Positions 1 through 64,000 of a stretch of 64,000 nt of DNA are shown in pieces. The stretch spans positions 1,736,001-1,800,000 of the forward strand of contig NZ_CP099567.1 in assembly GCF_022530855.2 (NCBI RefSeq), given 5' to 3'. Below the pieces are notes generated by a model that was not told the DNA's origin, did no database searches, and saw only the letters and a list, made by a program, of their open reading frames with translations. Every line of letters starts with the position of its first letter. The stretch's first letter is position 1. The position numbers and the translations under genes were made by a program. This DNA comes from Candidatus Vondammii sp. HM_W22 (lineage in GTDB: Bacteria > Pseudomonadota > Gammaproteobacteria > Chromatiales > Chromatiaceae).

Positions 1-2
1 TC

Positions 3-2864
3 GGCTACTTTAAAGTGAAGCCCATTTCTTTGAGTCCCGGCTACCACCAGATCAAGCATGATATTAAATATGTCTGCTCAGAAGTGTTTCCCGGTTCCGG
101 TCTGAGTCCCTTCAATCTAACTCAAAAAACTCGTGTGCGTATCTATCATCGCATATACGAATTAACAAACCATCAACGCTGGGAGAACGAACGGCACAGC
201 GCCGCGCTGACAATAGACCTTCGCGAACACGCACAAGCATGGGCTCAACCGCGAGCGTTGTTTGACAGGGCTATTGAATACTTAGCGGCACAAAAAATTA
301 GCATTCCTGGGTACTCAGTTTTGCAAGACTTGATCAGTGATGTCGTCAGTGCTACCAACGATCAACTCATTCGCCAACTCGAAGACCTCATCTCTGTTGA
401 CTTGACTTCTATGTTGTCTGACTTTGTCGAAGGCAATGACCCACTGACTCTACGGCGGTTAAGAATGGCGGCTAAGAACATTACAAGGAGTGAGTTGCAA
501 AAAGAACTCGCCGTACATCAGCACATTCAATCTTGGATGCTAGAAGTCGATGAGGTTTTAAGTCAGCTATCAATATCGTTGAAGAATCAGCAGTACTTTG
601 CTGAAAGAGTGACTTACTATGGTGCCAAACTAAAACGCCAACCTGTTGGTTATCAACGCCTCTACTTGTTGTGCTATTTGCAATCGCGTTGGCAACAGGC
701 ACTGGAACGAATAGCCGATGGCTTTGTTCATCATCTTTTTCAAAGAAAACAGAAAGCCAAAATATACGCGAGAGAATCTGTTTATCAAGACTGGCAACGA
801 GCTGCGAGTAACGTCAGTAAAGCGGCGCAAGTGTTGCGTCTTTTTATCGACGACAGAGTAGATCAACAACAACCGTTTGGGGCGTTACGGCAGCATGCTT
901 TTAAACTTCTAGCGGCGAAAGATCTGGAATCCGTTTGCCTGTTTTTGAATGATCAAAAGCGATCGGTTGAAGAGGCCACGTGGCAGTACTTCGATCACCG
1001 GGTGAGCTTACGAGAAGGCTTACTTCGTGATCTATTCCTGTGCTTGCACTTTGAAGGCGGTGAAAAAACACAGCGCCTGGCAGCTACACTGCATCGTGCG
1101 CAGCGTGATCTTATCGCCGATGGTGAAATCTCAATCGGCGCAATGGATAGCCGCTTGCCTACCAAGAAGCAATTGTCGTTCATGCAAGACTCGAGCGGCG
1201 TGATGAATAAAGGTCGGTACGAATGGTTCCTTTACTTGCAAATCCCCAATCGGTTGAATGGCCAGCTCACACTGCCAAATGTGTTTAAATACAGGGCTTT
1301 GGAGGCTGATCTAGTCAATCGTGAGCGATGGACAGAAGAAAAAGACGCGCTATTAGAGCGCACCCAGTTGCCTAAATTAGCCGCCAATCCCAACAAACTC
1401 ATTGACCAAATGGCCAAAAACCTGGGTGTTAGATTACAAGAAGTGAGTCACTATCTAGAACACGATGACAACCGAAATATTATCCTGAGAAACCCCAAAG
1501 GAAAGCGCCATTGGCGCTTACCCACGGCCAACAAAAAGTACTTGGTCAATAATCCGTTCTTCCAGCAACTACCCACGACTGGCGTTGCCGATGTGTTGCG
1601 AATGGTCGATCGCGACACAGGCTTCCTTGATGACTTTAAGCATGTACTGGGTGCACAGTCGAAGAGCCGAGCACACGAGTATGACCTGTTGGCTATCTTG
1701 GTGGGCAACGCGACCAACCAAGGCATTTATGGTATCGCTCAAATATCCGATCGCACTTACGATCAGCTCAGCACCATTCAGGCGAACTATCTGAGGTTAG
1801 AAACACTGAACGCAGCCAACGATCGCATCAACAACGCAACGGCTAAGCTTCCGATCTTCAAGCACTACAATATCCAAGAAGATGTTATCCACGCCAGTGC
1901 TGATGGTCAGAAGTTCGAATCCCGGCGTGAGACATTTAAAACACGTTACTCGTCAAAATACTTTGGCACGCAAAAAGGCGTGTCGGCCATGAGCTTGATC
2001 GCCAATCATGCGGCCATCAATGCTCGTGTGATCGGTGCTAACGAGCACGAGTCCCACTACATCTTCGATCTACTGATGAACAATAGTTCCGAGATCGTGC
2101 CAGACGTACTGTCTACCGATACGCACGGAGTCAATCACATCAACTTCGCATTGCTAGATCTCTTTGGGTACAGCTTTGCTCCACGCTATGCTCAGGTGGG
2201 TCGTGTCATCAATGAGATGTTCGATGTCAAAGAAGACAAGGATAAGAAAATCCAATTGAGTCTGAAAAAGCCCATCAACACCAAGCTCATCGCGGCTCAC
2301 TGGGATACTATACAACGGATCATGATCTCACTTTATGAACGCAAAACAACGCAAGCGACATTGGTTAGAAAGCTCTCAGGTTACAAAAGCAGCCACCCGT
2401 TACTCGGGGCACTAACGGAATACAATCGTATGGTGAAAGCGAATTATTTACTCAACTACATCGATGACGTCAGTCTGCGCGACTACGTTCAGCGAGCACT
2501 CAATCGAGGCGAGGCTTACCACCAACTGCGTCGTGCAATCAGCAACGTCAATGGTGATCAGTTCCGCGGCAGCTCGGATGAGGAGATCCAACTGTGGAAC
2601 GAATGTGCTCGCCTGGTTACCAACGCTATAATCTACTTTAACTCGGCCATACTCAGTCAGTTGCTGACTAGCTTTGAATATCAGAAGGATGATGAAAAAA
2701 TCCAGATCGTCAAACAAGCCTCCCCAGTTGCCTGGTACAACATCAACCTGAAAGGCACCTACAACTTCCAAATGAGTGGGAAATTGCCGGATCTGGACGA
2801 ATTAATGAGCTCAATCGACGGTTATAAGCCTGTTCAGGAAAAGTACCCACATCCGGAAACGTAA
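3..2864 (+). CDS. tnpA: Tn3-family transposase TnpA (5' end cut by window edge)
   Basis: DDE-type transposase that moves Tn3-family elements by replicative transposition. The open frame runs in from the window edge and is uninterrupted for about 950 residues. Adding the 63 N-terminal residues seen in copy 2 gives about 1,012 aa, the usual size for the family. The C-terminal signature SPVAWYNINLKGTYNF is typical of Tn3 transposases. The GTG at 15 is only an internal Val codon, because the homologous protein in copy 2 begins upstream. The stop codon lies inside the extended terminal repeat. Unlike copy 2, this copy has no frameshift and may be the active source. Confidence 0.92.
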   Translation, partial: GYFKVKPISLSPGYHQIKHDIKYVCSEVFPGSGLSPFNLTQKTRVRIYHRIYELTNHQRWENERHSAALTIDLREHAQAWAQPRALFDRAIEYLAAQKISIPGYSVLQDLISDVVSATNDQLIRQLEDLISVDLTSMLSDFVEGNDPLTLRRLRMAAKNITRSELQKELAVHQHIQSWMLEVDEVLSQLSISLKNQQYFAERVTYYGAKLKRQPVGYQRLYLLCYLQSRWQQALERIADGFVHHLFQRKQKAKIYARESVYQDWQRAASNVSKAAQVLRLFIDDRVDQQQPFGALRQHAFKLLAAKDLESVCLFLNDQKRSVEEATWQYFDHRVSLREGLLRDLFLCLHFEGGEKTQRLAATLHRAQRDLIADGEISIGAMDSRLPTKKQLSFMQDSSGVMNKGRYEWFLYLQIPNRLNGQLTLPNVFKYRALEADLVNRERWTEEKDALLERTQLPKLAANPNKLIDQMAKNLGVRLQEVSHYLEHDDNRNIILRNPKGKRHWRLPTANKKYLVNNPFFQQLPTTGVADVLRMVDRDTGFLDDFKHVLGAQSKSRAHEYDLLAILVGNATNQGIYGIAQISDRTYDQLSTIQANYLRLETLNAANDRINNATAKLPIFKHYNIQEDVIHASADGQKFESRRETFKTRYSSKYFGTQKGVSAMSLIANHAAINARVIGANEHESHYIFDLLMNNSSEIVPDVLSTDTHGVNHINFALLDLFGYSFAPRYAQVGRVINEMFDVKEDKDKKIQLSLKKPINTKLIAAHWDTIQRIMISLYERKTTQATLVRKLSGYKSSHPLLGALTEYNRMVKANYLLNYIDDVSLRDYVQRALNRGEAYHQLRRAISNVNGDQFRGSSDEEIQLWNECARLVTNAIIYFNSAILSQLLTSFEYQKDDEKIQIVKQASPVAWYNINLKGTYNFQMSGKLPDLDELMSSIDGYKPVQEKYPHPET

Positions 2865-2873
2865 GCAGGGCAT

Positions 2874-2922
2874 GGGATCTAGCCGTTTATGTCCGTTTAC
2901 GAGGGAAAATCCCTAGGACCCC
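2874..2922 (+). repeat. Right terminal inverted repeat of Tn3-family element copy 1
   Basis: 49 bp identical to 25599-25647 and perfectly complementary to 22408-22456. The outermost bases read GGGGTCCTAGGGA inward from the right end. Confidence 0.9.
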
Positions 2923-2957
2923 AATTATAGTAATATTCCGGCTTTTACGAGAAGCCT

Positions 2958-3163
2958 ATGCCTTATAAAGAACGCCTGACCGTACTCCACGAAGCAGAAA
3001 TTAACGATTTATATGGCGTTCCCAGCCTGTCACTGGAAGAAAAACGTATCAGTTTTACTCTGAATGATCTGGAGCAGGACGTTATTAAATCCATCAGGGA
3101 TCGCAATCATAAATGCTATGCTATTGGGGTTCTGGGGACATTCCGTCCTAAAGTGACACTTAT
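2958..3163 (+). pseudogene. N-terminal fragment of a second Tn3-family transposase
   Basis: The frame starts at ATG 2958 and gives MPYKERLTVLHEAEINDLYG followed by SFTLNDLEQD and GVLGTFRPK. This aligns with the N-terminus of the neighbouring Tn3 transposase (LTEAEIVDLFGPPAL, FFTLNDIELAQ, VVLLGYFKVKP) but is clearly divergent, so it comes from a different Tn3 element. Similarity ends near codon 68; the open frame continues to 3233 as unrelated sequence. No Shine-Dalgarno-linked downstream protein survives. It is a dead fragment. Confidence 0.75.
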
Positions 3164-3201
3164 CTCTACAGCCCATACCCCACAAGGCCTACAGAGGTGG
3201 C

Positions 3202-3400
3202 TTAATTTTCATTTTGCACGATTGATTGCATAATTTCATCCAAATCTAGTAGGTTTTGTTCAAAGCTAAAGCTGTAAGTTCCGTTCAAATTGATGTTATG
3301 CCAAGCCACTGGCGAAACTTGCTTAATAATTTCCAACTTCTTATCGTCACTTTCCCCCTCAAAATGCTACAGACTAATTGGAAATCTCATCCTTGTCATG
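3202..3400 (-). pseudogene. C-terminal fragment of a Tn3-family transposase, opposite strand
   Basis: On the minus strand, ending at the TAA at 3202-3204, the sequence reads KLEIIKQVSPVAWHNINL, then NGTYSFSFEQNLLDLDEIM. This is the family's C-terminal signature, compare SPVAWYNINLKGTYNF in copy 1. An in-frame TAG upstream (after PISL) and the loss of everything N-terminal make it a remnant. It could belong with the plus-strand N-terminal fragment at 2958 after an inversion, but that is inference. Confidence 0.7.
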
Positions 3401-3404
3401 GCTC

Positions 3405-3706
3405 TATTTTTGGGGGAAAGGTCAGGTCTGCCGTCACTGCCTGTAGTCTTTCCAGGGCACATACTTCATCGAGTTGCGCACCATGTGAACAATACAGAGC
3501 TGGACCTGAGTCTCGGGAAACGCTGTATTGATTGCGTCTGGAAAGCCCTTTAGGCCATCAACACAGGCTATCAGTATATCCTTCACGCCGCGATTCTTGA
3601 GCTCTGTGAATACATTGAGCCAGAACTTGGCACCCTCATTCTCTGACAGCCAGAGCCCCAACAATTCCTTGTGGCCCTCCATGTTCAGAGTTAGAGTTAT
3701 AGTCAA
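3405..3706 (-). pseudogene. IS256-family transposase fragment (type a)
   Basis: Internal piece of a Mutator/IS256 transposase: GHKELLGLWLSENEGAKFWL, GVKDILIACVDGLKGFPDAI, CIVHMVRNSMKYVPWKDY. These blocks include the second catalytic Asp region (ACVDGLKGFPDA) and the conserved HMVRNS segment. It breaks after WKDY because of a 1-base loss (TACAGG versus TACAAGG at 9150). The overlapping stretch is nearly identical to the fragment at 9030-9598, so the two may be halves or sisters of one element. Confidence 0.8.
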
Positions 3707-3728
3707 ATCTGGTGTTTAGCCAGTTGAA

Positions 3729-4622
3729 TCAAGCGGCGACCTGATCGACTCCTGCTACCTCAAGACCCTCTTTAAATTTGATTCCGGTTATCACCTTCGC
3801 CAGATAATCGAAACCCCGTAATCGTCTCCACGTCTTCTCGGGACACAGGCCGAGTTTGAACATCATGTGTAGCATGCCGTCACGCGATAGGCAGCCCTTG
3901 GAACGCTTGGTTCGATGGCGGATTGTCCCGAAGGTGGATTCAATAGGATTGCTGGTCCGAATGCTCTGCTAGTGCTGCGCAGGAAATTGATAGAAAGCCA
4001 TCAGTTCCTCTCGGTCTTTGTGCAGACAGATGGCAGCCTTCGGATACTTTGGCTCATACGTTTTGATAAACAGATCAAAGGCCTTTTCCGCATCGGCCTG
4101 GGTCTCCGACTGCCAGATGTTATGCAGTGCCTGCTTCGCTTTCGGCTGAGCTGACCTTGGCAGGCAGTTCAGCACGTTCATGGTCTTGTGCATCCAGCAG
4201 CGCTGCTGACGCGTCTCTGGATACACTTCCTCCAGTGCAGCCCAGAAGCCCATAGCACCGTCTCCGATTGCCAATTTGGGCGGGTTTAGTCCGCGTGACT
4301 TCAGTTTCAACAGTACCTCCCGCCAGCTCTGTGTGGACTCCCGTACACCATCCTCAATTGCCAGAAAATGCTTCTCACCACGCTCATTCACGCCGATCAC
4401 CACCAGGGCACACAGCTTCGTCTGCTCTGCTCTCTGTCCGCTGTAGACACCGTCTGCCCACACATACACCCAATGGCCCTTATCCAGGAGCTCCTCGCAC
4501 CAGCTCCGATATTCTTCTGTCCAGACCTGCTTCAGACGCGATACCCTGCCGGCCGACAAGCCTGTTGCATCCGGACCCACCAGCACTTTCAGGGCTTCAC
4601 CCATCTCTCCACTGGAAATGCC
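3729..4622 (-). pseudogene. IS256-family transposase (type b), broken by an amber codon
   Basis: Transposase of a second IS256 lineage. Visible blocks are ISSGEMGEALKVLVGPDA, WVYVWADGVYSGQRAEQTKL (first catalytic Asp), KLAIGDGAMGFWAALEEVYP (second Asp region) and QQRCWMHKTMNVLNCLP. At 3969-3971 a TAG replaces the Trp expected in the family motif (AEHWxxLRTxNPIEST); the frame then continues SIRTSNPIESTFGTIRHRTK to a TGA at 3729-3731. About 80-100 N-terminal residues are lost where it abuts the IS1595 remnant near 4622. Reads antisense to its right-hand neighbour. Confidence 0.85.
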
Positions 4623-5326
4623 CTTGTTAAAGAAGTGGTTTCTGGCCATCTATTTGTTGACTCAGCGTAAAAAGAGTACTTCTGCCTTGCAACTGTCCCG
4701 TGAAATTGGTGTGAACTACAATACAGCCTGGAAGCTCAAGCACAAACTGATGCAGGTGATGATGGAACGTCAGAGTCAAAAAAAACTGGCTGGTCGCATC
4801 GAGATGGATGATGCCTGTATTGGTGGTGAGAAACTGGGAAAGCGTGGGCGAGGGTCTTGTAATAAAATCCCTTTCGTGGCAGCTGTTGAGACGACGCAGG
4901 ACGGCAGGCCAATGAAGATCCAACTGCGTTGGCTCCGCGGTTTTCAGAGTGCGGAGATCGCTCGATATGCCAGATCCAGTCTGTGTGCTGGCAGCACAGT
5001 TCTTTCTGATGGGCTCTACTGCTTCAGAGCAGTTACAGATGCTGGATGTGATCGTATGCCTATCGTCACTGGTGGTGGGCGAAAGTATACCCAGCTCTCC
5101 ACCTTTAAATGACTGAATACCATGCTTGGTAATATCAAGAATGCTTTGCAGGGAACCTTTCATGCTATTCGTAAAAAAACACGTACCTCGTTATCTCGCC
5201 GAGTTTGAATATCGCTTTAATCGCCGGTTTAATCTTCCGGCTATGATTGAACGATTACTCTGCGCCGCGTTACGTACACCACCGATGCCTTATCCCCTCC
5301 TGAGGATGGCTGAGGTTTATGGGTAA
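4618..5326 (+). pseudogene. IS1595-family (ISXO2-like) transposase, nonsense and frameshift
   Basis: The frame encodes KKWFLAIYLLTQRKKSTSAL, LSREIGVNYNTAWKLKHKLM, then EMDDACIGGEKLGKRGRGSC, the ISXO2-like DDE domain start. The N-terminal zinc-ribbon part is missing where it meets the IS256 remnant. A TGA at 5110-5112 stands where family members have Trp (STFK-W-LNTMLGNIKNALQG). A further 1-base gain in a run of seven A near 5172 shifts the frame; the tail resumes as HVPRYLAEFEYRFNRRFNLP and ends at 5326. Three independent lesions make it inactive. Confidence 0.85.
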
Positions 5327-6216
5327 TCAGGTATATGTTTGACGAAACAGTGCGCTCACCTCCACATTGGCCTCGCCATCGCTCAGACCCAGCGGCTCGA
5401 TCACCGGGCTGTCCGGCATCTCGTCCTTAAGCGTTATCGCCTGTTTCTTGATACCATGAATAAGCTCCATAATCCGCTTGTTCTCCAGCCACGCCTGACC
5501 ATCCAGATACTTACGCAGCTGTTCCACCAGATGGTTGTTGGTCTGGTAGACCTTTATCGATTCATCCATCGAATCGGGCTGCTCCTGCGCGTCATTCAAC
5601 AAACCGCCGACCGCCGCCACCAAAGTCTCCAGCTCCACCTGGCGAACATCAGCGAGCAACTTGTGCGCGGTATCTTCGGCCTGGTAAAAGCGTTCACGAA
5701 CCTGGATGGCATTCAGCGTTTCGAGGCGTCCGGCTCTTATGTCGGTAATTTCCCGATCGATCTCCCCCCAACTCTGCTATACGCACCCGCACCTGTGGGT
5801 CCCGCTCGCTCCCTGGGAAGATCTCCTGCAGCCACTCCACCGCCTTTTCAGTTGCAGGTGTCAAATCGAACACCGGCTCGTCGCTCTGCGCCGTGTAATA
5901 TTTGAGCAGGGAGAGTGAGCTCTCGCACTCCAATCATCCAGATAACGCTGGGCGCTCTTCGAGTAGAGCGCCTCGCCATGTATCTGCCGTAACTGATAAA
6001 GATAGTCATCCAGACGGGAGACCAGATCGGATTGCGCCAAGGAGCGCCGGTTGACCTTGATGAATTGTAATAGAGAAAACTGATAATCAACGGGCCATTG
6101 TCCGCCGCCAGAAGTTTCAGCGTTGGATAAGACTGCTTCAGACGCAGCAGATACTCATAGTCCAGGGATTGCCAATCCTCATACTGCGGTGATTTCTGTT
6201 CGATAGAGACGCTCAT
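5327..6216 (-). pseudogene. jetA: Broken jetA (DUF3375), remnant of a Wadjet plasmid-defence locus
   Basis: Pieces of a DUF3375 protein are scattered over three frames. In order: LDYEYLLRLKQSYPTLKLLA, DNGPLIISFLYY, then (after a shift) KYYTAQSDEPVFDLTPATEK and AVEWLQEI, then EIDREITDIRAGRLETLNAI and RERFYQAEDTAHKLLADVRQ, then after a large internal deletion NHLVEQLRKYLDGQAWLENK and RIMELIHGIKKQAITLKDEM. The spacing and wording match JetA, the kleisin-like subunit of the SMC-type Wadjet complex. An intact protein is about 480 aa; roughly 100 central residues are gone. No jetB, jetC or jetD is visible nearby, so the system is dead. Confidence 0.8.
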
Positions 6217-6251
6217 ACCGGGTTGGTTTTAACCGCTGAAAATGGAAAAAC

Positions 6252-7088
6252 CTAATGCGCATCTCTAACCCGCAGAAACGATGCAAATCGGGGAATACCA
6301 TTATTGGTGAAGCTCTGGTACTTGAACGTAATCACTCTGCCGACAGCAGGTGGTACCGCTCGCTCCCGGTCTGTCAGTCCAGAGCCAATATAGAAACGCT
6401 TACCACCCTCAATCTCTACCCACAAGGCTCCGGTCATCCCCTGATATTTTCCTTTGCCGGGCCGGTATCCGATCACCCTGCCCTCCATATCATCGAAACG
6501 TTTCACCTTGAGTGCATTGAAACCGCGTCCAGTTTCATAAAGACTACTGGGATTTCTCAATACCAACCCCTCACCATCCGCTGCTTCCACTGCCTTCAGT
6601 CGTGCCATGAGATGGTTCTTATCGCGACAAATCACTTGAGGGATAATCCGGAGATGCGCAACCGGTTCTCTTTTCAGGTAGTCGCGAAGTTGACCAAGAC
6701 GGGTAGGCAGACCACCCTGCGCATTGGGGACCTCAAAAATATTGTAGGTGATGTCGTTCCAACCCGAATGCGGTTGGCTTTGTGAGGTAATGGAGTGTAT
6801 CTCTTCGAAGCGTTTCCGGGAAATCCACAATTCACCATCCAGCTCAAATGAGGGGAGCTTTTCGGTGAACCAGAGGTGTGCGGCAAACGCATTTCCCTGG
6901 CGGGATAGCAATTGTCTGCCATTCCAATAGGCCCGTACACCATCGAGCTTCTCCCTCATATACCAGCCGTTTGTATTCATCGACTGCTGATATTTTGTCA
7001 GTAGCAGAAGATCAGGCGCTGCCGCATGAGTTGCCAAGGCGACAAATAGGGTAAAAAAACCAGCCAAACAGATCCCTGTTCTATTCAT
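6252..7088 (-). CDS. Exported ATP-dependent DNA ligase (Lig E type)
   Basis: 278 aa. The nucleotidyltransferase motif I is KLDGVRAYW, with the adenylated Lys at about residue 47. Motif III/IIIa (FELDGELWI), motif IV (EGLVLRNPSS) and motif V (ALKVKRFDD) follow, then a short OB-fold domain. The length and lack of extra domains fit the minimal Lig E group. An N-terminal signal peptide (GICLAGFFTLFVALATHAAA) predicts export to the periplasm, where Lig E enzymes are thought to seal extracellular or incoming DNA. A good ribosome site (GGGAGG) precedes the ATG at 7088. It stands alone between the jetA remnant and a membrane protein gene. Confidence 0.85.
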   Translation of the reverse strand: MNRTGICLAGFFTLFVALATHAAAPDLLLLTKYQQSMNTNGWYMREKLDGVRAYWNGRQLLSRQGNAFAAHLWFTEKLPSFELDGELWISRKRFEEIHSITSQSQPHSGWNDITYNIFEVPNAQGGLPTRLGQLRDYLKREPVAHLRIIPQVICRDKNHLMARLKAVEAADGEGLVLRNPSSLYETGRGFNALKVKRFDDMEGRVIGYRPGKGKYQGMTGALWVEIEGGKRFYIGSGLTDRERAVPPAVGRVITFKYQSFTNNGIPRFASFLRVRDAH

Positions 7089-7153
7089 TGATCACACCTC
7101 CCTGTTGATCGATTGAACTCACATATTAACTAACTACCAGGATCGACTCAATA

Positions 7154-7756
7154 TCATTGATAAAGCCATTTTTTGAGCAGACTGGTCAGGAAAGACATCA
7201 CCACATAGGTCATCAACAGGACAACAATCGCAGTCAATAGAAAGATACGAGGCAGAAAAGGATCAAGCAGCAGACTTAACAGGGTAACCAGAGAAAAAAT
7301 ACCGATCCAGATGACCAGGGCCATTTTATATTTTGGTGGGTGTGGGACAGGCCCGGTTTGATTGGGAATGGCGAACCATGACTCCAGCCCAGTGAAGATT
7401 TCCACCGTTCCTGTTTCACTGACCTCTTCAGCAACACCATGCCACTTCTGACGTTCATCCGACTGCTCCCACAGCGCCAGATTTTCCTCACTATCAAATT
7501 TAAAAATGATGCGATAGTCGCCCCCTTTTCCCTCTTCCGGTTTGAATATACTGACACCCAAATGCCCCTGATGCTTCATGGCACATTGGGTAATTCCTTT
7601 CAGGTAGGCTTCAAATTTCTCTTTCCGGCCCGCTTTGGGACGACGGGTAACCAGCACCGGACACCCTATGTTCCATCTGAAGCATTCATATCGACTCCCA
7701 TAGCGATCAGATACAGCGAAGGGAGAGCCTACCGGCACCTCCCCTTCTGCAATCAT
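7154..7756 (-). CDS. Antibiotic-biosynthesis-monooxygenase-like domain protein with membrane tail
   Basis: 200 aa. Residues about 32-120 look like an ABM ferredoxin-like domain (CPVLVTRRPKAGRKEKFEAY, GHLGVSIFKPEEGKGGDYRI, ENLALWEQSDERQKWHG). Two hydrophobic spans follow (ALVIWIGIFSLVTLLSLLL and IFLLTAIVVLLMTYVVMSFL), so the domain is probably anchored in the inner membrane. Proteins of this layout are common, but their substrate is not known. The first 30 residues are atypical and the true start may lie further in. It is transcribed in the same direction as the ligase gene, 66 bases apart. Confidence 0.65.
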   Translation of the reverse strand: MIAEGEVPVGSPFAVSDRYGSRYECFRWNIGCPVLVTRRPKAGRKEKFEAYLKGITQCAMKHQGHLGVSIFKPEEGKGGDYRIIFKFDSEENLALWEQSDERQKWHGVAEEVSETGTVEIFTGLESWFAIPNQTGPVPHPPKYKMALVIWIGIFSLVTLLSLLLDPFLPRIFLLTAIVVLLMTYVVMSFLTSLLKKWLYQ

Positions 7757-7775
7757 TCGCCCTAGCTTACTCTAA

Positions 7776-7965
7776 TCAGACAAATCGCATCCCGACACTG
7801 CCCAGGCCCTGGAAGCGGGCATTGACGTTGTCGCCTTTCTCTACGGCCACTGCGGCAGTGATGCCACCGGTCAAAATCAAGGTTCCGGCAGGTATCTCTT
7901 CACCCCGCTCTCCCAGCATGTTGGCCAGCAATGCAACACTGGCGGCAGGATGACCCAGCACGGCC
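7776..7965 (-). pseudogene. C-terminal fragment of 2-oxo-3-hexenedioate decarboxylase / hydratase family gene
   Basis: The frame reads AVLGHPAASVALLANMLGER, GEEIPAGTLILTGGITAAVA, VEKGDNVNARFQGLGSVGMR. This is the closing part of the fumarylacetoacetate-hydrolase-fold decarboxylases and hydratases of the catechol meta-cleavage pathway (DmpH, MhpD type). Only about 60 of about 260 residues remain; the IS256 element to the right has replaced the rest. Decarboxylase and hydratase cannot be told apart from this fragment. Confidence 0.7.
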
Positions 7966-9026
7966 GCAACGGCACGACCAGCAAGACCTTGCAAACGGAA
8001 GATGGCCAGTTTGAACTGGATACCCCGCGAGATAGAGCGGGCAGCTTTGAACCTCAGCTAGTTAAGAAGCACCAGCGTCGATTTACCTCAATGGATGACA
8101 AGATCCTCTTCTTGTATGCCCAAGGTATGACAACCCGCGAAATCGTCACGACATTCAAGGAGATGTATGGGGCCGATGTCTCTGCCACACTCATATCCAA
8201 AGTCACTGATGCAGTTATCGAACAGGTTGTTGAATGGCAATCTCGCCCCCTGGATGCGATTTATCCTATTGTTTATCTGGACTGCATTGTCGTTAAAATC
8301 AGGCAAGACAAGAAAGTGATCAACAAAGCGATTTACCTCGCTCTGGGCGTTAACCTGGAAGGCCACAAGGAATTATTAGGGATGTGGCTATCGGAGAATG
8401 AGGGGGCCAAATTCTGGCTGAACGTGTTGACAGAGCTTCAAAACCGCGGTGTGAAGGATATTTTGATTGCCTGTGTCGAAGGCTTAAAAGGCTTTCCTGA
8501 TGCCATCAACACGGCCTTTCCGGATACCCAGATTCAGCTCTGTATCGTGCATATGGTACGGAACTCGATGAAGTACGTGCCCTGGAAAGACTACAAGCCT
8601 GTCACGGCTGATTTGAAAAAGATTTACCAGTCCATCACCGAGGAAGAAGCCTTATTGGCGCTGGATAAATTCTCTGACCGGTGGGACAATAAGTACCCCC
8701 GGATCAGCCGCTCCTGGCCTGCCCATCGGCAGAATATCAACACGCTGTTCAGCTACCCGGAGGACAAACGAAAAGTGATCTGCACGAACAACACCATTAG
8801 CCGCTGAACAGCGTCATTCGCAAAGTGATCAAAAAACGGAAATTATTTCCAACCGATGACTCGGCAAAGAAGGTAATCTATCTGGCAATCCAGGCCGCAT
8901 CGAAAAAGTAGACAATGCCGATCCGTCATTGGAAACCAGCACTGAATAGATTTATGATTGGGTTCGGAAGAACGCTTAGCGGTATACATTTAACCCAGGC
9001 AGTTACACAGAAAACTTTACAGGCTC
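7957..9026 (+). pseudogene. IS256-family element (type a) with broken transposase
   Basis: Largest type-a copy. The frame runs SKTLQTEDGQFELDTPRDRA, MDDKILFLYAQGMTTREIVT, PIVYLDCIVVKIRQDKKVIN (first Asp), ILIACVEGLKGFPDAINTAF (second Asp region in which family GLK is retained), and ends early at 8807 through a frameshift at TNNTI/SR. The remainder (LNSVIRKVIKKRKLFPTDDS) follows in another frame and has TAG at 8909-8911 for the Trp of KKWTMPI. The right terminal repeat (TTTACAGGCTCT) ends near 9026. The N-terminal 90 residues were lost at the junction with the decarboxylase fragment. Confidence 0.85.
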
Positions 9027-9598
9027 TATGTCGATGGCCTAAGGGCTTTCCAGACGCAATCAATACAGCGTTTCCCGAGACTCAGGTCCAGCTCTGTATT
9101 GTTCACATGGTGCGCAACTCGATGAAGTATGTGCCCTGGAAAGACTACAAGGCAGTGACGGCAGACCTGAAGAAAATATATAAGTCTGTCACCGAAGATG
9201 AAGCGCCACTGGAACTTGATAATTTCTCTAACCGATGGGACGACAAATATCCCCAGCTCAGCCGTTCGTGGCGTAGCCACTGGCACAATCTTAATACCCT
9301 GTTTGGCTACCCTGAGGACATCCGCATGGCAATCTATACAACCAATGCCATCGAGTCAATGAACAGCGTGGTTCGCAAGGCAATTAAAAAACGGAAGCTA
9401 TTTCCGACCGACGACTCGGCAATGAAAGTGGTGTATCTGGCGGTGCAGCAAGCATCAAAAAAATAGACCATACCGATTCGCAATTGGAAACCAGCACTGA
9501 ATAGATTTATGATTGGGTTCGGAGAACGCTTGGCGGAGTACATTTAACCCGGGCAGTTACACGGAAATCGTTACACCCTCTTTACAGGCTCTCTAGCA
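9027..9598 (+). pseudogene. IS256-family transposase C-terminal half (type a) with right end
   Basis: Starts abruptly with GFPDAINTAFPETQVQLCIV and continues HMVRNSMKYVPWKDYKAVTA, IYTTNAIESMNSVVRKAIKK (conserved family C-terminal block). A TAG at 9464-9466 stands for the Trp of KKWTxPI, after which IPIRNWKPALNRFMIGFGE continues in frame to TAA. The terminal repeat with TTTACAGGCTCT closes at about 9593. The element at 7957-9026 seems to have inserted into this one, since its right end abuts the truncated frame. Confidence 0.8.
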
Positions 9599-9661
9599 AA
9601 TCAGGCGAGCCCGGTATCTTCACGCTCGTTTTTCTGGTAGCGTCCATATCCATATCTCGCT

Positions 9662-10342
9662 TCATCCGGCCAGCCACACCAACCGACGCATGTTGTACAC
9701 CAAATTCATCATACCAATCTTCACACCGACCCTGACTTGCCCGATGCTACGCACCAGTCGATTGGCCTGCTGGGCAAACACGCGCTCAACTCGAGCCCGA
9801 ACTCTTGATCGTTTTCGGCTTGCCTCTTGCTCCCGTTCATTTAAGAGGCGTTTGCGTGTCGACTTGCGATGAATATGACTGCGGTAAAGCGGCTTCCCGT
9901 TCTACACTGCGGTAAGCAGAATCGGCCCAGACACTGCCATTACTGTTGTTCTCATCCAGCCGTTCCTCGAAGACCTGGCTGTCGCGAACTTCTGCTGATG
10001 TGATGGCGTACTTGCGAATGACCTTGTGCTTCCGGTCTATGCTGATGTGGCTTTTGTACCCATAGTGGGTTTTACCATGCTTCAGCTATAACGATCCCGT
10101 ATTTGGAGCTCTGTTTTGATCATCGGACAGATTGTACAAATGCTGTAGGACCAACACCTTGAACATCAGTACCCCATCGTAAGGTGGACACCCACCTTTA
10201 CTGGGATCACTGTTTTTATAAACTAAGCCCAACAATACCCGAAAACCTCCTAGTCTACGATTCTTTCCAGCTTTGGCAGCGGGTCTCCCAGTTGCTCAAG
10301 GAGTTCAAGTCGGTCTTGATGATCAAAGAAACTCGGTTGCAT
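9662..10342 (-). pseudogene. IS5-family transposase, copy A
   Basis: Minus-strand remnant of the element also present at 13406-14379 and 44272-45169. It starts at ATG 10342 (MQP), carries a TAG at 10250-10252 at the conserved Trp of LDWEDF, and then loses one base. The middle (the QIRDRYSFCRFLGL to IVDAAM segment) is deleted. It resumes with the KTHYGYKSHIS-like block, the cell-wide IS5 pattern WADSAYR, then RVEHVFAQQANRLVRSIGQV and MMNLVYNMRRLVWLAG to the TGA at 9662. Confidence 0.8.
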
Positions 10343-10401
10343 GGCTTTTACCAATGGTTGGTTGAATTGGTTACCATTAAGCTAGCGGCCAAATACACTT
10401 A

Positions 10402-10590
10402 CTAGGCAGCGTACTTTATGTGAATCACATTGAAGTAACTTTTTACTCGTTCAGACCTCTTTTGCAAGGCTTGCATACAGGATCGTGTTCTCTTTTTCAG
10501 ATCGTTCGCAGAACGAATCGCTCCTCCGCTATGAAGAGGGTTCAGTTCCGGTGAATAGGCAGGCAAAAAAAGACTTCCTGGATGGTCAAG
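10402..10590 (-). pseudogene. IS630-like transposase C-terminal fragment
   Basis: The frame reads HLDHPGSLFLPAYSPELNPL followed by a basic helical tail ending RVKSYFNVIHIKYAA. The LPxYSPELNP block is the hallmark before the last catalytic Glu in IS630/Tc1-type transposases. The residues before it are antisense of the ISL3 end to the right, so the gene is cut there. Identification rests on one motif. Confidence 0.5.
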
Positions 10591-10722
10591 GTGCGTAGCA
10601 GAGGCTTCCGCAACAAGGATCAATTTGCCAATGCAATCTACCTCCATCTTGGAAGGCTGAATCTTTATCCTGAGGGAGTGGCTGGGTGATACTTACTCTC
10701 TTGGTCAGGAGAAGAGCCACGT
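10590..10722 (+). mobile_element. Right end of an ISL3-family element
   Basis: Encodes the last residues of an ISL3 transposase (RGFRNKDQFANAIYLHLGRL, NLYPEGVAG) followed by a terminal repeat whose complement begins GGCTCTTCTCC. The same coding end and repeat recur at 37650-37735 and, inverted, at 38506-38640. The rest of the element is missing. Confidence 0.65.
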
Positions 10723-10927
10723 AAAAGATACATGAGCCTATGGCGTTTTTTGCACTCTTAATGACGATAAGAGATGATTCGTGGTGCTCCTGTGTAAATA
10801 AGATTTCATAGCCTCATTTTACCAAGCATTCAGATCATCTCTTTTTAGCCATCCAGGTGATGCACTTTGGAGTTGAATCCACCTTCCAAAATGGGCGGAG
10901 AATCAGATCTAAAAGGTTCAGGGACGA
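10723..10927. other. Intergenic stretch, no gene seen
   Basis: AT-rich sequence between the ISL3 end and cmoB. I see no convincing coding frame or RNA gene here; it would contain the transcription stop for cmoAB. Confidence 0.4.
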
Positions 10928-11905
10928 CTACTTAGAGGTGGCCAGAAAAATCGCCCGTCGTGGAGCAGGGTGCCCTTCAATCGTCAACTCAGGGTTATCC
11001 GGGTCCAGATAATCTGCCAGGGACTCAAACTCCATCCACTCGGTCTTGCGTTGTTCTTCCACCGTGGTGGTGGTGACATCCAGGATTCGAACATTCCTGA
11101 ATCCACAACGCTTCATCCAGCCGGCAAGCGTTTTCGGTGTTGGGATAAACCAGACGTTGCGCATTTTGGCATAGCGCCCTTCAGGCACTAGCACTTGTCC
11201 CTCATCGCCATCAATCACAAGGGTTTCAAGTATCAGTTCCTCCCCTTGCCTCAGGCAGCCTTTAAGCTCATACAGGTGATCGATGGGGGAGCGACGATGG
11301 TAAAGAACTCCCATGGAAAAAACCGTGTCGAAGGCGTGAAGATTCGGTGGAACATCCTCTATCCCCAGTGGTAGCATATGCACTGGAGCACGACTGCCGA
11401 GAGAGTGTTGGACAGCGAGAAACTGTGCCAAAAACAGCTGGGTTGGATCAATGCCGATCACCAATCGGGCACCAGCCCCCGCCATTCGCCAGCAGTAATA
11501 ACCATTACCGCACCCGACATCCAGTACCATACGATCTTCAAGAGATGCAATCTGGGATGCCAATCGATCCCATTTCCAGTCGGAGCGCCACTCGGTGTCA
11601 ATAGTAATGCCATGCAGATCATAAGGCCCTTTGCGCCAAGGGTGCATCTCTTTCAGCAGCTGCCTTATTTTTTCCTCTACAGCGGCTTCCAATCTGTGAT
11701 CAGACGCGATAGAAACGGTTGCATTGTTCAGCTCGACTTTGCCTGTGGGTAGCTTCGGTAATCGTCCGATCGCTCCTGTCCAACGGTCAAAATCACCATG
11801 CAGCTCTTGCTGAAAGCATCTTTCTAGTCTACCAGGAAGGGATTCCGCCCAACTCTCCAGCGGGGTATCCTGCATCAGCCGATATAGGCCCGAGTAATCG
11901 ATCAT
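10928..11905 (-). CDS. cmoB: tRNA U34 carboxymethyltransferase CmoB
   Basis: Transfers the carboxymethyl group of carboxy-SAM to 5-hydroxyuridine at position 34 of tRNA, giving cmo5U. 325 aa from the ATG at 11905, which overlaps the cmoA stop as ATGA; the open frame upstream lies inside cmoA and is not used. The Rossmann SAM-binding loop is VLDVGCGNGYYCWRMAGAGA, with acidic end VIGIDPTQLF; family signatures PWRKGPYDLHG, DTEWRSDWKW and SMGVLYHRRSP are present. Translationally coupled to cmoA, so the donor and the transfer steps are made together. Confidence 0.95.
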   Translation of the reverse strand: MIDYSGLYRLMQDTPLESWAESLPGRLERCFQQELHGDFDRWTGAIGRLPKLPTGKVELNNATVSIASDHRLEAAVEEKIRQLLKEMHPWRKGPYDLHGITIDTEWRSDWKWDRLASQIASLEDRMVLDVGCGNGYYCWRMAGAGARLVIGIDPTQLFLAQFLAVQHSLGSRAPVHMLPLGIEDVPPNLHAFDTVFSMGVLYHRRSPIDHLYELKGCLRQGEELILETLVIDGDEGQVLVPEGRYAKMRNVWFIPTPKTLAGWMKRCGFRNVRILDVTTTTVEEQRKTEWMEFESLADYLDPDNPELTIEGHPAPRRAIFLATSK

Positions 11906-12633
11906 TTGCGGGCCACCAGTGAGATAAAATTGAAGCACTGAAACCAGACATCTGCCCGACTGAATCCTGCTTCTCTGAGCCACTGGTTATGCACGCTCAG
12001 CGGCTCGGGTATCAGCACATTCTCGAGGGCACTGCGTTTCCCGCTGATCTCAAGATCGTTATAACCATTGGCCCGCTTGAAAGCATGATGCATCTCAATC
12101 TGCAGTCTCTCCTCTTCCGGATCATCGAAGGTGATTTTTTCTGATAGAACCAGAATTCCTTTGGGACACAGGCCGTTGTGGATTTTCTTCAACAGTTGGG
12201 AGCGTTGAGCAACCGGGATGAACTGGAAGGTGAAATTCAATACTACGATAGAGGCATCTGTTATCTCTATATCCTGAATATCGGCGCATACTAGTTCGAT
12301 AGGGGTTTCATTTTTTGCTGCGTTTATCCGTTCTCTGGCCCGATCCAGCATTGCTTCAGAATTATCCACTCCAATGACACGGCATCCCGGAACTTGGATG
12401 CCACCCTGCATCGCTATGGCTGTTGCCCCAAGAGAGCAGCCGAGGTCATAACAGAGAGAGTCAGCTTGGGCATACTCCGTTGCCAGAACGCCGGTCATGG
12501 CAATCACTGATGCATAGCCTGGGACCGAACGATTGATCATATCGGGGAAAACCCGGGCGATAAGCTTGTCGAAAACGAAGTCTTCCTGCATCGCTTTTTG
12601 GGTTGCGTAGATATGGTCACGGTTGCTGCTCAT
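11902..12633 (-). CDS. cmoA: Carboxy-S-adenosyl-L-methionine synthase CmoA
   Basis: Converts SAM and prephenate into carboxy-SAM, the donor used by CmoB. 243 aa, normal length. Visible features are the N-terminal FVFDKLIARVFPDMINRSVP, the SAM-binding loop CYDLGCSLGATAIAM, the acidic VIGVDNSEAML, and the VLNFTFQFIP motif typical of CmoA. The gene starts about 40 bases from the MITE-like end at 12673, so its promoter lies close to inserted DNA. Confidence 0.95.
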   Translation of the reverse strand: MSSNRDHIYATQKAMQEDFVFDKLIARVFPDMINRSVPGYASVIAMTGVLATEYAQADSLCYDLGCSLGATAIAMQGGIQVPGCRVIGVDNSEAMLDRARERINAAKNETPIELVCADIQDIEITDASIVVLNFTFQFIPVAQRSQLLKKIHNGLCPKGILVLSEKITFDDPEEERLQIEMHHAFKRANGYNDLEISGKRSALENVLIPEPLSVHNQWLREAGFSRADVWFQCFNFISLVARK

Positions 12634-12672
12634 GGTGTAATTCTATTCTGCTACGTCGATTGTTAAATCTAG

Positions 12673-12805
12673 AGAGCCTCTGAGCAATTCATGAATCGGT
12701 GTTTGACGGCTGAAATCTCCCGGCTCTGTGTTGAAAATCTTGCCAATAGCCCGCTATTACCGGCAATTTTCGCCTCGATCTGGAGATAGTATCGTCATAA
12801 GATTC
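12673..12805. mobile_element. MITE-like element related to the copy at 57753-57910
   Basis: Begins AGAGCCTCTGAGCAATTCAT directly after a CTAG, the YTAR-type target of IS5 elements. It is similar along its length to the 158-bp MITE near lepB (shared blocks ATGAATCG, GGCTGAAATCTCCC, GTGTTGAAAA-like, CTCGATCT). Its far end is missing where the IS5 (IS427-type) remnant begins, so it is truncated. Confidence 0.6.
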
Positions 12806-12809
12806 TAGC

Positions 12810-13360
12810 CTAGGGCATCATACTCCTAATCTGGATAGCGGCAATAAATGAACGGGTGTTTTTTGCATAGTGTGTTGCAATACCACGCCGGCGTTTAAGA
12901 TGTAGAAATGCATTCTCGACCAAATGTACTAATTTAGTACAGATGCCTGTCATGTTCTCGCTGCTCTTTTCTGTATCTTCTTTGGTGGAATAACAACGCT
13001 TATATTCTGTAATTTTGCCTTCTCTAATATCTTGTGTATCGTAAGCCTTATCAGCCAAAAGACATTCGTCTCTAAGCCCATCAAATCAGTGTGCTAGCCT
13101 GCGTGCAATCAGCTCTGGTGCCTTTCATAAGAATGAATCTGATCGGCATACCATGCGCATCCACGGTCAAGTGGATCTTGGTGTTAAGCTCCCTTTTGTA
13201 CGGCTCATATCTTGATTGCCTCCTACCGCACCTGCTGCATGTGGGTGAACCTTGATATGACTGCCATCAATCATAATCCATTCAAAGTCCGGCTCATCAA
13301 TTATCTGGGACAATAAATCCTCCCATATACCCCCATAAAAACATCTAAAAACCTTCGTAA
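12810..13360 (-). pseudogene. IS5-family (IS427-type) transposase remnant
   Basis: The last 82 residues read MADKAYDTQDIREGKITEYK, then HLVENAFLHLKRRRGIATHY and ARNFxAA-like NTRSFIAAIQIRSMM, the IS427-group C-terminus with catalytic Glu in HLVEN. Upstream in shifted frames lie EPDFEWIMIDGSHIKVHPHA (first Asp region) and LTVDAHGMPIRF-like sequence (second). In-frame stops and shifts separate the parts. A fragment of the same element lies at 30000-30125. Confidence 0.75.
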
Positions 13361-13405
13361 ATCAGCGATCATAGTAGCCAATTCAACCAACCGTTGATAA
13401 AAACC

Positions 13406-14379
13406 ATGCAACCGAGTTTTTTGATCATCAAGAGCGACTTGACGTCCTTGAGCAACTGGGAGACTCGCTGCCAAAGCTGGAAAGGACCGTAGACTAGAAG
13501 GCTTTTGGGGTATTGTTGAGCTCAGTGTTGGGTGCGCTGACGCTGAATTACATTCCGGTTATAAAAACAGTGATCCCAGTAAAGGTGGCGTCCACCTTAC
13601 GATGCGGTATTGATGTTCAAAGAGTTGGTCCTACAGCATTTGCTCAATCTGAACGATGATCAAACAGAGTTCCAAATACGGGATCGCTATAGCTTTTGTC
13701 GTTTTCTTGGGCTGAGCCCGGAGGGTAAAGGTCCCAGATACCAAAACGGTTTGGGTGTATCCTGAGCGCCTGAAAGAACGGGGCCTTGTTGATAAACTCT
13801 TTTCAGAGCTGTTGATTTAGATTGATGCAGCAGGCTTCAGTGCTCGCAAGAGACAGATTGTAGATGCCGCTATCGTTCCAGTACCCAGGCAGCGTAATAC
13901 ACGAGAGGAAAATAGGCAGATCAAAGCCGGGGATAGCCCCGAGGCATGGGGTGATAACAAACGCAGTCAGAAGGATGTTGCAGCACGCTGGACCATGAAG
14001 CATGGCAAAACCCACTATGGGTACAAAAACCACATCAGCGTAGACCGGAAGCACAAGGTCATTCGCAAGTATGCCACCACATCAGCTGAAGTTCATGGTA
14101 GCCAGGTCGTCGAGGAACGGCTGGATGAGAACAACAGTAATGACAGTGTCTGGGCCGATTCCGCTTACCGCAGTCAGATTCGTCCCAAGTCGACACGCAA
14201 ACGTCCCTTTGAATGAACGGGAGCAAGGGGCAAACCGAAAACGATCAAGAGTTGAGCACGTGTTTGCCCAGCAGGCCAATCGACTGGTGCGCAGCATCGG
14301 GCAAGTCAGGGCCGCCGTGAAGATTCGTATGATGAATCTGGAGTACAACATGCGTCGATTGGTGTGGCTGGCAGGATGA
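13406..14379 (+). pseudogene. IS5-family transposase, copy B
   Basis: Plus-strand copy of the element at 9662 and 44272. It starts ATG 13406, has TAG at 13495-13497 at the Trp of LDWEDF, then continues through IRDRYSFCRFLGLSPEGK-like sequence in another frame, KHGKTHYGYKNHISVDRKHK (central part of the DDE domain), VWADSAYRSQIRPKSTRKRP, a shift near 14215, and RVEHVFAQQANRLVRSIGQV (catalytic Glu) to MRRLVWLAG. At least three lesions. Confidence 0.82.
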
Positions 14380-14665
14380 AGCGAGGTATGGGTGTGTGGA
14401 TGCTGCTAGAAAAACGAGCGTGAAGATGCCGGACTCTCCAGATTTGCTAGAGACTATTGGTCTTTGTCGGATTTTTAGGGGTTGTCTCAACAATGCCCTA
14501 GTGATTTGCTGAGATACAGCGCAGTTCTCTCAATTTCAGCACATAAATAAAAACGAGTAGACTCATTATCTTCCCGGATGAGCTATTGTAATCACTGGGC
14601 AGAGCATTATACTGCACCGCCTGATACACCCATGACCACGTCTCTTCCCCCACCAGGAACCCCTG
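14380..14665. other. deaD upstream region, no gene seen
   Basis: Holds the right end of the IS5 remnant to about 14465 and then AT-rich sequence leading into deaD. No coding frame is convincing. A long untranslated leader is common for cold-inducible helicase genes, but I cannot show one here. Confidence 0.35.
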
Positions 14666-16462
14666 ATGCCCGATGCCAATCCTTCTGCCCCCAGTTTCAG
14701 CGATCTGAATCTGCCTGCCTCACTGTTGTCCGTGCTTGATGAGGTTGGCTATGAAACTCCTTCCCCAATTCAGGCAAAAGCTATTCCCCATCTGCTGAAG
14801 GGGCTGGACCTTTTGGGGCATGCTCCCACCGGCACCGGCAAGACGGCCGCTTTTGCCTTACCTCTACTGTCGCGCCTGAATATCCGCAGCAAGCAGGTCC
14901 AGGTGATGGTGCTTGCCCCGACCCGTGAACTGGCGATCCAGGTGGCAGAAGCCTTTCAGCGTTATGCCTCTCACATCAAAGGATTTCATGTTTTGCCCAT
15001 CTATGGCGGACAGGACTATTCCGGGCAGATACGGCAGCTGAAACGGGGCGTACATGTGGTTGTCGGTACCCCGGGAAGGGTGATGGATCACATGCGCAAG
15101 GGCACGCTCAAGCTGAATAATCTGCAGGCGCTGGTATTGGATGAGGCGGATGAGATGCTGCGCATGGGTTTCATCGATGATGTCGAATGGATCCTGGAGC
15201 AGACGCCTGAGAAACGTCAGATGGCGCTCTTCTCGGCGACCATGCCGAGACAGATTGAGCGCATCGCACGGCGTTATCTGCATGACCCGCAGGAGATCTC
15301 CATCAAGACCCGTACCGCTACGGCGGAGACCATTCGCCAGCGCTATTGGCTGGTCAGTGGCCTGCACAAGCTGGATGCGCTGACCCGGATACTGGAGGTG
15401 GAGTCCTTTGATGCCCTGCTCATGTTTGTGCGCACTAAGATCGCTACCGTAGAGTTGGCACAACGGCTGGAGGCCAGAGGCTATTCGGCTGCGGCACTGA
15501 ATGGCGATATGCCACAAAAACAGCGGGAGCAGATGATCGATCGCCTGAAAAAGGGCTCACTGGATATCCTGGTCGCCACCGATGTCGCCGCACGAGGCCT
15601 GGATGTGGAGCGGATCAGTCACGTGGTCAACTATGATATCCCTTCTGACACTGAAGCTTATATTCATCGCATCGGACGCACCGGGCGGGCGGGCCGCGAG
15701 GGCGATGCGATCCTGTTTGTCGCGCCCCGGGAGCGGCGGATGCTCAGCGCTATCGAAAAGGCGACGCGGAAGAAGATTGAGCCGCTGGAGCTGCCTTCGA
15801 CCGAGGTGGTTAACAATAAACGGATAGCAGATTTCAAACAGAGTATCAGCGATACCCTGGCTTCCGGTGAATTGGATTTCATGCAAAGCATGCTGGAGCA
15901 GTATCAGCAAGAGCACGATGTACCCGCCCTGGAGATTGCCGCAGCGCTTGCCAAGATGACCATCGGTGATAGACAGTTGTTGCTGAAGCCGGAAAAAGAG
16001 CGGCCTTCACGCTCAAAATCTGAGTCGCGGCAGCGCAAAGAAAAGGGTGAACCGCGTCAACGCAGAGAACGGAGTGAACCGAATCAGCGCAAGGAAAGAA
16101 GCGAGCCACGTCAGCAAAAAGAACGAAGTGAGCCGAGCCAGCGCAAGCGGCAGACTAGGCCTGAGAAGGGCATGGAGCGGTATCGGATCGAAGTTGGGCA
16201 CCAACACGAGGTCAAGCCTGGCAATATCGTCGGTGCCATTGCCAATGAGGCGGGGCTGGATGCAGAACACATCGGACATATCGATATTCAAGACGAATTC
16301 AGTCTGATCGACCTGCCCTTGGGCATGCCGAAAGATATATTTCAGGATCTCAGAAAGACCTGGGTATGTGGTCAACGCCTCGATATTTCACGGCTGGAGC
16401 AGCCAGGAAAAAAGAAAAAGAGCGGAAACAAAGCTAAAAAGAGAAAGAAAACAGGCAGCTAG
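14666..16462 (+). CDS. deaD: ATP-dependent RNA helicase DeaD/CsdA
   Basis: 598 aa DEAD-box helicase used in ribosome assembly and RNA turnover, often in the cold. Motifs in order: Q motif (PSPIQ), I (APTGTGKT, where most family members have AQTGTGKT), Ia (PTRELA), GG, TPGR, II (DEAD), III (SAT), then TDVAARGLD and [11 protein letters not shown] basic low-complexity linker at about residues 455-500 contains repeated (R)QRKERSEP units, then a C-terminal DbpA-like RNA-binding domain (VGAIANEAGLDAEHIGHIDI) and a Lys-rich tail. AGGA lies 8 bases before the ATG. It is followed on the same strand by rhlE. Confidence 0.93.
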   Translation: MPDANPSAPSFSDLNLPASLLSVLDEVGYETPSPIQAKAIPHLLKGLDLLGHAPTGTGKTAAFALPLLSRLNIRSKQVQVMVLAPTRELAIQVAEAFQRYASHIKGFHVLPIYGGQDYSGQIRQLKRGVHVVVGTPGRVMDHMRKGTLKLNNLQALVLDEADEMLRMGFIDDVEWILEQTPEKRQMALFSATMPRQIERIARRYLHDPQEISIKTRTATAETIRQRYWLVSGLHKLDALTRILEVESFDALLMFVRTKIATVELAQRLEARGYSAAALNGDMPQKQREQMIDRLKKGSLDILVATDVAARGLDVERISHVVNYDIPSDTEAYIHRIGRTGRAGREGDAILFVAPRERRMLSAIEKATRKKIEPLELPSTEVVNNKRIADFKQSISDTLASGELDFMQSMLEQYQQEHDVPALEIAAALAKMTIGDRQLLLKPEKERPSRSKSESRQRKEKGEPRQRRERSEPNQRKERSEPRQQKERSEPSQRKRQTRPEKGMERYRIEVGHQHEVKPGNIVGAIANEAGLDAEHIGHIDIQDEFSLIDLPLGMPKDIFQDLRKTWVCGQRLDISRLEQPGKKKKSGNKAKKRKKTGS

Positions 16463-16679
16463 TTAAGTTTTCTGTTAGACTGCCGCGTTTTCGGGTGCTT
16501 GACCGGTTAGCACCCTAGCGGCCTTAAGGCCGCCGGAAAAATTTTGAGTCGTTCGTCCCCCACCTCAAATCAGGTGGCAGGGGCTCCGCTTAATTAACAA
16601 AATCCCCTTATCCAGCCCAGACCGGCTCCCGCTAGCAGATGCTAACCCAGGGAGGGCAAGACTGGAGTAACAATCCCCA
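16463..16679. promoter_or_regulatory. deaD-rhlE intergenic region with two stem-loops
   Basis: A 16-bp perfect palindrome, GCGGCCTTAAGGCCGC, lies at 16518-16533, and a 6-bp stem with 6-base loop (CCACCT/AGGTGG) at 16560-16577. Neither is followed by a clear T-run, so they may be Rho-independent-like stops of poor quality or folds in the rhlE leader. Role inferred only. Confidence 0.4.
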
Positions 16680-18131
16680 ATGTCATTTGATACCCTCGGC
16701 CTGTCGGCCGAACTTCTGCGCGCCATCAGCGAGCAGGGCTACACAGAACCAACCCCTATTCAACGCCAGGCAATCCCCCTTATTATGGAAGGGAAAGATG
16801 TTCTGGGTGGTGCCCAAACCGGCACCGGCAAGACCGCAGGCTTCACTCTGCCGCTGCTTCAACGGCTGACCCTAAGTCCCTCTCATAAAGGCCGGCGCCC
16901 TGTTCGGGCGCTGATTCTTACTCCTACCCGCGAGTTGGCAGCCCAGGTCGAAGCGAGCGTGGATACCTATGGCCGTCACCTGCCGCTGAAATCAGCCGTG
17001 ATTTTCGGCGGGGTTAAGATCAACCCACAGATAGAAAAATTGCGCAGGGGCGTGGATATCCTGGTGGCAACACCGGGCCGGCTGCTGGATCACGCCGGTC
17101 AGAAGACGGTGGATCTGTCGCAAGTGGAAATTCTGGTGCTGGACGAAGCAGACCGGATGCTGGATATGGGCTTCATCCACGATATCCGCAAGATATTTGC
17201 ATTGCTCCCGGAGAGCAGTGCACGGCAGAACCTGTTGTTCTCCGCCACCTTCTCCAATGAGATCAAGCAGCTTGCCGATCGTTTGCTCAACAGCCCTGTA
17301 CTGATTGAAGTGGCGCGCCGCAACATGACTGCTGAACGGATCGAACAGGTTGTTCACCCGGTGGACAAACTCCGCAAACGGGAACTGTTGAGCCACCTGA
17401 TCAGTTCGCAAAATTGGTATCAAGTGCTGGTCTTCACACGCACCAAACACGGTGCCAATCGTCTGGCTCAGCAGTTGGAGAAGGATGGTCTGAGCGCTTC
17501 GGCTATCCATGGCAATAAAAGTCAGGCTGCCCGTACCCGGGCCTTGGCCGGATTCAAGAGTGGTGAGGTGCAGGTACTGGTCGCCACGGATATTGCGGCC
17601 CGCGGCCTGGATATCGACCAGCTGCCCCACGTCGTGAACTACGAATTACCCAACGTGCCGGAGGACTATGTACACCGTATCGGCCGTACCGGCCGTGCCG
17701 GTAACGAAGGTGAGGCTATCTCCCTGGTGTGCGTGGATGAACTCAAACTGCTGCGGGATATCGAACGGCTGCTGAAACGCGAAATCCAAAAAGTGGTTTT
17801 GGATGATTATGAGCCGGATCCCAATATTAAGGCTGAGCCCATTCAAAACGGACGCAACGGCAAAGGTCGTTCACAGCCACGGAGACAGAGTGAGGGCCAC
17901 CGGCGGGGCAGGGCATCGGCCAGTAAATCGGCCGAAGCCAGGAGAAACACCAATACAGAGCGCTCTGAAGAGGGACATACTCCGTCGAAATCCCCACACA
18001 AGCATGTTCGGCGTAAAGCTGGCGATTCCCAGGCAAAACAGCCGCATCGGCACCCCCGTTCTGGTCAGGGCAAGGCCGCCCAGGGTAAGGAGAGGGCTGC
18101 GTTGCTGGGTGGTGGGTTCAGAAACAAATAG
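16680..18131 (+). CDS. rhlE: ATP-dependent RNA helicase RhlE
   Basis: 483 aa DEAD-box protein. Motifs: [57 protein letters not shown] and [10 protein letters not shown]. The N-terminus [20 protein letters not shown] and the [15 protein letters not shown] segment are typical of RhlE. The C-terminal 110 residues are basic and low in complexity ([20 protein letters not shown]) and probably bind RNA non-specifically. Next to deaD in the same direction, so the window has two DEAD-box genes side by side. Confidence 0.92.
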
Positions 18132-18149
18132 GGTTGAGTATGTATGCTG

Positions 18150-18186
18150 CCTGCACGCCATCAATGTTATCTTGATGGCGTGCAGG
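18150..18186. terminator. 15-bp hairpin between convergent rhlE and ribE
   Basis: Perfect arms CCTGCACGCCATCAA (18150-18164) and its complement (18172-18186) with a 7-base loop. It lies 19 bases after the rhlE stop and 31 before the ribE stop, so it likely ends transcription from both sides. There is no T-run on either strand. Confidence 0.6.
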
Positions 18187-18216
18187 GTATAGCGTTGAGT
18201 GCACTTGGGTCGTTCG

Positions 18217-18828
18217 TCAATCCGTCTTTTGCGCCAACACCCGCTCTACAGTGTCAACAATTGCCTGGGTCTGAGGGTCGATCTCAATATTGATTCTGTC
18301 TCCCAGCTTGCGCCATCCCAGGTTGGTGCGGGCCAGAGTCTCGGGGATCAGGTTGACATTAAACTGGTCTGCTTCAACATCGCCTATGGTCAGGCTGATG
18401 CCATCGATCCCAATATAGCCTTTGGCGAAGATATATTTGGTTTGCGCCTGAGGCAGCCTGAACCAGACTTGGTGGTTGTTTTCGCTTTCGACCACTTGAG
18501 TCACCTCTGCCGTGCAGATGATATGACCGGACATCTGGTGACCTCCAATCTCATCCCCAAAACGGGCAGCCCGCTCGAAATTGAAACGGTCACCGGTCTT
18601 CAGTTCACCCAGGTTGGTGACCTTCAGGGTCTCCTGCATCAGATCGAAGCTGACCAAATCACCATCGATAGTTACCACCGTCAGACAACAGCCGTTGTGG
18701 GCGACTGACGCGCCCGGTTTCAACTCCTCAAGTTGATCAGCAGGCATGCGCACTTTGTGGGTGCGGAAATTATCCCTCTGTTGAATCTCGACGACTTCAG
18801 CCGTGCCTTGAACAATGCCTGTAAACAT
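18217..18828 (-). CDS. ribE: Riboflavin synthase alpha chain
   Basis: Dismutates two 6,7-dimethyl-8-ribityllumazines to riboflavin. 203 aa, usual length. It has the tandem lumazine-binding barrels: first [15 protein letters not shown] with [10 protein letters not shown], second [15 protein letters not shown] with [14 protein letters not shown]. The start MFTGIV is invariant in the family. It is alone here, without ribD, ribBA or ribH. No FMN riboswitch is visible in the short upstream region. Confidence 0.95.
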
Positions 18829-18889
18829 AATGTGCTTAAATAATCAGGGAAAAATGCATCATAGCATTGAGCTGCTTTGGGATGACAGG

Positions 18890-19195
18890 TCAGGCAACAT
18901 TACTGATCGGGGTGGATTCGCTGCGGAAACTATCAAAGATATGGCTGGCTAGGCAGTCAATGGCGGGACTTCGGGAGTGGGGTGGGCGGAGGAGAGAGAT
19001 TACCGATTCGGGTAATCCGGGAAAGCCCTCTTGAACCTCCAGCTCACGCATCTTGTCTGACAGGATGCTTCGAGTTAGTACAGTTACTCCAAAGCCCGGT
19101 ACCGACAATAGCTTCAATGCCGGTGATACTGGGGCTGAAGTAAGCGATCCGATAGGGTATCTCGTGCCTGTCCAGAGTTTTAATGGCCTAGGTCC
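18890..19195 (-). pseudogene. C-terminal fragment of a LysR-type regulator
   Basis: In two frames it reads LDRHEIPYRIAYFSPSITGI, EAIVGTG, then FGVTVLTRSILSDKMRELEV and PGLPESVISLLRPPHSRSPA. This is the closing part of the LysR effector-binding domain (compare VLPRSxV...LPxLPDxEIALxR). One extra base near 19098 breaks the frame. The DNA-binding half has been replaced by the IS256 remnant to the right. Confidence 0.6.
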
Positions 19196-19905
19196 TGATA
19201 AACACACTTAAGGTCAACCAGAAATACCTTCTGGTGCCTGGAGCTAACGTAGCGTAGCGAGTTGCGTATTTGGTAAACAATCTCAGTCTCTGGAAATATT
19301 GTTTGTATCGCTTCTGGAAAGCCTGTCAGACTATCCACGGAAACGATCAGGATATCGTTCACCCCCCGATTTTGCAAATCACTCAGTACGCCCAACCAGA
19401 AATCAGCGCCCTCACTTTCGGACAGGTATAACCCCAACACTTCTTTTACTTTGTAGTGAATTGCGTCCAGCCAAACAAGAAAGGATAATGCGAATCCAGT
19501 GGGCGCTGTTGCTAGGCTTTTACAGTATCGATTATTTTGTCGGTTATCGCTCTGATTGCTGCGGTAGAGACCGAGATGCCATAGAGATCATGGACAATGT
19601 TCACTGATATCGGAATAACTCAAGCCCCGGCCATACATCGACAAGATCCTGGTTTCAATCTTATCGCTGATACTGGTTTGATGCTTCTTAATAATTTGGG
19701 GCTCAAATGTACCGGCCCGGTCACGGGGCGTATTCAGGTCAATACGGCCCTCGCTTGTTTTAAGTGTCTTGCGGGACTTGTCGTTCTTGCGGTTAGACAC
19801 CACATCATCAGCAATATAGCTTTCCAGCTCAGCTTCAAGAGCAGCCTCGGTGAGCTGCTTTAGCAACGGGGCCAAAACACCCTCTTTCCCGCTAATGGCC
19901 TGCCC
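19196..19905 (-). pseudogene. IS256-family transposase remnant (type c)
   Basis: A third IS256 lineage. The N-terminal part (19588-19875) gives LLKQLTEAALEAELESYIAD, RKTLKTSEGRIDLNTPRDRA and FEPQIIKKHQTSISDKIETR. The second part (19196-19440) gives LGLYLSESEGADFWLGVLSD, RGVNDILIVSVDSLTGFPEA and a damaged IVYQIRNSLRYVSS. The first catalytic region between them lies in other frames. Inactive. Next to it, at 19922-19944, is a short tandem run of AGGGCTTTA units. Confidence 0.78.
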
Positions 19906-19950
19906 TGGCCGAACGGCCTTTAGGGCTTTAAGGGCTTTAAGGGCTGAGTT

Positions 19951-19998
19951 ATAGTCAAATCTAGTGTTTAGCCAGTTGAATCAAGCGGCGACCTAATC
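19951..19998 (-). mobile_element. Terminal fragment of IS256 type b
   Basis: These 48 bases match 3697-3744, which is the end of the IS256 type-b gene (codons for QVAA and stop) plus its outer repeat. Only this end survives here, joined to the IS4 remnant. Confidence 0.6.
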
Positions 19999-20017
19999 AA
20001 CGCGCCTGCATACATCA

Positions 20018-21356
20018 ACAAAAAGGTATCACAACCTACGCTACAGCCAGTGATTCCTATGCTTTCTTTAATCTGCTAACCGGCCCAGAGTTTCTCAATC
20101 AAGTCGAATCATTGCTACCGGAACATCGGGAAAGGCTGTTTCCGCCAACAGAGACGCTATCGATGTTTCTGGCTCAAGCAATGAGTGCTGATCGCTCTTG
20201 CCAGAACATAGTTGATGCTGCAGTCAAACGATTGATGGGTGAGCTGCCAATCTGTAGCACGCATACGGGAGCATACTGTCTCGCGCACGGAAACGGCTGC
20301 CATTGGACATGGTCTCTACGCTAGCCCGTTACACGGGGCGTATGATGACTGAGCACACCCCAGATTCCTGGCACTGGCGGCGGCGACCGGTCAGACTGGT
20401 GGATGGCGCTACCGTTACGTTGCCCGATACAGAAGAGAACCAGACTGTCTATCCTCAACCCCGTAGCCAACAACCCGGATTGGTGCCGGGTGGTTGGTAT
20501 CGTCTGCCTCGCCAGCGGTGCTGTACTTGATGCAGCATTGGGACCTTGTCGCGGAAAAGGAAGCGATGAGCAGTCATTGCTTAGAGCCATGCTTAGTACC
20601 TTGGACGCTGGTGATATCTTTCTGGGGGATGCTTTTTATGCCACCTATTTTCTGTTGTGTGCTCTTCAGGCCAAAGGAGTGGATGGCGTTTTCGAGCAAT
20701 ATGGTTCACGGCGGCGCAGCACGGATTTTCGCCAAGGAGAGCGTCTGGGCCCGCGAGATCATCTTATCGAAATAGACAAGCCAAAAGTCAAACCCGCCTG
20801 GATGAGTCAGGCAGAGTATGATCAAACCCCCGATAGATTGAAAGTGCGGGAGTTGCGTGCTGGCGGTAAGATCATGGTGACAACACTACTTTGCTCAAAA
20901 AGTACGAGCAAAGCCGCCCTGAAGGCACTCTATCGGAACCGTTGGCAGGTAGAGTTAGATATACGCAACATCAAGACCACTCTGGGAATGGAAACATTAA
21001 GTTATCGCACACCGGAAATGGCGGAAAAAGAGCTGTGGGTCTATCTTTTGGCTTACAACTTGATCCGTTTACTGATGGCTCAGGCGGCATTACTGGCTGA
21101 CATCATTCCTCGACAACTTAGCTTCAAGCATACTTTGCAGCTATGGATTGTGTGGCAAAAAAGCGGTCGTTACGACATCGATAAAATTGAGGGCCTTTTT
21201 ATCCTCATTGCACCGCAGCAGGTTGGAAAACAACCGGGACGTATGGAGCCGCGAGCTATAAAACGAAGACCCAGACAATTCCCGCTACTTACCAAACCAA
21301 GGGCTATTGCACGAGAGAATATTCGGAAAAATGGCCAACCCAAAAAACTTAAGTAA
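20018..21356 (+). pseudogene. IS4-family transposase with two frameshifts
   Basis: Reading across frames gives FFNLLTGPEFLNQVESLLPE, TLSMFLAQAMSADRSCQNIV, then (shift near 20280) RARKRLPLDMVSTLARYTGR, LVDGATVTLPDTEENQTVYP (first Asp), then (shift near 20485) CRVVGIVCLASGAVLDAALG, DAGDIFLGDAFYATYFLLCA (second Asp) and RNRWQVELDIRNIKTTLGME, the Y-(2)-R-(3)-E-(6)-K type motif with catalytic Glu. The C-terminus ends at 21356. A copy of its last 70 bases lies at 30185-30255. Confidence 0.85.
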
Positions 21357-21765
21357 GCAGCATTCCATTCAGTGCTGATTTCCAATGACCGATCGGCATT
21401 GTCCACTTTTTCGATGCGGCCTGGACTGCCAGATGGATGACCTTCTTCGCCGAGTCATCGGTTGGAAACAACTTCCGCTTTTTGATCGCTTTGCGAATGA
21501 TGCTGTTCAGTGACTCAATGGCGTTGTTCGTGCAGATCACTTTTCGTTTGTCCTCCGGGTAGTTGAACAGCGTGTTGAGATTCTGCCAATGGGCACTCCA
21601 GGAGCGGCCGATCAGGGGGTATTTGTTGTCCCATCGGTCAGAGAATTTATCCAACGCCGGTAAGGCTTCTTCCCCGGTGATGGACTGGTAACTCTTTTTC
21701 AAATCAACCGCCACAGGCTTGTAGTCTTTCCAGGGCACCTACTTCATCGAGCTTCCGTAGCATAT
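21357..21765 (-). pseudogene. IS256-family transposase C-terminal fragment (type a)
   Basis: Reads WKDYKPVAVDLKKSYQSITG, ALDKFSDRWDNKYPLIGRSW, NNAIESLNSIIRKAIKKRKL and ends KKWTMPIGHWKSALNG, cut by the end of the IS4 element. The Trp of KKWTMPI is intact here, unlike the copies at 8909 and 9464, which shows that the stop codons there are secondary. Confidence 0.8.
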
Positions 21766-21792
21766 GCATAATACTGAATAGCCCCCATGACT

Positions 21793-22023
21793 TTAGACCA
21801 CTCCGCTATTCACTTTGAAACGGTCTTCGCACTGCCGGGGCGACAGCAAACCGTTTGTACCATGTCTGCGTGTCGAGTTGCAAAACAATTCAATGTAATT
21901 AAAAATATCTTCTCTGGCTTCCCCTCTGGTTTTGTAAATTTTACGGCGTATGCGCTCTCGTTTAAGTAGCTGGAAGAAACTCTCAGCCACCGCATTATCA
22001 TGGCAATTACCTCGTCGGCTCAT
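21793..22023 (-). pseudogene. IS3-family OrfB C-terminal fragment
   Basis: MSRRGNCHDNAVAESFFQLL, KRERIRRKIYKTRGEAREDI and FNYIELFCNSTRRHGTNGLL are the closing blocks of IS3 integrase-type transposases, with the catalytic Glu in NAVAESFF. The rest is missing; it abuts an IS30 fragment. Confidence 0.85.
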
Positions 22024-22262
22024 GCTCGGTTACGGAAAGCCCTCTGGATATTTCTTCACGTTCTTCCAGGCTGAGAGCATTTTGAGATCGTTTCCGAACT
22101 GAAGAGCAATACCCTCAAAATAGTCTTAGCACACCAAAAATTGATCCAGGCTGTTTTTCGAGGGCACGGCCTATATCACTAAGTGATTCTCCCTTCCGTC
22201 AACGTGACCATAGTTCTTGTTTTTGATCATCTGTGAGTCCAGGTCTGCCAAGTCTTGCCATC
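22024..22262 (-). pseudogene. IS30-family transposase N-terminal fragment
   Basis: From the ATG near 22262 the minus strand reads MARLGRPGLTDDQKQELWSR, then in another frame EGESLSDIGRAVLEKQPGSI, FGVL, and LSLEEREEISRGLS. This is the N-terminal helix-turn-helix region of IS30-type transposases (compare LTxxEREEISRGLAxG). It has stops and shifts and is joined directly to the IS3 fragment. Confidence 0.6.
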
Positions 22263-22299
22263 ACATAATCCCCATAAATTGATCATTGAGTATAATGTG

Positions 22300-22407
22300 T
22301 TGCATCAACCCATTGAATCTACAATGGCATTGTTTGCTATTGAACGGGGTCTTAGCCAAAGGCGAGCAAGCTGGCTTTGTACGACACCGCGATCGGGGCT
22401 TCACTAT
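22300..22407 (+). pseudogene. IS3-family OrfB N-terminal fragment, cut by Tn3 element
   Basis: Frame reads MALFAIERGLSQRRASWLCT, TPRSGLHY and stops being related exactly at the Tn3 terminal repeat (22408). The SQRRA and SxLHY words are typical of the start of IS3 OrfB. Its continuation is not found on the other side of the Tn3 element. Confidence 0.6.
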
Positions 22408-22495
22408 GGGGTCCTAGGGATTTTCCCTCGTAAACGGACATAAACGGCTAGATCCCTTTCCCCGCCTACGTTTCCCGAGAGGGGTACTTTTCGAT
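22408..22495 (+). repeat. Left extended terminal inverted repeat of Tn3-family copy 2
   Basis: The outer 49 bp match the right end perfectly; the inner 39 bp match at roughly three quarters of positions. The partner is 25560-25647. Confidence 0.8.
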
Positions 22496-22548
22496 TTCCG
22501 AACATTTTAGGGTAATTTGGCTAGAATCGTGGCCTTTAGGTAACGATT

Positions 22549-25500
22549 ATGACCACAGAGAAACGACTCAAGATCCTCACCGAAGCGGAAATTGTTGACT
22601 TGTTCGGCCCGCCAGCACTCAATCAAAACGATCAACGATTCTTCTTCACACTCAATGATATCGAATTGGCCCAGTGCCAGAAGATTCGCAGGCGTGATCA
22701 ACGCTGCATGTTCGTTGTGTTGCTCGGCTACTTTAAAGTGAAGCCCATTTCTTTGAGTCCCGGCTACCACCAGATCAAGCATGATATTAAATATGTCTGC
22801 TCAGAAGTGTTTCCCGGTTCCGGTCTGAGTCCCTTCAATCTAACTCAAAAAACTCGTGTGCGTATCTATCATCGCATATACGAATTAACAAACCATCAAC
22901 GCTGGGAGAACGAACGGCACAGCGCCGCGCTGACAATAGACCTTCGCGAACACGCACAAGCATGGGCTCAACCGCGAGCGTTGTTTGACAGGGCTATTGA
23001 ATACTTAGCGGCACAAAAAATTAGCATTCCTGGGTACTCAGTTTTGCAAGACTTGATCAGTGATGTCGTCAGTGCTACCAACGATCAACTCATTCGCCAA
23101 CTCGAAGACCTCATCTCTGTTGACTTGACTTCTATGTTGTCTGACTTTGTCGAAGGCAATGACCCACTGACTCTACGGCGGTTAAGAATGGCGGCTAAGA
23201 ACATTACAAGGAGTGAGTTGCAAAAAGAACTCGCCGTACATCAGCACATTCAATCTTGGATGCTAGAAGTCGATGAGGTTTTAAGTCAGCTATCAATATC
23301 GTTGAAGAATCAGCAGTACTTTGCTGAAAGAGTGACTTACTATGGTGCCAAACTAAAACGCCAACCTGTTGGTTATCAACGCCTCTACTTGTTGTGCTAT
23401 TTGCAATCGCGTTGGCAACAGGCACTGGAACGAATAGCCGATGGCTTTGTTCATCATCTTTTTCAAAGAAAACAGAAAAGCCAAAATATACGCGAGAGAA
23501 TCTGTTTATCAAGACTGGCAACGAGCTGCGAGTAACGTCAGTAAAGCGGCGCAAGTGTTGCGTCTTTTTATCGACGACAGAGTAGATCAACAACAACCGT
23601 TTGGGGCGTTACGGCAGCATGCTTTTAAACTTCTAGCGGCGAAAGATCTGGAATCCGTTTGCCTGTTTTTGAATGATCAAAAGCGATCGGTTGAAGAGGC
23701 CACGTGGCAGTACTTCGATCACCGGGTGAGCTTACGAGAAGGCTTACTTCGTGATCTATTCCTGTGCTTGCACTTTGAAGGCGGTGAAAAAACACAGCGC
23801 CTGGCAGCTACACTGCATCGTGCGCAGCGTGATCTTATCGCCGATGGTGAAATCTCAATCGGCGCAATGGATAGCCGCTTGCCTACCAAGAAGCAATTGT
23901 CGTTCATGCAAGACTCGAGCGGCGTGATGAATAAAGGTCGGTACGAATGGTTCCTTTACTTGCAAATCCCCAATCGGTTGAATGGCCAGCTCACACTGCC
24001 AAATGTGTTTAAATACAGGGCTTTGGAGGCTGATCTAGTCAATCGTGAGCGATGGACAGAAGAAAAAGACGCGCTATTAGAGCGCACCCAGTTGCCTAAA
24101 TTAGCCGCCAATCCCAACAAACTCATTGACCAAATGGCCAAAAACCTGGGTGTTAGATTACAAGAAGTGAGTCACTATCTAGAACACGATGACAACCGAA
24201 ATATTATCCTGAGAAACCCCAAAGGAAAGCGCCATTGGCGCTTACCCACGGCCAACAAAAAGTACTTGGTCAATAATCCGTTCTTCCAGCAACTACCCAC
24301 GACTGGCGTTGCCGATGTGTTGCGAATGGTCGATCGCGACACAGGCTTCCTTGATGACTTTAAGCATGTACTGGGTGCACAGTCGAAGAGCCGAGCACAC
24401 GAGTATGACCTGTTGGCTATCTTGGTGGGCAACGCGACCAACCAAGGCATTTATGGTATCGCTCAAATATCCGATCGCACTTACGATCAGCTCAGCACCA
24501 TTCAGGCGAACTATCTGAGGTTAGAAACACTGAACGCAGCCAACGATCGCATCAACAACGCAACGGCTAAGCTTCCGATCTTCAAGCACTACAATATCCA
24601 AGAAGATGTTATCCACGCCAGTGCTGATGGTCAGAAGTTCGAATCCCGGCGTGAGACATTTAAAACACGTTACTCGTCAAAATACTTTGGCACGCAAAAA
24701 GGCGTGTCGGCCATGAGCTTGATCGCCAATCATGCGGCCATCAATGCTCGTGTGATCGGTGCTAACGAGCACGAGTCCCACTACATCTTCGATCTACTGA
24801 TGAACAATAGTTCCGAGATCGTGCCAGACGTACTGTCTACCGATACGCACGGAGTCAATCACATCAACTTCGCATTGCTAGATCTCTTTGGGTACAGCTT
24901 TGCTCCACGCTATGCTCAGGTGGGTCGTGTCATCAATGAGATGTTCGATGTCAAAGAAGACAAGGATAAGAAAATCCAATTGAGTCTGAAAAAGCCCATC
25001 AACACCAAGCTCATCGCGGCTCACTGGGATACTATACAACGGATCATGATCTCACTTTATGAACGCAAAACAACGCAAGCGACATTGGTTAGAAAGCTCT
25101 CAGGTTACAAAAGCAGCCACCCGTTACTCGGGGCACTAACGGAATACAATCGTATGGTGAAAGCGAATTATTTACTCAACTACATCGATGACGTCAGTCT
25201 GCGCGACTACGTTCAGCGAGCACTCAATCGAGGCGAGGCTTACCACCAACTGCGTCGTGCAATCAGCAACGTCAATGGTGATCAGTTCCGCGGCAGCTCG
25301 GATGAGGAGATCCAACTGTGGAACGAATGTGCTCGCCTGGTTACCAACGCTATAATCTACTTTAACTCGGCCATACTCAGTCAGTTGCTGACTAGCTTTG
25401 AATATCAGAAGGATGATGAAAAAATCCAGATCGTCAAATCAAGCCTCCCCAGTTGCCTGGTACAACATCAACCTGAAAGGCACCTACAACTTCCAAATGA

Positions 25501-25589
25501 GTGGGAAATTGCCGGATCTGGACGAATTAATGAGCTCAATCGACGGTTATAAGCCTGTTCAGGAAAAGTACCCACATCCGGAAACGTAA
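22549..25589 (+). pseudogene. tnpA: Tn3-family transposase TnpA with two single-base insertions
   Basis: Start ATG at 22549 gives MTTEKRLKILTEAEIVDLFG, the complete N-terminus lacking in copy 1. Compared with copy 1 there is an extra A in the run near 23475-23479 (CAGAAAAGCC versus CAGAAAGCC) and an extra T near 25438 (CAAATCAAGCC versus CAAACAAGCC). The first shifts the frame after about 310 residues, so a full-length 1,012-aa protein is not made. Everything else is essentially identical. Either recent decay or sequencing errors could explain the two indels; both are single bases. Confidence 0.9.
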
Positions 25590-25647
25590 GCAGGGCATGG
25601 GATCTAGCCGTTTATGTCCGTTTACGAGGGAAAATCCCTAGGACCCC
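25560..25647 (+). repeat. Right extended terminal inverted repeat of Tn3-family copy 2
   Basis: Partner of 22408-22495. The tnpA stop codon (25587-25589) lies inside it. Confidence 0.8.
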
Positions 25648-26217
25648 TTACTGAACCATGCCTGTAATGTCGCCGTGACAGAATGGCACTGGCTGAAAGA
25701 AAACCCGTTCGGGTTAGTGAAGCAGCCGAAACCAGCAAAACCTCGGTCCCGTGTCATCACTCAGAAAGAGGTGGAAATGATACTGCATACCTGCGGCTAC
25801 GGATCAGGAACACTGACAGCACAAGTGGGTGACGTGATGCTATTCGCCTTGGAGACCGCTATGCGTATCGGTGAGATATGCGGGCTAACCTGGGAGCATG
25901 TTCACGCGCGGTATGTCCATATTCCGGAGACCAAAAATGGGACCACCAGAAACGTGCCTTTATCTAGTAAGGCCAAGGTCTTGTTGTCAGATCAGACAAA
26001 AGAAAATCCGGTATTTGGCATGAATACCGCTCAGGCAGACGCGCTGTGGCGAAAGTGCCGGGACAGAGCGTTAATTAAGAATTTACACTTCCACGACACT
26101 CGTCGCACCGCTTTGACCAGATTAGCCCAAAAATTCAGCGGTCACCGTGATTTGAGAATATTGCAAAACGTGTACTACCAACCAACTATTGATGATCTTG
26201 CAGATAAACTAAATTAA
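25648..26217 (+). pseudogene. Tyrosine recombinase (phage-type integrase), N-terminus removed by Tn3 element
   Basis: The frame is open from the Tn3 boundary: LNHACNVAVTEWHWLKENPF (end of the core-binding domain), then the catalytic domain with ALETAMRIGEICGLTW (first Arg), HFHDTRRTALTRLAQK (HxxR) and GHRDLRILQNVYYQP (His and tyrosine region). About 150 N-terminal residues are missing. In addition about 7 residues normally between LAQK and the GHRDL block (such as LDVLTLARM) are absent, so the catalytic core is probably damaged. It would have integrated the prophage whose remains follow. Confidence 0.82.
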
Positions 26218-26292
26218 TCATTTACTTCTCCCAGTGCTATAATAACCCCGGCACCGCGCCAGGATGGCAAAACCAGAATGGAAGCTCGCCCC

Positions 26293-26336
26293 GCACCACC
26301 GACCTGCAACCCCGCTCGGTGGTGCTTCATTTTGCT
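26293..26336 (+). terminator. Hairpin terminator after the recombinase gene
   Basis: Perfect 10-bp stem GCACCACCGA (26293-26302) with its complement at 26316-26325, 13-base loop, followed by a T-rich TTCATTTT. The GC-rich repeat-like stretch before it (26240-26290) has no coding frame. Confidence 0.6.
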
Positions 26337-26691
26337 AGGTGCAATTTTTGCCAACGTTAGCTAATGAGTCTACAGGCTTATTATGAATATCTTCATATTC
26401 TGGTACAGCAGCAAGTTTCTGCCAGCGCTTGGCCTGGGTGTCCGAGATATTTGCGGATTCTTTGGTTTCGGCAAATTCAGATTTTTCTTGTTCTGGACGG
26501 TTCACGCTAACCTCACCAGAAACCTTTTTCCCGTTTAGCTGGCCTTTTGTTCCGTTACCGCGCTTCATTTCAGACATCATCTGCCCGGCCTTACGCTCTG
26601 CCCTGACTCTGATTTCTGTAGCCTTGCGCTCTGCAATAGCTGTGCACATTGCGTCATAGAGAATCAGGAATCCATCGCCGTACACTCCCAT
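26335..26691 (-). pseudogene. Phage/plasmid-type accessory protein fragment
   Basis: From about 26649 the frame reads MCTAIAERKATEIRVRAERK, AGQMMSEMKRGNGTKGQLNG and ISDTQAKRWQKLAAVPEYED. The block ATEIRVRAERKAGQMM...SRWQKLAAVP is common in small phage and integrative-element proteins of unknown function. The N-terminal part, with the usual alternating EI and A-rich helix, is missing and the first 14 residues overlap the tail gene. Function unknown. Confidence 0.5.
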
Positions 26692-28193
26692 GCCTGCCTC
26701 TGTCGGCTGGTTAGCCCATCGCGCATAGATTCGATCTCGATTCGCAAATCATGGGGTCCAACGCCGCCAAAATCTGCTTGGCGGGCCACTTCGGTATAGG
26801 TCCAACTAGTGCCAGTCATGCCGTTTTCGGTGTGCATCAGCGTCGGCCCTGTGGTGTCGTAAATTCTGACGGTATACGTTGTCCCAGGTTCTGGGCCTAT
26901 ATCGACCTCGGTCTGGTTAACCAGATACGCGGTTTGTAGGATTCGGTCCCGGTGGCTCCAGGTGACCGCTATATCTCCGGTGGTGCTTACAGGGTATCGT
27001 GCGGCATTGAGTTTGATGTTGCCCGGCGGATAGGGTCGCTGATAACGATTGTCGAGCGTGAGGTACAGTGCCGTAGCGCTGCCGATATCCAGCGTACCCA
27101 ATGTGGTAGTAGGCAGCAATTTTAGCGTGGCAAACTCAGCATCTACCCGCTCAGTACGATCAAGCCCCTGCCAGCCATCGGCGAACCAGATTCGTGAACT
27201 ATCGGCATGCTCGACGGGGACCGTGTCCAGTATGCCGCGATCGATAGTGATCGTTCCGGCCGCTATGTTAACGCCCCGGATAGCCACGCACTCAGCACCG
27301 ATATAGGCAAAACTATCTATCTCAATCTGGTCCAGGTCGATGCCGTTTTTGATACTTGCCACCTTGTCTACCAGGGCATCAATGACCAGGTGATCATCTA
27401 ATTCGGCGGTGGGACAGCAAAACCCCTGGCTCACATAAATATATTCGGAACCGCTGATAAGGCTCTGAATTTGATAACTGAACGTGTCCTCACTCGGCCT
27501 CACCGCCTGGGATATGACGAAACCGAACTCTGGACCGAGTTGCGCGATATCCGCCGGCGAAACATTCATCTGCACATCCCAATATCCGGCCTCCATCAAC
27601 TGTTGATAGGCGGCGGCGGCCGGTGGGTTATTGGGCGATACCCATCCAGAGGGTTGTGGGGCAACATAGCTGGTGTCGGGCAATGCAAAAACATCCTCTA
27701 TTGCATCAATCGCAATACGCCCGTCGGTCAGCTCACCGGTGTCGATGTTGGTCACTCGGTACACCGCTGTATTGATGCCCAGTTTTGCCCAGGAAAATTT
27801 AAAGGGATCACCGCGCCCCAGATCCCACCCGGCGCGGTTGACGGTGATGCGTAAACGGCTGAGCGGTGATGCTGCAGCCCGCAGATCACGCAGTGCGATC
27901 CGGGCGGCCAGGTCGGCATTGGATATTCCCGGATATTGCACGGTTTGAGTGACCACCCCGCCCTGAATCTGGATATTGCCGATATCGTGAACGGTGATGG
28001 TTTTGTCGGTGTTGTCGTCCCGGTCTCGATAGACCACGCTGATCTCGTTTGCATCAGGGATTTTTACTACAGAATACCCAACACGTGAGAATACCGCCCC
28101 TCCACCCCCTCTCTTACCGTTACCTGAAGCCTCTCTCCCAAGCCTACGCCCTGCAACAGCGATCATGGACTCCAGTTCACTCGTGGTGAACAT
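26664..28193 (-). CDS. Phage tail protein, C-terminal portion
   Basis: 509 aa, rich in Thr, Ile and Asp, with beta-strand-like repeats. Segments such as GYWDVQMNVSPADIAQLGPE, VITQ-like beta blocks, and a fibronectin-like stretch (PPGNIKLNAARYPVSTTGDI, ITWSHRDR, TYTVRIYDTTGP) suggest a tail-tip or host-contact protein. Proteins of this sort are usually about 1,000 aa, so only the C-terminal half may be present; the first 30 residues (GNGKRGGGG) look like a fusion boundary. It overlaps the peptidase-like fragment upstream by 17 bases. Prophage remnant, expression doubtful. Confidence 0.55.
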   Translation of the reverse strand: MFTTSELESMIAVAGRRLGREASGNGKRGGGGAVFSRVGYSVVKIPDANEISVVYRDRDDNTDKTITVHDIGNIQIQGGVVTQTVQYPGISNADLAARIALRDLRAAASPLSRLRITVNRAGWDLGRGDPFKFSWAKLGINTAVYRVTNIDTGELTDGRIAIDAIEDVFALPDTSYVAPQPSGWVSPNNPPAAAAYQQLMEAGYWDVQMNVSPADIAQLGPEFGFVISQAVRPSEDTFSYQIQSLISGSEYIYVSQGFCCPTAELDDHLVIDALVDKVASIKNGIDLDQIEIDSFAYIGAECVAIRGVNIAAGTITIDRGILDTVPVEHADSSRIWFADGWQGLDRTERVDAEFATLKLLPTTTLGTLDIGSATALYLTLDNRYQRPYPPGNIKLNAARYPVSTTGDIAVTWSHRDRILQTAYLVNQTEVDIGPEPGTTYTVRIYDTTGPTLMHTENGMTGTSWTYTEVARQADFGGVGPHDLRIEIESMRDGLTSRQRQAWECTAMDS

Positions 28194-28710
28194 CAGCTGG
28201 AACCCGATCTTTCTTCAGGAATTTACGGATAGCCGCATAAACCCGCTTCATTACGCTGTTCCGGATGCCTTTCTCAGCCATCACGGCAATAACCTCTGCC
28301 GCTGCAGCGTCCTCTGATAGTCCTTCGTATCGACGATCCACTTCTGCTGCAATCTCGTTGATCCGCTTGCCGCCTACTCTCTTCAGGAGATTGACTTTTT
28401 TCAGGATACCCTGGAACTCATTGCCCAGCATCGCCTCCATGGAATAATGCCCAACAGCCTCATGGGCCAGGACACGCAATGCGTGTCGTTTGCTGGTGAT
28501 TGCATTGGCTACCAAGTAGATCTGACCGGTACCCGGGTCATAAGCACCGTCAACATGCTGCCCGGCACTCTCCTCCTTTATGTATTTAGGAAGACTGGCA
28601 AAGGTATCCACAACCATGACTTCAGGACCGGACTGCCATTTGAGCTGAACTGGCGCAATCGCCTGCTCGACCTCGGAAACGGGAATGCCCTTTGATTTAT
28701 TCTCTCGTGA
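28177..28710 (-). pseudogene. Phage zincin-like domain fragment
   Basis: The frame is open from about 28710 (ENKSKGIPVSEVEQAI) through an ATG at 28617 and encodes HVDGAYDPGTGQIYLVANAI, HALRVLAHEAVGHYSMEAML and SEDAAAAEVIAVMAEKGIRN. The HEAVGHY block resembles the metal-binding motif of zincin-like domains found at the end of large phage head or polyvalent proteins. The upstream part is missing; a MITE end abuts it at 28711. I cannot say whether it was a peptidase. Confidence 0.5.
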
Positions 28711-28742
28711 TCCATCCGGTCCAGAATTAAATCAGAGGTTCC
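28711..28742. mobile_element. MITE right-end fragment
   Basis: Ends CAGAATTAAATCAGAGGTTC-C followed by CTAA, closely matching the right end of the MITE at 57753-57910 and its CTAA target. Only about 32 bases remain. Confidence 0.55.
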
Positions 28743-28790
28743 CTAAAACAGTCACTACTCCTTCAGCACAGTATTGACGGGGTAATTGAG

Positions 28791-29837
28791 TCAAAGATCC
28801 AAATCGAGTAGTGGATTCTCCTCATACTTGGCAATGATATTAACAGCAGATTTCCATCGCGGATCGAGCCGCATCTCCTCATGTCCTATTGGTTTGCGTC
28901 CATGCATTCTGGACAGTCTTATCTGCCCGGTTGGATTGCTGTACGCGGAGAGTGACTCAAGTACCCGGACGGCACCTTTGTGATTATTGCAGACCAGCAC
29001 CATATCGCAGCCCGCTGCCAGTGCAGCATCTGCCCGGTCAGGATAATCACCGACCCCTCCTGCTGCTGCCATGGTAAGGTCGTCGCTAAAGATCACGCCT
29101 TGGAACCCTAGTCGCTTTCTGAGTACATCCTGAAGCCAAAAATGCGAGAAGCCAGCAAGCTCATTTGCAGATTGTTCATATATGACATGGGCCGGCATGA
29201 TCGCTTCCAGCCCGTATTTGATCATTCTTTGGAAAGGAATAAGATCTTCCATCATGATATCTTCCGGCCTCCGCCTGTCCACCGGCAGTGCCTCGTGAGA
29301 ATCTTCCAATACACCGCCATGTCCGGGGAAATGCTTGCCAACGGCGGCCATGCCGGCATCGTGAACACCCATCATCCAGGACTGGGCCAGTTCAGTTACA
29401 ACCATTGGCATGCCATTGAATGCTCTGTCACCGATCACTTGGCTTATGCCACGGTTAAGATCCAATACAGGTGCAAAGCTGAAATCGACTCCCACTGAAC
29501 GCAGTTCAGTTGCCATCAACCAGCCAACACTCTGTGCAACGCTCCTGGCCTGTTTGGCGTTCTCATCATGGAGTTTGCCGAACCAGGCCGCCGGGGGTAG
29601 TCTGGTAAAACCTTCTTTGAATCGCTGTACCCTTCCCCCCTCCTGATCCACAGCGATAAGAAGTGAAGGCTCTCTCAATGCGCGGATTTCAGAGACCAGT
29701 GCAGTTACCTGTTCAGGTGACTCAAAGTTTCTGCTGAAAAGGATAATTCCACCAGCCGCCGGGTGTTGCAGCATCTCTTTTTCTTCAGTAGTCAGGCAGG
29801 TACCTGACAGGTCCAGCATCAACGGGCCATGACTCAT
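28791..29837 (-). CDS. nagZ: Beta-N-acetylhexosaminidase NagZ
   Basis: Cytosolic glycoside hydrolase family 3 enzyme that removes GlcNAc from anhydromuropeptides during cell-wall recycling. 348 aa. Family marks: AVDQEGGRVQRF, FAPVLDL, VGKHFPGHGGVLEDSHEALP (catalytic His and the loop Asp) and FSDDLTM with the nucleophile Asp near residue 250. The start ATG at 29837 gives MSHGPLMLDL, the usual NagZ start. It stands alone, read away from a region of inserted DNA. Confidence 0.95.
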   Translation of the reverse strand: MSHGPLMLDLSGTCLTTEEKEMLQHPAAGGIILFSRNFESPEQVTALVSEIRALREPSLLIAVDQEGGRVQRFKEGFTRLPPAAWFGKLHDENAKQARSVAQSVGWLMATELRSVGVDFSFAPVLDLNRGISQVIGDRAFNGMPMVVTELAQSWMMGVHDAGMAAVGKHFPGHGGVLEDSHEALPVDRRRPEDIMMEDLIPFQRMIKYGLEAIMPAHVIYEQSANELAGFSHFWLQDVLRKRLGFQGVIFSDDLTMAAAGGVGDYPDRADAALAAGCDMVLVCNNHKGAVRVLESLSAYSNPTGQIRLSRMHGRKPIGHEEMRLDPRWKSAVNIIAKYEENPLLDLDL

Positions 29838-29990
29838 AGATATTTTTTCCTAAAAATTCCGTGATCTATTTCGGAAATAGATGTGTTTTCGGTATAGTAA
29901 TACACCTGTAATTTATACAGAAGCGGAATGGATAATGAATGCTACATCTTTTAGCCCTGATTCTAGTCATAAGTATCGCCATAAGGTTCT
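29838..29990. promoter_or_regulatory. Divergent region upstream of nagZ with a truncated small gene
   Basis: A palindrome-like CTGTAATTTATACAG lies at about 29907-29921, followed by a start-like ATG at 29936 (MNATSFSPDSSHKYRHK) whose frame runs into an IS5 fragment near 29985. The palindrome resembles a LexA site but has one base less than the usual CTGT-N8-ACAG. A TATAGT just upstream could be a -10 box. The cut gene is not recognised. Confidence 0.35.
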
Positions 29991-29999
29991 GACCCAAAG

Positions 30000-30125
30000 C
30001 ATCATACACACAATCTGGACAGCGGCAATAAATGAACGGGTATTTTTTGCGTAGCGTGTTGCAATACCACGTCAGCGTTGAAGATGCAGAAACTCATTCT
30101 CAACCAAATGTCTCATTTTGTACAA
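30000..30125 (-). mobile_element. IS5 (IS427-type) fragment
   Basis: Matches 12820-12945 closely: the minus strand encodes the end of the same transposase (the HLVEN-side and AAIQIR-like end), with several base changes. Only this end is left. Confidence 0.6.
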
Positions 30126-30184
30126 GTGAATAGATGTGGCCGGTCTTCATTATATTTCCTGATCCAGTTTTCAGTAATTTCTCT

Positions 30185-30255
30185 TTACCAAACCCAGGGC
30201 TATTGCGCGAGAGAATATTCGGAAAAATGGCCACCCAAAAAAACTTAAGTAAGTA
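30185..30255 (+). mobile_element. IS4 C-terminal fragment
   Basis: About 70 bases equal the last codons of the IS4 transposase at 20018-21356 (RAIARENIRKNGxPKKLK) and its flank, joined to the ISL3 fragment. Confidence 0.6.
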
Positions 30256-30494
30256 GCATTCCCCTAACGCCCCACATTGGAACAAACTCAAAACGCCGCC
30301 TTGGCAGCGCATCGTAACCCCGGTCTTCTACTGCCACACTCAGAGCAGGTGGGGCGACTGTTTCTGCGAGGATGAAGCTCTGCCTCGACAGTTGATTTCT
30401 TCGTGCCATCTGCCCAGTGGACCTCTCCGTACACAAAAGAATTGAACTTTTTGACCCGATTAAGAATAGTCTTGAGTTGCGTCCTCTTCATCAT
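30256..30494 (-). pseudogene. ISL3-family transposase N-terminal fragment
   Basis: Across two frames it reads QLKTILNRVKKFNSFVYGEV, AELHPRRNSRPTCSECGSRR, then RGYDALPRRRFEFVPMWGVR. This is the N-terminal zinc-finger part of ISL3 transposases (Cys-X2-Cys in CSECG and RRFEFVPLWG word). It has a frameshift near the SRRPG codons and is cut by the IS4 fragment. Confidence 0.7.
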
Positions 30495-30599
30495 CTCAGA
30501 GTTAAGGAGCGGGATGCCCTTTCCCTAACTGAATCTGTGAATTGTCATCAGTGGTGTACTATCCCTCTACTCCACAAATTTTCCTGAAGAGGCGAAGTT

Positions 30600-31472
30600 T
30601 TAACCTCTGTAAAAAAGCGATCCGCCCAATGACAACTGAATGTTGTCAATCAGGCGCGCCTTACCCAGATAGACGGCAGCAAGTATTACCAGTGACTTGC
30701 ATGATTCATCCGGTTCAGATAGGTCTTCGGCTGACAAAATATGGAAATAATCGGGGATAAACCCTGCCGCCGCCAGATGACTATTGGCCATCTTCTCCAT
30801 TTGGTCAAAATCACCGGCACCACGCCTGAGAGCATCTCCGATTTCATTCAATGTTTTGTAGAGTATCGGCGCTATGGAACGTTCCCGCTCAGTCAGATAC
30901 CCGTTACGGGAACTGCGGGCCAATCCATCCACTTCCCTGACTGTTGGCACACCAATGATTTCAACCGGCATGAAAAGATCCTCGGTCATCCGCCGAATCA
31001 CTATCAGTTGCTGAAAATCCTTTTCGCCAAACAGTGTCAGGTCTGGCTGAACTATGTTGAACAGTTTACAGACAACCGTTGCCACGCCAACAAAGTGTCC
31101 CGGCCTGGATTCACCGCAAAAAATATCTGAAATACCCGGCACTTCAACCCGGGTCAACTCCGCCTGGGGTTTCCGATAAACTTCCGATACAGGCGGCATG
31201 AACAGCAGGTCTGCATCCACAGAGATCAACTTATCGGCATCCTCAGTCAGCGTATTGGGATAGGATTCATAGTCCTCCCCCTCGCCAAACTGCAGCGGAT
31301 TAACGAAGATTGAGACAATGACACGATTGGCCAAAGTGAGGGCTCTTCTCACCAATGACAAGTGCCCTTCGTGGAGATTGCCCATTGTTGGAACCAGTGC
31401 GATCTTATCACCTCTGGCCCTCCACTCCGCCACCTGCTCCCGGAGGTCTAAAATGGTCTCAATGGTAATCAT
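30600..31472 (-). CDS. panC: Pantothenate synthetase PanC
   Basis: Joins pantoate and beta-alanine using ATP in the last step of pantothenate synthesis. 290 aa. Nucleotide-binding signatures VPTMGNLHEGHLSLVRRA (HxGH) and FGEKDFQQLIVIRRM are present, plus SRNGYL. The start overlaps the panB stop (ATGA), which indicates translational coupling in a panBC operon. No panD is nearby. Confidence 0.96.
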   Translation of the reverse strand: MITIETILDLREQVAEWRARGDKIALVPTMGNLHEGHLSLVRRALTLANRVIVSIFVNPLQFGEGEDYESYPNTLTEDADKLISVDADLLFMPPVSEVYRKPQAELTRVEVPGISDIFCGESRPGHFVGVATVVCKLFNIVQPDLTLFGEKDFQQLIVIRRMTEDLFMPVEIIGVPTVREVDGLARSSRNGYLTERERSIAPILYKTLNEIGDALRRGAGDFDQMEKMANSHLAAAGFIPDYFHILSAEDLSEPDESCKSLVILAAVYLGKARLIDNIQLSLGGSLFYRG

Positions 31473-32266
31473 TGGAAACTATGATCTGAGTCGGGAAAAC
31501 TCCCTGCCTTGACCTCTTTGACATAGGCCGTCAATGCATCTTGCACGGATTTGTTTCCCTGAAGAAAATTCTTTACAAATTTCGGTGCCTTTTTCGGCGT
31601 GATACCCAGCATGTCATAAACCACCAGCACCTGGCCATCGCAATCGGGGCCGGCACCAATTCCGATAACCGGTATAACCAGCGCTTTGCTGATCTTCGCT
31701 GCCAGCGAGGCTGGAACGCATTCGAGAATCAGCATCTGAGCCCCAGCTTGCTCAAGCGCCAGGGCATCCTCCTTCATAAGCATGGCGGACGCTTCATCTC
31801 CTCCTTGGACACGATAGCCACCTAGTTTATAGACGGATTGCGGCAAGAGACCAAGATGGGCACAAACAGGTATTCCATTCTCCGTCAGCTGGCGCACCGT
31901 TTCCAACTGGGTGGCGCCACCCTCCAGCTTAACCATGTGGGCGCCACCATCTTTCATCAGACGCCCTGCCGTTCCCAGGGCCTGATTTGCCAAGCTGTAA
32001 CTCATGAATGGCATATCAGCAATCAACAGCGCGTTACGACGCCCCCGAGCGACACACCGGGTGTGATAAACCATCTCTTCAACCGCCACGGGCAGGGTGC
32101 TCTCCTGCCCTTGAATAACCATGCCTAATGAATCCCCGATCAAAATCACTTCGATGCCGGCATTCTCCAGCAGGGCAGTAAAACTGGCATCGTAACTTGT
32201 CAGCACAGCGATTTTTTCGCCCTGCTTCTTCATTTGTATCAATGTTGCTGTGGTCACATAAGACAT
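31469..32266 (-). CDS. panB: 3-methyl-2-oxobutanoate hydroxymethyltransferase PanB
   Basis: Makes ketopantoate from alpha-ketoisovalerate and methylene-tetrahydrofolate. 265 aa. Motifs: TSYDASFTALLENAGIEVIL, LIGDSLGMVIQG (metal-binding Asp), VKLEGG, GIPVCAHLGLLPQSV and VIGIGAGPDCDGQVLV. GGGAGA precedes the ATG at 32266 by a suitable distance. First gene of panBC. Confidence 0.96.
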   Translation of the reverse strand: MSYVTTATLIQMKKQGEKIAVLTSYDASFTALLENAGIEVILIGDSLGMVIQGQESTLPVAVEEMVYHTRCVARGRRNALLIADMPFMSYSLANQALGTAGRLMKDGGAHMVKLEGGATQLETVRQLTENGIPVCAHLGLLPQSVYKLGGYRVQGGDEASAMLMKEDALALEQAGAQMLILECVPASLAAKISKALVIPVIGIGAGPDCDGQVLVVYDMLGITPKKAPKFVKNFLQGNKSVQDALTAYVKEVKAGSFPDSDHSFQ

Positions 32267-32723
32267 GGTGCTCTCCCAAACAACCTATTCACAATTCGCC
32301 GGTAAGGTAAGGCTGATTTTGTGCAGTGCAATATTATAACAACAGCGGCGCTGGACTAAAGTAATGTTTTCCCCTGCACAGCGTACAGATCTGCTCTAGC
32401 AGCAGCTGATAATCTGTATCGCGCCTCCACTTGGGTTGATCTCAGAGGCGTTGATAATCAGCGGAGGAGACCGATCACAACGATAGAAAAAGTCAGTATG
32501 GGCATTATGTTAAACACACTGAAAACTGACCCACCTAATACCAAGCCAGATTGTAGTTCATAACTTGGATTTTAGTTTGGTTTCTTCTTCGACTCACTTG
32601 GTCGAAATTTTTAAACGATACAAGAAAATATCTTGGCATGAAAATACCTAACCAGGTATTTTTTTAGGTATCAACACATCTGTTGCACTTGACGAGTTGA
32701 ACCACGATCAAATGACTCAGTTT
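32267..32723. other. Intergenic region upstream of panB, no gene seen
   Basis: About 450 bases without a credible coding frame. It contains a terminator-like hairpin (listed separately) and the phrase CTGAAAACTGACCCACC at about 32519-32535, which is frequent at insertion-sequence ends and partly echoed in reverse near 32715. A panB promoter must lie in the left part. Confidence 0.4.
32641..32665. terminator. Rho-independent terminator
   Basis: AAAATACCT (32641-32649), loop AACC, AGGTATTTT (32654-32662) and further T residues. The A-rich left arm makes it usable from both strands; on the minus strand it would end the metZ transcript. Confidence 0.65.
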
Positions 32724-33010
32724 TCAGGAAGGCTTGGTAACCACATCTTTCACTTCTGCATGGATCGAGAGTCTCGCATCATCGGCAGTCGATTGAGTCG
32801 TTTGATTGCCACAGATAGAGATTCCAAGCGGTAATTCCCGGCCCGCCAAGGCCAGCGCACTGACGCCCCGCCCATGTGCAAAATCCAGTGCTCGCATATC
32901 CGGCGATATCAGGTGGCTGTTTTCACACAGAACTATCGCAGTATGACCGAGACCTTCCGCGTCTGCATGCCGCAGGTTCCATATGGTCAGTAGGGAGTCA
33001 TCTGAGTTCA
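32724..33010 (-). CDS. Unrecognised short frame downstream of metZ
   Basis: An open frame of about 95 residues runs from the end of metZ to a TGA at 32724: DDSLLTIWNLRHADAEGLGH, TAIVLCENSHLISPDMRALD, FAHGRGVSALALAGRELPLG, ISICGNQTTQSTADDARLSI. It reads like real protein but has no ATG, GTG or TTG start in a sensible place. It may be the tail of a gene whose start was lost, or a frameshifted gene. I do not recognise a family. It ends 59 bases before the terminator hairpin. Confidence 0.4.
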
Positions 33011-33018
33011 GGCATCTC

Positions 33019-34206
33019 TCAGGCTCGCTCCAATCCGGTTTCGATATCCCGTTTTAAATCGTCAATATTCTCAAGACCAACAGCAATACGTATCAGCCCT
33101 TCACTGATTCCCGATAACTGCTTCTCCTCATCCGACAAGCGTCCATGAGTGGTGGTCGCAGGATGGGTAATAGTGCTTTTTGTATCGCCAAGATTTGCCG
33201 TAATAGAGATCAGACGTGTGGCATCAATCAACCGCCAAGCTGCCGCCTGGCCGCCATTCACCTCAAAAGAGACGATACCGCCGGCTGTCAATTGCTGGCG
33301 ATTGGACAAGTCATGCTGCGGATGGCTCGTCAGACCCGGATAATGCACTTTCGCCACTGCCGGATGCTCCTGCAGCCAATTGGCGAGAGCCATGGCATTT
33401 TCAGAGTGCGCCTGCATCCTCAGCTTGAGAGTCTCAAGACCTTTTAGAAAAACCCAGGCATTAAATGGACTCATGGTTGGTCCGGCACTGCGCAGAAAAC
33501 CAAATACCTCTTCGCCCACCGTTTTTGCACGGCCAACCACGGCACCACCCATACAACGCCCCTGACCATCCAGATATTTGGTTGCCGAATGAATAACGAC
33601 ATCCGCCCCAAGTTCCAGCGGCCGTTGCAAAGCGGGGGTACAGAGACAGTTATCCACCAGCAGCAGCGCGCCTCGGGAATGAGCGAGCTCGGCCAGTGCC
33701 GTGATGTCCGCCACTTCTGTCAGAGGATTTGACGGCGTCTCCAGGTAAAGAAATTTGGTCTCTGGGCGGATGGCCGCTTCCCAGGCTGGAAGGTCGGTCA
33801 AGGGGACAAAAGTTGTCTCTATACCCGCCTTCGACAGGTATTTATTAAAGAGTACAGTGGTGGTGCCAAAGACGCTGCGTGACGAAACGATGTAATCACC
33901 GGCCTGAAGCAGACCCATGCAAACCGCCAGTATGGCAGACATACCCGAGGACGTTGCCACGCACCACTTGCCACCTTCCAGCGCAGCCAGACGCTGCTCA
34001 AAAATTCTGACCGTTGGGTTAGTGAATCTTGAATAGATATTGCCCGGCTCATCGCCACTGAAACGGGCCGCCGCCTCAGCAGCATTTTTAAAGACAAAAC
34101 TTGAAGTGGCAAAAATCGGCTCTGATTGCTCGCCTTCAGCTGTCCGTATCTGCCCGGCCCTGATTCCGCGAGTCGCCAAACCCCAATCATCATATTCTCG
34201 CATCAT
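33019..34206 (-). CDS. metZ: O-succinylhomoserine sulfhydrylase MetZ
   Basis: PLP enzyme of the Cys/Met-metabolism family that makes homocysteine directly from O-succinylhomoserine and sulfide. 395 aa. PLP-binding Lys is in HSATKYLDGQGRCMGG; other blocks are EPIFATSSFVFKNAAEAAAR, YSRFTNPTVRIFEQRLAALE and ETPSNPL. The wording ATRGIRAGQIRT and the GQGRCMGG active site fit MetZ better than MetB or MetC. Two Met codons open the gene; the second could also be the start. Confidence 0.93.
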   Translation of the reverse strand: MMREYDDWGLATRGIRAGQIRTAEGEQSEPIFATSSFVFKNAAEAAARFSGDEPGNIYSRFTNPTVRIFEQRLAALEGGKWCVATSSGMSAILAVCMGLLQAGDYIVSSRSVFGTTTVLFNKYLSKAGIETTFVPLTDLPAWEAAIRPETKFLYLETPSNPLTEVADITALAELAHSRGALLLVDNCLCTPALQRPLELGADVVIHSATKYLDGQGRCMGGAVVGRAKTVGEEVFGFLRSAGPTMSPFNAWVFLKGLETLKLRMQAHSENAMALANWLQEHPAVAKVHYPGLTSHPQHDLSNRQQLTAGGIVSFEVNGGQAAAWRLIDATRLISITANLGDTKSTITHPATTTHGRLSDEEKQLSGISEGLIRIAVGLENIDDLKRDIETGLERA

Positions 34207-34231
34207 TCCAGCTACCTGTTCACTCCGTTAC

Positions 34232-34275
34232 TAGCAAGAAAAAACCTGACCGGCTACAGCCAAGGCAGGTATTTA
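34232..34275 (-). terminator. Possible hairpin upstream of metZ
   Basis: On the minus strand ACCTG...CAGGT brackets a GC-rich loop and is followed by a run of six T. It could end an upstream transcript or act in the metZ leader. The stem is short. Confidence 0.35.
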
Positions 34276-34530
34276 TCGCTTTAGCTGTATTCTTAAATAT
34301 GCGCCCGCAATCAGGGACAAATCGGCATCTAACTGCAAGAGTAGGTGTCCGTGATGATAGTGTCAAGAAGGGAGTCAGATAACTATTGCTTACTCTAGGG
34401 ATGGTCTGAAAAATTGAAGTTTTTCACTTCACCTGCCATCCAATCTTGGTAATATTTGTAAAAACAATCCGCGTTATTCTCGGATTTGACCTCAATTTTA
34501 GCTATTCCTGGGCTTTCAGCCGCAACTTGC

Positions 34531-35468
34531 CTATGAGATGGCTAATAAATGCCGCTTAGCCAGTACCCGATTAATCAAGGCACACTTGGTAAATACCCAA
34601 TGGGCATTTTTCTCAAGCCCTCGATCGAACCTTGTTAAAACCAAACTGCTGCTTCATTACACCGAATACATGCTCTACTCTGGCGCGCGTTCCCGATTTG
34701 TATCGATTCGCTGATGGTTCCTGCTCGGTTAATTGTCGATTACGACAGGCTTTCTTCCGGGTAAAGCCTTTGGCGCATGCTTGGTCAGTTTATCTTTCTG
34801 TCCTGCATAGGCAGAATCTCCCCGTACGCGGGTTTCGTTTCCATGCAACAGGTCTTCCAATACCTGCGAGTCATGAATATTGGCCGGTGTCACAGCAATT
34901 GAGTGGATCAGTCTGGTTTTGCTGTCCACGCCAATATGGGCCTTCATGCCAAAGTACCATTGATTGCCTTTGTGGGTTTGATGTATATCCGGATTACGGT
35001 TTATTTCTTTGTTCTTCGTTGTGATGATCGTGGCATCAACAAGGGTTCCCCGGTTGAGCTTCATACCATTCTCGGCCAAGTAAACATTGACCAAACGAAA
35101 CAGCTCATCCCCAAGATTATTCCTTTCCATCAGATGGCGAAAATTGCCGATGGTTGTTTCATCCGGTGCGGGCTCATTACCCAGATCGATACTGACGAAC
35201 TTACCCATGGCACGTGAATCATAAAGCGCTTCTTCCGCTGCAGAGTCAGAGAGCTCAAACCAGTGATGTAGAAAGTGGATGCGCCGCATGCGCTTTAGAC
35301 CAACGGGCTTTCTACCAGCGCCCTTCGGATTTGGGTAATTAGGATGCTATGACCTCGCCAAGTTCCTTCCAGAGGATGATTTGCTCCATTCTCATCCAGA
35401 AACTGTTCCTTGGCGGTCTTTTTTCGGTATTTTTCAAAACCCGGAGCTTCTAAGCTTTGCTGTTTCAT
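34531..35468 (-). pseudogene. IS5-family transposase (second IS5 lineage), frameshifted
   Basis: From ATG 35468: MKQQSLEAPGFEKYRKKTAK, then (shift near 35290) MRRIHFLHHWFELSDSAAEE, GTLVDATIITTKNKEINRNP (first Asp), KAHIGVDSKTRLIHS, VRGDSAYAGQKDKLTKHAPK (second Asp), then a shift near 34745 and RVEHVFGVMKQQFGFNKVRS (Glu) to a TAG at 34531. At the left, GGGATGGTCTGAAAAATT after CTAG (34395-34398) looks like its terminal repeat. The other end is cut by the ISL3 element. Confidence 0.82.
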
Positions 35469-35589
35469 CGTTTTCCTGGAACTGGTGATCTGTAGATCAA
35501 TAGTATACGAAAGTGGCTCTTCCCCTCATTGAGTGGGTAAATCAACGTGCCCCCCCATTAGAGGTAAAGATCTACACGCCCAGATCCTG

Positions 35590-36602
35590 GGTATCACGAG
35601 TCCTTGGCAGTGTAGAGTTGGCTCTGTCAGAGAGAGAGGTAGCGGTACAGGTTGAGCAGGAGGCAGGTGCCAAGCAGTGTTGTTCAACCTATGGGCAGAT
35701 CTCACCGGGCTATGATTCAAGCGCCGCTGGCGGCCTGGATACCTGCCAGTACAAAACTATTCTGGTAACAGATGTGCCCAGGATGAAGTCCGAAGAACAT
35801 GGGGTGGGCACCGTGTCAGTTCCCTGGGCGGAACCGGGCTCTGGATTTACTGCAATGTTTGAGGCGCTGGTGATCGATTGGTTGAAAGAGGCATCCATCT
35901 CGGCAGTCTCCCGATTGATGGAGCTGAGTTGGAATGCCATTGGTGGAATTATATAGCGAGCGGTCAAGCGAGGACTGGCACGCAGAAAAGAGATCAGCCC
36001 AACACGCATTGGTGTTAGTGTTGCACGTGGGCAGTGACCGCAAAAAGGCCGCACTCAAAGCACATGGTACGAAAGTCTGATAGAGGAGCAGCGAGAAGTG
36101 ATAGAGAGTGTCTCTATGGATATATGGCGAAGCCTTTATCAATGCCACACTGAAAAGCTTGCCTAGGGTTGAAGAGAAGACTGTCTTTGGTAAATGCCAT
36201 GTCGCCAAGCGACTCGATGAGGCGGTAGACAAGGTACGCTGTCAAGAGCACAAAGCGCTGATGGCTGAAGGCTATGAGGGCCTTAAAGGCAGCCAGTATG
36301 ACTAGCCCTACAACCCGGAGAATATGACGCGCAGACAGAAATTGCGGTTCAAGGCGCTACGTGACTGCCCGCGCCTGGGCGATCAATTAGAGTTTGATCA
36401 TGTCACTCTGACACTATGCCAGTAAGACATGAGCAAGGAAAGGCTGGGAGCGGTGGTTGTCATGGGCAGTGCGCAGTGGCCTGGAGCCAATCAAGAAGAT
36501 GGCGGGAACAATCAAGGATCATCTGTGGGGAATATTGAATGCTGTTGTTTTGGAAGTAAGCAATGGTCTAGCAGAAGGTCTCAACAACCGAACCAAAGAA
36601 CA
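35590..36602 (+). pseudogene. ISL3-family transposase, degenerate
   Basis: In mixed frames it encodes SWVSRVLGSVELALSEREVA, an ISL3-like finger region, VDVPRMK-like TDVPRMKSEEHGVGTVSVPW (the HGV word), PGSGFTAMFEALVIDWLKEA and SAVSRLMELSWNAIGGII, then ARRKEISPTRIGV, a middle segment around 36110-36300 (SLPRVEEKTVFGKCHVAKRL) and NNRTKEQT at the IS256 boundary. Many stops and shifts. Confidence 0.7.
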
Positions 36603-37653
36603 GACCTGAATTCTGTGTAACTGCCTATCATTAAGCCCAAGCAAGGGAGAGGACAGGCAGATGATCGACAAGAAAGAGCTCCAGGCGATAGCCCAAGCGG
36701 CCGCTAATCACATCAAAACTGAAGAAGATCACAACGAATTTCGGCAAATGCTGCCAAAAATCACGGTCGATGCAGCACTCTAACGTTGAACTGGCTGATC
36801 ATCTTAGCTTTGCCAAACATGAACAATCCGAAGCGAGTAATAGCCGCAACGGCACTACTGGTGCGGTTATCGAGCAGGTTGACGAATGGCAATCTCGCCC
36901 CCTGGATGCGATTCAGCCTATTGTTTATCTGGACAGGATTGTCGTTAAAATCCGGCAAAACAAGAAAGTGATCAACAAAGCAATTTACCTCGCTTTGGGC
37001 GTCAACCTGGAAGGCCACAAGGAATTATAGGGGATGTGGCCGTCGGGGAAATGAGGGTGCCTAGTTCTGGCTGAACCTGCTGACAGAGCTTCAGAATCGC
37101 GGTGTGAAGGATACTTTGATTGCCTGTGTCGATGGCTTAGAAGGCTTTCCTGATGCAATCAACACGGCTTTTCCGAATATCCAGCTGTGTATTTGCATAT
37201 GCTACGAAACTCGATGAAGTAGGTGTCCTGGAAAGACTACAAGCCTATGGCGGCTGATTTGAAAAAGAGTTACCAGTCCATCACCGGGGAAGAAGCCTTA
37301 CCGGCACTGGATAAATTCTCTGACCGATGGGACAACAAACACCCCCGGATTAGCCGCTCCTGGAGTGCCCATTGGCAGAATCTCAACACGCTGTTCAACT
37401 ACCCGGAGGGCAGACGAAAAGTGATCTACACGAACAACGCCATTGAGTCGCTGAACAGCGTCATTCGCAAAGCGATCAAAAAGCGGAAGTTGTTTCCAGC
37501 CGATGACTCGGCGAAGAAGGTTGTCCACCTAGCAATCCAGGCCCCATCGAAAAAGTGGACAATGCTGATCCGTCATCGGAAACCAGCACTGAATAGATTT
37601 ATGGCGGTATATATTTAACCCTGGCTGTTACACAGAAAACTTTACAGGCTCCC
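36603..37653 (+). pseudogene. IS256-family element (type a) with internal deletion
   Basis: Both ends are present: TTCTGTGTAACTGCC at 36611 and the matching TTTACAGGCTCC near 37650. The gene starts at ATG 36661 (MIDKKELQAIAQAAANHIKT). About 90 residues between SRNGTT and AVIEQVDEWQ are deleted compared with the copy at 7957. TAG codons at 37027 and 37219 and several indels follow. The C-terminal block NNAIESLNSVIRKAIKKRKL and the Trp of KKWTM are intact. Confidence 0.85.
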
Positions 37654-37753
37654 AATGTAATCTACTTCCACCTTGGAGTGCTGAATCTTTATCCTGAGGG
37701 AGTGGTTGGGTGATACTTACCCTCTCGATTAGGGGGAGAGCTGCTTTAATTAA

Positions 37754-38221
37754 TCAGAAATACCCTAGAAATTGCCCGTAACCCTCTGCCTCCAGCTCTT
37801 CTTTCTGGATGAAGCGCAATGAGGCTGAATTTATACAGTACCTAAGGCCGACCGGTGCAGTGCCATCTTTAAACAGATGTCCCAAGTGTGAGTCACCATC
37901 GCGACTCCTGACTTCGGTACGCGCAATTGCCATTTTGGTGTCTGTTTTCTCAACCAGATGTTCAGGCTTCAGTGGCAGAAAAAAGCTGGGCCAGCCAGTG
38001 CCAGAATCAAACTTATCACGAGATGAAAAGAGTGGCTCTCCACTGACAACATCAACGTAGATCCCATCTCTCTTTTCATTCCAGTAGGCATTATCGAAGG
38101 GACGTTCAGTTCCCTCTTTCTGGGTTACCTGATACTGCTGGTCACTCAGCTCCCCACGCAATTTTTGATCCGAAGGTTTACTGAATTTCTTTGTTGAATT
38201 TGCCCTGTTTTCAGAACTCAT
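37754..38221 (-). CDS. msrB: Peptide-methionine (R)-S-oxide reductase MsrB
   Basis: Repairs R-sulfoxides of Met in oxidised proteins. 155 aa. Core blocks: [60 protein letters not shown] and [12 protein letters not shown] with the catalytic Cys. The pair of Cys-X2-Cys zinc motifs found in many MsrB proteins is absent, so this is the zinc-free form. GGGAGAGG lies 6 bases before the ATG. Confidence 0.95.
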
Positions 38222-38346
38222 TGCACCTCTCCCGCCTAGTATTTTTTCAAGTCAGCTGCCTTTGCATATGCAGTAATGGAAAACACGATTACGAAAGCCC
38301 GGGTAAATATTACTCTTAACACCATATGTCCTATATAATCTTCCAT

Positions 38347-38368
38347 ATCAGTACGTTATCAGTACGTT
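38347..38368. repeat. Two tandem 11-bp repeats
   Basis: ATCAGTACGTT occurs twice without spacer, 15 bases before the start at 38383. It could be an operator, since it lies where a promoter would be, but no factor is known. Confidence 0.4.
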
Positions 38369-38382
38369 CTTAAAGAGTAGTA

Positions 38383-38559
38383 ATGATGTATTGGCTACTT
38401 CTCATACTGCCCGGCTTGATTATGCTCCTGTTGCTGGTAATCCATCTTCGTTTCCGACCGCCGCAAATGGTAGAGAGCAGCACACCTGCAGACCATAGTC
38501 TTGACGGCTCTTCCCCTAATCGAGAGGGTAAGTATCACCCAACCACTCCCTCAGGATAA
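38383..38559 (+). pseudogene. N-terminal fragment of a membrane-anchored protein, cut by ISL3 end
   Basis: ATG ATG at 38383 gives MMYWLLLILPGLIMLLLLVI, then HLRFRPPQMVESSTPADHSL, after which the ISL3 terminal repeat (GGCTCTTCCCC at 38506) takes over and supplies the rest of the frame and the stop. The transmembrane segment followed by RPPxMVExxTPADxxL resembles the start of membrane-anchored alpha/beta hydrolases; this is a guess from short sequence. Confidence 0.45.
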
Positions 38560-38640
38560 AGATTCAGCACTCCAAGGTGGAAGTAGATTGCATTGGCAAA
38601 CCGCTCTTTGTTGCGGAAACCTCTGCTACGCACCTTATAA
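38506..38640 (-). mobile_element. ISL3-family right end, inverted
   Basis: Mirror image of 37640-37735. The minus strand encodes RGFRNKERFANAIYFHLGVL, NLYPEGVVG and then the terminal repeat ending at 38506. Confidence 0.65.
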
Positions 38641-38875
38641 AGTCCGTCAAAGCCTCTCTCATCTCCGGGATATCGTTGGCCGAGATCATCAGCATCCCGT
38701 CTATGTCCCGGGCCAGCTTGGCCATCAGTTCGTAGTTCCCAAACCCCCATTCCACACCACAGCCTTCTGTCTTCCAGTAGGGAGGATCGGAGTAGAAGAG
38801 GGTGTGTTGCCGATCATAGCGTTTCACTACCTTCTCCCAGCTCAGGAACTCGATCCAGACGCCATCTAGTCTAAA
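38641..38875 (-). pseudogene. DNA adenine methylase (D12 class) fragment
   Basis: The frame reads RLDGVWIEFLSWEKVVKRYD, RQHTLFYSDPPYWKTEGCGV, ELMAKLARDIDGMLMISAND and IPEMREALTDFI. The DPPYW catalytic motif and ISxNDxPEMR identify a Dam-like N6-adenine methyltransferase of the phage type. The N-terminal SAM-binding part and the C-terminus are both gone; the ISL3 end cuts it on the left. Confidence 0.75.
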
Positions 38876-38943
38876 GCGTAAAATACCATTTGCAATGGGA
38901 AGGCGACAGAAGAGACACCTCTAGGTCACGAATCAGCAGCATA

Positions 38944-39585
38944 TTAGCGGGTTACTGCGCCATTTCTCTTCAATAACCGGATAATATCGCTCTTATTCAG
39001 GGAGGTAGCCAGTGCCAGTGGATATATACCTGATTTGCCCGGTCTATTGACGTTGGCACCATTGGCAATCAAAAACTTGGCAATTACTCGCTGTCCATCA
39101 GAGATAGCATATATTAGTGGAGTTTTTCCTTCACTACTCTGGTGATTGATATCGGCCCCCCAATCGATCAGCAGAGGGATGATATCTCTGTCGTTGACAT
39201 GCCTGATTATCATCTGATTCAGCAGTTTATCCGGGTTTGTCTCAGCACCTTTCTTGACCAGCAGTTCAGCTATCTGAGTGCGCCCGGCCATAACGGCACT
39301 GTACACCGCGCTCTGACCTTCTCGGTTGACTGCGTTGATATCAGCGCCACTCTCAACCAGCAATTTGGCAATAATATAGCGTCCGCGACTAGCGGCCACA
39401 TTCAGGGGGCGTTGCCCATTCTTGTTTATCGTATTGATATCGGATCCCCACTGGATATGGCGTTCGATCTGGTCAAGATCTCCACGCTGAATTGCCAGAT
39501 AGAGTCCAATGCTGGGTTGATCCGGCTTGCCACAGCCAGTCAGTGCAAGCAAGAACATCAGTAGTATCAGGTAGTATTTCCTCAT
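38944..39585 (-). CDS. Ankyrin-repeat lipoprotein
   Basis: 213 aa. A lipoprotein signal (YYLILLMFLLALTGC) is followed by five ankyrin-type repeats, for example GQRPLNVAASRGRYIIAKLL, GADINAVNREGQSAVYSAVM and GKTPLIYAISDGQRVIAKFL. It would be anchored on the periplasmic face of a membrane, and ankyrin repeats bind proteins. Partner unknown. AAGGA lies just before the ATG. Not in an obvious operon. Confidence 0.85.
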   Translation of the reverse strand: MRKYYLILLMFLLALTGCGKPDQPSIGLYLAIQRGDLDQIERHIQWGSDINTINKNGQRPLNVAASRGRYIIAKLLVESGADINAVNREGQSAVYSAVMAGRTQIAELLVKKGAETNPDKLLNQMIIRHVNDRDIIPLLIDWGADINHQSSEGKTPLIYAISDGQRVIAKFLIANGANVNRPGKSGIYPLALATSLNKSDIIRLLKRNGAVTR

Positions 39586-39702
39586 ATTCCTTCGCTTTTA
39601 ATTAGTGCCTGTATTACCTGCCCTTCTGCACGGGCTTTTTGATAACTTACCAGACTTCTACAACATAGCGCTAATTCAGACGCCATGATATGGTATTGCG
39701 CC

Positions 39703-40077
39703 ATGTTTTTGAAACTCCTGTTAACCGCACTGGTAATCGCAGGCGCGCTGCTTGCACTTCGCAGGCGCCGGGAGAAGATTCTGCGCCCGGCACCAGCACC
39801 ACGAACCGTTTCCCCTGAAAAAAGAAACTCACGTCTGATTACGTTTACCGCGGTAAGTGTTGTCATTCTGATGCTACTGGGTGCCGGCTTCTATCTGTTT
39901 CACCAGTGGCGGGATACCTACCAGATTATCACCATCCATGTGATTGACGCCCGTTCCGGAAATGAAACTACCTATCGGGCGTATAAAGGTGATGTCGATG
40001 GCCGCAGTTTCCAGACTACAGACGGGCGCAGGGTAACACTAGCTGAGGTGGAACGTCTGGAGATGGGGGGAGATTGA
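39703..40077 (+). CDS. Hypothetical protein with two membrane segments
   Basis: About 124 aa if it starts at MFLKLLLT (39703); a start 18 bases upstream is also open. Membrane segments: LKLLLTALVIAGALLALR and ITFTAVSVVILMLLGAGFYL. Between them is a basic loop; after the second comes a soluble part (IITIHVIDARSGNETTYRAY, KGDVDGRSFQTTDGRRVTLA). It ends EVERLEMGGD. I know no named family; similar small proteins occur in gammaproteobacteria. Confidence 0.65.
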   Translation: MFLKLLLTALVIAGALLALRRRREKILRPAPAPRTVSPEKRNSRLITFTAVSVVILMLLGAGFYLFHQWRDTYQIITIHVIDARSGNETTYRAYKGDVDGRSFQTTDGRRVTLAEVERLEMGGD

Positions 40078-40608
40078 CATTTTTCCCGAGCATTCAGTAT
40101 GCTCTGTTACATAATCCGGAATTTCAGTTAGATGGTGGACTGATAGGGACCACTCAAGGCACTCATCTATCCGGGTGCCACAGGTATACGGTATTTGAAT
40201 GTCGTTGGCCAGATTTATTGCACAGCGCTGCTACAACATCGATGATTGTGCTGGTTCTCGCCAGCGTCTTCATACTTATCTATGAAGTAAAAGTCGATCT
40301 GGGTACTTTCGGCGGTGTCTTTGAATATAGAGCCATTTTCTGGATTTCGACGGGGCCGTGCCGTAGATGCGGACGGGATCGGAATCTCCAAAAATACCCT
40401 CCTGTCTGGAGTCAATTGCGTCAGTGCTCGGCGATACTTCCTCCGAAACAAAAAATGCGCTTTCTGTATGGGGTCGCCAGAAAGAGGGATTCATTAAGCC
40501 AGAGGCCGTTAAAAATTTCCGATAGAGTAATTGGCCACACCGCAGCGGATCTGGCCAATTATGACTCCCGGGTCAATGATCCCCGCTCGGTATCAATACC
40601 GGAAAAAA
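40078..40608. other. No confident gene; possible decayed small gene
   Basis: Plus-strand frames read MIVLVLASVFILIYEVKVDL and, in a different frame, SSETKNALSVWGRQKEGFIK then PEAVKNFR with a stop near 40526. This looks like a frame-shifted small membrane protein, but I cannot name it. No RNA gene is seen before the tRNA. Confidence 0.3.
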
Positions 40609-40684
40609 TGGCGTCCCCAGGGGGGTTCGAACCCCCGTTACCGCCGTGAAAGGGCGATGTCCTAGGCCTCTAGACGATGGGGAC
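40609..40684 (-). tRNA. tRNA-Glu (UUC)
   Basis: 76 bases on the minus strand starting GTCCCCATCGTCTAGAGGCC, with anticodon loop CTTTCAC (anticodon TTC), T-loop GGGTTCGAACCC and encoded CCA at 40609-40611. The acceptor stem GTCCCC pairs with GGGGAC. It lies next to tRNA-Ala, glnS and gltX, so charging enzymes and tRNA are neighbours. Confidence 0.95.
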
Positions 40685-40703
40685 ATTTTTGACTTTTCCA
40701 TGC

Positions 40704-40730
40704 AATCCGATTCCATCGCCAAATCGGATT
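40704..40730. other. Hairpin between the two tRNA genes
   Basis: AATCCGATT and its perfect complement AATCGGATT with a 9-base loop. It may guide processing of a joint tRNA transcript or be a weak stop. Confidence 0.4.
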
Positions 40731-40740
40731 GATTTTGTAT

Positions 40741-40816
40741 TGGTGGAGCCAGGCGGGATCGAACCGCCGACCTCAACACTGCCAGTGTTGTGCTCTCCCA
40801 GCTGAGCTATGGCCCC
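40741..40816 (-). tRNA. tRNA-Ala (GGC)
   Basis: 76 bases on the minus strand starting GGGGCCATAGCTCAGCTGGG. Anticodon loop CTGGCAG gives GGC. T-arm GGCGGTTCGATCCCGCC and encoded CCA are present. Confidence 0.95.
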
Positions 40817-40917
40817 GTAGCAAGCGGCGCATATTAGAATATAGTGCCTAGTTTGTCCAGTACTCTATACAACATTATATCCCGGCTCTGCCCACCCGGA
40901 TCATCGGCCGTCTGCGG

Positions 40918-42618
40918 TTACTTTTTTGACTGCTGTTCTATTTTTGCCCAAGAGTCCCTTAAGGTGACGGTCCGGTTGAAAACGAGTCCATTCCCAGCCT
41001 CTGCATTATGCTCCAGACAGAAATAGCCCTCCCGCTCAAACTGAAGGTGTGAACCATCACCGGCAGAAGCAAGACTAGGCTCAACATAGGCCTGTGCAGT
41101 CTTCAGAGAATCAGGGTTAAGATAATCAAGAAAAGAGGCCATCTGTTTATCACCATCCGGTGTCGGGTGGCTGAACAGACGATTATAGAGGCGGACTTCA
41201 GCAGGGACACCGTGGATGGCTGAAACCCAGTGAATCACTCCCCTCACCTTCCTACCAACGGGGTTTGCACCCAGTGTATCGGGATCATAGCTACAGCGCA
41301 GTTCGATAATCCGGTCTTCATCATCCTTGATGACTTGGTCACACCGGATCACATAGGCGTTACGCAGTCTCACTTCCCCACCGGTAACCATGCGTTTGTA
41401 TTTTCTTGAGGCCTCTTCCCTGAAATCCGCCCGGTCGATATAAATTTCGCGAGTAAAGGGTATCTCACGACTGCCCATGCTCTCATCCTTTGGGTGATTT
41501 GGAGCTGAGAGTATTTCGCCTTCACCTTCCGGGTAATTCTCAATCACCAGTTTCAGGGGGTCCAGCACAGCCATTGCCCGGGGTGCATGCCGATCCAGAT
41601 CTTCACGGATACAGGCTTCCAGCATCCCCATCTCTACGGAGTTATCGGACTTAGTGACACCTATCCGGTCACAGAAGGTACGAATAGAGGACGAGGTATA
41701 GCCGCGACGGCGCAGGCCGGCAATTGTAGGCAAACGTGGATCGTCCCAGCCGCTGACAACGCCTTCATCGACCAGTTGGGTCAGCTTGCGCTTGCTCATC
41801 ACCGTGTACTCCAGATTGAGGCGGGAGAACTCGATCTGCTGGGGATGGCAATCGACGGTGATGTTATCCAGCACCCAGTCATAGAGGGGGCGGTGGTCTT
41901 CAAATTCCAGCGTACAGAGAGAGTGTGTAATCCCTTCTAGTGCATCTGAGACTGGATGGGTGAAATCATACATTGGATAGATACACCACGCCTCGCCGGT
42001 CTTGTGGTGTGTGACACCATGACGGATGCGGTAAAGCGTCGGGTCACGCATATTCATATTAGGTGATGCCATGTCGATCCTGGCACGTAACACCTGTGTG
42101 CCATCGTTGAACTCACCTGCCCGCATACGGGCAAAAAGATCGAAATTCTCTTCCACAGAGCGCGCTCTGAAGGGGCTCTCTTTACCCGGCTCAGTCAAGG
42201 TTCCACGATACTCCCGTACCTCTTCTGCGGTCAGGCCACAGACATAAGCCTTTCCGGTTTTGATAAGTTCGATGGCAAAGTCGTGCAATTTTTCAAAATA
42301 ATCAGATGCATAGAAAAGCCGGTCTTGCCAGTCAAATCCCAGCCATTTGACGTCTTCCATAATAGCGTTGACGTAATCGATATTCTCTTTATGAGGATTG
42401 GTGTCATCAAACCGCAGATTACATTGTCCTCCCTGGTAATCTCTCGCAACCCCAAAGTTCAGACAGATGGATTTAGCATGGCCAATGTGGAGATAACCGT
42501 TCGGTTCCGGCGGAAAACGGGTATGAACCCGTCCGTCATTTGTCCCTGCCTTCAGGTCCTGGTCGATTATCTGGCGAATAAAATTACTGGGCGCTGTGGT
42601 TTCGTTGTTCGATGACAT
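40918..42618 (-). CDS. glnS: Glutaminyl-tRNA synthetase
   Basis: Charges tRNA-Gln. 566 aa class I synthetase. The HIGH motif is [20 protein letters not shown], the KMSKS equivalent [31 protein letters not shown] and a C-terminal anticodon-binding part follow ([40 protein letters not shown]). Direct charging by GlnRS means the transamidation route is not needed for Gln. It sits 85 bases after gltX on the same strand, then tRNA-Ala and tRNA-Glu follow. Confidence 0.97.
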
Positions 42619-42703
42619 TTCCGGTTCTCAGGTCACACACAAAATTAGGTCGTTGTTATTAAAAGCCTCTCCTCCGGGAGAGGCAGATAAGATTAGCCCA
42701 TCA

Positions 42704-44113
42704 TCAGGCATTCTCTTCACGTTTCCGGATAAAATCCAGAGCCATGTCTATTCTACGCAAGCAGGCCTCCTTACCCACCAGATGCAAGGTTACATCAATC
42801 CCCGGAGAGGCGGCACGGCCCACCACGGCAACACGCAGTGGCTGGGCGACCTTGCCCATCTTCAGCTCAAGCGCTTCAGAAACTTTCTGTACCAGATCGT
42901 GCAACGATTCAGCTGTCCACTCTATCTGCGCCTCCAGTGCTTCGCGCATCTTTTCCAGTGGCATCCTGGCGACCGGGCGAAGGTTCTTTTTTGCAGCAGT
43001 TTCATCAAACTGATCAAAATCTTTGTAGAAAAAAGCACTAATCTCCGCCATCTCCACCAGCGTCTTGGCTCTCTCCTGTTGTGCTTTGACAACGTCTACC
43101 AGCTCAGGGCCCACAGCAGGATCTATCCCGAGCCGCCCCATATGGGGGCTCAGTAGATGAGCGATATGCAGTGGATCGCTCTCTTTGATGTAGTGTTGAT
43201 TCAGCCACAGCAGCTTTTCGGTATTGAAAGCGGAAGCCGCCTTATTGACATCCTCAACCTCGAACAGTTGAATCATCTCTTCAATCGGGAAGACCTCCTG
43301 GTCACCATGGGACCAACCAAGGCGAACCAGATAGTTAAGCAGAGCCTCGGGGAGAAAACCATCTTCCATGTACTGCATCACACTCACTGCGCCATGACGC
43401 TTGGAAAGCCTAGCGCCATCATCCCCGAGAATCATCGGCAGGTGGGCATATTTTGGTGGCTTCTTCTCCATGGCCCGTAGAATATTGATCTGACGTGGTG
43501 TGTTGTTAAGATGATCATCACCACGGATGACGTGGGTGATCTCCATATCACTGTCATCCACCACCACGGTGAGATTGTAGGTGGGTGAACCATCTGTTCG
43601 CCTGATAATCAAGTCGTCCAGCTCTTCGTTGCTGAATGCCACTTTCCCACGGACCATATCGTCAACAATTACCACGCCATCCAGGAAATTTCGGAATCTG
43701 ATCACATGAGGCTCTTCTGGATCTACATTACTGTGGCGGCAATGGCCATCATAGCGGGGCTTCTCCTTACTTTTCATCGCCTCGTCACGTAAATTATCCA
43801 ACCGTTCGCGGGAGCAATTACAACGGTAGGCCAGATCTTTTTCCAGCAATTGATCAATCACGTCGTTATAACGATCAAAACGCTTAGTCTGGAAGAAAGG
43901 TCCTTCATCATACTCCAGTCCCAGCCAAGTCATGCCTTCGAGAATGGCATTTACAGACTCAGTGGTTGAACGTTCTAGATCAGTATCTTCCACACGCAAA
44001 ACAAAAGAGCCGCCATGCTTTCGAGCATAGAGCCAGGAAAAAAGAGCGGTGCGTGCGCCACCAACATGAAGGTAGCCAGTTGGACTTGGAGCAAATCGGG
44101 TGCGAATGGTCAT
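42704..44113 (-). CDS. gltX: Glutamyl-tRNA synthetase
   Basis: Charges tRNA-Glu. 469 aa, class I. HIGH region [20 protein letters not shown] and KMSKS region [29 protein letters not shown] is present as in proteobacterial GltX with zinc-like residues partly kept. It heads a run gltX-glnS-tRNA-Ala-tRNA-Glu. The start [13 protein letters not shown] is standard. Confidence 0.97.
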
Positions 44114-44271
44114 AACGCCTATATTTATCAGTCGATTGTTCGTAAAGAAGGTAACCCATTAATAATCTGTGGGGTCTTATTGAGAAGTTACTGAAGAGAC
44201 GCATTCTATCAGAGCAGAGTAAGTCGCGCAGGCACCTTCGTTGATATCGATTATATGGATTGAATTACCCT

Positions 44272-45169
44272 CTATTCGGTCTTGGTATATTGATTCAGTA
44301 AGGGACAGAAATAATTCACTTTATACACCAAATTCATCATAATGCTACGCACCGATCGATTGGCCTGCTGGGCAAGCACGTGCTCAACTCGAGTCCGAAC
44401 TTTTGATCGTTTTCGGTTTGCCTCTTGCTCCCGTTCATTCGAGGGGCGTTTACGTGTCGACTTGCGATGAATATGACTGTGGTAAGCAGAATCGGCCCAG
44501 GCACTTCCATTACTGTTATTCTCATCCAGCAGTTCCTCGAAGACTTCGCTATCGTGAACTTCTGCTGCTGATGTAACTTTTGTGCCCATAGTGGGTTTTG
44601 CCATGCTTCATGGTCCAGCGGGCTTCAACATCCTTCCAGCGGCGCTTGTTATCACCCCATGCCTCAGGGCCATCTCCAGCTTTGATCTGCCTATTTTCCT
44701 CTCGCGTATTGCGCTGCTTGGGTACTGGGGCCATAGCGGCATCTACAATCTGTCTATTGCGAACACTGAAGCCTGCTGCATCAATCTGGATCAACAGCTC
44801 TGAAAATAGTTTATCGAAAAGGCCCCGTTCTTTCAGGCGCTCACAATATACCCAAACTGTTTTAGCATCTGGGACCTTACTCTCCGAGCTCAGCCCAAGA
44901 AAACGACAAAAGCTATAGCGATCCCGTATTTGGAACTCTGTTTGATCATCGGATAGATTGAACAAATGCTGTAGGACCAACACCTTGAACATTCGTACTG
45001 CATCGTAAGGTGGATGCCCACTTTTACTGGGATCACTGTTTTTATAAACCGAGCCCAACAATACCCGAAAATCCTCCTAATCTAAGGTCCTTTCCAGCTT
45101 TGGCAGCGGGTCTCCCCAGTTGCTCAAAGGGTTCAGGTCGGTCCTGATGATCAAAAAACTCGGTTGCAT
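44272..45169 (-). pseudogene. IS5-family transposase, copy C
   Basis: Best preserved of three copies. ATG 45169 gives MQP, TAG at 45077-45079 stands for Trp in LDWEDF, then the frame stays open from a TTG at 45061: LLGSVYKNSDPSKSGHPPYD, RMFKVLVLQHLFNLSDDQTE, RQIVDAAMAPVPKQRNTREE (first Asp) and MKHGKTHYGHKSYIS. A deletion of the VDRKHKxIR part follows, then VWADSAY-like SAWADSAYHSHIHRKSTRKR (second Asp) and RTRVEHVLAQQANRSVRS (Glu). The tail after MMNLVYK is lost. Confidence 0.82.
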
Positions 45170-45389
45170 GGCTTTTACCAATGGTTGTTTGAGTTAGTTA
45201 CTACTATCATTGATTTGGAAAATATTTTTAGAGGCTCCCCTATCATAAATAGCTTATTAATTCATATTTAGTATGTGGCTATAAATAATTCAGGGGCAAC
45301 TACTTTGCTTCCCTCCTTGCGCTATCACATGATGGGTAAGCAGTGCGACGGCTACCGGCCTTTGCTTCGCTCTCCATGGCCGACGGCGA
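45170..45389. other. Intergenic stretch, no gene seen
   Basis: AT-rich; includes AGAGGCTCCCC at 45231, which may be a worn MITE end, and GCCGACGGC-type short repeats near 45380. No coding frame. Confidence 0.35.
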
Positions 45390-45614
45390 ATGAGCTTTAG
45401 GGCAGACGCCATGCTGATCAGTGAAAGGGCGATCACTGTGGACAAATCCTATGATCTGGAAATCCGCTGGCACAATCCGAGAGATGAGCTCTTGAAAATT
45501 CAGTTTCGCGCACTGGGCAGATGGAGCAGCAATGATGTAAATCCCTACTTTTATGATACCGTTGTTGAGTCACTAGACCCTCCGAAGATGTTCTTAAGCC
45601 AATTCCTCAAATGA
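45390..45614 (+). pseudogene. Possible PilZ-domain C-terminal fragment
   Basis: 74 codons: MSFRADAMLISERAITVDKS, YDLEIRWHNPRDELLKIQFR, ALGRWSSNDVNPYFYDTVVE, SLDPPKMFLSQFLK. The pattern of a beta-barrel core ending ALxRWSSNDVNPxFYDxGFxF resembles PilZ (c-di-GMP receptor) proteins, but the RxxxR binding motif would be N-terminal and is missing. Probably the tail of a gene cut by the IS5 copy. Confidence 0.4.
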
Positions 45615-45710
45615 TCATAGAGTATGGCCTCGAGCAGTAAGGCCCGCACAGCCAGTTATTCTCAATAGCACCCTGCATGTATTTGCCAGGGTGTATGGAT
45701 CTTTGAGGAT

Positions 45711-47648
45711 TTACGCTGGATCACTGGATGAAACTTCCTGCTCAAAAAAATGCTCAACATCAACAATATCCCGAGTACGCCCCATCGGCGGCATACTGGC
45801 AAGAAAAACATGTCCGTAACTCTTTTTCAGCAGCCGCGGATCGCAGATCACCAAAACGCCCCGGTCCTGCTCATCCCTGATCAACCGTCCTGCCCCCTGC
45901 TTCAGAGCGATAGCGGCCTGAGGCACCTGATACTCCATAAAAGGATTACCACCCTTTTTTCTCAAGGCATCGATGCGCGCCTGAAGTACCGGATCTCCTG
46001 GTGAGGCAAAAGGCAGTTTATCGATAATCACACAGGAGAGGGCCTCACCCCGCACATCCACCCCCTCCCAGAAACTGGCGGTCCCCAGCAAAACGGCATT
46101 ACCGAGTTCACGAAAACGCTCCAACAGCTCCCCCTTGGGGGCTGAACCCTGAACCAGCAGTGGATAGGTTACCCGATCCTCCAAGGATGCTGCCGCCTCA
46201 CGCAGAGCCCGGTGGCTGGTAAAGAGCATAAATGCACGCCCCCGGCTCGCCTTCAATACCGGCACAGCCACCTCCAGCACAGCCTGTATATATTCCGGAG
46301 AGCGCGGCTCAGGCAATCCCCTGGGGACAAACCAGAGCGCCTGACTGGGGTAGTCGAAAGGGCTCTCCCAACAGGCAGTCTGAGCATCAGACAAACCCAG
46401 CTGTTTCTGGAAATGGGTAAAACTATCACCCACGGCCAGAGTCGCTGAAGTGAAAATCCAGCTTCCATGACGGGATGCCATTTGAGCCTGGAACAGTTCG
46501 GATATATCCAGCGGAGTCCGGTTCAGGCGAAACGTCTGACGAAACGTCTCGAACCAGCGGACATTACCGCTATCCGCTTCGTTCTCATCACAGAAATTAC
46601 CCAAATCCAGGGCCAGAGCCTGACAACGGTCAAAGCAGCTCTCCAACCCTTTTCCGCGATCTTTCACCACTTCCAGCAACGAGGCCAGAGCGGAGAGTGA
46701 CTCTCTCACTTTAGCCAGCGCAGCTATCACACTCTGGTCATTTTTGATCTCATTCCAGCTACCACGCCGAATATCGAGGCCAAACATCAATCGCAGATCT
46801 CGCACCGCTTTGCTAAGAATGGCAGTCTGTTCCGGGATCTCTTTCAGATCACCGGTCTCTTTCTGATACTCTGTTTCGGTATCGCGGGCCAACTCCAGAA
46901 GCTGGCGGCCACTCACCGTTGCTCCAAAGAAGTCACCGGCCACCTCCGGCAACTGATGGGCTTCATCGACAATAAAGCAGTCGGCATCCGGTAGCAGCTT
47001 ACCAAAGCGACCCTCTTTCAGCGAGAAATCGGCACACAGCAGGTAGTGATTAATCACCACCAGGTCAGCTTCCTGAGCTCGCCGCCTTGCCTCTACCAGG
47101 TGGCACTCACTGTGTGAAGGACACTCCTGACCCAGGCAGTTGTCTGTGGTTGAGGTGACCAGAGGCCAGATCCCCGAATCCTCCGGTATATCGTTCAGTT
47201 CAGCAATATCACCGGATTTGGTTCGGCCGGCCCAACCCTGGACCTGCATCAGCTGATCCACCATTTCACGAGAATTAAGGCGTCCTTCCAGCAGGGCATT
47301 CTCCATCCGATGGGTACAGAGATAGTTGGCCCTGCCTTTTAACAGCGCTACATTTACCGGTGTTGCCAATGCATCCCGTACCAGGGGAAGATCCCGGTGA
47401 AAAAGCTGATCCTGAAGGTTTCTCGTGCCTGTAGAGATGATCACTTTCTGGCCGGAAAGCAGTGCCGGCACCAGGTAGGCAAAGGTCTTTCCTGTGCCGG
47501 TTCCGGCTTCAGAAATCAGCACCCCTCCCTGCTCCATGGTCTCCATCACCCGGCTCGCCATCGCCTCCTGCTGGGGTCGGTAGCTATAGCCTGTTACACG
47601 ACTCGCCAGCTGCCCTTCAGGGCCGAGAATTTCATGGATATCAAGCAT
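45711..47648 (-). CDS. yoaA: DinG-family ATP-dependent DNA helicase YoaA
   Basis: XPD-like 5'-3' helicase with an iron-sulfur cluster, linked to DNA repair. 645 aa from ATG 47648 (MLDIHEILGPEG); the frame upstream overlaps the neighbour and is not needed. Walker A SEAGTGTGKTFAYLVPALLS, cluster Cys residues in YLCTHRM and NCLGQECPSHSECHL, DEAH box VDEAHQLPE, SATL, and C-terminal VLLGTASFWEGVDVRG and QGAGRLIRDEQDRG. Lies just after a broken hypothetical gene on the same strand. Confidence 0.93.
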   Translation of the reverse strand: MLDIHEILGPEGQLASRVTGYSYRPQQEAMASRVMETMEQGGVLISEAGTGTGKTFAYLVPALLSGQKVIISTGTRNLQDQLFHRDLPLVRDALATPVNVALLKGRANYLCTHRMENALLEGRLNSREMVDQLMQVQGWAGRTKSGDIAELNDIPEDSGIWPLVTSTTDNCLGQECPSHSECHLVEARRRAQEADLVVINHYLLCADFSLKEGRFGKLLPDADCFIVDEAHQLPEVAGDFFGATVSGRQLLELARDTETEYQKETGDLKEIPEQTAILSKAVRDLRLMFGLDIRRGSWNEIKNDQSVIAALAKVRESLSALASLLEVVKDRGKGLESCFDRCQALALDLGNFCDENEADSGNVRWFETFRQTFRLNRTPLDISELFQAQMASRHGSWIFTSATLAVGDSFTHFQKQLGLSDAQTACWESPFDYPSQALWFVPRGLPEPRSPEYIQAVLEVAVPVLKASRGRAFMLFTSHRALREAAASLEDRVTYPLLVQGSAPKGELLERFRELGNAVLLGTASFWEGVDVRGEALSCVIIDKLPFASPGDPVLQARIDALRKKGGNPFMEYQVPQAAIALKQGAGRLIRDEQDRGVLVICDPRLLKKSYGHVFLASMPPMGRTRDIVDVEHFFEQEVSSSDPA

Positions 47649-47658
47649 AGTCAGAGGG

Positions 47659-48190
47659 TCAGCCAGTTTGGTTGTCCCAGACCTCCGGCTCCAGGCCATC
47701 TTCGCGGGTCCAGGCGAGTCGGCCGATAATCTTGAAACGGGCAATGGACAAAGCACCACGGCGGGCACGGCTGCTACTAGATTTCTCTATATACTCCAGT
47801 AACTCTTCCCGTTCCGCCTGATATATTTCATAGGGTTCGTACTCTTCATCCATGAGTACCAGCACCACAGCATCCCAGAGTTGATCCACTTTGATCTGGC
47901 CAATACGCTGACCCGATTTACTTTCGTCAAAGATGGTTCGGCTCTTGATCTGAAATACGCAGATTATCCCGTGCCGGGTCTACCGCGTCATAGCCTCCAA
48001 CCGACGCCTCCACAGGCTCCAGTTGAAGCAGACGGATAGCATCATGCAAGGCAATCTCGTTGCTGATACCTGGCAGGGGTTTACCCATGGTCCTTCGGTA
48101 TTCAGCCGCAAGCTGGCGTGCCTGGCTAATCAGTTTGTCGGCGGCATAGATGCTTAAGCCGATAAATATCCCAATATATCAATAGCTTTC
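47659..48190 (-). pseudogene. Conserved hypothetical gene with frameshift
   Basis: Across two frames it reads IFIGLSIYAADKLISQARQL, AAEYRRTMGKPLPGISNEIA, HDAIRLLQLEPVEASVGGYD, then RTIFDESKSGQRIGQIKVDQ, LWDAVVLVLMDEEYEPYEIY and ARRGALSIARFKIIGRLAWT. The first frame stops at a TGA near 47933, and the start seems to be in yet another frame. It begins with a membrane-like helix. I know no name for it. It directly precedes yoaA, so it probably shared its transcript. Confidence 0.55.
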
Positions 48191-48271
48191 ATGGCATATT
48201 ATATCTTAAATCGATGCGCTCTGCCTGCTTCAGTTTAAACCTGGAATCGGTGATTGATTACTGATCCCAGG

Positions 48272-48814
48272 CTAATGAAGCATTCGTGCCTTACGATCAG
48301 CCACTCTGGCACCGGCGACATCACCCGCCCCGCGTCGTGCTCTGGCTATCAGCCGCCAATTATCTCTCTTCAATGCAATATCGCCACCTGCCAACGCCAT
48401 GGATTTCATCGCAAGGTCTGCTGCCGGACTGATCCGTCCCTGGGAAAAGCGCAGATGAGCCAACTGGTTCCAGAGATGGGCATTGCGTGGCTCAATCCTC
48501 AACGCACGCTCAATAGTCGCCACGGCGGCCGTCAGGTCTCCGGCCGACTCAAGGAGCTGTGCTTGCGCGACCAGGGAGGTAACTGCAGAACTGTGAACAG
48601 GAGCAACCGCCTTGGGTACCGATGGTTCATAGGCCCGGATCTGGATATTTTTATCCTTATCCGCCGGCTGGGTTACAGTGGATGATGGCTGCTGTACCGG
48701 CCTCTGCACTGATGAGGCGTCGGCAACCGGGGCAACTGGACGTTTTGTGGTACCAGCACAGCCGACCAGCAGCAGACAACCTGAAATGCAGATAAAAAAA
48801 TTGTTTACTCTCAT
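48272..48814 (-). CDS. TPR-repeat lipoprotein
   Basis: 180 aa. A lipoprotein signal (FFICISGCLLLVGC) leads a Pro/Val-rich linker and two tetratricopeptide-like repeats (AQLLESAGDLTAAVATIERA, LRIEPRNAHLWNQLAHLRFS, QGRISPAADLAMKSMALAGG). The start codon overlaps the mrcB stop (ATGA), so it is translated with PBP1b. A role as an outer-membrane helper for PBP1b, like LpoB, can be imagined from position, but the sequence is not LpoB. Confidence 0.8.
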   Translation of the reverse strand: MRVNNFFICISGCLLLVGCAGTTKRPVAPVADASSVQRPVQQPSSTVTQPADKDKNIQIRAYEPSVPKAVAPVHSSAVTSLVAQAQLLESAGDLTAAVATIERALRIEPRNAHLWNQLAHLRFSQGRISPAADLAMKSMALAGGDIALKRDNWRLIARARRGAGDVAGARVADRKARMLH

Positions 48815-51183
48815 TCAAAAAAACTCCGAAACAGTCGCTGAACCGGGCCATTTCCCACTCCTGCACAGGAGGATACCGTAGTTGGTTCAGAGCCCGCAAT
48901 AAATGGATATTGCCGGGCATTGCTGCAACCCTCATCGGCAAGAAAACCGGATTCAGGGTCAACCCAGACCGTCTCTACGGATTCGGGTTTCAACAGATCC
49001 AGAGGTGCCGGCTGCAGTCTGCGCATCATATCACCCCAGATCTGCAGTGCCCCTTTTGAGCCGGTCAGTCCAGCCGGGCGGTTATCATCCCGTCCAACCC
49101 AGACCACCGCGACCCGGTCACCACTAAAACCGGCAAACCAGCTGTCGCGCAGATCATCCGTGGTTCCCGTCTTGCCGGCCAGATTGAGATCACTGTTGAT
49201 ATAGTTAGACAAACGCTGGGCGGTCCCACTGCGGACCACCTCCTGGAGATTGCGATTCAACAGGTAAACCGGACCCGGGGGAACCGCCTGACGGACGGTC
49301 AGTGGGTATCGCTGGAGTGGCTTGCCATCATTCGATTGAATACCACGAATAGCCCGCAGGGGTGAATAGAATCCACCGGCGGCAAACGTCTGGTAGAGCT
49401 GGGCAACTTCAAGAGGCGTGAGGGAGACAGCGCCCAGCAGCATAGCCGGAACCGGGGTTATCGGACGGCTGACACCCAGACTCTGGAGCAGATCAGCCAC
49501 CTGATCAAGGCCTATCTCCATGCCCAGCCTGACCGTAGCCAGATTATATGAGCTGGCCAGAGCCTGATGCAACGGCACCTCGCCATGGGACTGTTTATCA
49601 TAATTATTGGGACGCCAGACTTTACCATTTTCGACACGGATAGAGATCGGGCCGTCATCCAACGGAGAGATCAGTGTATAGCGCTCAGGCTGCATCAAGG
49701 CAGCCAGATAAACAGCGGGTTTCACCAGCGAACCAATGGGACGAAGCGCATCCAGAGCCCGGTTAAAACCGGCAAAACGGGCGTTCTTCCCACCAACCAG
49801 AGCACGTATCTCACCGCTTTCGCTATCCACCAGGACGGCAGCACTCTGCAATTGATCCTTTGGCAACCGATACTGCCTCTCCAACTTCTTCAGACGTTCA
49901 GCAACCGCCTGTTCCGCCTGCTGCTGGACCCAGGGGTCAAGGGTGGTAAAAATACGCAATCCTTCCGAGGTAAGATCCTCCTTGCGGTAGTCCCGGCGCA
50001 ACTGATGCCTGACCAGATCCATGAAGGCAGGATAATTACCACGGCCGCTGCCCTTTCTGTCGGTAACGCCCAACGCAGCTGCCTTGGCATTTTTTGCCTG
50101 GGCACGGGTAATCGATCCCAGCTCGAGCATCACATCCAGCACCCGGTTACGCCGTTTTTTCGCCCTTTTCGGGTGACGGCGAGGGTCATAATAAGAGGGG
50201 CCGCGTACCACGGCTACCATCAGCGCAAGTTTCGGCAGGTCCAGTTCCTCCAAGCTTCTGTTAAAATAGAAGTGGCTGGCTAGGCCAAAACCGTGAACGG
50301 CACGTCGCCCATCCTGCCCCAGATAGATTTCGTTGGCGTAGGCCTCAAGGATCTCATCCTTTGAGTAGTGTGCATCCAGCATCATCGCCATTGCGGCCTC
50401 TTTCAATTTGCGCCACAGGCTTCGTTCACGGATCAAATAGAAATTCTTCACCAGCTGTTGAGTCAGGGTACTCCCTCCCTGAACCACCCGCCCCGCCCGG
50501 AGATTGGCCCAAACCGCTCTGGCAATCGCCTTGGGATCGACACCGCTGTGCTGATAAAAAGAGCGATCCTCCATGGAAATCAATCCCTGAACCAGCTGTT
50601 GTGGCAAAGTTCTCCGCTGGACCAGCACCCGGTCCTGGTTGTGGGCCGGATAGATACTGCCAATCTCAGGAGACCCCAGACGGACCAGTGCAATCTCCCC
50701 TCCCGCCACTTTCTTGATCTGACTCAAGCGTCCTGCTTGAAACCTTATATCCAGGTAGCGAGGCGGTTCATCGCCATCGAGAAAACTGAAGCCCCGGCTA
50801 CGCAATAAAAAGCGGTTACCGTTTCGAGACCAACTGGCTGATTTTTTCGGATGCTTTACCTTGTGGTATCCAAGACTCTTCAGTTCAGCGACCAGATGTT
50901 CAGGTGTCAGGTCTTTTCCGGCATAGAGTTCAAGGGGCTGTCCAAAAACTCTTGCCGGTACTGCCCAGCGTTTACCCTCAAATTTTTTGCGGACAGTGTG
51001 ATCGAGATAGAGTAGATAGATACCTGCAACCAGGGAAAACAGAAGCCCGATGGCAAACAGCCTCAACAGCCAGCCACGCCCTCCTTTCCGTGCTTTTTTA
51101 TTGGGACTGCTGCGGCGGCCTGAACGGCGTGCGGCCGGTCTTTTCCCGGGAGATTTGCGAGATCGTTTGGAGGTTTTGGACAT
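48811..51183 (-). CDS. mrcB: Penicillin-binding protein 1B
   Basis: Bifunctional peptidoglycan glycosyltransferase/transpeptidase. 790 aa. A basic cytoplasmic tail (SKTSKRSRKSPGKRPAARRS) precedes one membrane segment (LFAIGLLFSLVAGIYLLYLD). Then a UB2H-like segment, glycosyltransferase motifs EDRSFYQHSGVDPKAIARA and QGGSTLTQQLVKNFYL, and transpeptidase motifs GSLVKPAVYL (active Ser, SxxK), SSYN and KTGT. Typical size and order for PBP1b. The L,D-transpeptidase pseudogene ends 10 bases upstream. Confidence 0.95.
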   Translation of the reverse strand: MSKTSKRSRKSPGKRPAARRSGRRSSPNKKARKGGRGWLLRLFAIGLLFSLVAGIYLLYLDHTVRKKFEGKRWAVPARVFGQPLELYAGKDLTPEHLVAELKSLGYHKVKHPKKSASWSRNGNRFLLRSRGFSFLDGDEPPRYLDIRFQAGRLSQIKKVAGGEIALVRLGSPEIGSIYPAHNQDRVLVQRRTLPQQLVQGLISMEDRSFYQHSGVDPKAIARAVWANLRAGRVVQGGSTLTQQLVKNFYLIRERSLWRKLKEAAMAMMLDAHYSKDEILEAYANEIYLGQDGRRAVHGFGLASHFYFNRSLEELDLPKLALMVAVVRGPSYYDPRRHPKRAKKRRNRVLDVMLELGSITRAQAKNAKAAALGVTDRKGSGRGNYPAFMDLVRHQLRRDYRKEDLTSEGLRIFTTLDPWVQQQAEQAVAERLKKLERQYRLPKDQLQSAAVLVDSESGEIRALVGGKNARFAGFNRALDALRPIGSLVKPAVYLAALMQPERYTLISPLDDGPISIRVENGKVWRPNNYDKQSHGEVPLHQALASSYNLATVRLGMEIGLDQVADLLQSLGVSRPITPVPAMLLGAVSLTPLEVAQLYQTFAAGGFYSPLRAIRGIQSNDGKPLQRYPLTVRQAVPPGPVYLLNRNLQEVVRSGTAQRLSNYINSDLNLAGKTGTTDDLRDSWFAGFSGDRVAVVWVGRDDNRPAGLTGSKGALQIWGDMMRRLQPAPLDLLKPESVETVWVDPESGFLADEGCSNARQYPFIAGSEPTTVSSCAGVGNGPVQRLFRSFFE

Positions 51184-51193
51184 TGGCTATGGG

Positions 51194-51863
51194 CTACTTC
51201 ATCTCTAGGGGAAACTTCTTCAGATTTGCGGCGATAATCATATTGAGTCCATAAGCCCACTCCGACACCCCGGGCAACAGGGGCACATAGGGTCTAAACT
51301 TGTAATCTCTCGGTGATATTAAGAACGGACACCTTATCTTCACCCAGCAACGCGGTTAGAACAAACACCTCTTCGACCGCATTATTTCCCATCGCCAGAC
51401 ATCCGCTGTAGACGCTCTCTCCATGAATGAAGACATTGTCTCCGAGTGAACGCCGCCGGTCAAACTAGGCTCTTTCCCGGTCAAAATCATTCGGGTAATC
51501 AAGCTTGGTGGGTAGGTGAAATGCACTATTGGGATTCAACCCACTCGATTCGATAGAAACCTTCGGGTACCTGACGGTCCCCTTCACGCAGTTTCGGATC
51601 AGCATGACCGCTCATGCCCTTGATGCGATAGTCTCTGATGTGTACCCAGCGCCCATAGCTCCATCAGACGGGTATCTTTGAAGGTAGCCAGGGAGATGGC
51701 CTGGGGAGGCCACCCAACATTGGCAAAACAAAATCAGGGTATCAGGCGCTGCGCCACCTTTTCACGATACTGTTTCAGTACATCATCACTTTCCTAGAAG
51801 TTTCGGCGAGAGCAACATCACTCAGCATTGGAACAATGAGAAAAAAATGACGCATAAAGCGCA
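51194..51863 (-). pseudogene. L,D-transpeptidase (YafK-like), degenerate
   Basis: The minus strand starts MRFMRHFFLIVPMLSDVALA (signal peptide) at 51863. Later frames give YRIKGMSGHADPKLREGDRQ, VPEGFYRIEW, then (shift) NPNSAFHLPTKLDYPNDFDR, a TAG at about 51468, then GDNVFIHGESVYSGCLAMGN (catalytic His and Cys) and NAVEEVFVLTALLGEDKVSV, then (shift) ISPRDYKFRPYVPLLPGVSE to TAG at 51194. At least four lesions. The intact enzyme would crosslink peptidoglycan or attach lipoproteins. Confidence 0.7.
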
Positions 51864-52067
51864 TAGATAATAAGCTAGAAATGCCCGGGAGATATTACCT
51901 CATAGTCAGAGACCCGCACCTTGAAACCAAGTGAATCTTAACAACGGCTGCACCTGACACTCCTTCGAGGCAATATTGACAATCAATATAACATTTCGAC
52001 TATAATTTTGGGGTAGTCGGATAACTTTGCCTGCTGATGATACGTTCTGATAACAAGGATTTCATCC
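51864..52067. other. Intergenic stretch, no gene seen
   Basis: AT-rich and without a good coding frame. Includes TTGACAATCAATATAACATT near 51976, which could serve as a promoter for the gene to the right. Confidence 0.3.
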
Positions 52068-52506
52068 ATGACGCAAGGAAATATACGCGTCTTCATAGGG
52101 CACCTGATTCCATCAACCATACGTAATCTTGACAAAGAACTAAACCGCGGCTGGCTCGGACTACCCATGATTAGGAACGTCAAGACTGAATAGCTGCTCG
52201 ATCATGAGCATTCTCGACAAGGACACAGGAATTACCGAGCGCCATGAAATCTCGCCATCCAGTTCAATCCAAAAAGTGATGGGGCAACTCAATGGTTTCC
52301 TGTTACACGGAAAGCAGGTAGAAGTACGGCAATACATTAACCGTTCCCCTTACCATGACCGCAGGCAACATCTGAATAAGATCGATATAGACCGGGAGCT
52401 GGAGCAGGAACGCCGTGCAAATAACCGGTGCAGGCCACACCTGCATATTGAGGCACAACGGAACCCAAAATACGCAGGAGTGAACAATTTCTCACGTATC
52501 CACTAA
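52068..52506 (+). pseudogene. Possible RRM-type RNA-binding protein, frameshifted
   Basis: ATG 52068 opens MTQGNIRVFIGHLIPSTIRN, stops at 52192, and a second frame from about 52204 reads SILDKDTGITERHEISPSSS, IQKVMGQLNGFLLHGKQVEV and RQYINRSPYHDRRQHLNKID. VFIGHL resembles an RNP2 strand, and the LNGFLLHGKQVEVRQY part matches the last helix and strand of an RRM domain, with a basic tail. The aromatic RNP1 segment is not clear, so this is a tentative reading of a damaged gene. Confidence 0.4.
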
Positions 52507-52630
52507 ATAGTCGACCCTGAAATATTCATAACGCAATGATTTATATAAAATAAGCGTCTAAATTTGATAAAATAAACGTCCGAGAAAGGAGTAAAAGCAG
52601 AGAAAAACTGGACGAAACAGAGGTGGATAA

Positions 52631-53690
52631 TTGAGCAAACCCAAGACAGACAATCCCAACCAACAAAGTTTCCTGCACCAGAACTTACTGGATCAACTGA
52701 ACCCCAAGCATCCATTTTTGCTATTGGCCAGACAGATAGACTGGTCATATTTTGATGCTGAATTTGCCCCGCTTTATTCTCATCTTGGAAAGCCCTCAAA
52801 ACCGATCCGCCTAATGGTGGGCCTCTCGATACTCGAGCATCTGGAAGATCTCAGTGACGAGGTTCTGATTCAACGCTGGATACAAAATCCCTACTACCCG
52901 AGTTTTACGGGTGAGATCGAATTCCAATGGCAACTTCCTTGTGACCCCTCCGACCTGACTTACTTCAGAAAGCGTATTGGCAACGAAGGTTTTGAAAAGG
53001 TCCTGGCTGCCTCTATCGCCTTACATCAAGAAAAGGCGATCGAAGATAAAATGTGTATCGACACTACCGTACAAGAGAAAAACATTACCTTTCCAACTGA
53101 TGCAAAGCAGTACCGAAAGATACACGGGCAGTTACTCAAGATGGCCCGAGCAGAAGGTATCGTGCTCAGTCGAAGCCATGAGAAGGAAGTAAAAAGTCTC
53201 AAGCTCCCCACCCGATTTGCCACACATCCGAGGAATCGTAAAAAGGCACGTAAGGCCGTCAAGCGATTAAAGACCATCAGCGGCCGATTACTGCGTGAAA
53301 TACAGCGTAAGATGACCGCAGAACAACAGAAATTCTATGCAGAAAAGTTCGCCCTGTACCAGCGCATGCTGAATCAGAAGCGTGCTGATAAAAACAAGTT
53401 GTACAGCCTACATGAACCTCATGTTTACTGTATGAGCAAAGGCAAGGCCCAGCAGCGTTATGAGTTTGGCACCAAGGCATCAATCACCACCACAAGGGAC
53501 GCGGGCATTGTGATTGGTGCCCTGGCTTTTGAGAAGAATGTATTTGATGGTCACACCGTACCTGAGGTCTTGGCACAGGTGAAACGTCTCATCAATCGAG
53601 TACCCAAAGTGGGTATGCTGATCGAGGTTATCGGGGCAAATCAAAGGTTAATGACACCCAGATAGTAACGCCAAAGCCTGCTAGGAAGAA
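52631..53690 (+). pseudogene. IS5/IS1182-type transposase, C-terminus lost
   Basis: From about 52631: NQQSFLHQNLLDQLNPKHPF, LLARQIDWSYFDAEFAPLYS, KPSKPIRLMVGLSILEHLED, CIDTTVQEKNITFPTDAKQY (first Asp), YEFGTKASITTTRDAGIVIG and FDGHTVPEVLAQVKRLINRV. A shift near 53640 leads off frame (the true continuation KVNDTQIVTPKPARKNTSE lies in the next frame), then the IS3 fragment replaces the last 80 residues including the catalytic Glu. Inactive. Confidence 0.8.
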
Positions 53691-53712
53691 TACCTCAGAA
53701 GAAGCCATGGCA

Positions 53713-54020
53713 TTAATTATCGACTACAGTTAACGCTCTGATTCGTCGCCCGTTGAACAGTTGATCTGCGACAAAATCCATACTCCAGAACTGATCAATA
53801 TGAGAGAGCTCCGGCCTGTCCATCCGGTGTGTGGCGGCAACTCGACGCCTTGATCGTTTGCGCCTTAGATTCAGGCCCTCCTCACGATAGATGCGCAACA
53901 CACGCTTATGATTCATCCGCCAGCCTTCACGCTGCAATAGAATATGAATGCGTTGATAGCCATAACGAACCCGGTCTTTGGCAATTCTTGCGGTAGACCT
54001 CAGCCTGATACTTCGGGACG
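53713..54020 (-). pseudogene. IS3-family OrfB fragment
   Basis: Minus strand reads RIAKDRVRYGYQRIHILLQR, EGWRMNHKRVLRIYREEGLN, LRRKRSRRRVAATHRMDRPE and QFWSMDFVADQLFNGRRIRA (first catalytic Asp in WSMDFV). Both ends are cut; the downstream catalytic half is absent. It abuts pdxJ closely. Confidence 0.8.
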
Positions 54021-54033
54021 GCTAGTTATTTCA

Positions 54034-54765
54034 TTATCTATTGATCAGTGCTTTCATCTCCACCACAGCAGAAGCCAATCCGGAAAAGAGCGCTCTGGCT
54101 ATGATGGAATGCCCGATGTTGAGTTCTTTAATTCCCTGAATAGCGGCTATGGATGAAACGTTATGATAATCGAGGCCATGGCCCGCATTGATCTGGAGCC
54201 CGAGTTTATTTCCATACTCAACCGCTTGCCGGATTTTATCAAATTCAGTCTGACGGCTTTGGCGGTCAGATGCATCAGCATAATGGCCCGTGTGAACTTC
54301 GACTACGGGAGCGCCCACCTCGACTGCAGCTTCAAGCTGCTCAGGGACAGCATCAATAAACAGCGATACACGAATATTTGATTCGGCGAGAGCGATACAA
54401 TAATCAGCTAGATATTCCTGATTGGTCAGGACGTTCAATCCACCCTCTGTAGTCAACTCTTCACGGCTCTCAGGAACTAAACAACAATCTTCTGGGCTGA
54501 TCTTTTGGGCAATTGTCAGCATTTCATCGGTAGCAGCCATTTCTAGATTCATCCGGGTTTGCAGTGTATTGCTTAGTAAATCCACATCTCGATCTTGTAT
54601 ATGGCGTCGGTCTTCCCGAAGGTGAATAGTGATTGCATCAGCACCTGCCTGCTCGGCTACTAGGGCAGCCTGCAATGTTTCCGGATACCGGGTTCCCCGT
54701 TGCTGACGTAAAGTTGCAATGTGATCAATATTAACGCCGAGAAGCATTTCATTCAGGTTTTTCAT
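54034..54765 (-). CDS. pdxJ: Pyridoxine 5'-phosphate synthase PdxJ
   Basis: Forms PNP from 1-deoxyxylulose 5-phosphate and 3-amino-1-hydroxyacetone phosphate. 243 aa from ATG 54765; the ATG at 54747 ([11 protein letters not shown]) is an equally credible start. Marks: [76 protein letters not shown] and [14 protein letters not shown]. Usually directly follows recO; here ISL3 debris lies between. Confidence 0.95.
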
Positions 54766-54822
54766 ACGATAGTTCACTTGATTGTAGCTAACTGTTCTAG
54801 TAGTTTTGCTAGGGGCTATCAT

Positions 54823-55011
54823 CGGCAGCCATGATGGATTGGGGCAGCATGGCTAGAATCTACGGCATATCAGCTGTTTGCGTATTTCCGGCATCCCAAA
54901 AGAGGCTCCAAACCCTCATGCCGACAGTCTTTGGCGTGCATACCGCCTGTCAAGGACGTAGCCGCTGCGCGGTGATTTACCTTTTCTACCCACTCGATGA
55001 GGGGAAGAGTC
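54823..55011. mobile_element. ISL3 left-end fragment between pdxJ and recO
   Basis: The minus strand contains GACTCTTCCCCTCATCGAGT-GGGTA ending at 55011, nearly the same as the ISL3 left repeat at 35514. The bases to the left of it have no open frame of note and probably derive from the element. Confidence 0.6.
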
Positions 55012-55180
55012 TAGAAAACTATCTCTTCAGCTGGTTTTCTGAAAAGATGTTTGAAATAGCTCTCTGCTTTTCAGAGGTTTATTACCCAAATAGAATGACA
55101 ATATGCGCCGCATTAACGCTCTGGCTTCTTTTGTTCCCTGCTTGTCCAACTGAGCGTTGTTGCTGAGCGAGAGTAAAGTT
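55012..55180. other. Non-coding debris after truncated recO
   Basis: No coding frame seen. It occupies the place where the recO C-terminal codons should be and may be partly their decayed remains. Confidence 0.35.
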
Positions 55181-55738
55181 TTACCCTATGTTATACCACT
55201 CACCCCTATTAGTAGCGGGAACTGGACCTTTTTCTATCTGATAGTAATATCCCCGATCTGAAATGAGGGGCATTTCACTTTCTACATCCAGGTTCAGGAT
55301 TAATCCATAACCCAGTTGTTCAAGTAATTGGATTTCAAAATATCTTAATACGGGTTCATGTAAAGTTGTCTGAGATAATTGTGACAATGTGCTGGAATAA
55401 ATGCCAAATAACTCTCCATGTGGATCATGGCGTTGAAGCAGTCGCATAAGAAGCTCATTGATATAGAACCCGCAATAGAGTGATCTGCCATGCAATTCAA
55501 TGGCATGCCCTTCCGCCTCGTATCCGAGTAATGATTTCACTTCCCCTTTTCCGCTCCATTTAAGACTCAGTGGTATAAAGGGTTGCAGTATTGCTGCGTT
55601 CGAACTGCGTGTTCCCCTATACAGACCCTTGGCAATAGCGGGAAAACGTCCATGGCGAAGTGTCAGGCATTCAACCAATGCCCCCTGATTGGCGTAAGGC
55701 CTGCGGTGGAGAAGAAATGCCGGTTCCATCTCAGACAT
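55181..55738 (-). pseudogene. recO: DNA repair protein RecO, C-terminus missing
   Basis: RecO loads RecA with RecR and anneals single strands. Here 185 aa instead of about 240. The N-terminal OB fold (AFLLHRRPYANQGALVECLT, GRFPAIAKGLYRGTRSSNAA, LSLKWSGKGEVKSLLGYEAE) and the first helices (LYCGFYINELLMRLLQRHDP, LRYFEIQLLEQLGYGL) are intact. It ends VPATNRGEWYNIG at a TAG, where the family continues with a long helical segment. The break lies next to ISL3 debris. It could keep partial function, but I treat it as damaged. Confidence 0.8.
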
Positions 55739-55782
55739 AAGACACTGATTACCAGTACTTATCCCTTGATTATCGATGCAGG

Positions 55783-56682
55783 TTAATCGTTGTATCCAAG
55801 ACGGCTCAGCGCCGCTTTATCACTGGACCAGCTTTTCTTGATTTTTACCCAAAGCTGGAGAAAGACTTTTTTCCCAAAGAGTTTTTCCATCTCCAACCGT
55901 GCCTGAGTGCCAACCGCTTTCAACGCTTCGCCCTTGTTACCGATGATAATATTTTTCTGTCCAGGACGCTCGACCCAAATAAGGGCACTGATTCTATAAA
56001 GTTCACTCTCCTCCACGAACTTCTCAATCTCCACCGTCAATGAATAGGGTATCTCTTTGGCATAACGCCTTGTCAGCTGTTCCCGTACAAACTCGGCGGC
56101 AAAAAAGCGCTCAGGCCGATCAGTGAGCTGGTCCTCTGGAAAATAATTATCACCTGCCGGCAGAAAAGAGAGAACTCTATTTTCAAGGGTTGGGATATTA
56201 TCGCCTTTTAGTGCTGATGCAGGTATCACTTCCTGAAAATCGTAGAGCTGAAAAATTTTAGCCAGGAAGGGCAAAAGTAACTCTTTTTTCTTGATGGTGT
56301 CTATTTTATTAACCACCAGAATAACTGGCGTATTTAATTTTTCTATCAATTCAAGAACAGCCTTGTCTTCTTCTGTCCAGCACAGCGCCTCCACAATAAA
56401 TAGCAGCAGATCCACATCAGCCAACGCACTTCTTGCCGTTCGATTCAGATAACGGTTCATGGCGTGATCGGTACGCTGATGTATCCCAGGTGTATCTACA
56501 TAAATAACCTGGCCATTATCGAGGTTTTTTACACCGAGTATACTGTGTCGTGTGGTTTGTGGTTTATGTGAGGTAATCGCCAGCTTTTGCCCAATAAGCC
56601 GGTTGAGCAGCGTGGATTTACCAACGTTTGGCCTGCCAACAATGGCGCAGTAACCGCAGCATCTCTGGATTGACTTACTCAC
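55783..56682 (-). CDS. era: GTPase Era
   Basis: Ribosome-assembly GTPase that binds the 3' end of 16S rRNA. 299 aa. G1 GRPNVGKSTLLNRLIG, G2 region SHKPQTTRHSILG, G3 DTPGIH, G4 NKID, G5 SAL; C-terminal KH domain with IWVERPGQKNIIIGNKGEAL and VFLQLWVKIKKSWS. Start overlaps the rnc stop (ATGA). Confidence 0.97.
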   Translation of the reverse strand: MSKSIQRCCGYCAIVGRPNVGKSTLLNRLIGQKLAITSHKPQTTRHSILGVKNLDNGQVIYVDTPGIHQRTDHAMNRYLNRTARSALADVDLLLFIVEALCWTEEDKAVLELIEKLNTPVILVVNKIDTIKKKELLLPFLAKIFQLYDFQEVIPASALKGDNIPTLENRVLSFLPAGDNYFPEDQLTDRPERFFAAEFVREQLTRRYAKEIPYSLTVEIEKFVEESELYRISALIWVERPGQKNIIIGNKGEALKAVGTQARLEMEKLFGKKVFLQLWVKIKKSWSSDKAALSRLGYND

Positions 56683-57353
56683 TTTTCAATCGATTCCAGC
56701 AGCATTTCAGCGGCATTCTGTTCCGCATTTCTTCGGCTGCTTCCGGTGCCCAAGGTTTCCAGATTTAGTTCATCAATATAGCAGCAGACAGTAAATGTCC
56801 GCTTATGCTGCACACCGGTTGTAGTAACGATACTGTATTTTGGAAGTTGCATTTTCTTAGCTTGTAAATATTCCTGCAATCTGGTTTTAGGATCTTTTAG
56901 TTGTGAATTTATCGATAGATTAGAGAGCTTCTGATTGAATAATCTGAGAATTAGCTGACGGGATTCATTATAGCCACTATCCAGGTAGACCGAGGCTATG
57001 AGCGCCTCAACAGCATCGGCAAGAATGGAGCTGCGGGATTCCCCTCCACTGCGTAATTCACCAGGACCCAGATTGAGATATTTCCCCAGCTCCAACCCTC
57101 GTGCAATTTCTGCAAGTGAGTCTCGTTTAACCAAGCCGGCTCTCAGTCTGCTCAACTCACCCTCATTTGCTTCGGGGAAGGTGTTAAACAGTTCATCTGC
57201 AATAACAAAGCCGAGAATAGCATCACCCAGAAACTCATAGCGTTCATTATTGATGCTGCCGGCACTGCGATGAGTCAGGGCAACATCAATCAGTCCACTG
57301 TTATGAAACTCGTAGCCAATTGCCTGGGTCAGGCGATCTGCAGATTCTCTCAA
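56679..57353 (-). CDS. rnc: Ribonuclease III
   Basis: Double-strand-specific RNase that processes rRNA and mRNA. 224 aa. The signature ERYEFLGDAILGFVIADELF holds the catalytic acidic residues; DAVEALIASVYLDSG gives the second acidic cluster; the C-terminal dsRBD includes DPKTRLQEYLQAKKMQLPKY. Overlaps DUF4845 upstream (ATGA) and era downstream, so the three are coupled. Confidence 0.97.
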   Translation of the reverse strand: MRESADRLTQAIGYEFHNSGLIDVALTHRSAGSINNERYEFLGDAILGFVIADELFNTFPEANEGELSRLRAGLVKRDSLAEIARGLELGKYLNLGPGELRSGGESRSSILADAVEALIASVYLDSGYNESRQLILRLFNQKLSNLSINSQLKDPKTRLQEYLQAKKMQLPKYSIVTTTGVQHKRTFTVCCYIDELNLETLGTGSSRRNAEQNAAEMLLESIEK

Positions 57354-57727
57354 TTAGCCACCAATTTAGCGTTATCAGAGAAAGAGACCAGGATATCGAT
57401 ATTTCCAACCATTTTTTTCTGCACGGTATAGGCAACAGTAACATCAAGAATCCCTGGACTCTTTTTCACTGTTATATTTTCACGCTTGAGGTCATATATA
57501 CCATTGGTATTCAATCTGTGCATAATTATGTATTTTACCTTTGAGGCAGATTTCTGTGTGATCAGAGGCTCGTCTTTCAGGGACTCGACAACTTGTTTGA
57601 TCGCGTAGTGCTCCAGATAGATAGACCCGGTCTTTAATCCGAGCGAGGAAAAAAAGCCAATTAACGCCAATACCACCAGCCCGCCGCTAAAGGTCATTCC
57701 CTGCTGTTTTTTTATCGTATATGACAT
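57350..57727 (-). CDS. DUF4845 membrane protein
   Basis: 125 aa with one N-terminal membrane helix (MTFSGGLVVLALIGFFSSLG) after a short basic start (MSYTIKKQQG). The remainder is a small periplasmic domain (TGSIYLEHYAIKQVVESLKD, IDILVSFSDNAKL). It is the usual gene between lepB and rnc in gammaproteobacteria; function unknown. GGAGGGAGGGG lies before the ATG. A MITE now separates it from lepB. Confidence 0.88.
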   Translation of the reverse strand: MSYTIKKQQGMTFSGGLVVLALIGFFSSLGLKTGSIYLEHYAIKQVVESLKDEPLITQKSASKVKYIIMHRLNTNGIYDLKRENITVKKSPGILDVTVAYTVQKKMVGNIDILVSFSDNAKLVAN

Positions 57728-57752
57728 ACCTTACCCCTCCCTCCATTTCTAA

Positions 57753-57910
57753 GGAGCCTCTGATCAATTCATGAATCGATGCATGGCGGCTGAAATCTCC
57801 CGACTCTGTGCTGAAAACGCTTAGCAATACAGTGTTACCAACAATTCTCGCCTTGATCTTGAAGATTCCAATCTCGTCATCATATCCATCCAGAATTAAT
57901 CAGAGGCTCC
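57753..57910. mobile_element. 158-bp MITE with IS5-type ends at the lepB stop codon
   Basis: Ends are GGAGCCTCTGATCAATTC (left) and, on the complement, GGAGCCTCTGATTAATTC (right), 17 of 18 matching. It is bounded by CTAA on both sides (57749-57752 and 57911-57914), the YTAR target duplication of IS5 elements. There is no coding frame inside. Relatives lie at 12673-12805 and 28711-28742. The right CTAA includes the lepB stop TAG (minus strand), so lepB is not changed. Confidence 0.8.
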
Positions 57911-58729
57911 CTAATTGATTCCATTACCTATGCGATTCCATGCGATTGGGAATCCTGATTGGTTGGAATCCCAACTCATCCATATGCCAAATGCTTTTCC
58001 CACTAAATTTTCTTCCGGCACCAATCCCCAGCATCTGCTGTCATTGCTGTTGTCTCGATTATCGCCCATAGCAAAATAGTGACCTTCCGGAACGGTGATG
58101 GCTCCCCGCTGCAACACTTGGCAACCATAGCCAAAATCAGGAGTCATAGGATTGATCAGTACGGAGTGGTCAATATCACCCAGGGATTCCATATTTTCAA
58201 ACACCCCGGTCTCTCTTGAACCACTACCCGTGCCAGTGTAAACTCCAACGGGTGTCTGCTTCTGAGGTTCAGCATTGACATAGACAACTTTATTACGATA
58301 AGAGATCTTGTCTCCAGGCACGCCCACTACTCTTTTAATGTAGTCGACCCGAGGATTCTGTGGGTATTTAAACACCACAACATCACCTCTTTTCGGTTCG
58401 CCCAGCTCAATAATTTTTTTATTGAGTACCGGAAGCCGTATCCCATAGGTGAATTTATTCACCAGGATGAAATCACCAACCAATAGGGTTGGCATCATTG
58501 AGCCGGAAGGTATTCTGAACGGCTCAACCAGGAAAGAACGCAATACCAGTACGGCCAGTATGACAGGGAAAAAAGAACGGGAATACTCCACCAGTATCGG
58601 CTCATTAACCTGCTCTGATTCACCCTGATCAGCACGCCGTGACGAAGCAAAAAATAGCCTGTCAACCAGCCATATCAGGCCCGTTACAAACGTGGCAGCA
58701 ACAAGGAAGAACGGAAAATCAAAATTCAT
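57911..58729 (-). CDS. lepB: Signal peptidase I
   Basis: Cleaves signal peptides at the periplasmic face of the inner membrane. 272 aa. Two N-terminal membrane segments (FPFFLVAATFVTGLIWLVDR and FFPVILAVLVLRSFLVEPFR), the catalytic Ser in PSGSMMPTLLVGDFILVNKF, Lys in YIKRVVGVPGDKISYRNKVV, and GHYFAMGDNRDNSNDSR (box D/E). Follows lepA on the same strand. The stop TAG coincides with a MITE target duplication. Confidence 0.96.
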   Translation of the reverse strand: MNFDFPFFLVAATFVTGLIWLVDRLFFASSRRADQGESEQVNEPILVEYSRSFFPVILAVLVLRSFLVEPFRIPSGSMMPTLLVGDFILVNKFTYGIRLPVLNKKIIELGEPKRGDVVVFKYPQNPRVDYIKRVVGVPGDKISYRNKVVYVNAEPQKQTPVGVYTGTGSGSRETGVFENMESLGDIDHSVLINPMTPDFGYGCQVLQRGAITVPEGHYFAMGDNRDNSNDSRCWGLVPEENLVGKAFGIWMSWDSNQSGFPIAWNRIGNGIN

Positions 58730-58768
58730 AACATCATATTCTCATAATATTTTCGTCATTGATTTGGG

Positions 58769-60574
58769 TTAATTATCTTTCCCAACACGCAGAACCGCAA
58801 GAAATGCCTCCTGAGGAATCTCTACACTGCCCACCTGTTTCATACGTTTTTTACCCGCCTTCTGCTTTTCCAACAATTTCCGCTTTCTGGTGATGTCACC
58901 ACCATAGCACTTTGCAGTCACGTTTTTTCGCAGGGCTTTAACCGAAGTGCGCGCAATAATTTTACTCCCAATCGCCGCCTGAATGGCAACATCGAACATC
59001 TGGCGGGGAATAATCTCTTTCATTTTAACGGTTAATTCACGGCCACGTGATTCGGCGTGGTCACGATGAACAATCAGAGAAAGGGCATCAACTTTCTCAC
59101 CATTGATCAGGATTTGCAGTTTGATCAGCGGTGCTGCATCGAACCGTTTAAATTCATATTCAAACGAAGCGTAGCCTCTGCTGACTGATTTAAGGCGGTC
59201 AAAGAAGTCGAGCACCACCTCATTCATCGGTAAGTCGTAAGTAACCTGCACCTGTCCACCAAGATATTGCAAGTTTTTCTGTGTGCCACGTTTCTCAATG
59301 CAGAGTGTAATAACACTGCCCAAGTACTCTTGCGGTACCAGAATGTGAGCCCCAATAATGGGTTCCCGTACTTCAGCGATATAGTTTGGCTCAGGAAGAT
59401 CGGCAGGATTATCAATCATGATAATCTCACCATCTGTCTTCTCTACCTCATAGATCACCGTTGGAGCAGTGGTAATGAGGTCCAGGTCATATTCACGCTC
59501 AAGGCGCTCCTGAACAATCTCCATATGAAGCATGCCCAGGAATCCGCAACGGAAACCAAATCCCAATGCCTGGGAAGTCTCCGGCTCAAATTGCAAAGCG
59601 GCATCATTGAGTTTGAGCTTCTTCAATGCTTCACGAAAATTTTCATAGTCACCCGAGCTCACGGGATAAAGACCGGAAAATACTCTTGGTTGCATCTCCT
59701 TAAAGCCTAGCAGGGACTCCTTGGCAGGCTGGTCGGCCAGTGTGATCGTATCACCCACCGGCGCACCGTCAATATCCTTTATCCCGGCGATGACAAAACC
59801 CACTTCACCAGCGCTTAAAACCTTTTTATCTTCACGTTTGGGGGTGAAAACTCCCACTTTCTCAACCAGAAAGAAGCGCCCAGACGACATGATTTTCATC
59901 TTCTGCTTTGGTTTGATCGAGCCATTCATCAGCCTGATCAAAGATATAACGCCGACATAAGGGTCAAACCAGGAATCAATGATCAGTGCCTGCAAAGGGC
60001 CATCCGGGTCACCCGTGGGAGGCGGAATGACATCAACCAACCGCTGGAGGAGTTCAGGAATACCCAAGCCGGTTTTAGCACTGACTCTGAGTGCGTTTCC
60101 CGCATCCAAACCGATAATTTCCTCAATCTCATTAATCACCTTTTCCGGATCAGAGGCAGGAAGATCAACCTTATTCAGCACCGGCATTACTTCCAGATCC
60201 TGCTCAATAGCGGTATAGCAATTGGCTACGCTTTGCGCTTCTACTCCCTGTGCCGCATCAACTACCAGCAGAGCACCTTCACAAGCGGCCAAGGACCTTG
60301 ACACTTCATAGGAAAAATCAACATGACCCGGAGTATCGATGAAGTTGAGTTGATACATCTCCCCATCAGCGGCCTTGAAATGCAATGTGACACTCTGGGC
60401 CTTAATTGTGATGCCGCGCTCACGCTCAATATCCATGGAATCGAGAACCTGGCTCTCCATTTCACGGGCAGTGAGGCCCTCACACAGCTGAATAAACCGA
60501 TCGGCAATCGTTGATTTACCATGGTCAATGTGAGCAATGATCGAAAAGTTGCGTATATGCTTTAGGTCGGTCAT
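58769..60574 (-). CDS. lepA: Elongation factor 4 (LepA)
   Basis: Ribosome-associated GTPase that back-translocates or helps initiation. 601 aa. G1 [18 protein letters not shown]2 [11 protein letters not shown]3 DTPGHVDF, G4 NKVDLP; C-terminal LepA domain [20 protein letters not shown]. Standard length. The 200 bases upstream lie between it and the glutaredoxin-like gene and could hold a promoter. Confidence 0.97.
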
Positions 60575-60780
60575 CAGTATTTAATTGCCATTAGGCTATT
60601 TAGCGTGCCACTGCACTAGTTTAACAGCAAGCATTAATAATATTTTCTAAATCCATTGAAAAAAAGGACCTTTTCTTTTAGAAAATTCCCAATTATTTAA
60701 ATTATCTCAAAGATTAAAAATCAATGTGCCTATATAGTATCTTAGATTGGCTTCTCCTAAAACAGTCGGGCCTATATTGC
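60575..60780. other. AT-rich intergenic region upstream of lepA
   Basis: About 205 bases, very AT-rich, without a coding frame. Probable promoter region for lepA-lepB. AAAAAAAGGACC...TTTTCTTTTAG at about 60659-60680 could form a weak stem. Confidence 0.4.
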
Positions 60781-61035
60781 TCATACAGAAAGTCGCTTTA
60801 AATGCTGCTCTAATGCCACAGGGTCCAGGTAGTAATTGCAGATGGCTTTGCCACCCGCTTCCAATACCGGAATTAAAAGGCCGTATTTAGTTTTCAGTTC
60901 AGCGGTACTGTCTATATCAACCAGATTAACTTCAAACGCAGCAGTGTCTGCGCGAATCTGCTCCAGATGCTGCCACATATCATCGCAGAGGTGGCAGCCT
61001 TGTCTGTAGTAGAGATATAACCGGGTGCTACTCAA
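60781..61035 (-). CDS. Glutaredoxin-like (DUF836) protein
   Basis: 84 aa. The thioredoxin-fold motif is GCHLCDDM (CxxC) after LYLYYRQ, with EVNLVDIDSTAELKTKYGLL, IPVLEAGGK (cis-Pro). Proteins like this are found downstream of mucD in gammaproteobacteria. It begins 6 bases after the mucD stop, so it is in the same transcript. Substrate unknown. Confidence 0.85.
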   Translation of the reverse strand: MSSTRLYLYYRQGCHLCDDMWQHLEQIRADTAAFEVNLVDIDSTAELKTKYGLLIPVLEAGGKAICNYYLDPVALEQHLKRLSV

Positions 61036-61040
61036 ATTGA

Positions 61041-62486
61041 CTACTCTTCAGGTACTTGCAGAGCAAGGAACATCGGGCCTGAGCGGCGAAAAACGAGTAC
61101 CGCTACAGTTCTCCCTCTAGGCAATTTTTCCAGTTGAGCCTCAAACGCCTGAACACTATCGACTCGCTGATAATTGATCATCTGAATGACATCTCCTTGT
61201 CGGATATCGGCGGCCTGTGCCGGCCCGGATGACACTTTTTCTACCAGCACGCCTTTGCTTGTCTCCAGTTTGAACTGTTTCTGCAGTGTACTGGTGATAT
61301 CAATGACATCGATTCCAAGCAGGTCCTGTTCAGCTTTCCCTGACCCCCTAGACGCTTTCTCTATGTTTTCATCTTCTTCGGGCAGTTCACCAATACTGAC
61401 ATTGATCGTTTTTCGTTTGCCATTGCGCAATATCAGTACATCAGCATCTCTATCAATACGGCTGGAACCTACAAGCGGTGGAAGCATGGTGGAGCTATGC
61501 AGTTGTTCACCGTTGTATTCGAGAATAATATCACCGGCCACCAGCCCTGCCTTTTCTGCCGGGCTGTCGGGAAGAACCCGGGCAATCAAGGCACCCCGGG
61601 GATGCTTCATGCCAAAGGAGTCGGCAAGCTCACGAGTAACATCCTGGATCAGTACGCCAAGCCAACCGCGGCTGACGCTCCCTTTCTCTTTTAATTGCTC
61701 AGCAATATTCATCGCCATACTGATTGGAATGGCAAATGAAAGGCCCATAAAGCCGCCTGTTTGGCTGTAGATTTGTGAGTTAATTCCTACCACTTCCCCT
61801 TTTAGATTGAACAGAGGGCCACCGGAGTTACCAGGGTTGATAGCCACATCGGTCTGAATAAATGGCACATAATTTTCGCTGGGGAGACTACGCCCCTTGG
61901 CACTGACAATGCCTGCTGTGACAGAGTGATCAAAGCCAAACGGAGAACCAATGGCCAAGACCCACTCTCCGACCTTTAAATCATCATCTTTCTGAATTTT
62001 AACCTTAGGCAGTTCCTTGGCTTCAATTTTCAGCAGGGCAACATCACTGCGCTTGTCAATACCAATAATTTTCGCAAGATACTCCTGACGGCTGTTAAGG
62101 CGGACTAAAATCTCATCTGCACCTTTGACCACATGATAATTGGTCAGGATATAACCATCCTCTGAGATGATAAAGCCAGAACCGAGGGATTGGGCGTTAT
62201 ACCTTTTAGGCGTCTCACGCCCCTCTGGCTGTTGACGAAAGAAGTGGTGAAAAAATCCATTCCACGGGCCGTCTTCAGATAAATCCGGTATCCGATAGTC
62301 GTTTCTTAACCGGCTGCGGACAGATTTATGCTCCCTAGTACTGATATTGACAACCGATGGGCTGTTTTCAGTGACCAGTTCGGTAAAATCCGGGAGATGC
62401 TCTGCATTGAGACTGGTTGATGCCATCAGCATCAAGAGAACGATCCCGACACGGGTAATATGGCTTTTTGACAACAAAGCGCGCAT
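61041..62486 (-). CDS. mucD: Periplasmic serine protease MucD (DegP/HtrA family)
   Basis: Degrades misfolded envelope proteins. 481 aa. Signal peptide VGIVLLMLMASTSLNA. Catalytic triad: His in YILTNYHVVKGAD, Asp in DKRSDVALLKIEA, Ser in NPGNSGGPLFN. Two PDZ domains follow (RGWLGVLIQDVTRELADSFG and DLLGIDVIDITSTLQKQFKL). Placed directly after the rse genes, as mucD is in Pseudomonas, so probably under sigma-E control. Confidence 0.94.
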   Translation of the reverse strand: MRALLSKSHITRVGIVLLMLMASTSLNAEHLPDFTELVTENSPSVVNISTREHKSVRSRLRNDYRIPDLSEDGPWNGFFHHFFRQQPEGRETPKRYNAQSLGSGFIISEDGYILTNYHVVKGADEILVRLNSRQEYLAKIIGIDKRSDVALLKIEAKELPKVKIQKDDDLKVGEWVLAIGSPFGFDHSVTAGIVSAKGRSLPSENYVPFIQTDVAINPGNSGGPLFNLKGEVVGINSQIYSQTGGFMGLSFAIPISMAMNIAEQLKEKGSVSRGWLGVLIQDVTRELADSFGMKHPRGALIARVLPDSPAEKAGLVAGDIILEYNGEQLHSSTMLPPLVGSSRIDRDADVLILRNGKRKTINVSIGELPEEDENIEKASRGSGKAEQDLLGIDVIDITSTLQKQFKLETSKGVLVEKVSSGPAQAADIRQGDVIQMINYQRVDSVQAFEAQLEKLPRGRTVAVLVFRRSGPMFLALQVPEE

Positions 62487-62526
62487 ACAAAACTCCTTTA
62501 AGTTAAATCTTCACCTAGTGATTCAG

Positions 62527-63003
62527 CTAACTAAAACCAACAGATATTTTTAATTCATCAGTGCAGCGTAATATTACTGCCTGGTATCTTTTGTCCCGAC
62601 TGATTCTGGTAGCGTAGAACTTAAGCCAGATCAATCCTGCAGACAGACCCAGTAGACCGCATAAAATGGTCACAGGTTCCGTTGAATTAAAATTAAGTGC
62701 TACGGCAAACCTCTCCCCCGCAACTGAGAAGAGAAGCAAAAGAAGAAGTGGCATAATGTAGAAAACAAATGAGGTTTTTGTGAGCGCTGTTTCTTCCAGG
62801 CCGACAACAACTCTCTCGCCGAGCTTGGCATCAATGGGGTTTAAAACGCGAATGACTGTCCGGCGTCTGCCCATCACTTTTACCAATGCCGATGTGCCGC
62901 AAGCCGACTTGGAGGAACATTCACCACAGGTAGTGCTGCGCTGAGTTTCAACCGTTGCAAATTCACCATTTGTCGCTGTAACAAGAGCGGTCTCTTCAAT
63001 CAT
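62527..63003 (-). CDS. rseC: RseC family protein (SoxR-reducing system/sigma-E regulator)
   Basis: 158 aa. N-terminal Cys cluster CGECSSKSACGTSALVKV, then two membrane segments (SFVFYIMPLLLLLLFSVAGE and VTILCGLLGLSAGLIWLKFY). It matches RseC/MucC, an inner-membrane protein that modulates sigma-E signalling. Its start overlaps the rseB stop by 8 bases. Confidence 0.92.
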   Translation of the reverse strand: MIEETALVTATNGEFATVETQRSTTCGECSSKSACGTSALVKVMGRRRTVIRVLNPIDAKLGERVVVGLEETALTKTSFVFYIMPLLLLLLFSVAGERFAVALNFNSTEPVTILCGLLGLSAGLIWLKFYATRISRDKRYQAVILRCTDELKISVGFS

Positions 63004-63976
63004 CGATCTGTCGCCGGAGAGATCTGGCTACGAGCTCTACCGTCAATGAGGGAACTTCACCTACTACAGTAATCTGATAGCCATTATATTCAGTACCAAA
63101 AGCATTAACCGCACCAATGACTGAATTACCTCTTAATCCGGATACTTTGATACTTTTTTCCGCATAGAGAGAGAGTGAAGCTAAACCATCCGAAATGACA
63201 AAATGATCAATCTCAGGTCCGCCTATTTCAATGGATTTTCGGGCATGAAGGGTGACTGAGAATCCCTTTGGCAAATTACTGAAGTCCCATCCATCCTCTC
63301 GTGCATCCTGCTGCAGCCAAGTAACTGGTTTCTGCTGAATCCATGAGTAGTCTTCTTTGCCTACAATGGCGGCTTCAGCCAGATCTTTAACACTATCGTC
63401 AACATTCAGGTGTGTGAACATGACTTGCGAGACAGCATTACCGGAGGCGTTAAGCATGTCCGTTTTCAGTGGCAGGATATGGCTCTTATCCAGATAGATT
63501 CTGTAACCATAGCGATAATCATCTTTGGGAATAATACCAACGACAATTGTGTCTCGATTGGCCACTCTCTCCTCTCCCAGCAGAAAGAAGGTATAATAAG
63601 CGGAGAGCTTATCCAAATCCATGAAAAACACCGCCGTGAATCCTCTGCCAACAATTCGATTACCGATGGAAATAGATTTTGAATCCGGGGTGATACAGGT
63701 GACGGATACGTCATCACGAACGACTTCACGGGCGGCACCATTCAGAGATATCAGTCGTTCTCGCTCACCACCATTATGCAAGGTGTGGATGACCTGCATG
63801 CTCTCCAGCTGATTGCCGTGGAGTAAAACAAAAGTGCCTTCATAATTGAGCGTATGAACTGCCGTAACCATTTTCTTCAGCAGCTCTCGGACTTCATGGT
63901 TTTCTGATTCTGAAGAGAATGCGGCAGAAGCGGATGCCGCCATGATAAAAGCGGCAAAAAAGAGGCGAAAAGGCAT
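62996..63976 (-). CDS. rseB: Periplasmic sigma-E regulator RseB (MucB)
   Basis: Binds RseA and shields it from proteolysis until envelope stress. 326 aa. Signal peptide RLFFAAFIMAASASAAFSS; the MucB/RseB fold with VHTLNYEGTFVLLHGNQLES, MQVIHTLHNGGERERLISLN and GREVVRDDVSVTC-like blocks, and C-terminal HFVISDGLASLSLYAEK. Follows rseA closely. Confidence 0.93.
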   Translation of the reverse strand: MPFRLFFAAFIMAASASAAFSSESENHEVRELLKKMVTAVHTLNYEGTFVLLHGNQLESMQVIHTLHNGGERERLISLNGAAREVVRDDVSVTCITPDSKSISIGNRIVGRGFTAVFFMDLDKLSAYYTFFLLGEERVANRDTIVVGIIPKDDYRYGYRIYLDKSHILPLKTDMLNASGNAVSQVMFTHLNVDDSVKDLAEAAIVGKEDYSWIQQKPVTWLQQDAREDGWDFSNLPKGFSVTLHARKSIEIGGPEIDHFVISDGLASLSLYAEKSIKVSGLRGNSVIGAVNAFGTEYNGYQITVVGEVPSLTVELVARSLRRQIDD

Positions 63977-63977
63977 A

Positions 63978-64000
63978 TTACCAACGGTTCGGGTCGTAGC
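63978..64000 (-). CDS. rseA: C-terminal codons of anti-sigma-E factor RseA (cut by window edge)
   Basis: The minus strand at the edge reads YDPNRW and TAA at 63978-63980. YxPNRW is the usual end of RseA/MucA-type proteins and it stands 1 base before the rseB start, so the rse operon continues beyond the window. Confidence 0.7.

Follow-up and report, generated by a model that had tools for sequence, protein, structure and literature searches.

With a probability of roughly 0.9, all that is left of a former type I Wadjet locus in Candidatus Vondammii sp. HM_W22 is a part of its first gene, which no longer functions. The region was studied in a window of 64,000 nucleotides (contig NZ_CP099567.1, positions 1,736,001 to 1,800,000), to which all coordinates refer, and was compared with the whole genome, which consists of one contig of 3,352,437 bases. 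As judged from the sequence, positions 5334-6216 of the minus strand are a pseudogene of jetA (DUF3375). The initial annotation had proposed that this lineage once possessed a Wadjet locus and lost it, which is supported by the DUF3375 relic and by the absence of matches to the partner profiles in the genome. The relic is a pseudogene of ordinary type from a known defence system, and nothing unusual for such a genome; new beyond the initial annotation are the separate deletions, the transposon end within the gene, the fusion of two truncated elements and the genome-wide search in which the partners were not found. In intact systems, JetA, JetB and JetC are the kleisin, KITE and SMC proteins of a complex which is believed to extrude small DNA circles and to pass them on to the nuclease JetD; all four Jet proteins are needed against plasmids in B. 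subtilis (PMC10586767).

The identity of the relic was determined with profile and protein searches. A genome-wide search with PF11855 (DUF3375), the check proposed in the initial annotation, gave three matching stretches above the cut-off, all on the minus strand and all at this locus (5408-5569, 5921-6064 and 5627-5764; E 2.0e-7, 2.3e-7 and 1.3e-6), and no further match elsewhere in the 3.35-Mb genome. When the ORFs were scanned one by one, ORF 5327-5659 matched Pfam DUF3375 with 33.9 bits (cut-off 28.6) and the other two relic ORFs matched no Pfam family. All three were matched by the PADLOC profile JetA1, PDLC00457 (2.3e-16, 2.3e-9 and 3.1e-5). It is the best PADLOC profile for the relic, as for the intact JetA of Candidatus Sedimenticola endophacoides from the same family, and to this extent the relic is like type I Wadjet; the intact protein also matches solved JetA chains (e.g. 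8q72 and 8as8) by sequence. The C-terminal relic ORF has a weak additional PADLOC match to ZorA (8.9e-5). A tblastn search with the Ca. S. endophacoides JetA against the relic scored 125, 107 and 57.8 bits, whereas 500 shuffled versions of this stretch reached 26.9 bits at most. PF11855, PDLC00457 and the tblastn scores relative to the shuffles bear out the original observation of JetA blocks lying in order but in three frames.

For a codon-level comparison, the relic was aligned to intact JetA with a frame-tolerant alignment implemented in our own script. The following features were obtained:

5334-6216, minus strand: jetA (DUF3375, type I Wadjet kleisin) pseudogene, equivalent to residues 1-418 of a 500-residue relative
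6070-6216, minus strand: JetA block 1, the N-terminal ~49 residues, in a frame of its own
5927-6069, minus strand: JetA block 2 (QFIKVNRRS...YLDDWS), in a second frame
5769-5926, minus strand: JetA block 3 (KYYTAQSDEPVFDLTPATEKAVEW...), in a third frame
5334-5768, minus strand: JetA block 4 (IDREI...ALFRQTY), again in the frame of block 2

In the alignment with the closest intact JetA found, that of Ca. S. endophacoides, residues 1-418 of 500 are covered, and of the 293 codons aligned 193 are identical (66%). The jetA frame is not intact: it contains three frame changes and four larger deletions, and its 3' end of 82 codons is gone. The frame changes, at about 6069, 5926 and 5768, fall at the same places against three intact relatives, except that one relative puts the second change at 5923. 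The four larger deletions comprise about 22 codons in block 3, where the conserved FVGTESRLL motif is taken, and about 59, 13 and 27 codons in block 4, each within one frame and together 121 codons; this division depends on the reference, since two other relatives give a shorter or split first and third deletion, and the more distant of the two gives a different distribution of the missing codons. Three gaps of 1-2 codons lie near the frame changes in the comparison with Ca. S. endophacoides. The final 82 of the 500 codons were lost at a transposon end. Thus, of the initial statement that about 100 central codons are gone, the loss itself is real, but it consists of four deletions instead of one and is accompanied by the terminal loss. 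The extent first given, 5327-6216, has the correct start, as homology to JetA begins at 6216; its end has to be moved, as homology stops at 5334 and 5327-5333 is transposon sequence.

Searches for the partner genes gave no matches. For jetB, the DUF4194 profile had no match in the genome, and neither had DUF3322 (PF11795) and JetD_C (PF09983) for jetD; all of them match the control, Corynebacterium glutamicum. For jetC, one JetC1 profile (PDLC00512) had no match in this genome or in that of a genus-mate and matches the control Ca. S. endophacoides; a JetC protein used as a lone query, run without a control, had no match in the genome either. In tblastn searches of JetB, JetC and JetD against the window nothing fell below E 0.17, and in the 60 kb to its left nothing fell below E 0.24 for JetB and JetD. 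JetC-like tblastn matches were obtained to the left of the window (E of 4e-5 or higher), but all lie inside one ORF which encodes an SMC protein with a hinge domain, and they were rejected. The remark that jetB, jetC and jetD are not within reach therefore holds genome-wide for the type I profile searches. Unlike type I Wadjet, the relic has broken frames and lacks core motifs and the C-terminus, and jetB, jetC and jetD were not found. A cell that lacks three of the jet genes and has only a broken copy of the fourth could have no activity of type I Wadjet, and plasmid restriction by this system is expected to be absent.

Conservation was evaluated on an alignment of 73 intact JetA proteins out of 80; seven were dropped, because their tblastn ranges extended upstream past a stop codon close to the start of the range. 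Among the 82 columns conserved at ≥ 95% in the 73 proteins, 42 are missing from the relic, 31 of them internally and 11 in the lost end. Within the kept blocks, 37 of 40 columns conserved at 95% are matched (4 of the 73 intact proteins do worse), as are 10 of 12 invariant columns (one of the 73 does worse); mismatches near the frame changes may inflate these counted losses. Decay by substitution in the kept blocks is thus slight, and jetA must have been broken for a short time relative to its divergence from the Ca. S. endophacoides JetA. Placement of the relic with MAFFT was set aside, because it aligned one stretch with a different part of JetA than the frame-tolerant alignment did. It gave 39 of 82 conserved columns missing and, in the kept part, 39 of 43 and 11 of 14 matched (4 and 0 of the 73 intact proteins being worse).

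A gene so little altered in its conserved residues might also be an intact jetA which seems broken through errors of sequencing or assembly, and small frame changes are a common long-read error. However, errors would hardly delete about 121 codons at four places or cut the gene at a transposon end, nor would they erase jetB, jetC and jetD. Furthermore, the published genome matching this one was assembled from Illumina and PacBio reads (PMC10300362). This explanation is considered extremely improbable.

All four larger deletions are in frame and the smaller changes shift the frame; the chance of the former under neutrality is about 1 in 81, which makes it a mild oddity. Direct repeats were looked for in the jetA of the intact relative, as a stand-in for the lost ancestor. 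At the place matching the 22-codon deletion, direct repeats of 6 bases are found 66 bases apart, and at that matching the 59-codon deletion repeats of 7 bases are found 177 apart. For the third deletion a direct repeat is present with a spacing that does not fit (45 versus 39), and for the fourth no direct repeat of ≥ 6 bases was detected. Slippage between short direct repeats is thus a plausible origin of at least two internal deletions. As these repeats encode the same residues, slippage there could also account for the in-frame lengths, without selection.

The in-frame lengths, together with the 149 codons over which block 4 can still be read openly, could instead indicate that JetA, though shortened, still worked or was tolerated as a protein for some time and that the frame changes came last. 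Against this, the deletions take highly conserved motifs, namely FVGTESRLL and the SDQGRSFRAFWEFLMS stretch, an SMC partner of the Wadjet kind was not found in the genome, and deletion at repeats of this type can give in-frame lengths without selection. We regard such a protein as very unlikely. A more specific version, in which JetA, its core shrunk in frame, was selected or tolerated before the frame changes as a partner-less or altered kleisin, is slightly less probable again; if true, a shrunken kleisin could, for example, poison a still-present Wadjet or related complex during the loss of the system.

Reduction of a former Wadjet locus leaves the terminal loss to be accounted for, and there the flanking sequence was compared with copies of the adjoining elements:

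4626-5333, plus strand: right part of an IS1595-type element, equivalent to positions 332-1037 of a reference copy of 1,039 bases
3694-4625, minus strand: 932 of the 1,387 bases of an insertion element of the Mutator (PF00872) type, with 98% identity to a complete copy at another place

The right terminus of the IS1595-type element, GGTAATCAGGTA, lies at 5322-5333 and ends inside a jetA codon, directly adjoining the relic at 5334. It was recognised from three copies in which both ends are preserved; two of these are in this genome and the third is in the genus-mate. In the element next to jetA, the left part has been lost. For the Mutator-type element (1,387 bases), at least 39 other copies exist in the genome (at least 40 with this one), 94-98% identical over the part compared; these numbers are lower bounds, as 40 of 265 candidate places were scored. 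Both elements are internally truncated and fused at 4625/4626, where no clear repeat was seen. Such a junction of two internally truncated elements suggests a single deletion across the DNA which lay between them. A role of transposons, as suspected from the start, is accordingly supported by the IS1595-type end at the cut in jetA.

The occurrence of jetA was determined in 146 genomes of the family, a sample drawn from a larger group. DUF3375 was matched in 50 of them, this genome included, and in 47 above the cut-off. Ca. S. endophacoides carries open jetA, jetB, jetC and jetD genes in this order. Among the best 80 of 584 jetA loci, all four jet genes were matched in the fetched DNA of 53, and several others lie on short contigs. 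Another member of the family carries, about 3 kb from its full-length jetA, an additional incomplete DUF3375 gene of 272 aa, which covers positions 2-160 of the profile (L035:10126-10941). In a FastTree phylogeny of the relic and the 73 intact JetA from these best 80 loci, the sister of the relic is the Ca. S. endophacoides JetA (support 0.997), followed by Sedimenticola sp. CSMAG_2797 as next out (1.0); the tree from the MAFFT placement gave the same sister (0.985). This position fits inheritance within the group and would also be compatible with exchange between its members. Profile searches in the genus-mate matched neither DUF3375 nor JetC1, and the state before the loss is therefore not seen at an intact locus of a close relative.

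On its other side, the relic is adjoined by an open gene:

6252-7088, minus strand: ATP-dependent DNA ligase with DNA_ligase_A_M and OB domains, 35 bases upstream of jetA

The ligase was considered as a marker of the ancestral Wadjet site and rejected, since its adjacency to jetA is not conserved in the genomes compared. It occurs within the fetched flanks of one of the best 80 of 584 jetA loci (L145), many of which are short, and when the listed rows of the family sample were compared by eye, this was the only listed genome with ligase and jetA within 20 kb on one contig. The ligase query had no match in viral contigs. A search of plasmid records with the first 51 residues of the block 1 ORF returned one weak match (E 0.3).

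With transposon pieces on the left flank, a ligase that is not a conserved neighbour on the right, no DUF3375 or JetC1 in the genus-mate and a G+C content of 0.542 versus 0.496 for the window, the jetA piece might have arrived as a fragment on mobile DNA, in a lineage that never had a complete Wadjet. However, the piece begins where jetA begins, the JetA that is its sister comes from the same family and heads an intact operon, and the IS end cuts within the gene, so that jetA was probably present before the element. Arrival as a fragment is therefore unlikely, though it deserves more weight than either a misread or a shortened gene. That a complete, working Wadjet once stood here is what we infer from the intact jetABCD headed by the sister jetA of Ca. 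S. endophacoides.

The reduction of this Wadjet locus may have proceeded as follows. Initially, an IS1595-type element would have inserted at about codon 418 of jetA. A subsequent deletion, reaching from within this element to within the Mutator-type element further on, would have taken the end of jetA, jetB, jetC and jetD as well as the facing parts of both elements. If jetB, jetC and jetD lay between the two elements, which is what the gene order in the relative suggests, all three would have been removed at once. With the complex unable to form, nothing would have kept the rest of jetA intact. For the exact route, i.e. the IS1595 insertion followed by a deletion between the two elements, the chances are about even. 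The relic is predicted to be inert now and the cell to be without a type I Wadjet barrier to small plasmids.

The two 16S genes of the genome differ from each other at two positions. For HMS1 (Candidatus Vondammii deminuti), the symbiont of Sclerolinum annulatum, a circular 3.35-Mb genome of 50.41% G+C in early erosion is described, with a low coding density, 1,057 transposase genes and two rRNA operons, between which the 16S genes differ by two bases (PMC10300362). Hence, the genome analysed here almost certainly belongs to a deep-sea tubeworm symbiont in early genome erosion. The main text of PMC10300362 reports no CRISPR-Cas and does not mention Wadjet, DUF3375 or plasmid; Wadjet is not mentioned in the main text of PMC12045306 either. 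A search of the literature on Wadjet in endosymbionts or as pseudogenes found nothing on this genome. Wadjet genes are counted among the defences of deep-sea snail endosymbionts (PMC8418041).

Decay or loss of Wadjet has been described in other bacteria. JetA and JetC are regarded as pseudogenes in some strains of Xylella fastidiosa, and two strains have no homologs, which is like the present case; most strains there, however, keep the four genes (PMC9148166), and here only the jetA relic was found. In Clostridium cellulovorans, a chromosomal deletion took the whole jetABCD cluster, likewise a loss of Wadjet, but this loss was spontaneous, occurred in a laboratory mutant and removed the cluster entirely (PMC12287153). 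The present locus adds a transposon-marked Wadjet loss in a genome which is almost certainly that of a tubeworm symbiont in early erosion. Loss of a plasmid barrier and a burst of insertion elements form a testable pairing, the order of which a single case cannot show.

Further mobile or truncated genes were observed in the window. A Tn3-type transposase with DUF4158 lies at 15-2864 and a further DUF4158 piece at 2958-3233. The same chance match to JetB at 2364-2513 and 25088-25237 suggests a second Tn3-type copy in the window. At 7776-7994, only the C-terminal end of a fumarylacetoacetate hydrolase-like gene is present (below the Pfam cut-off), which overlaps the start of a transposase-like ORF on the opposite strand (7950-8807).
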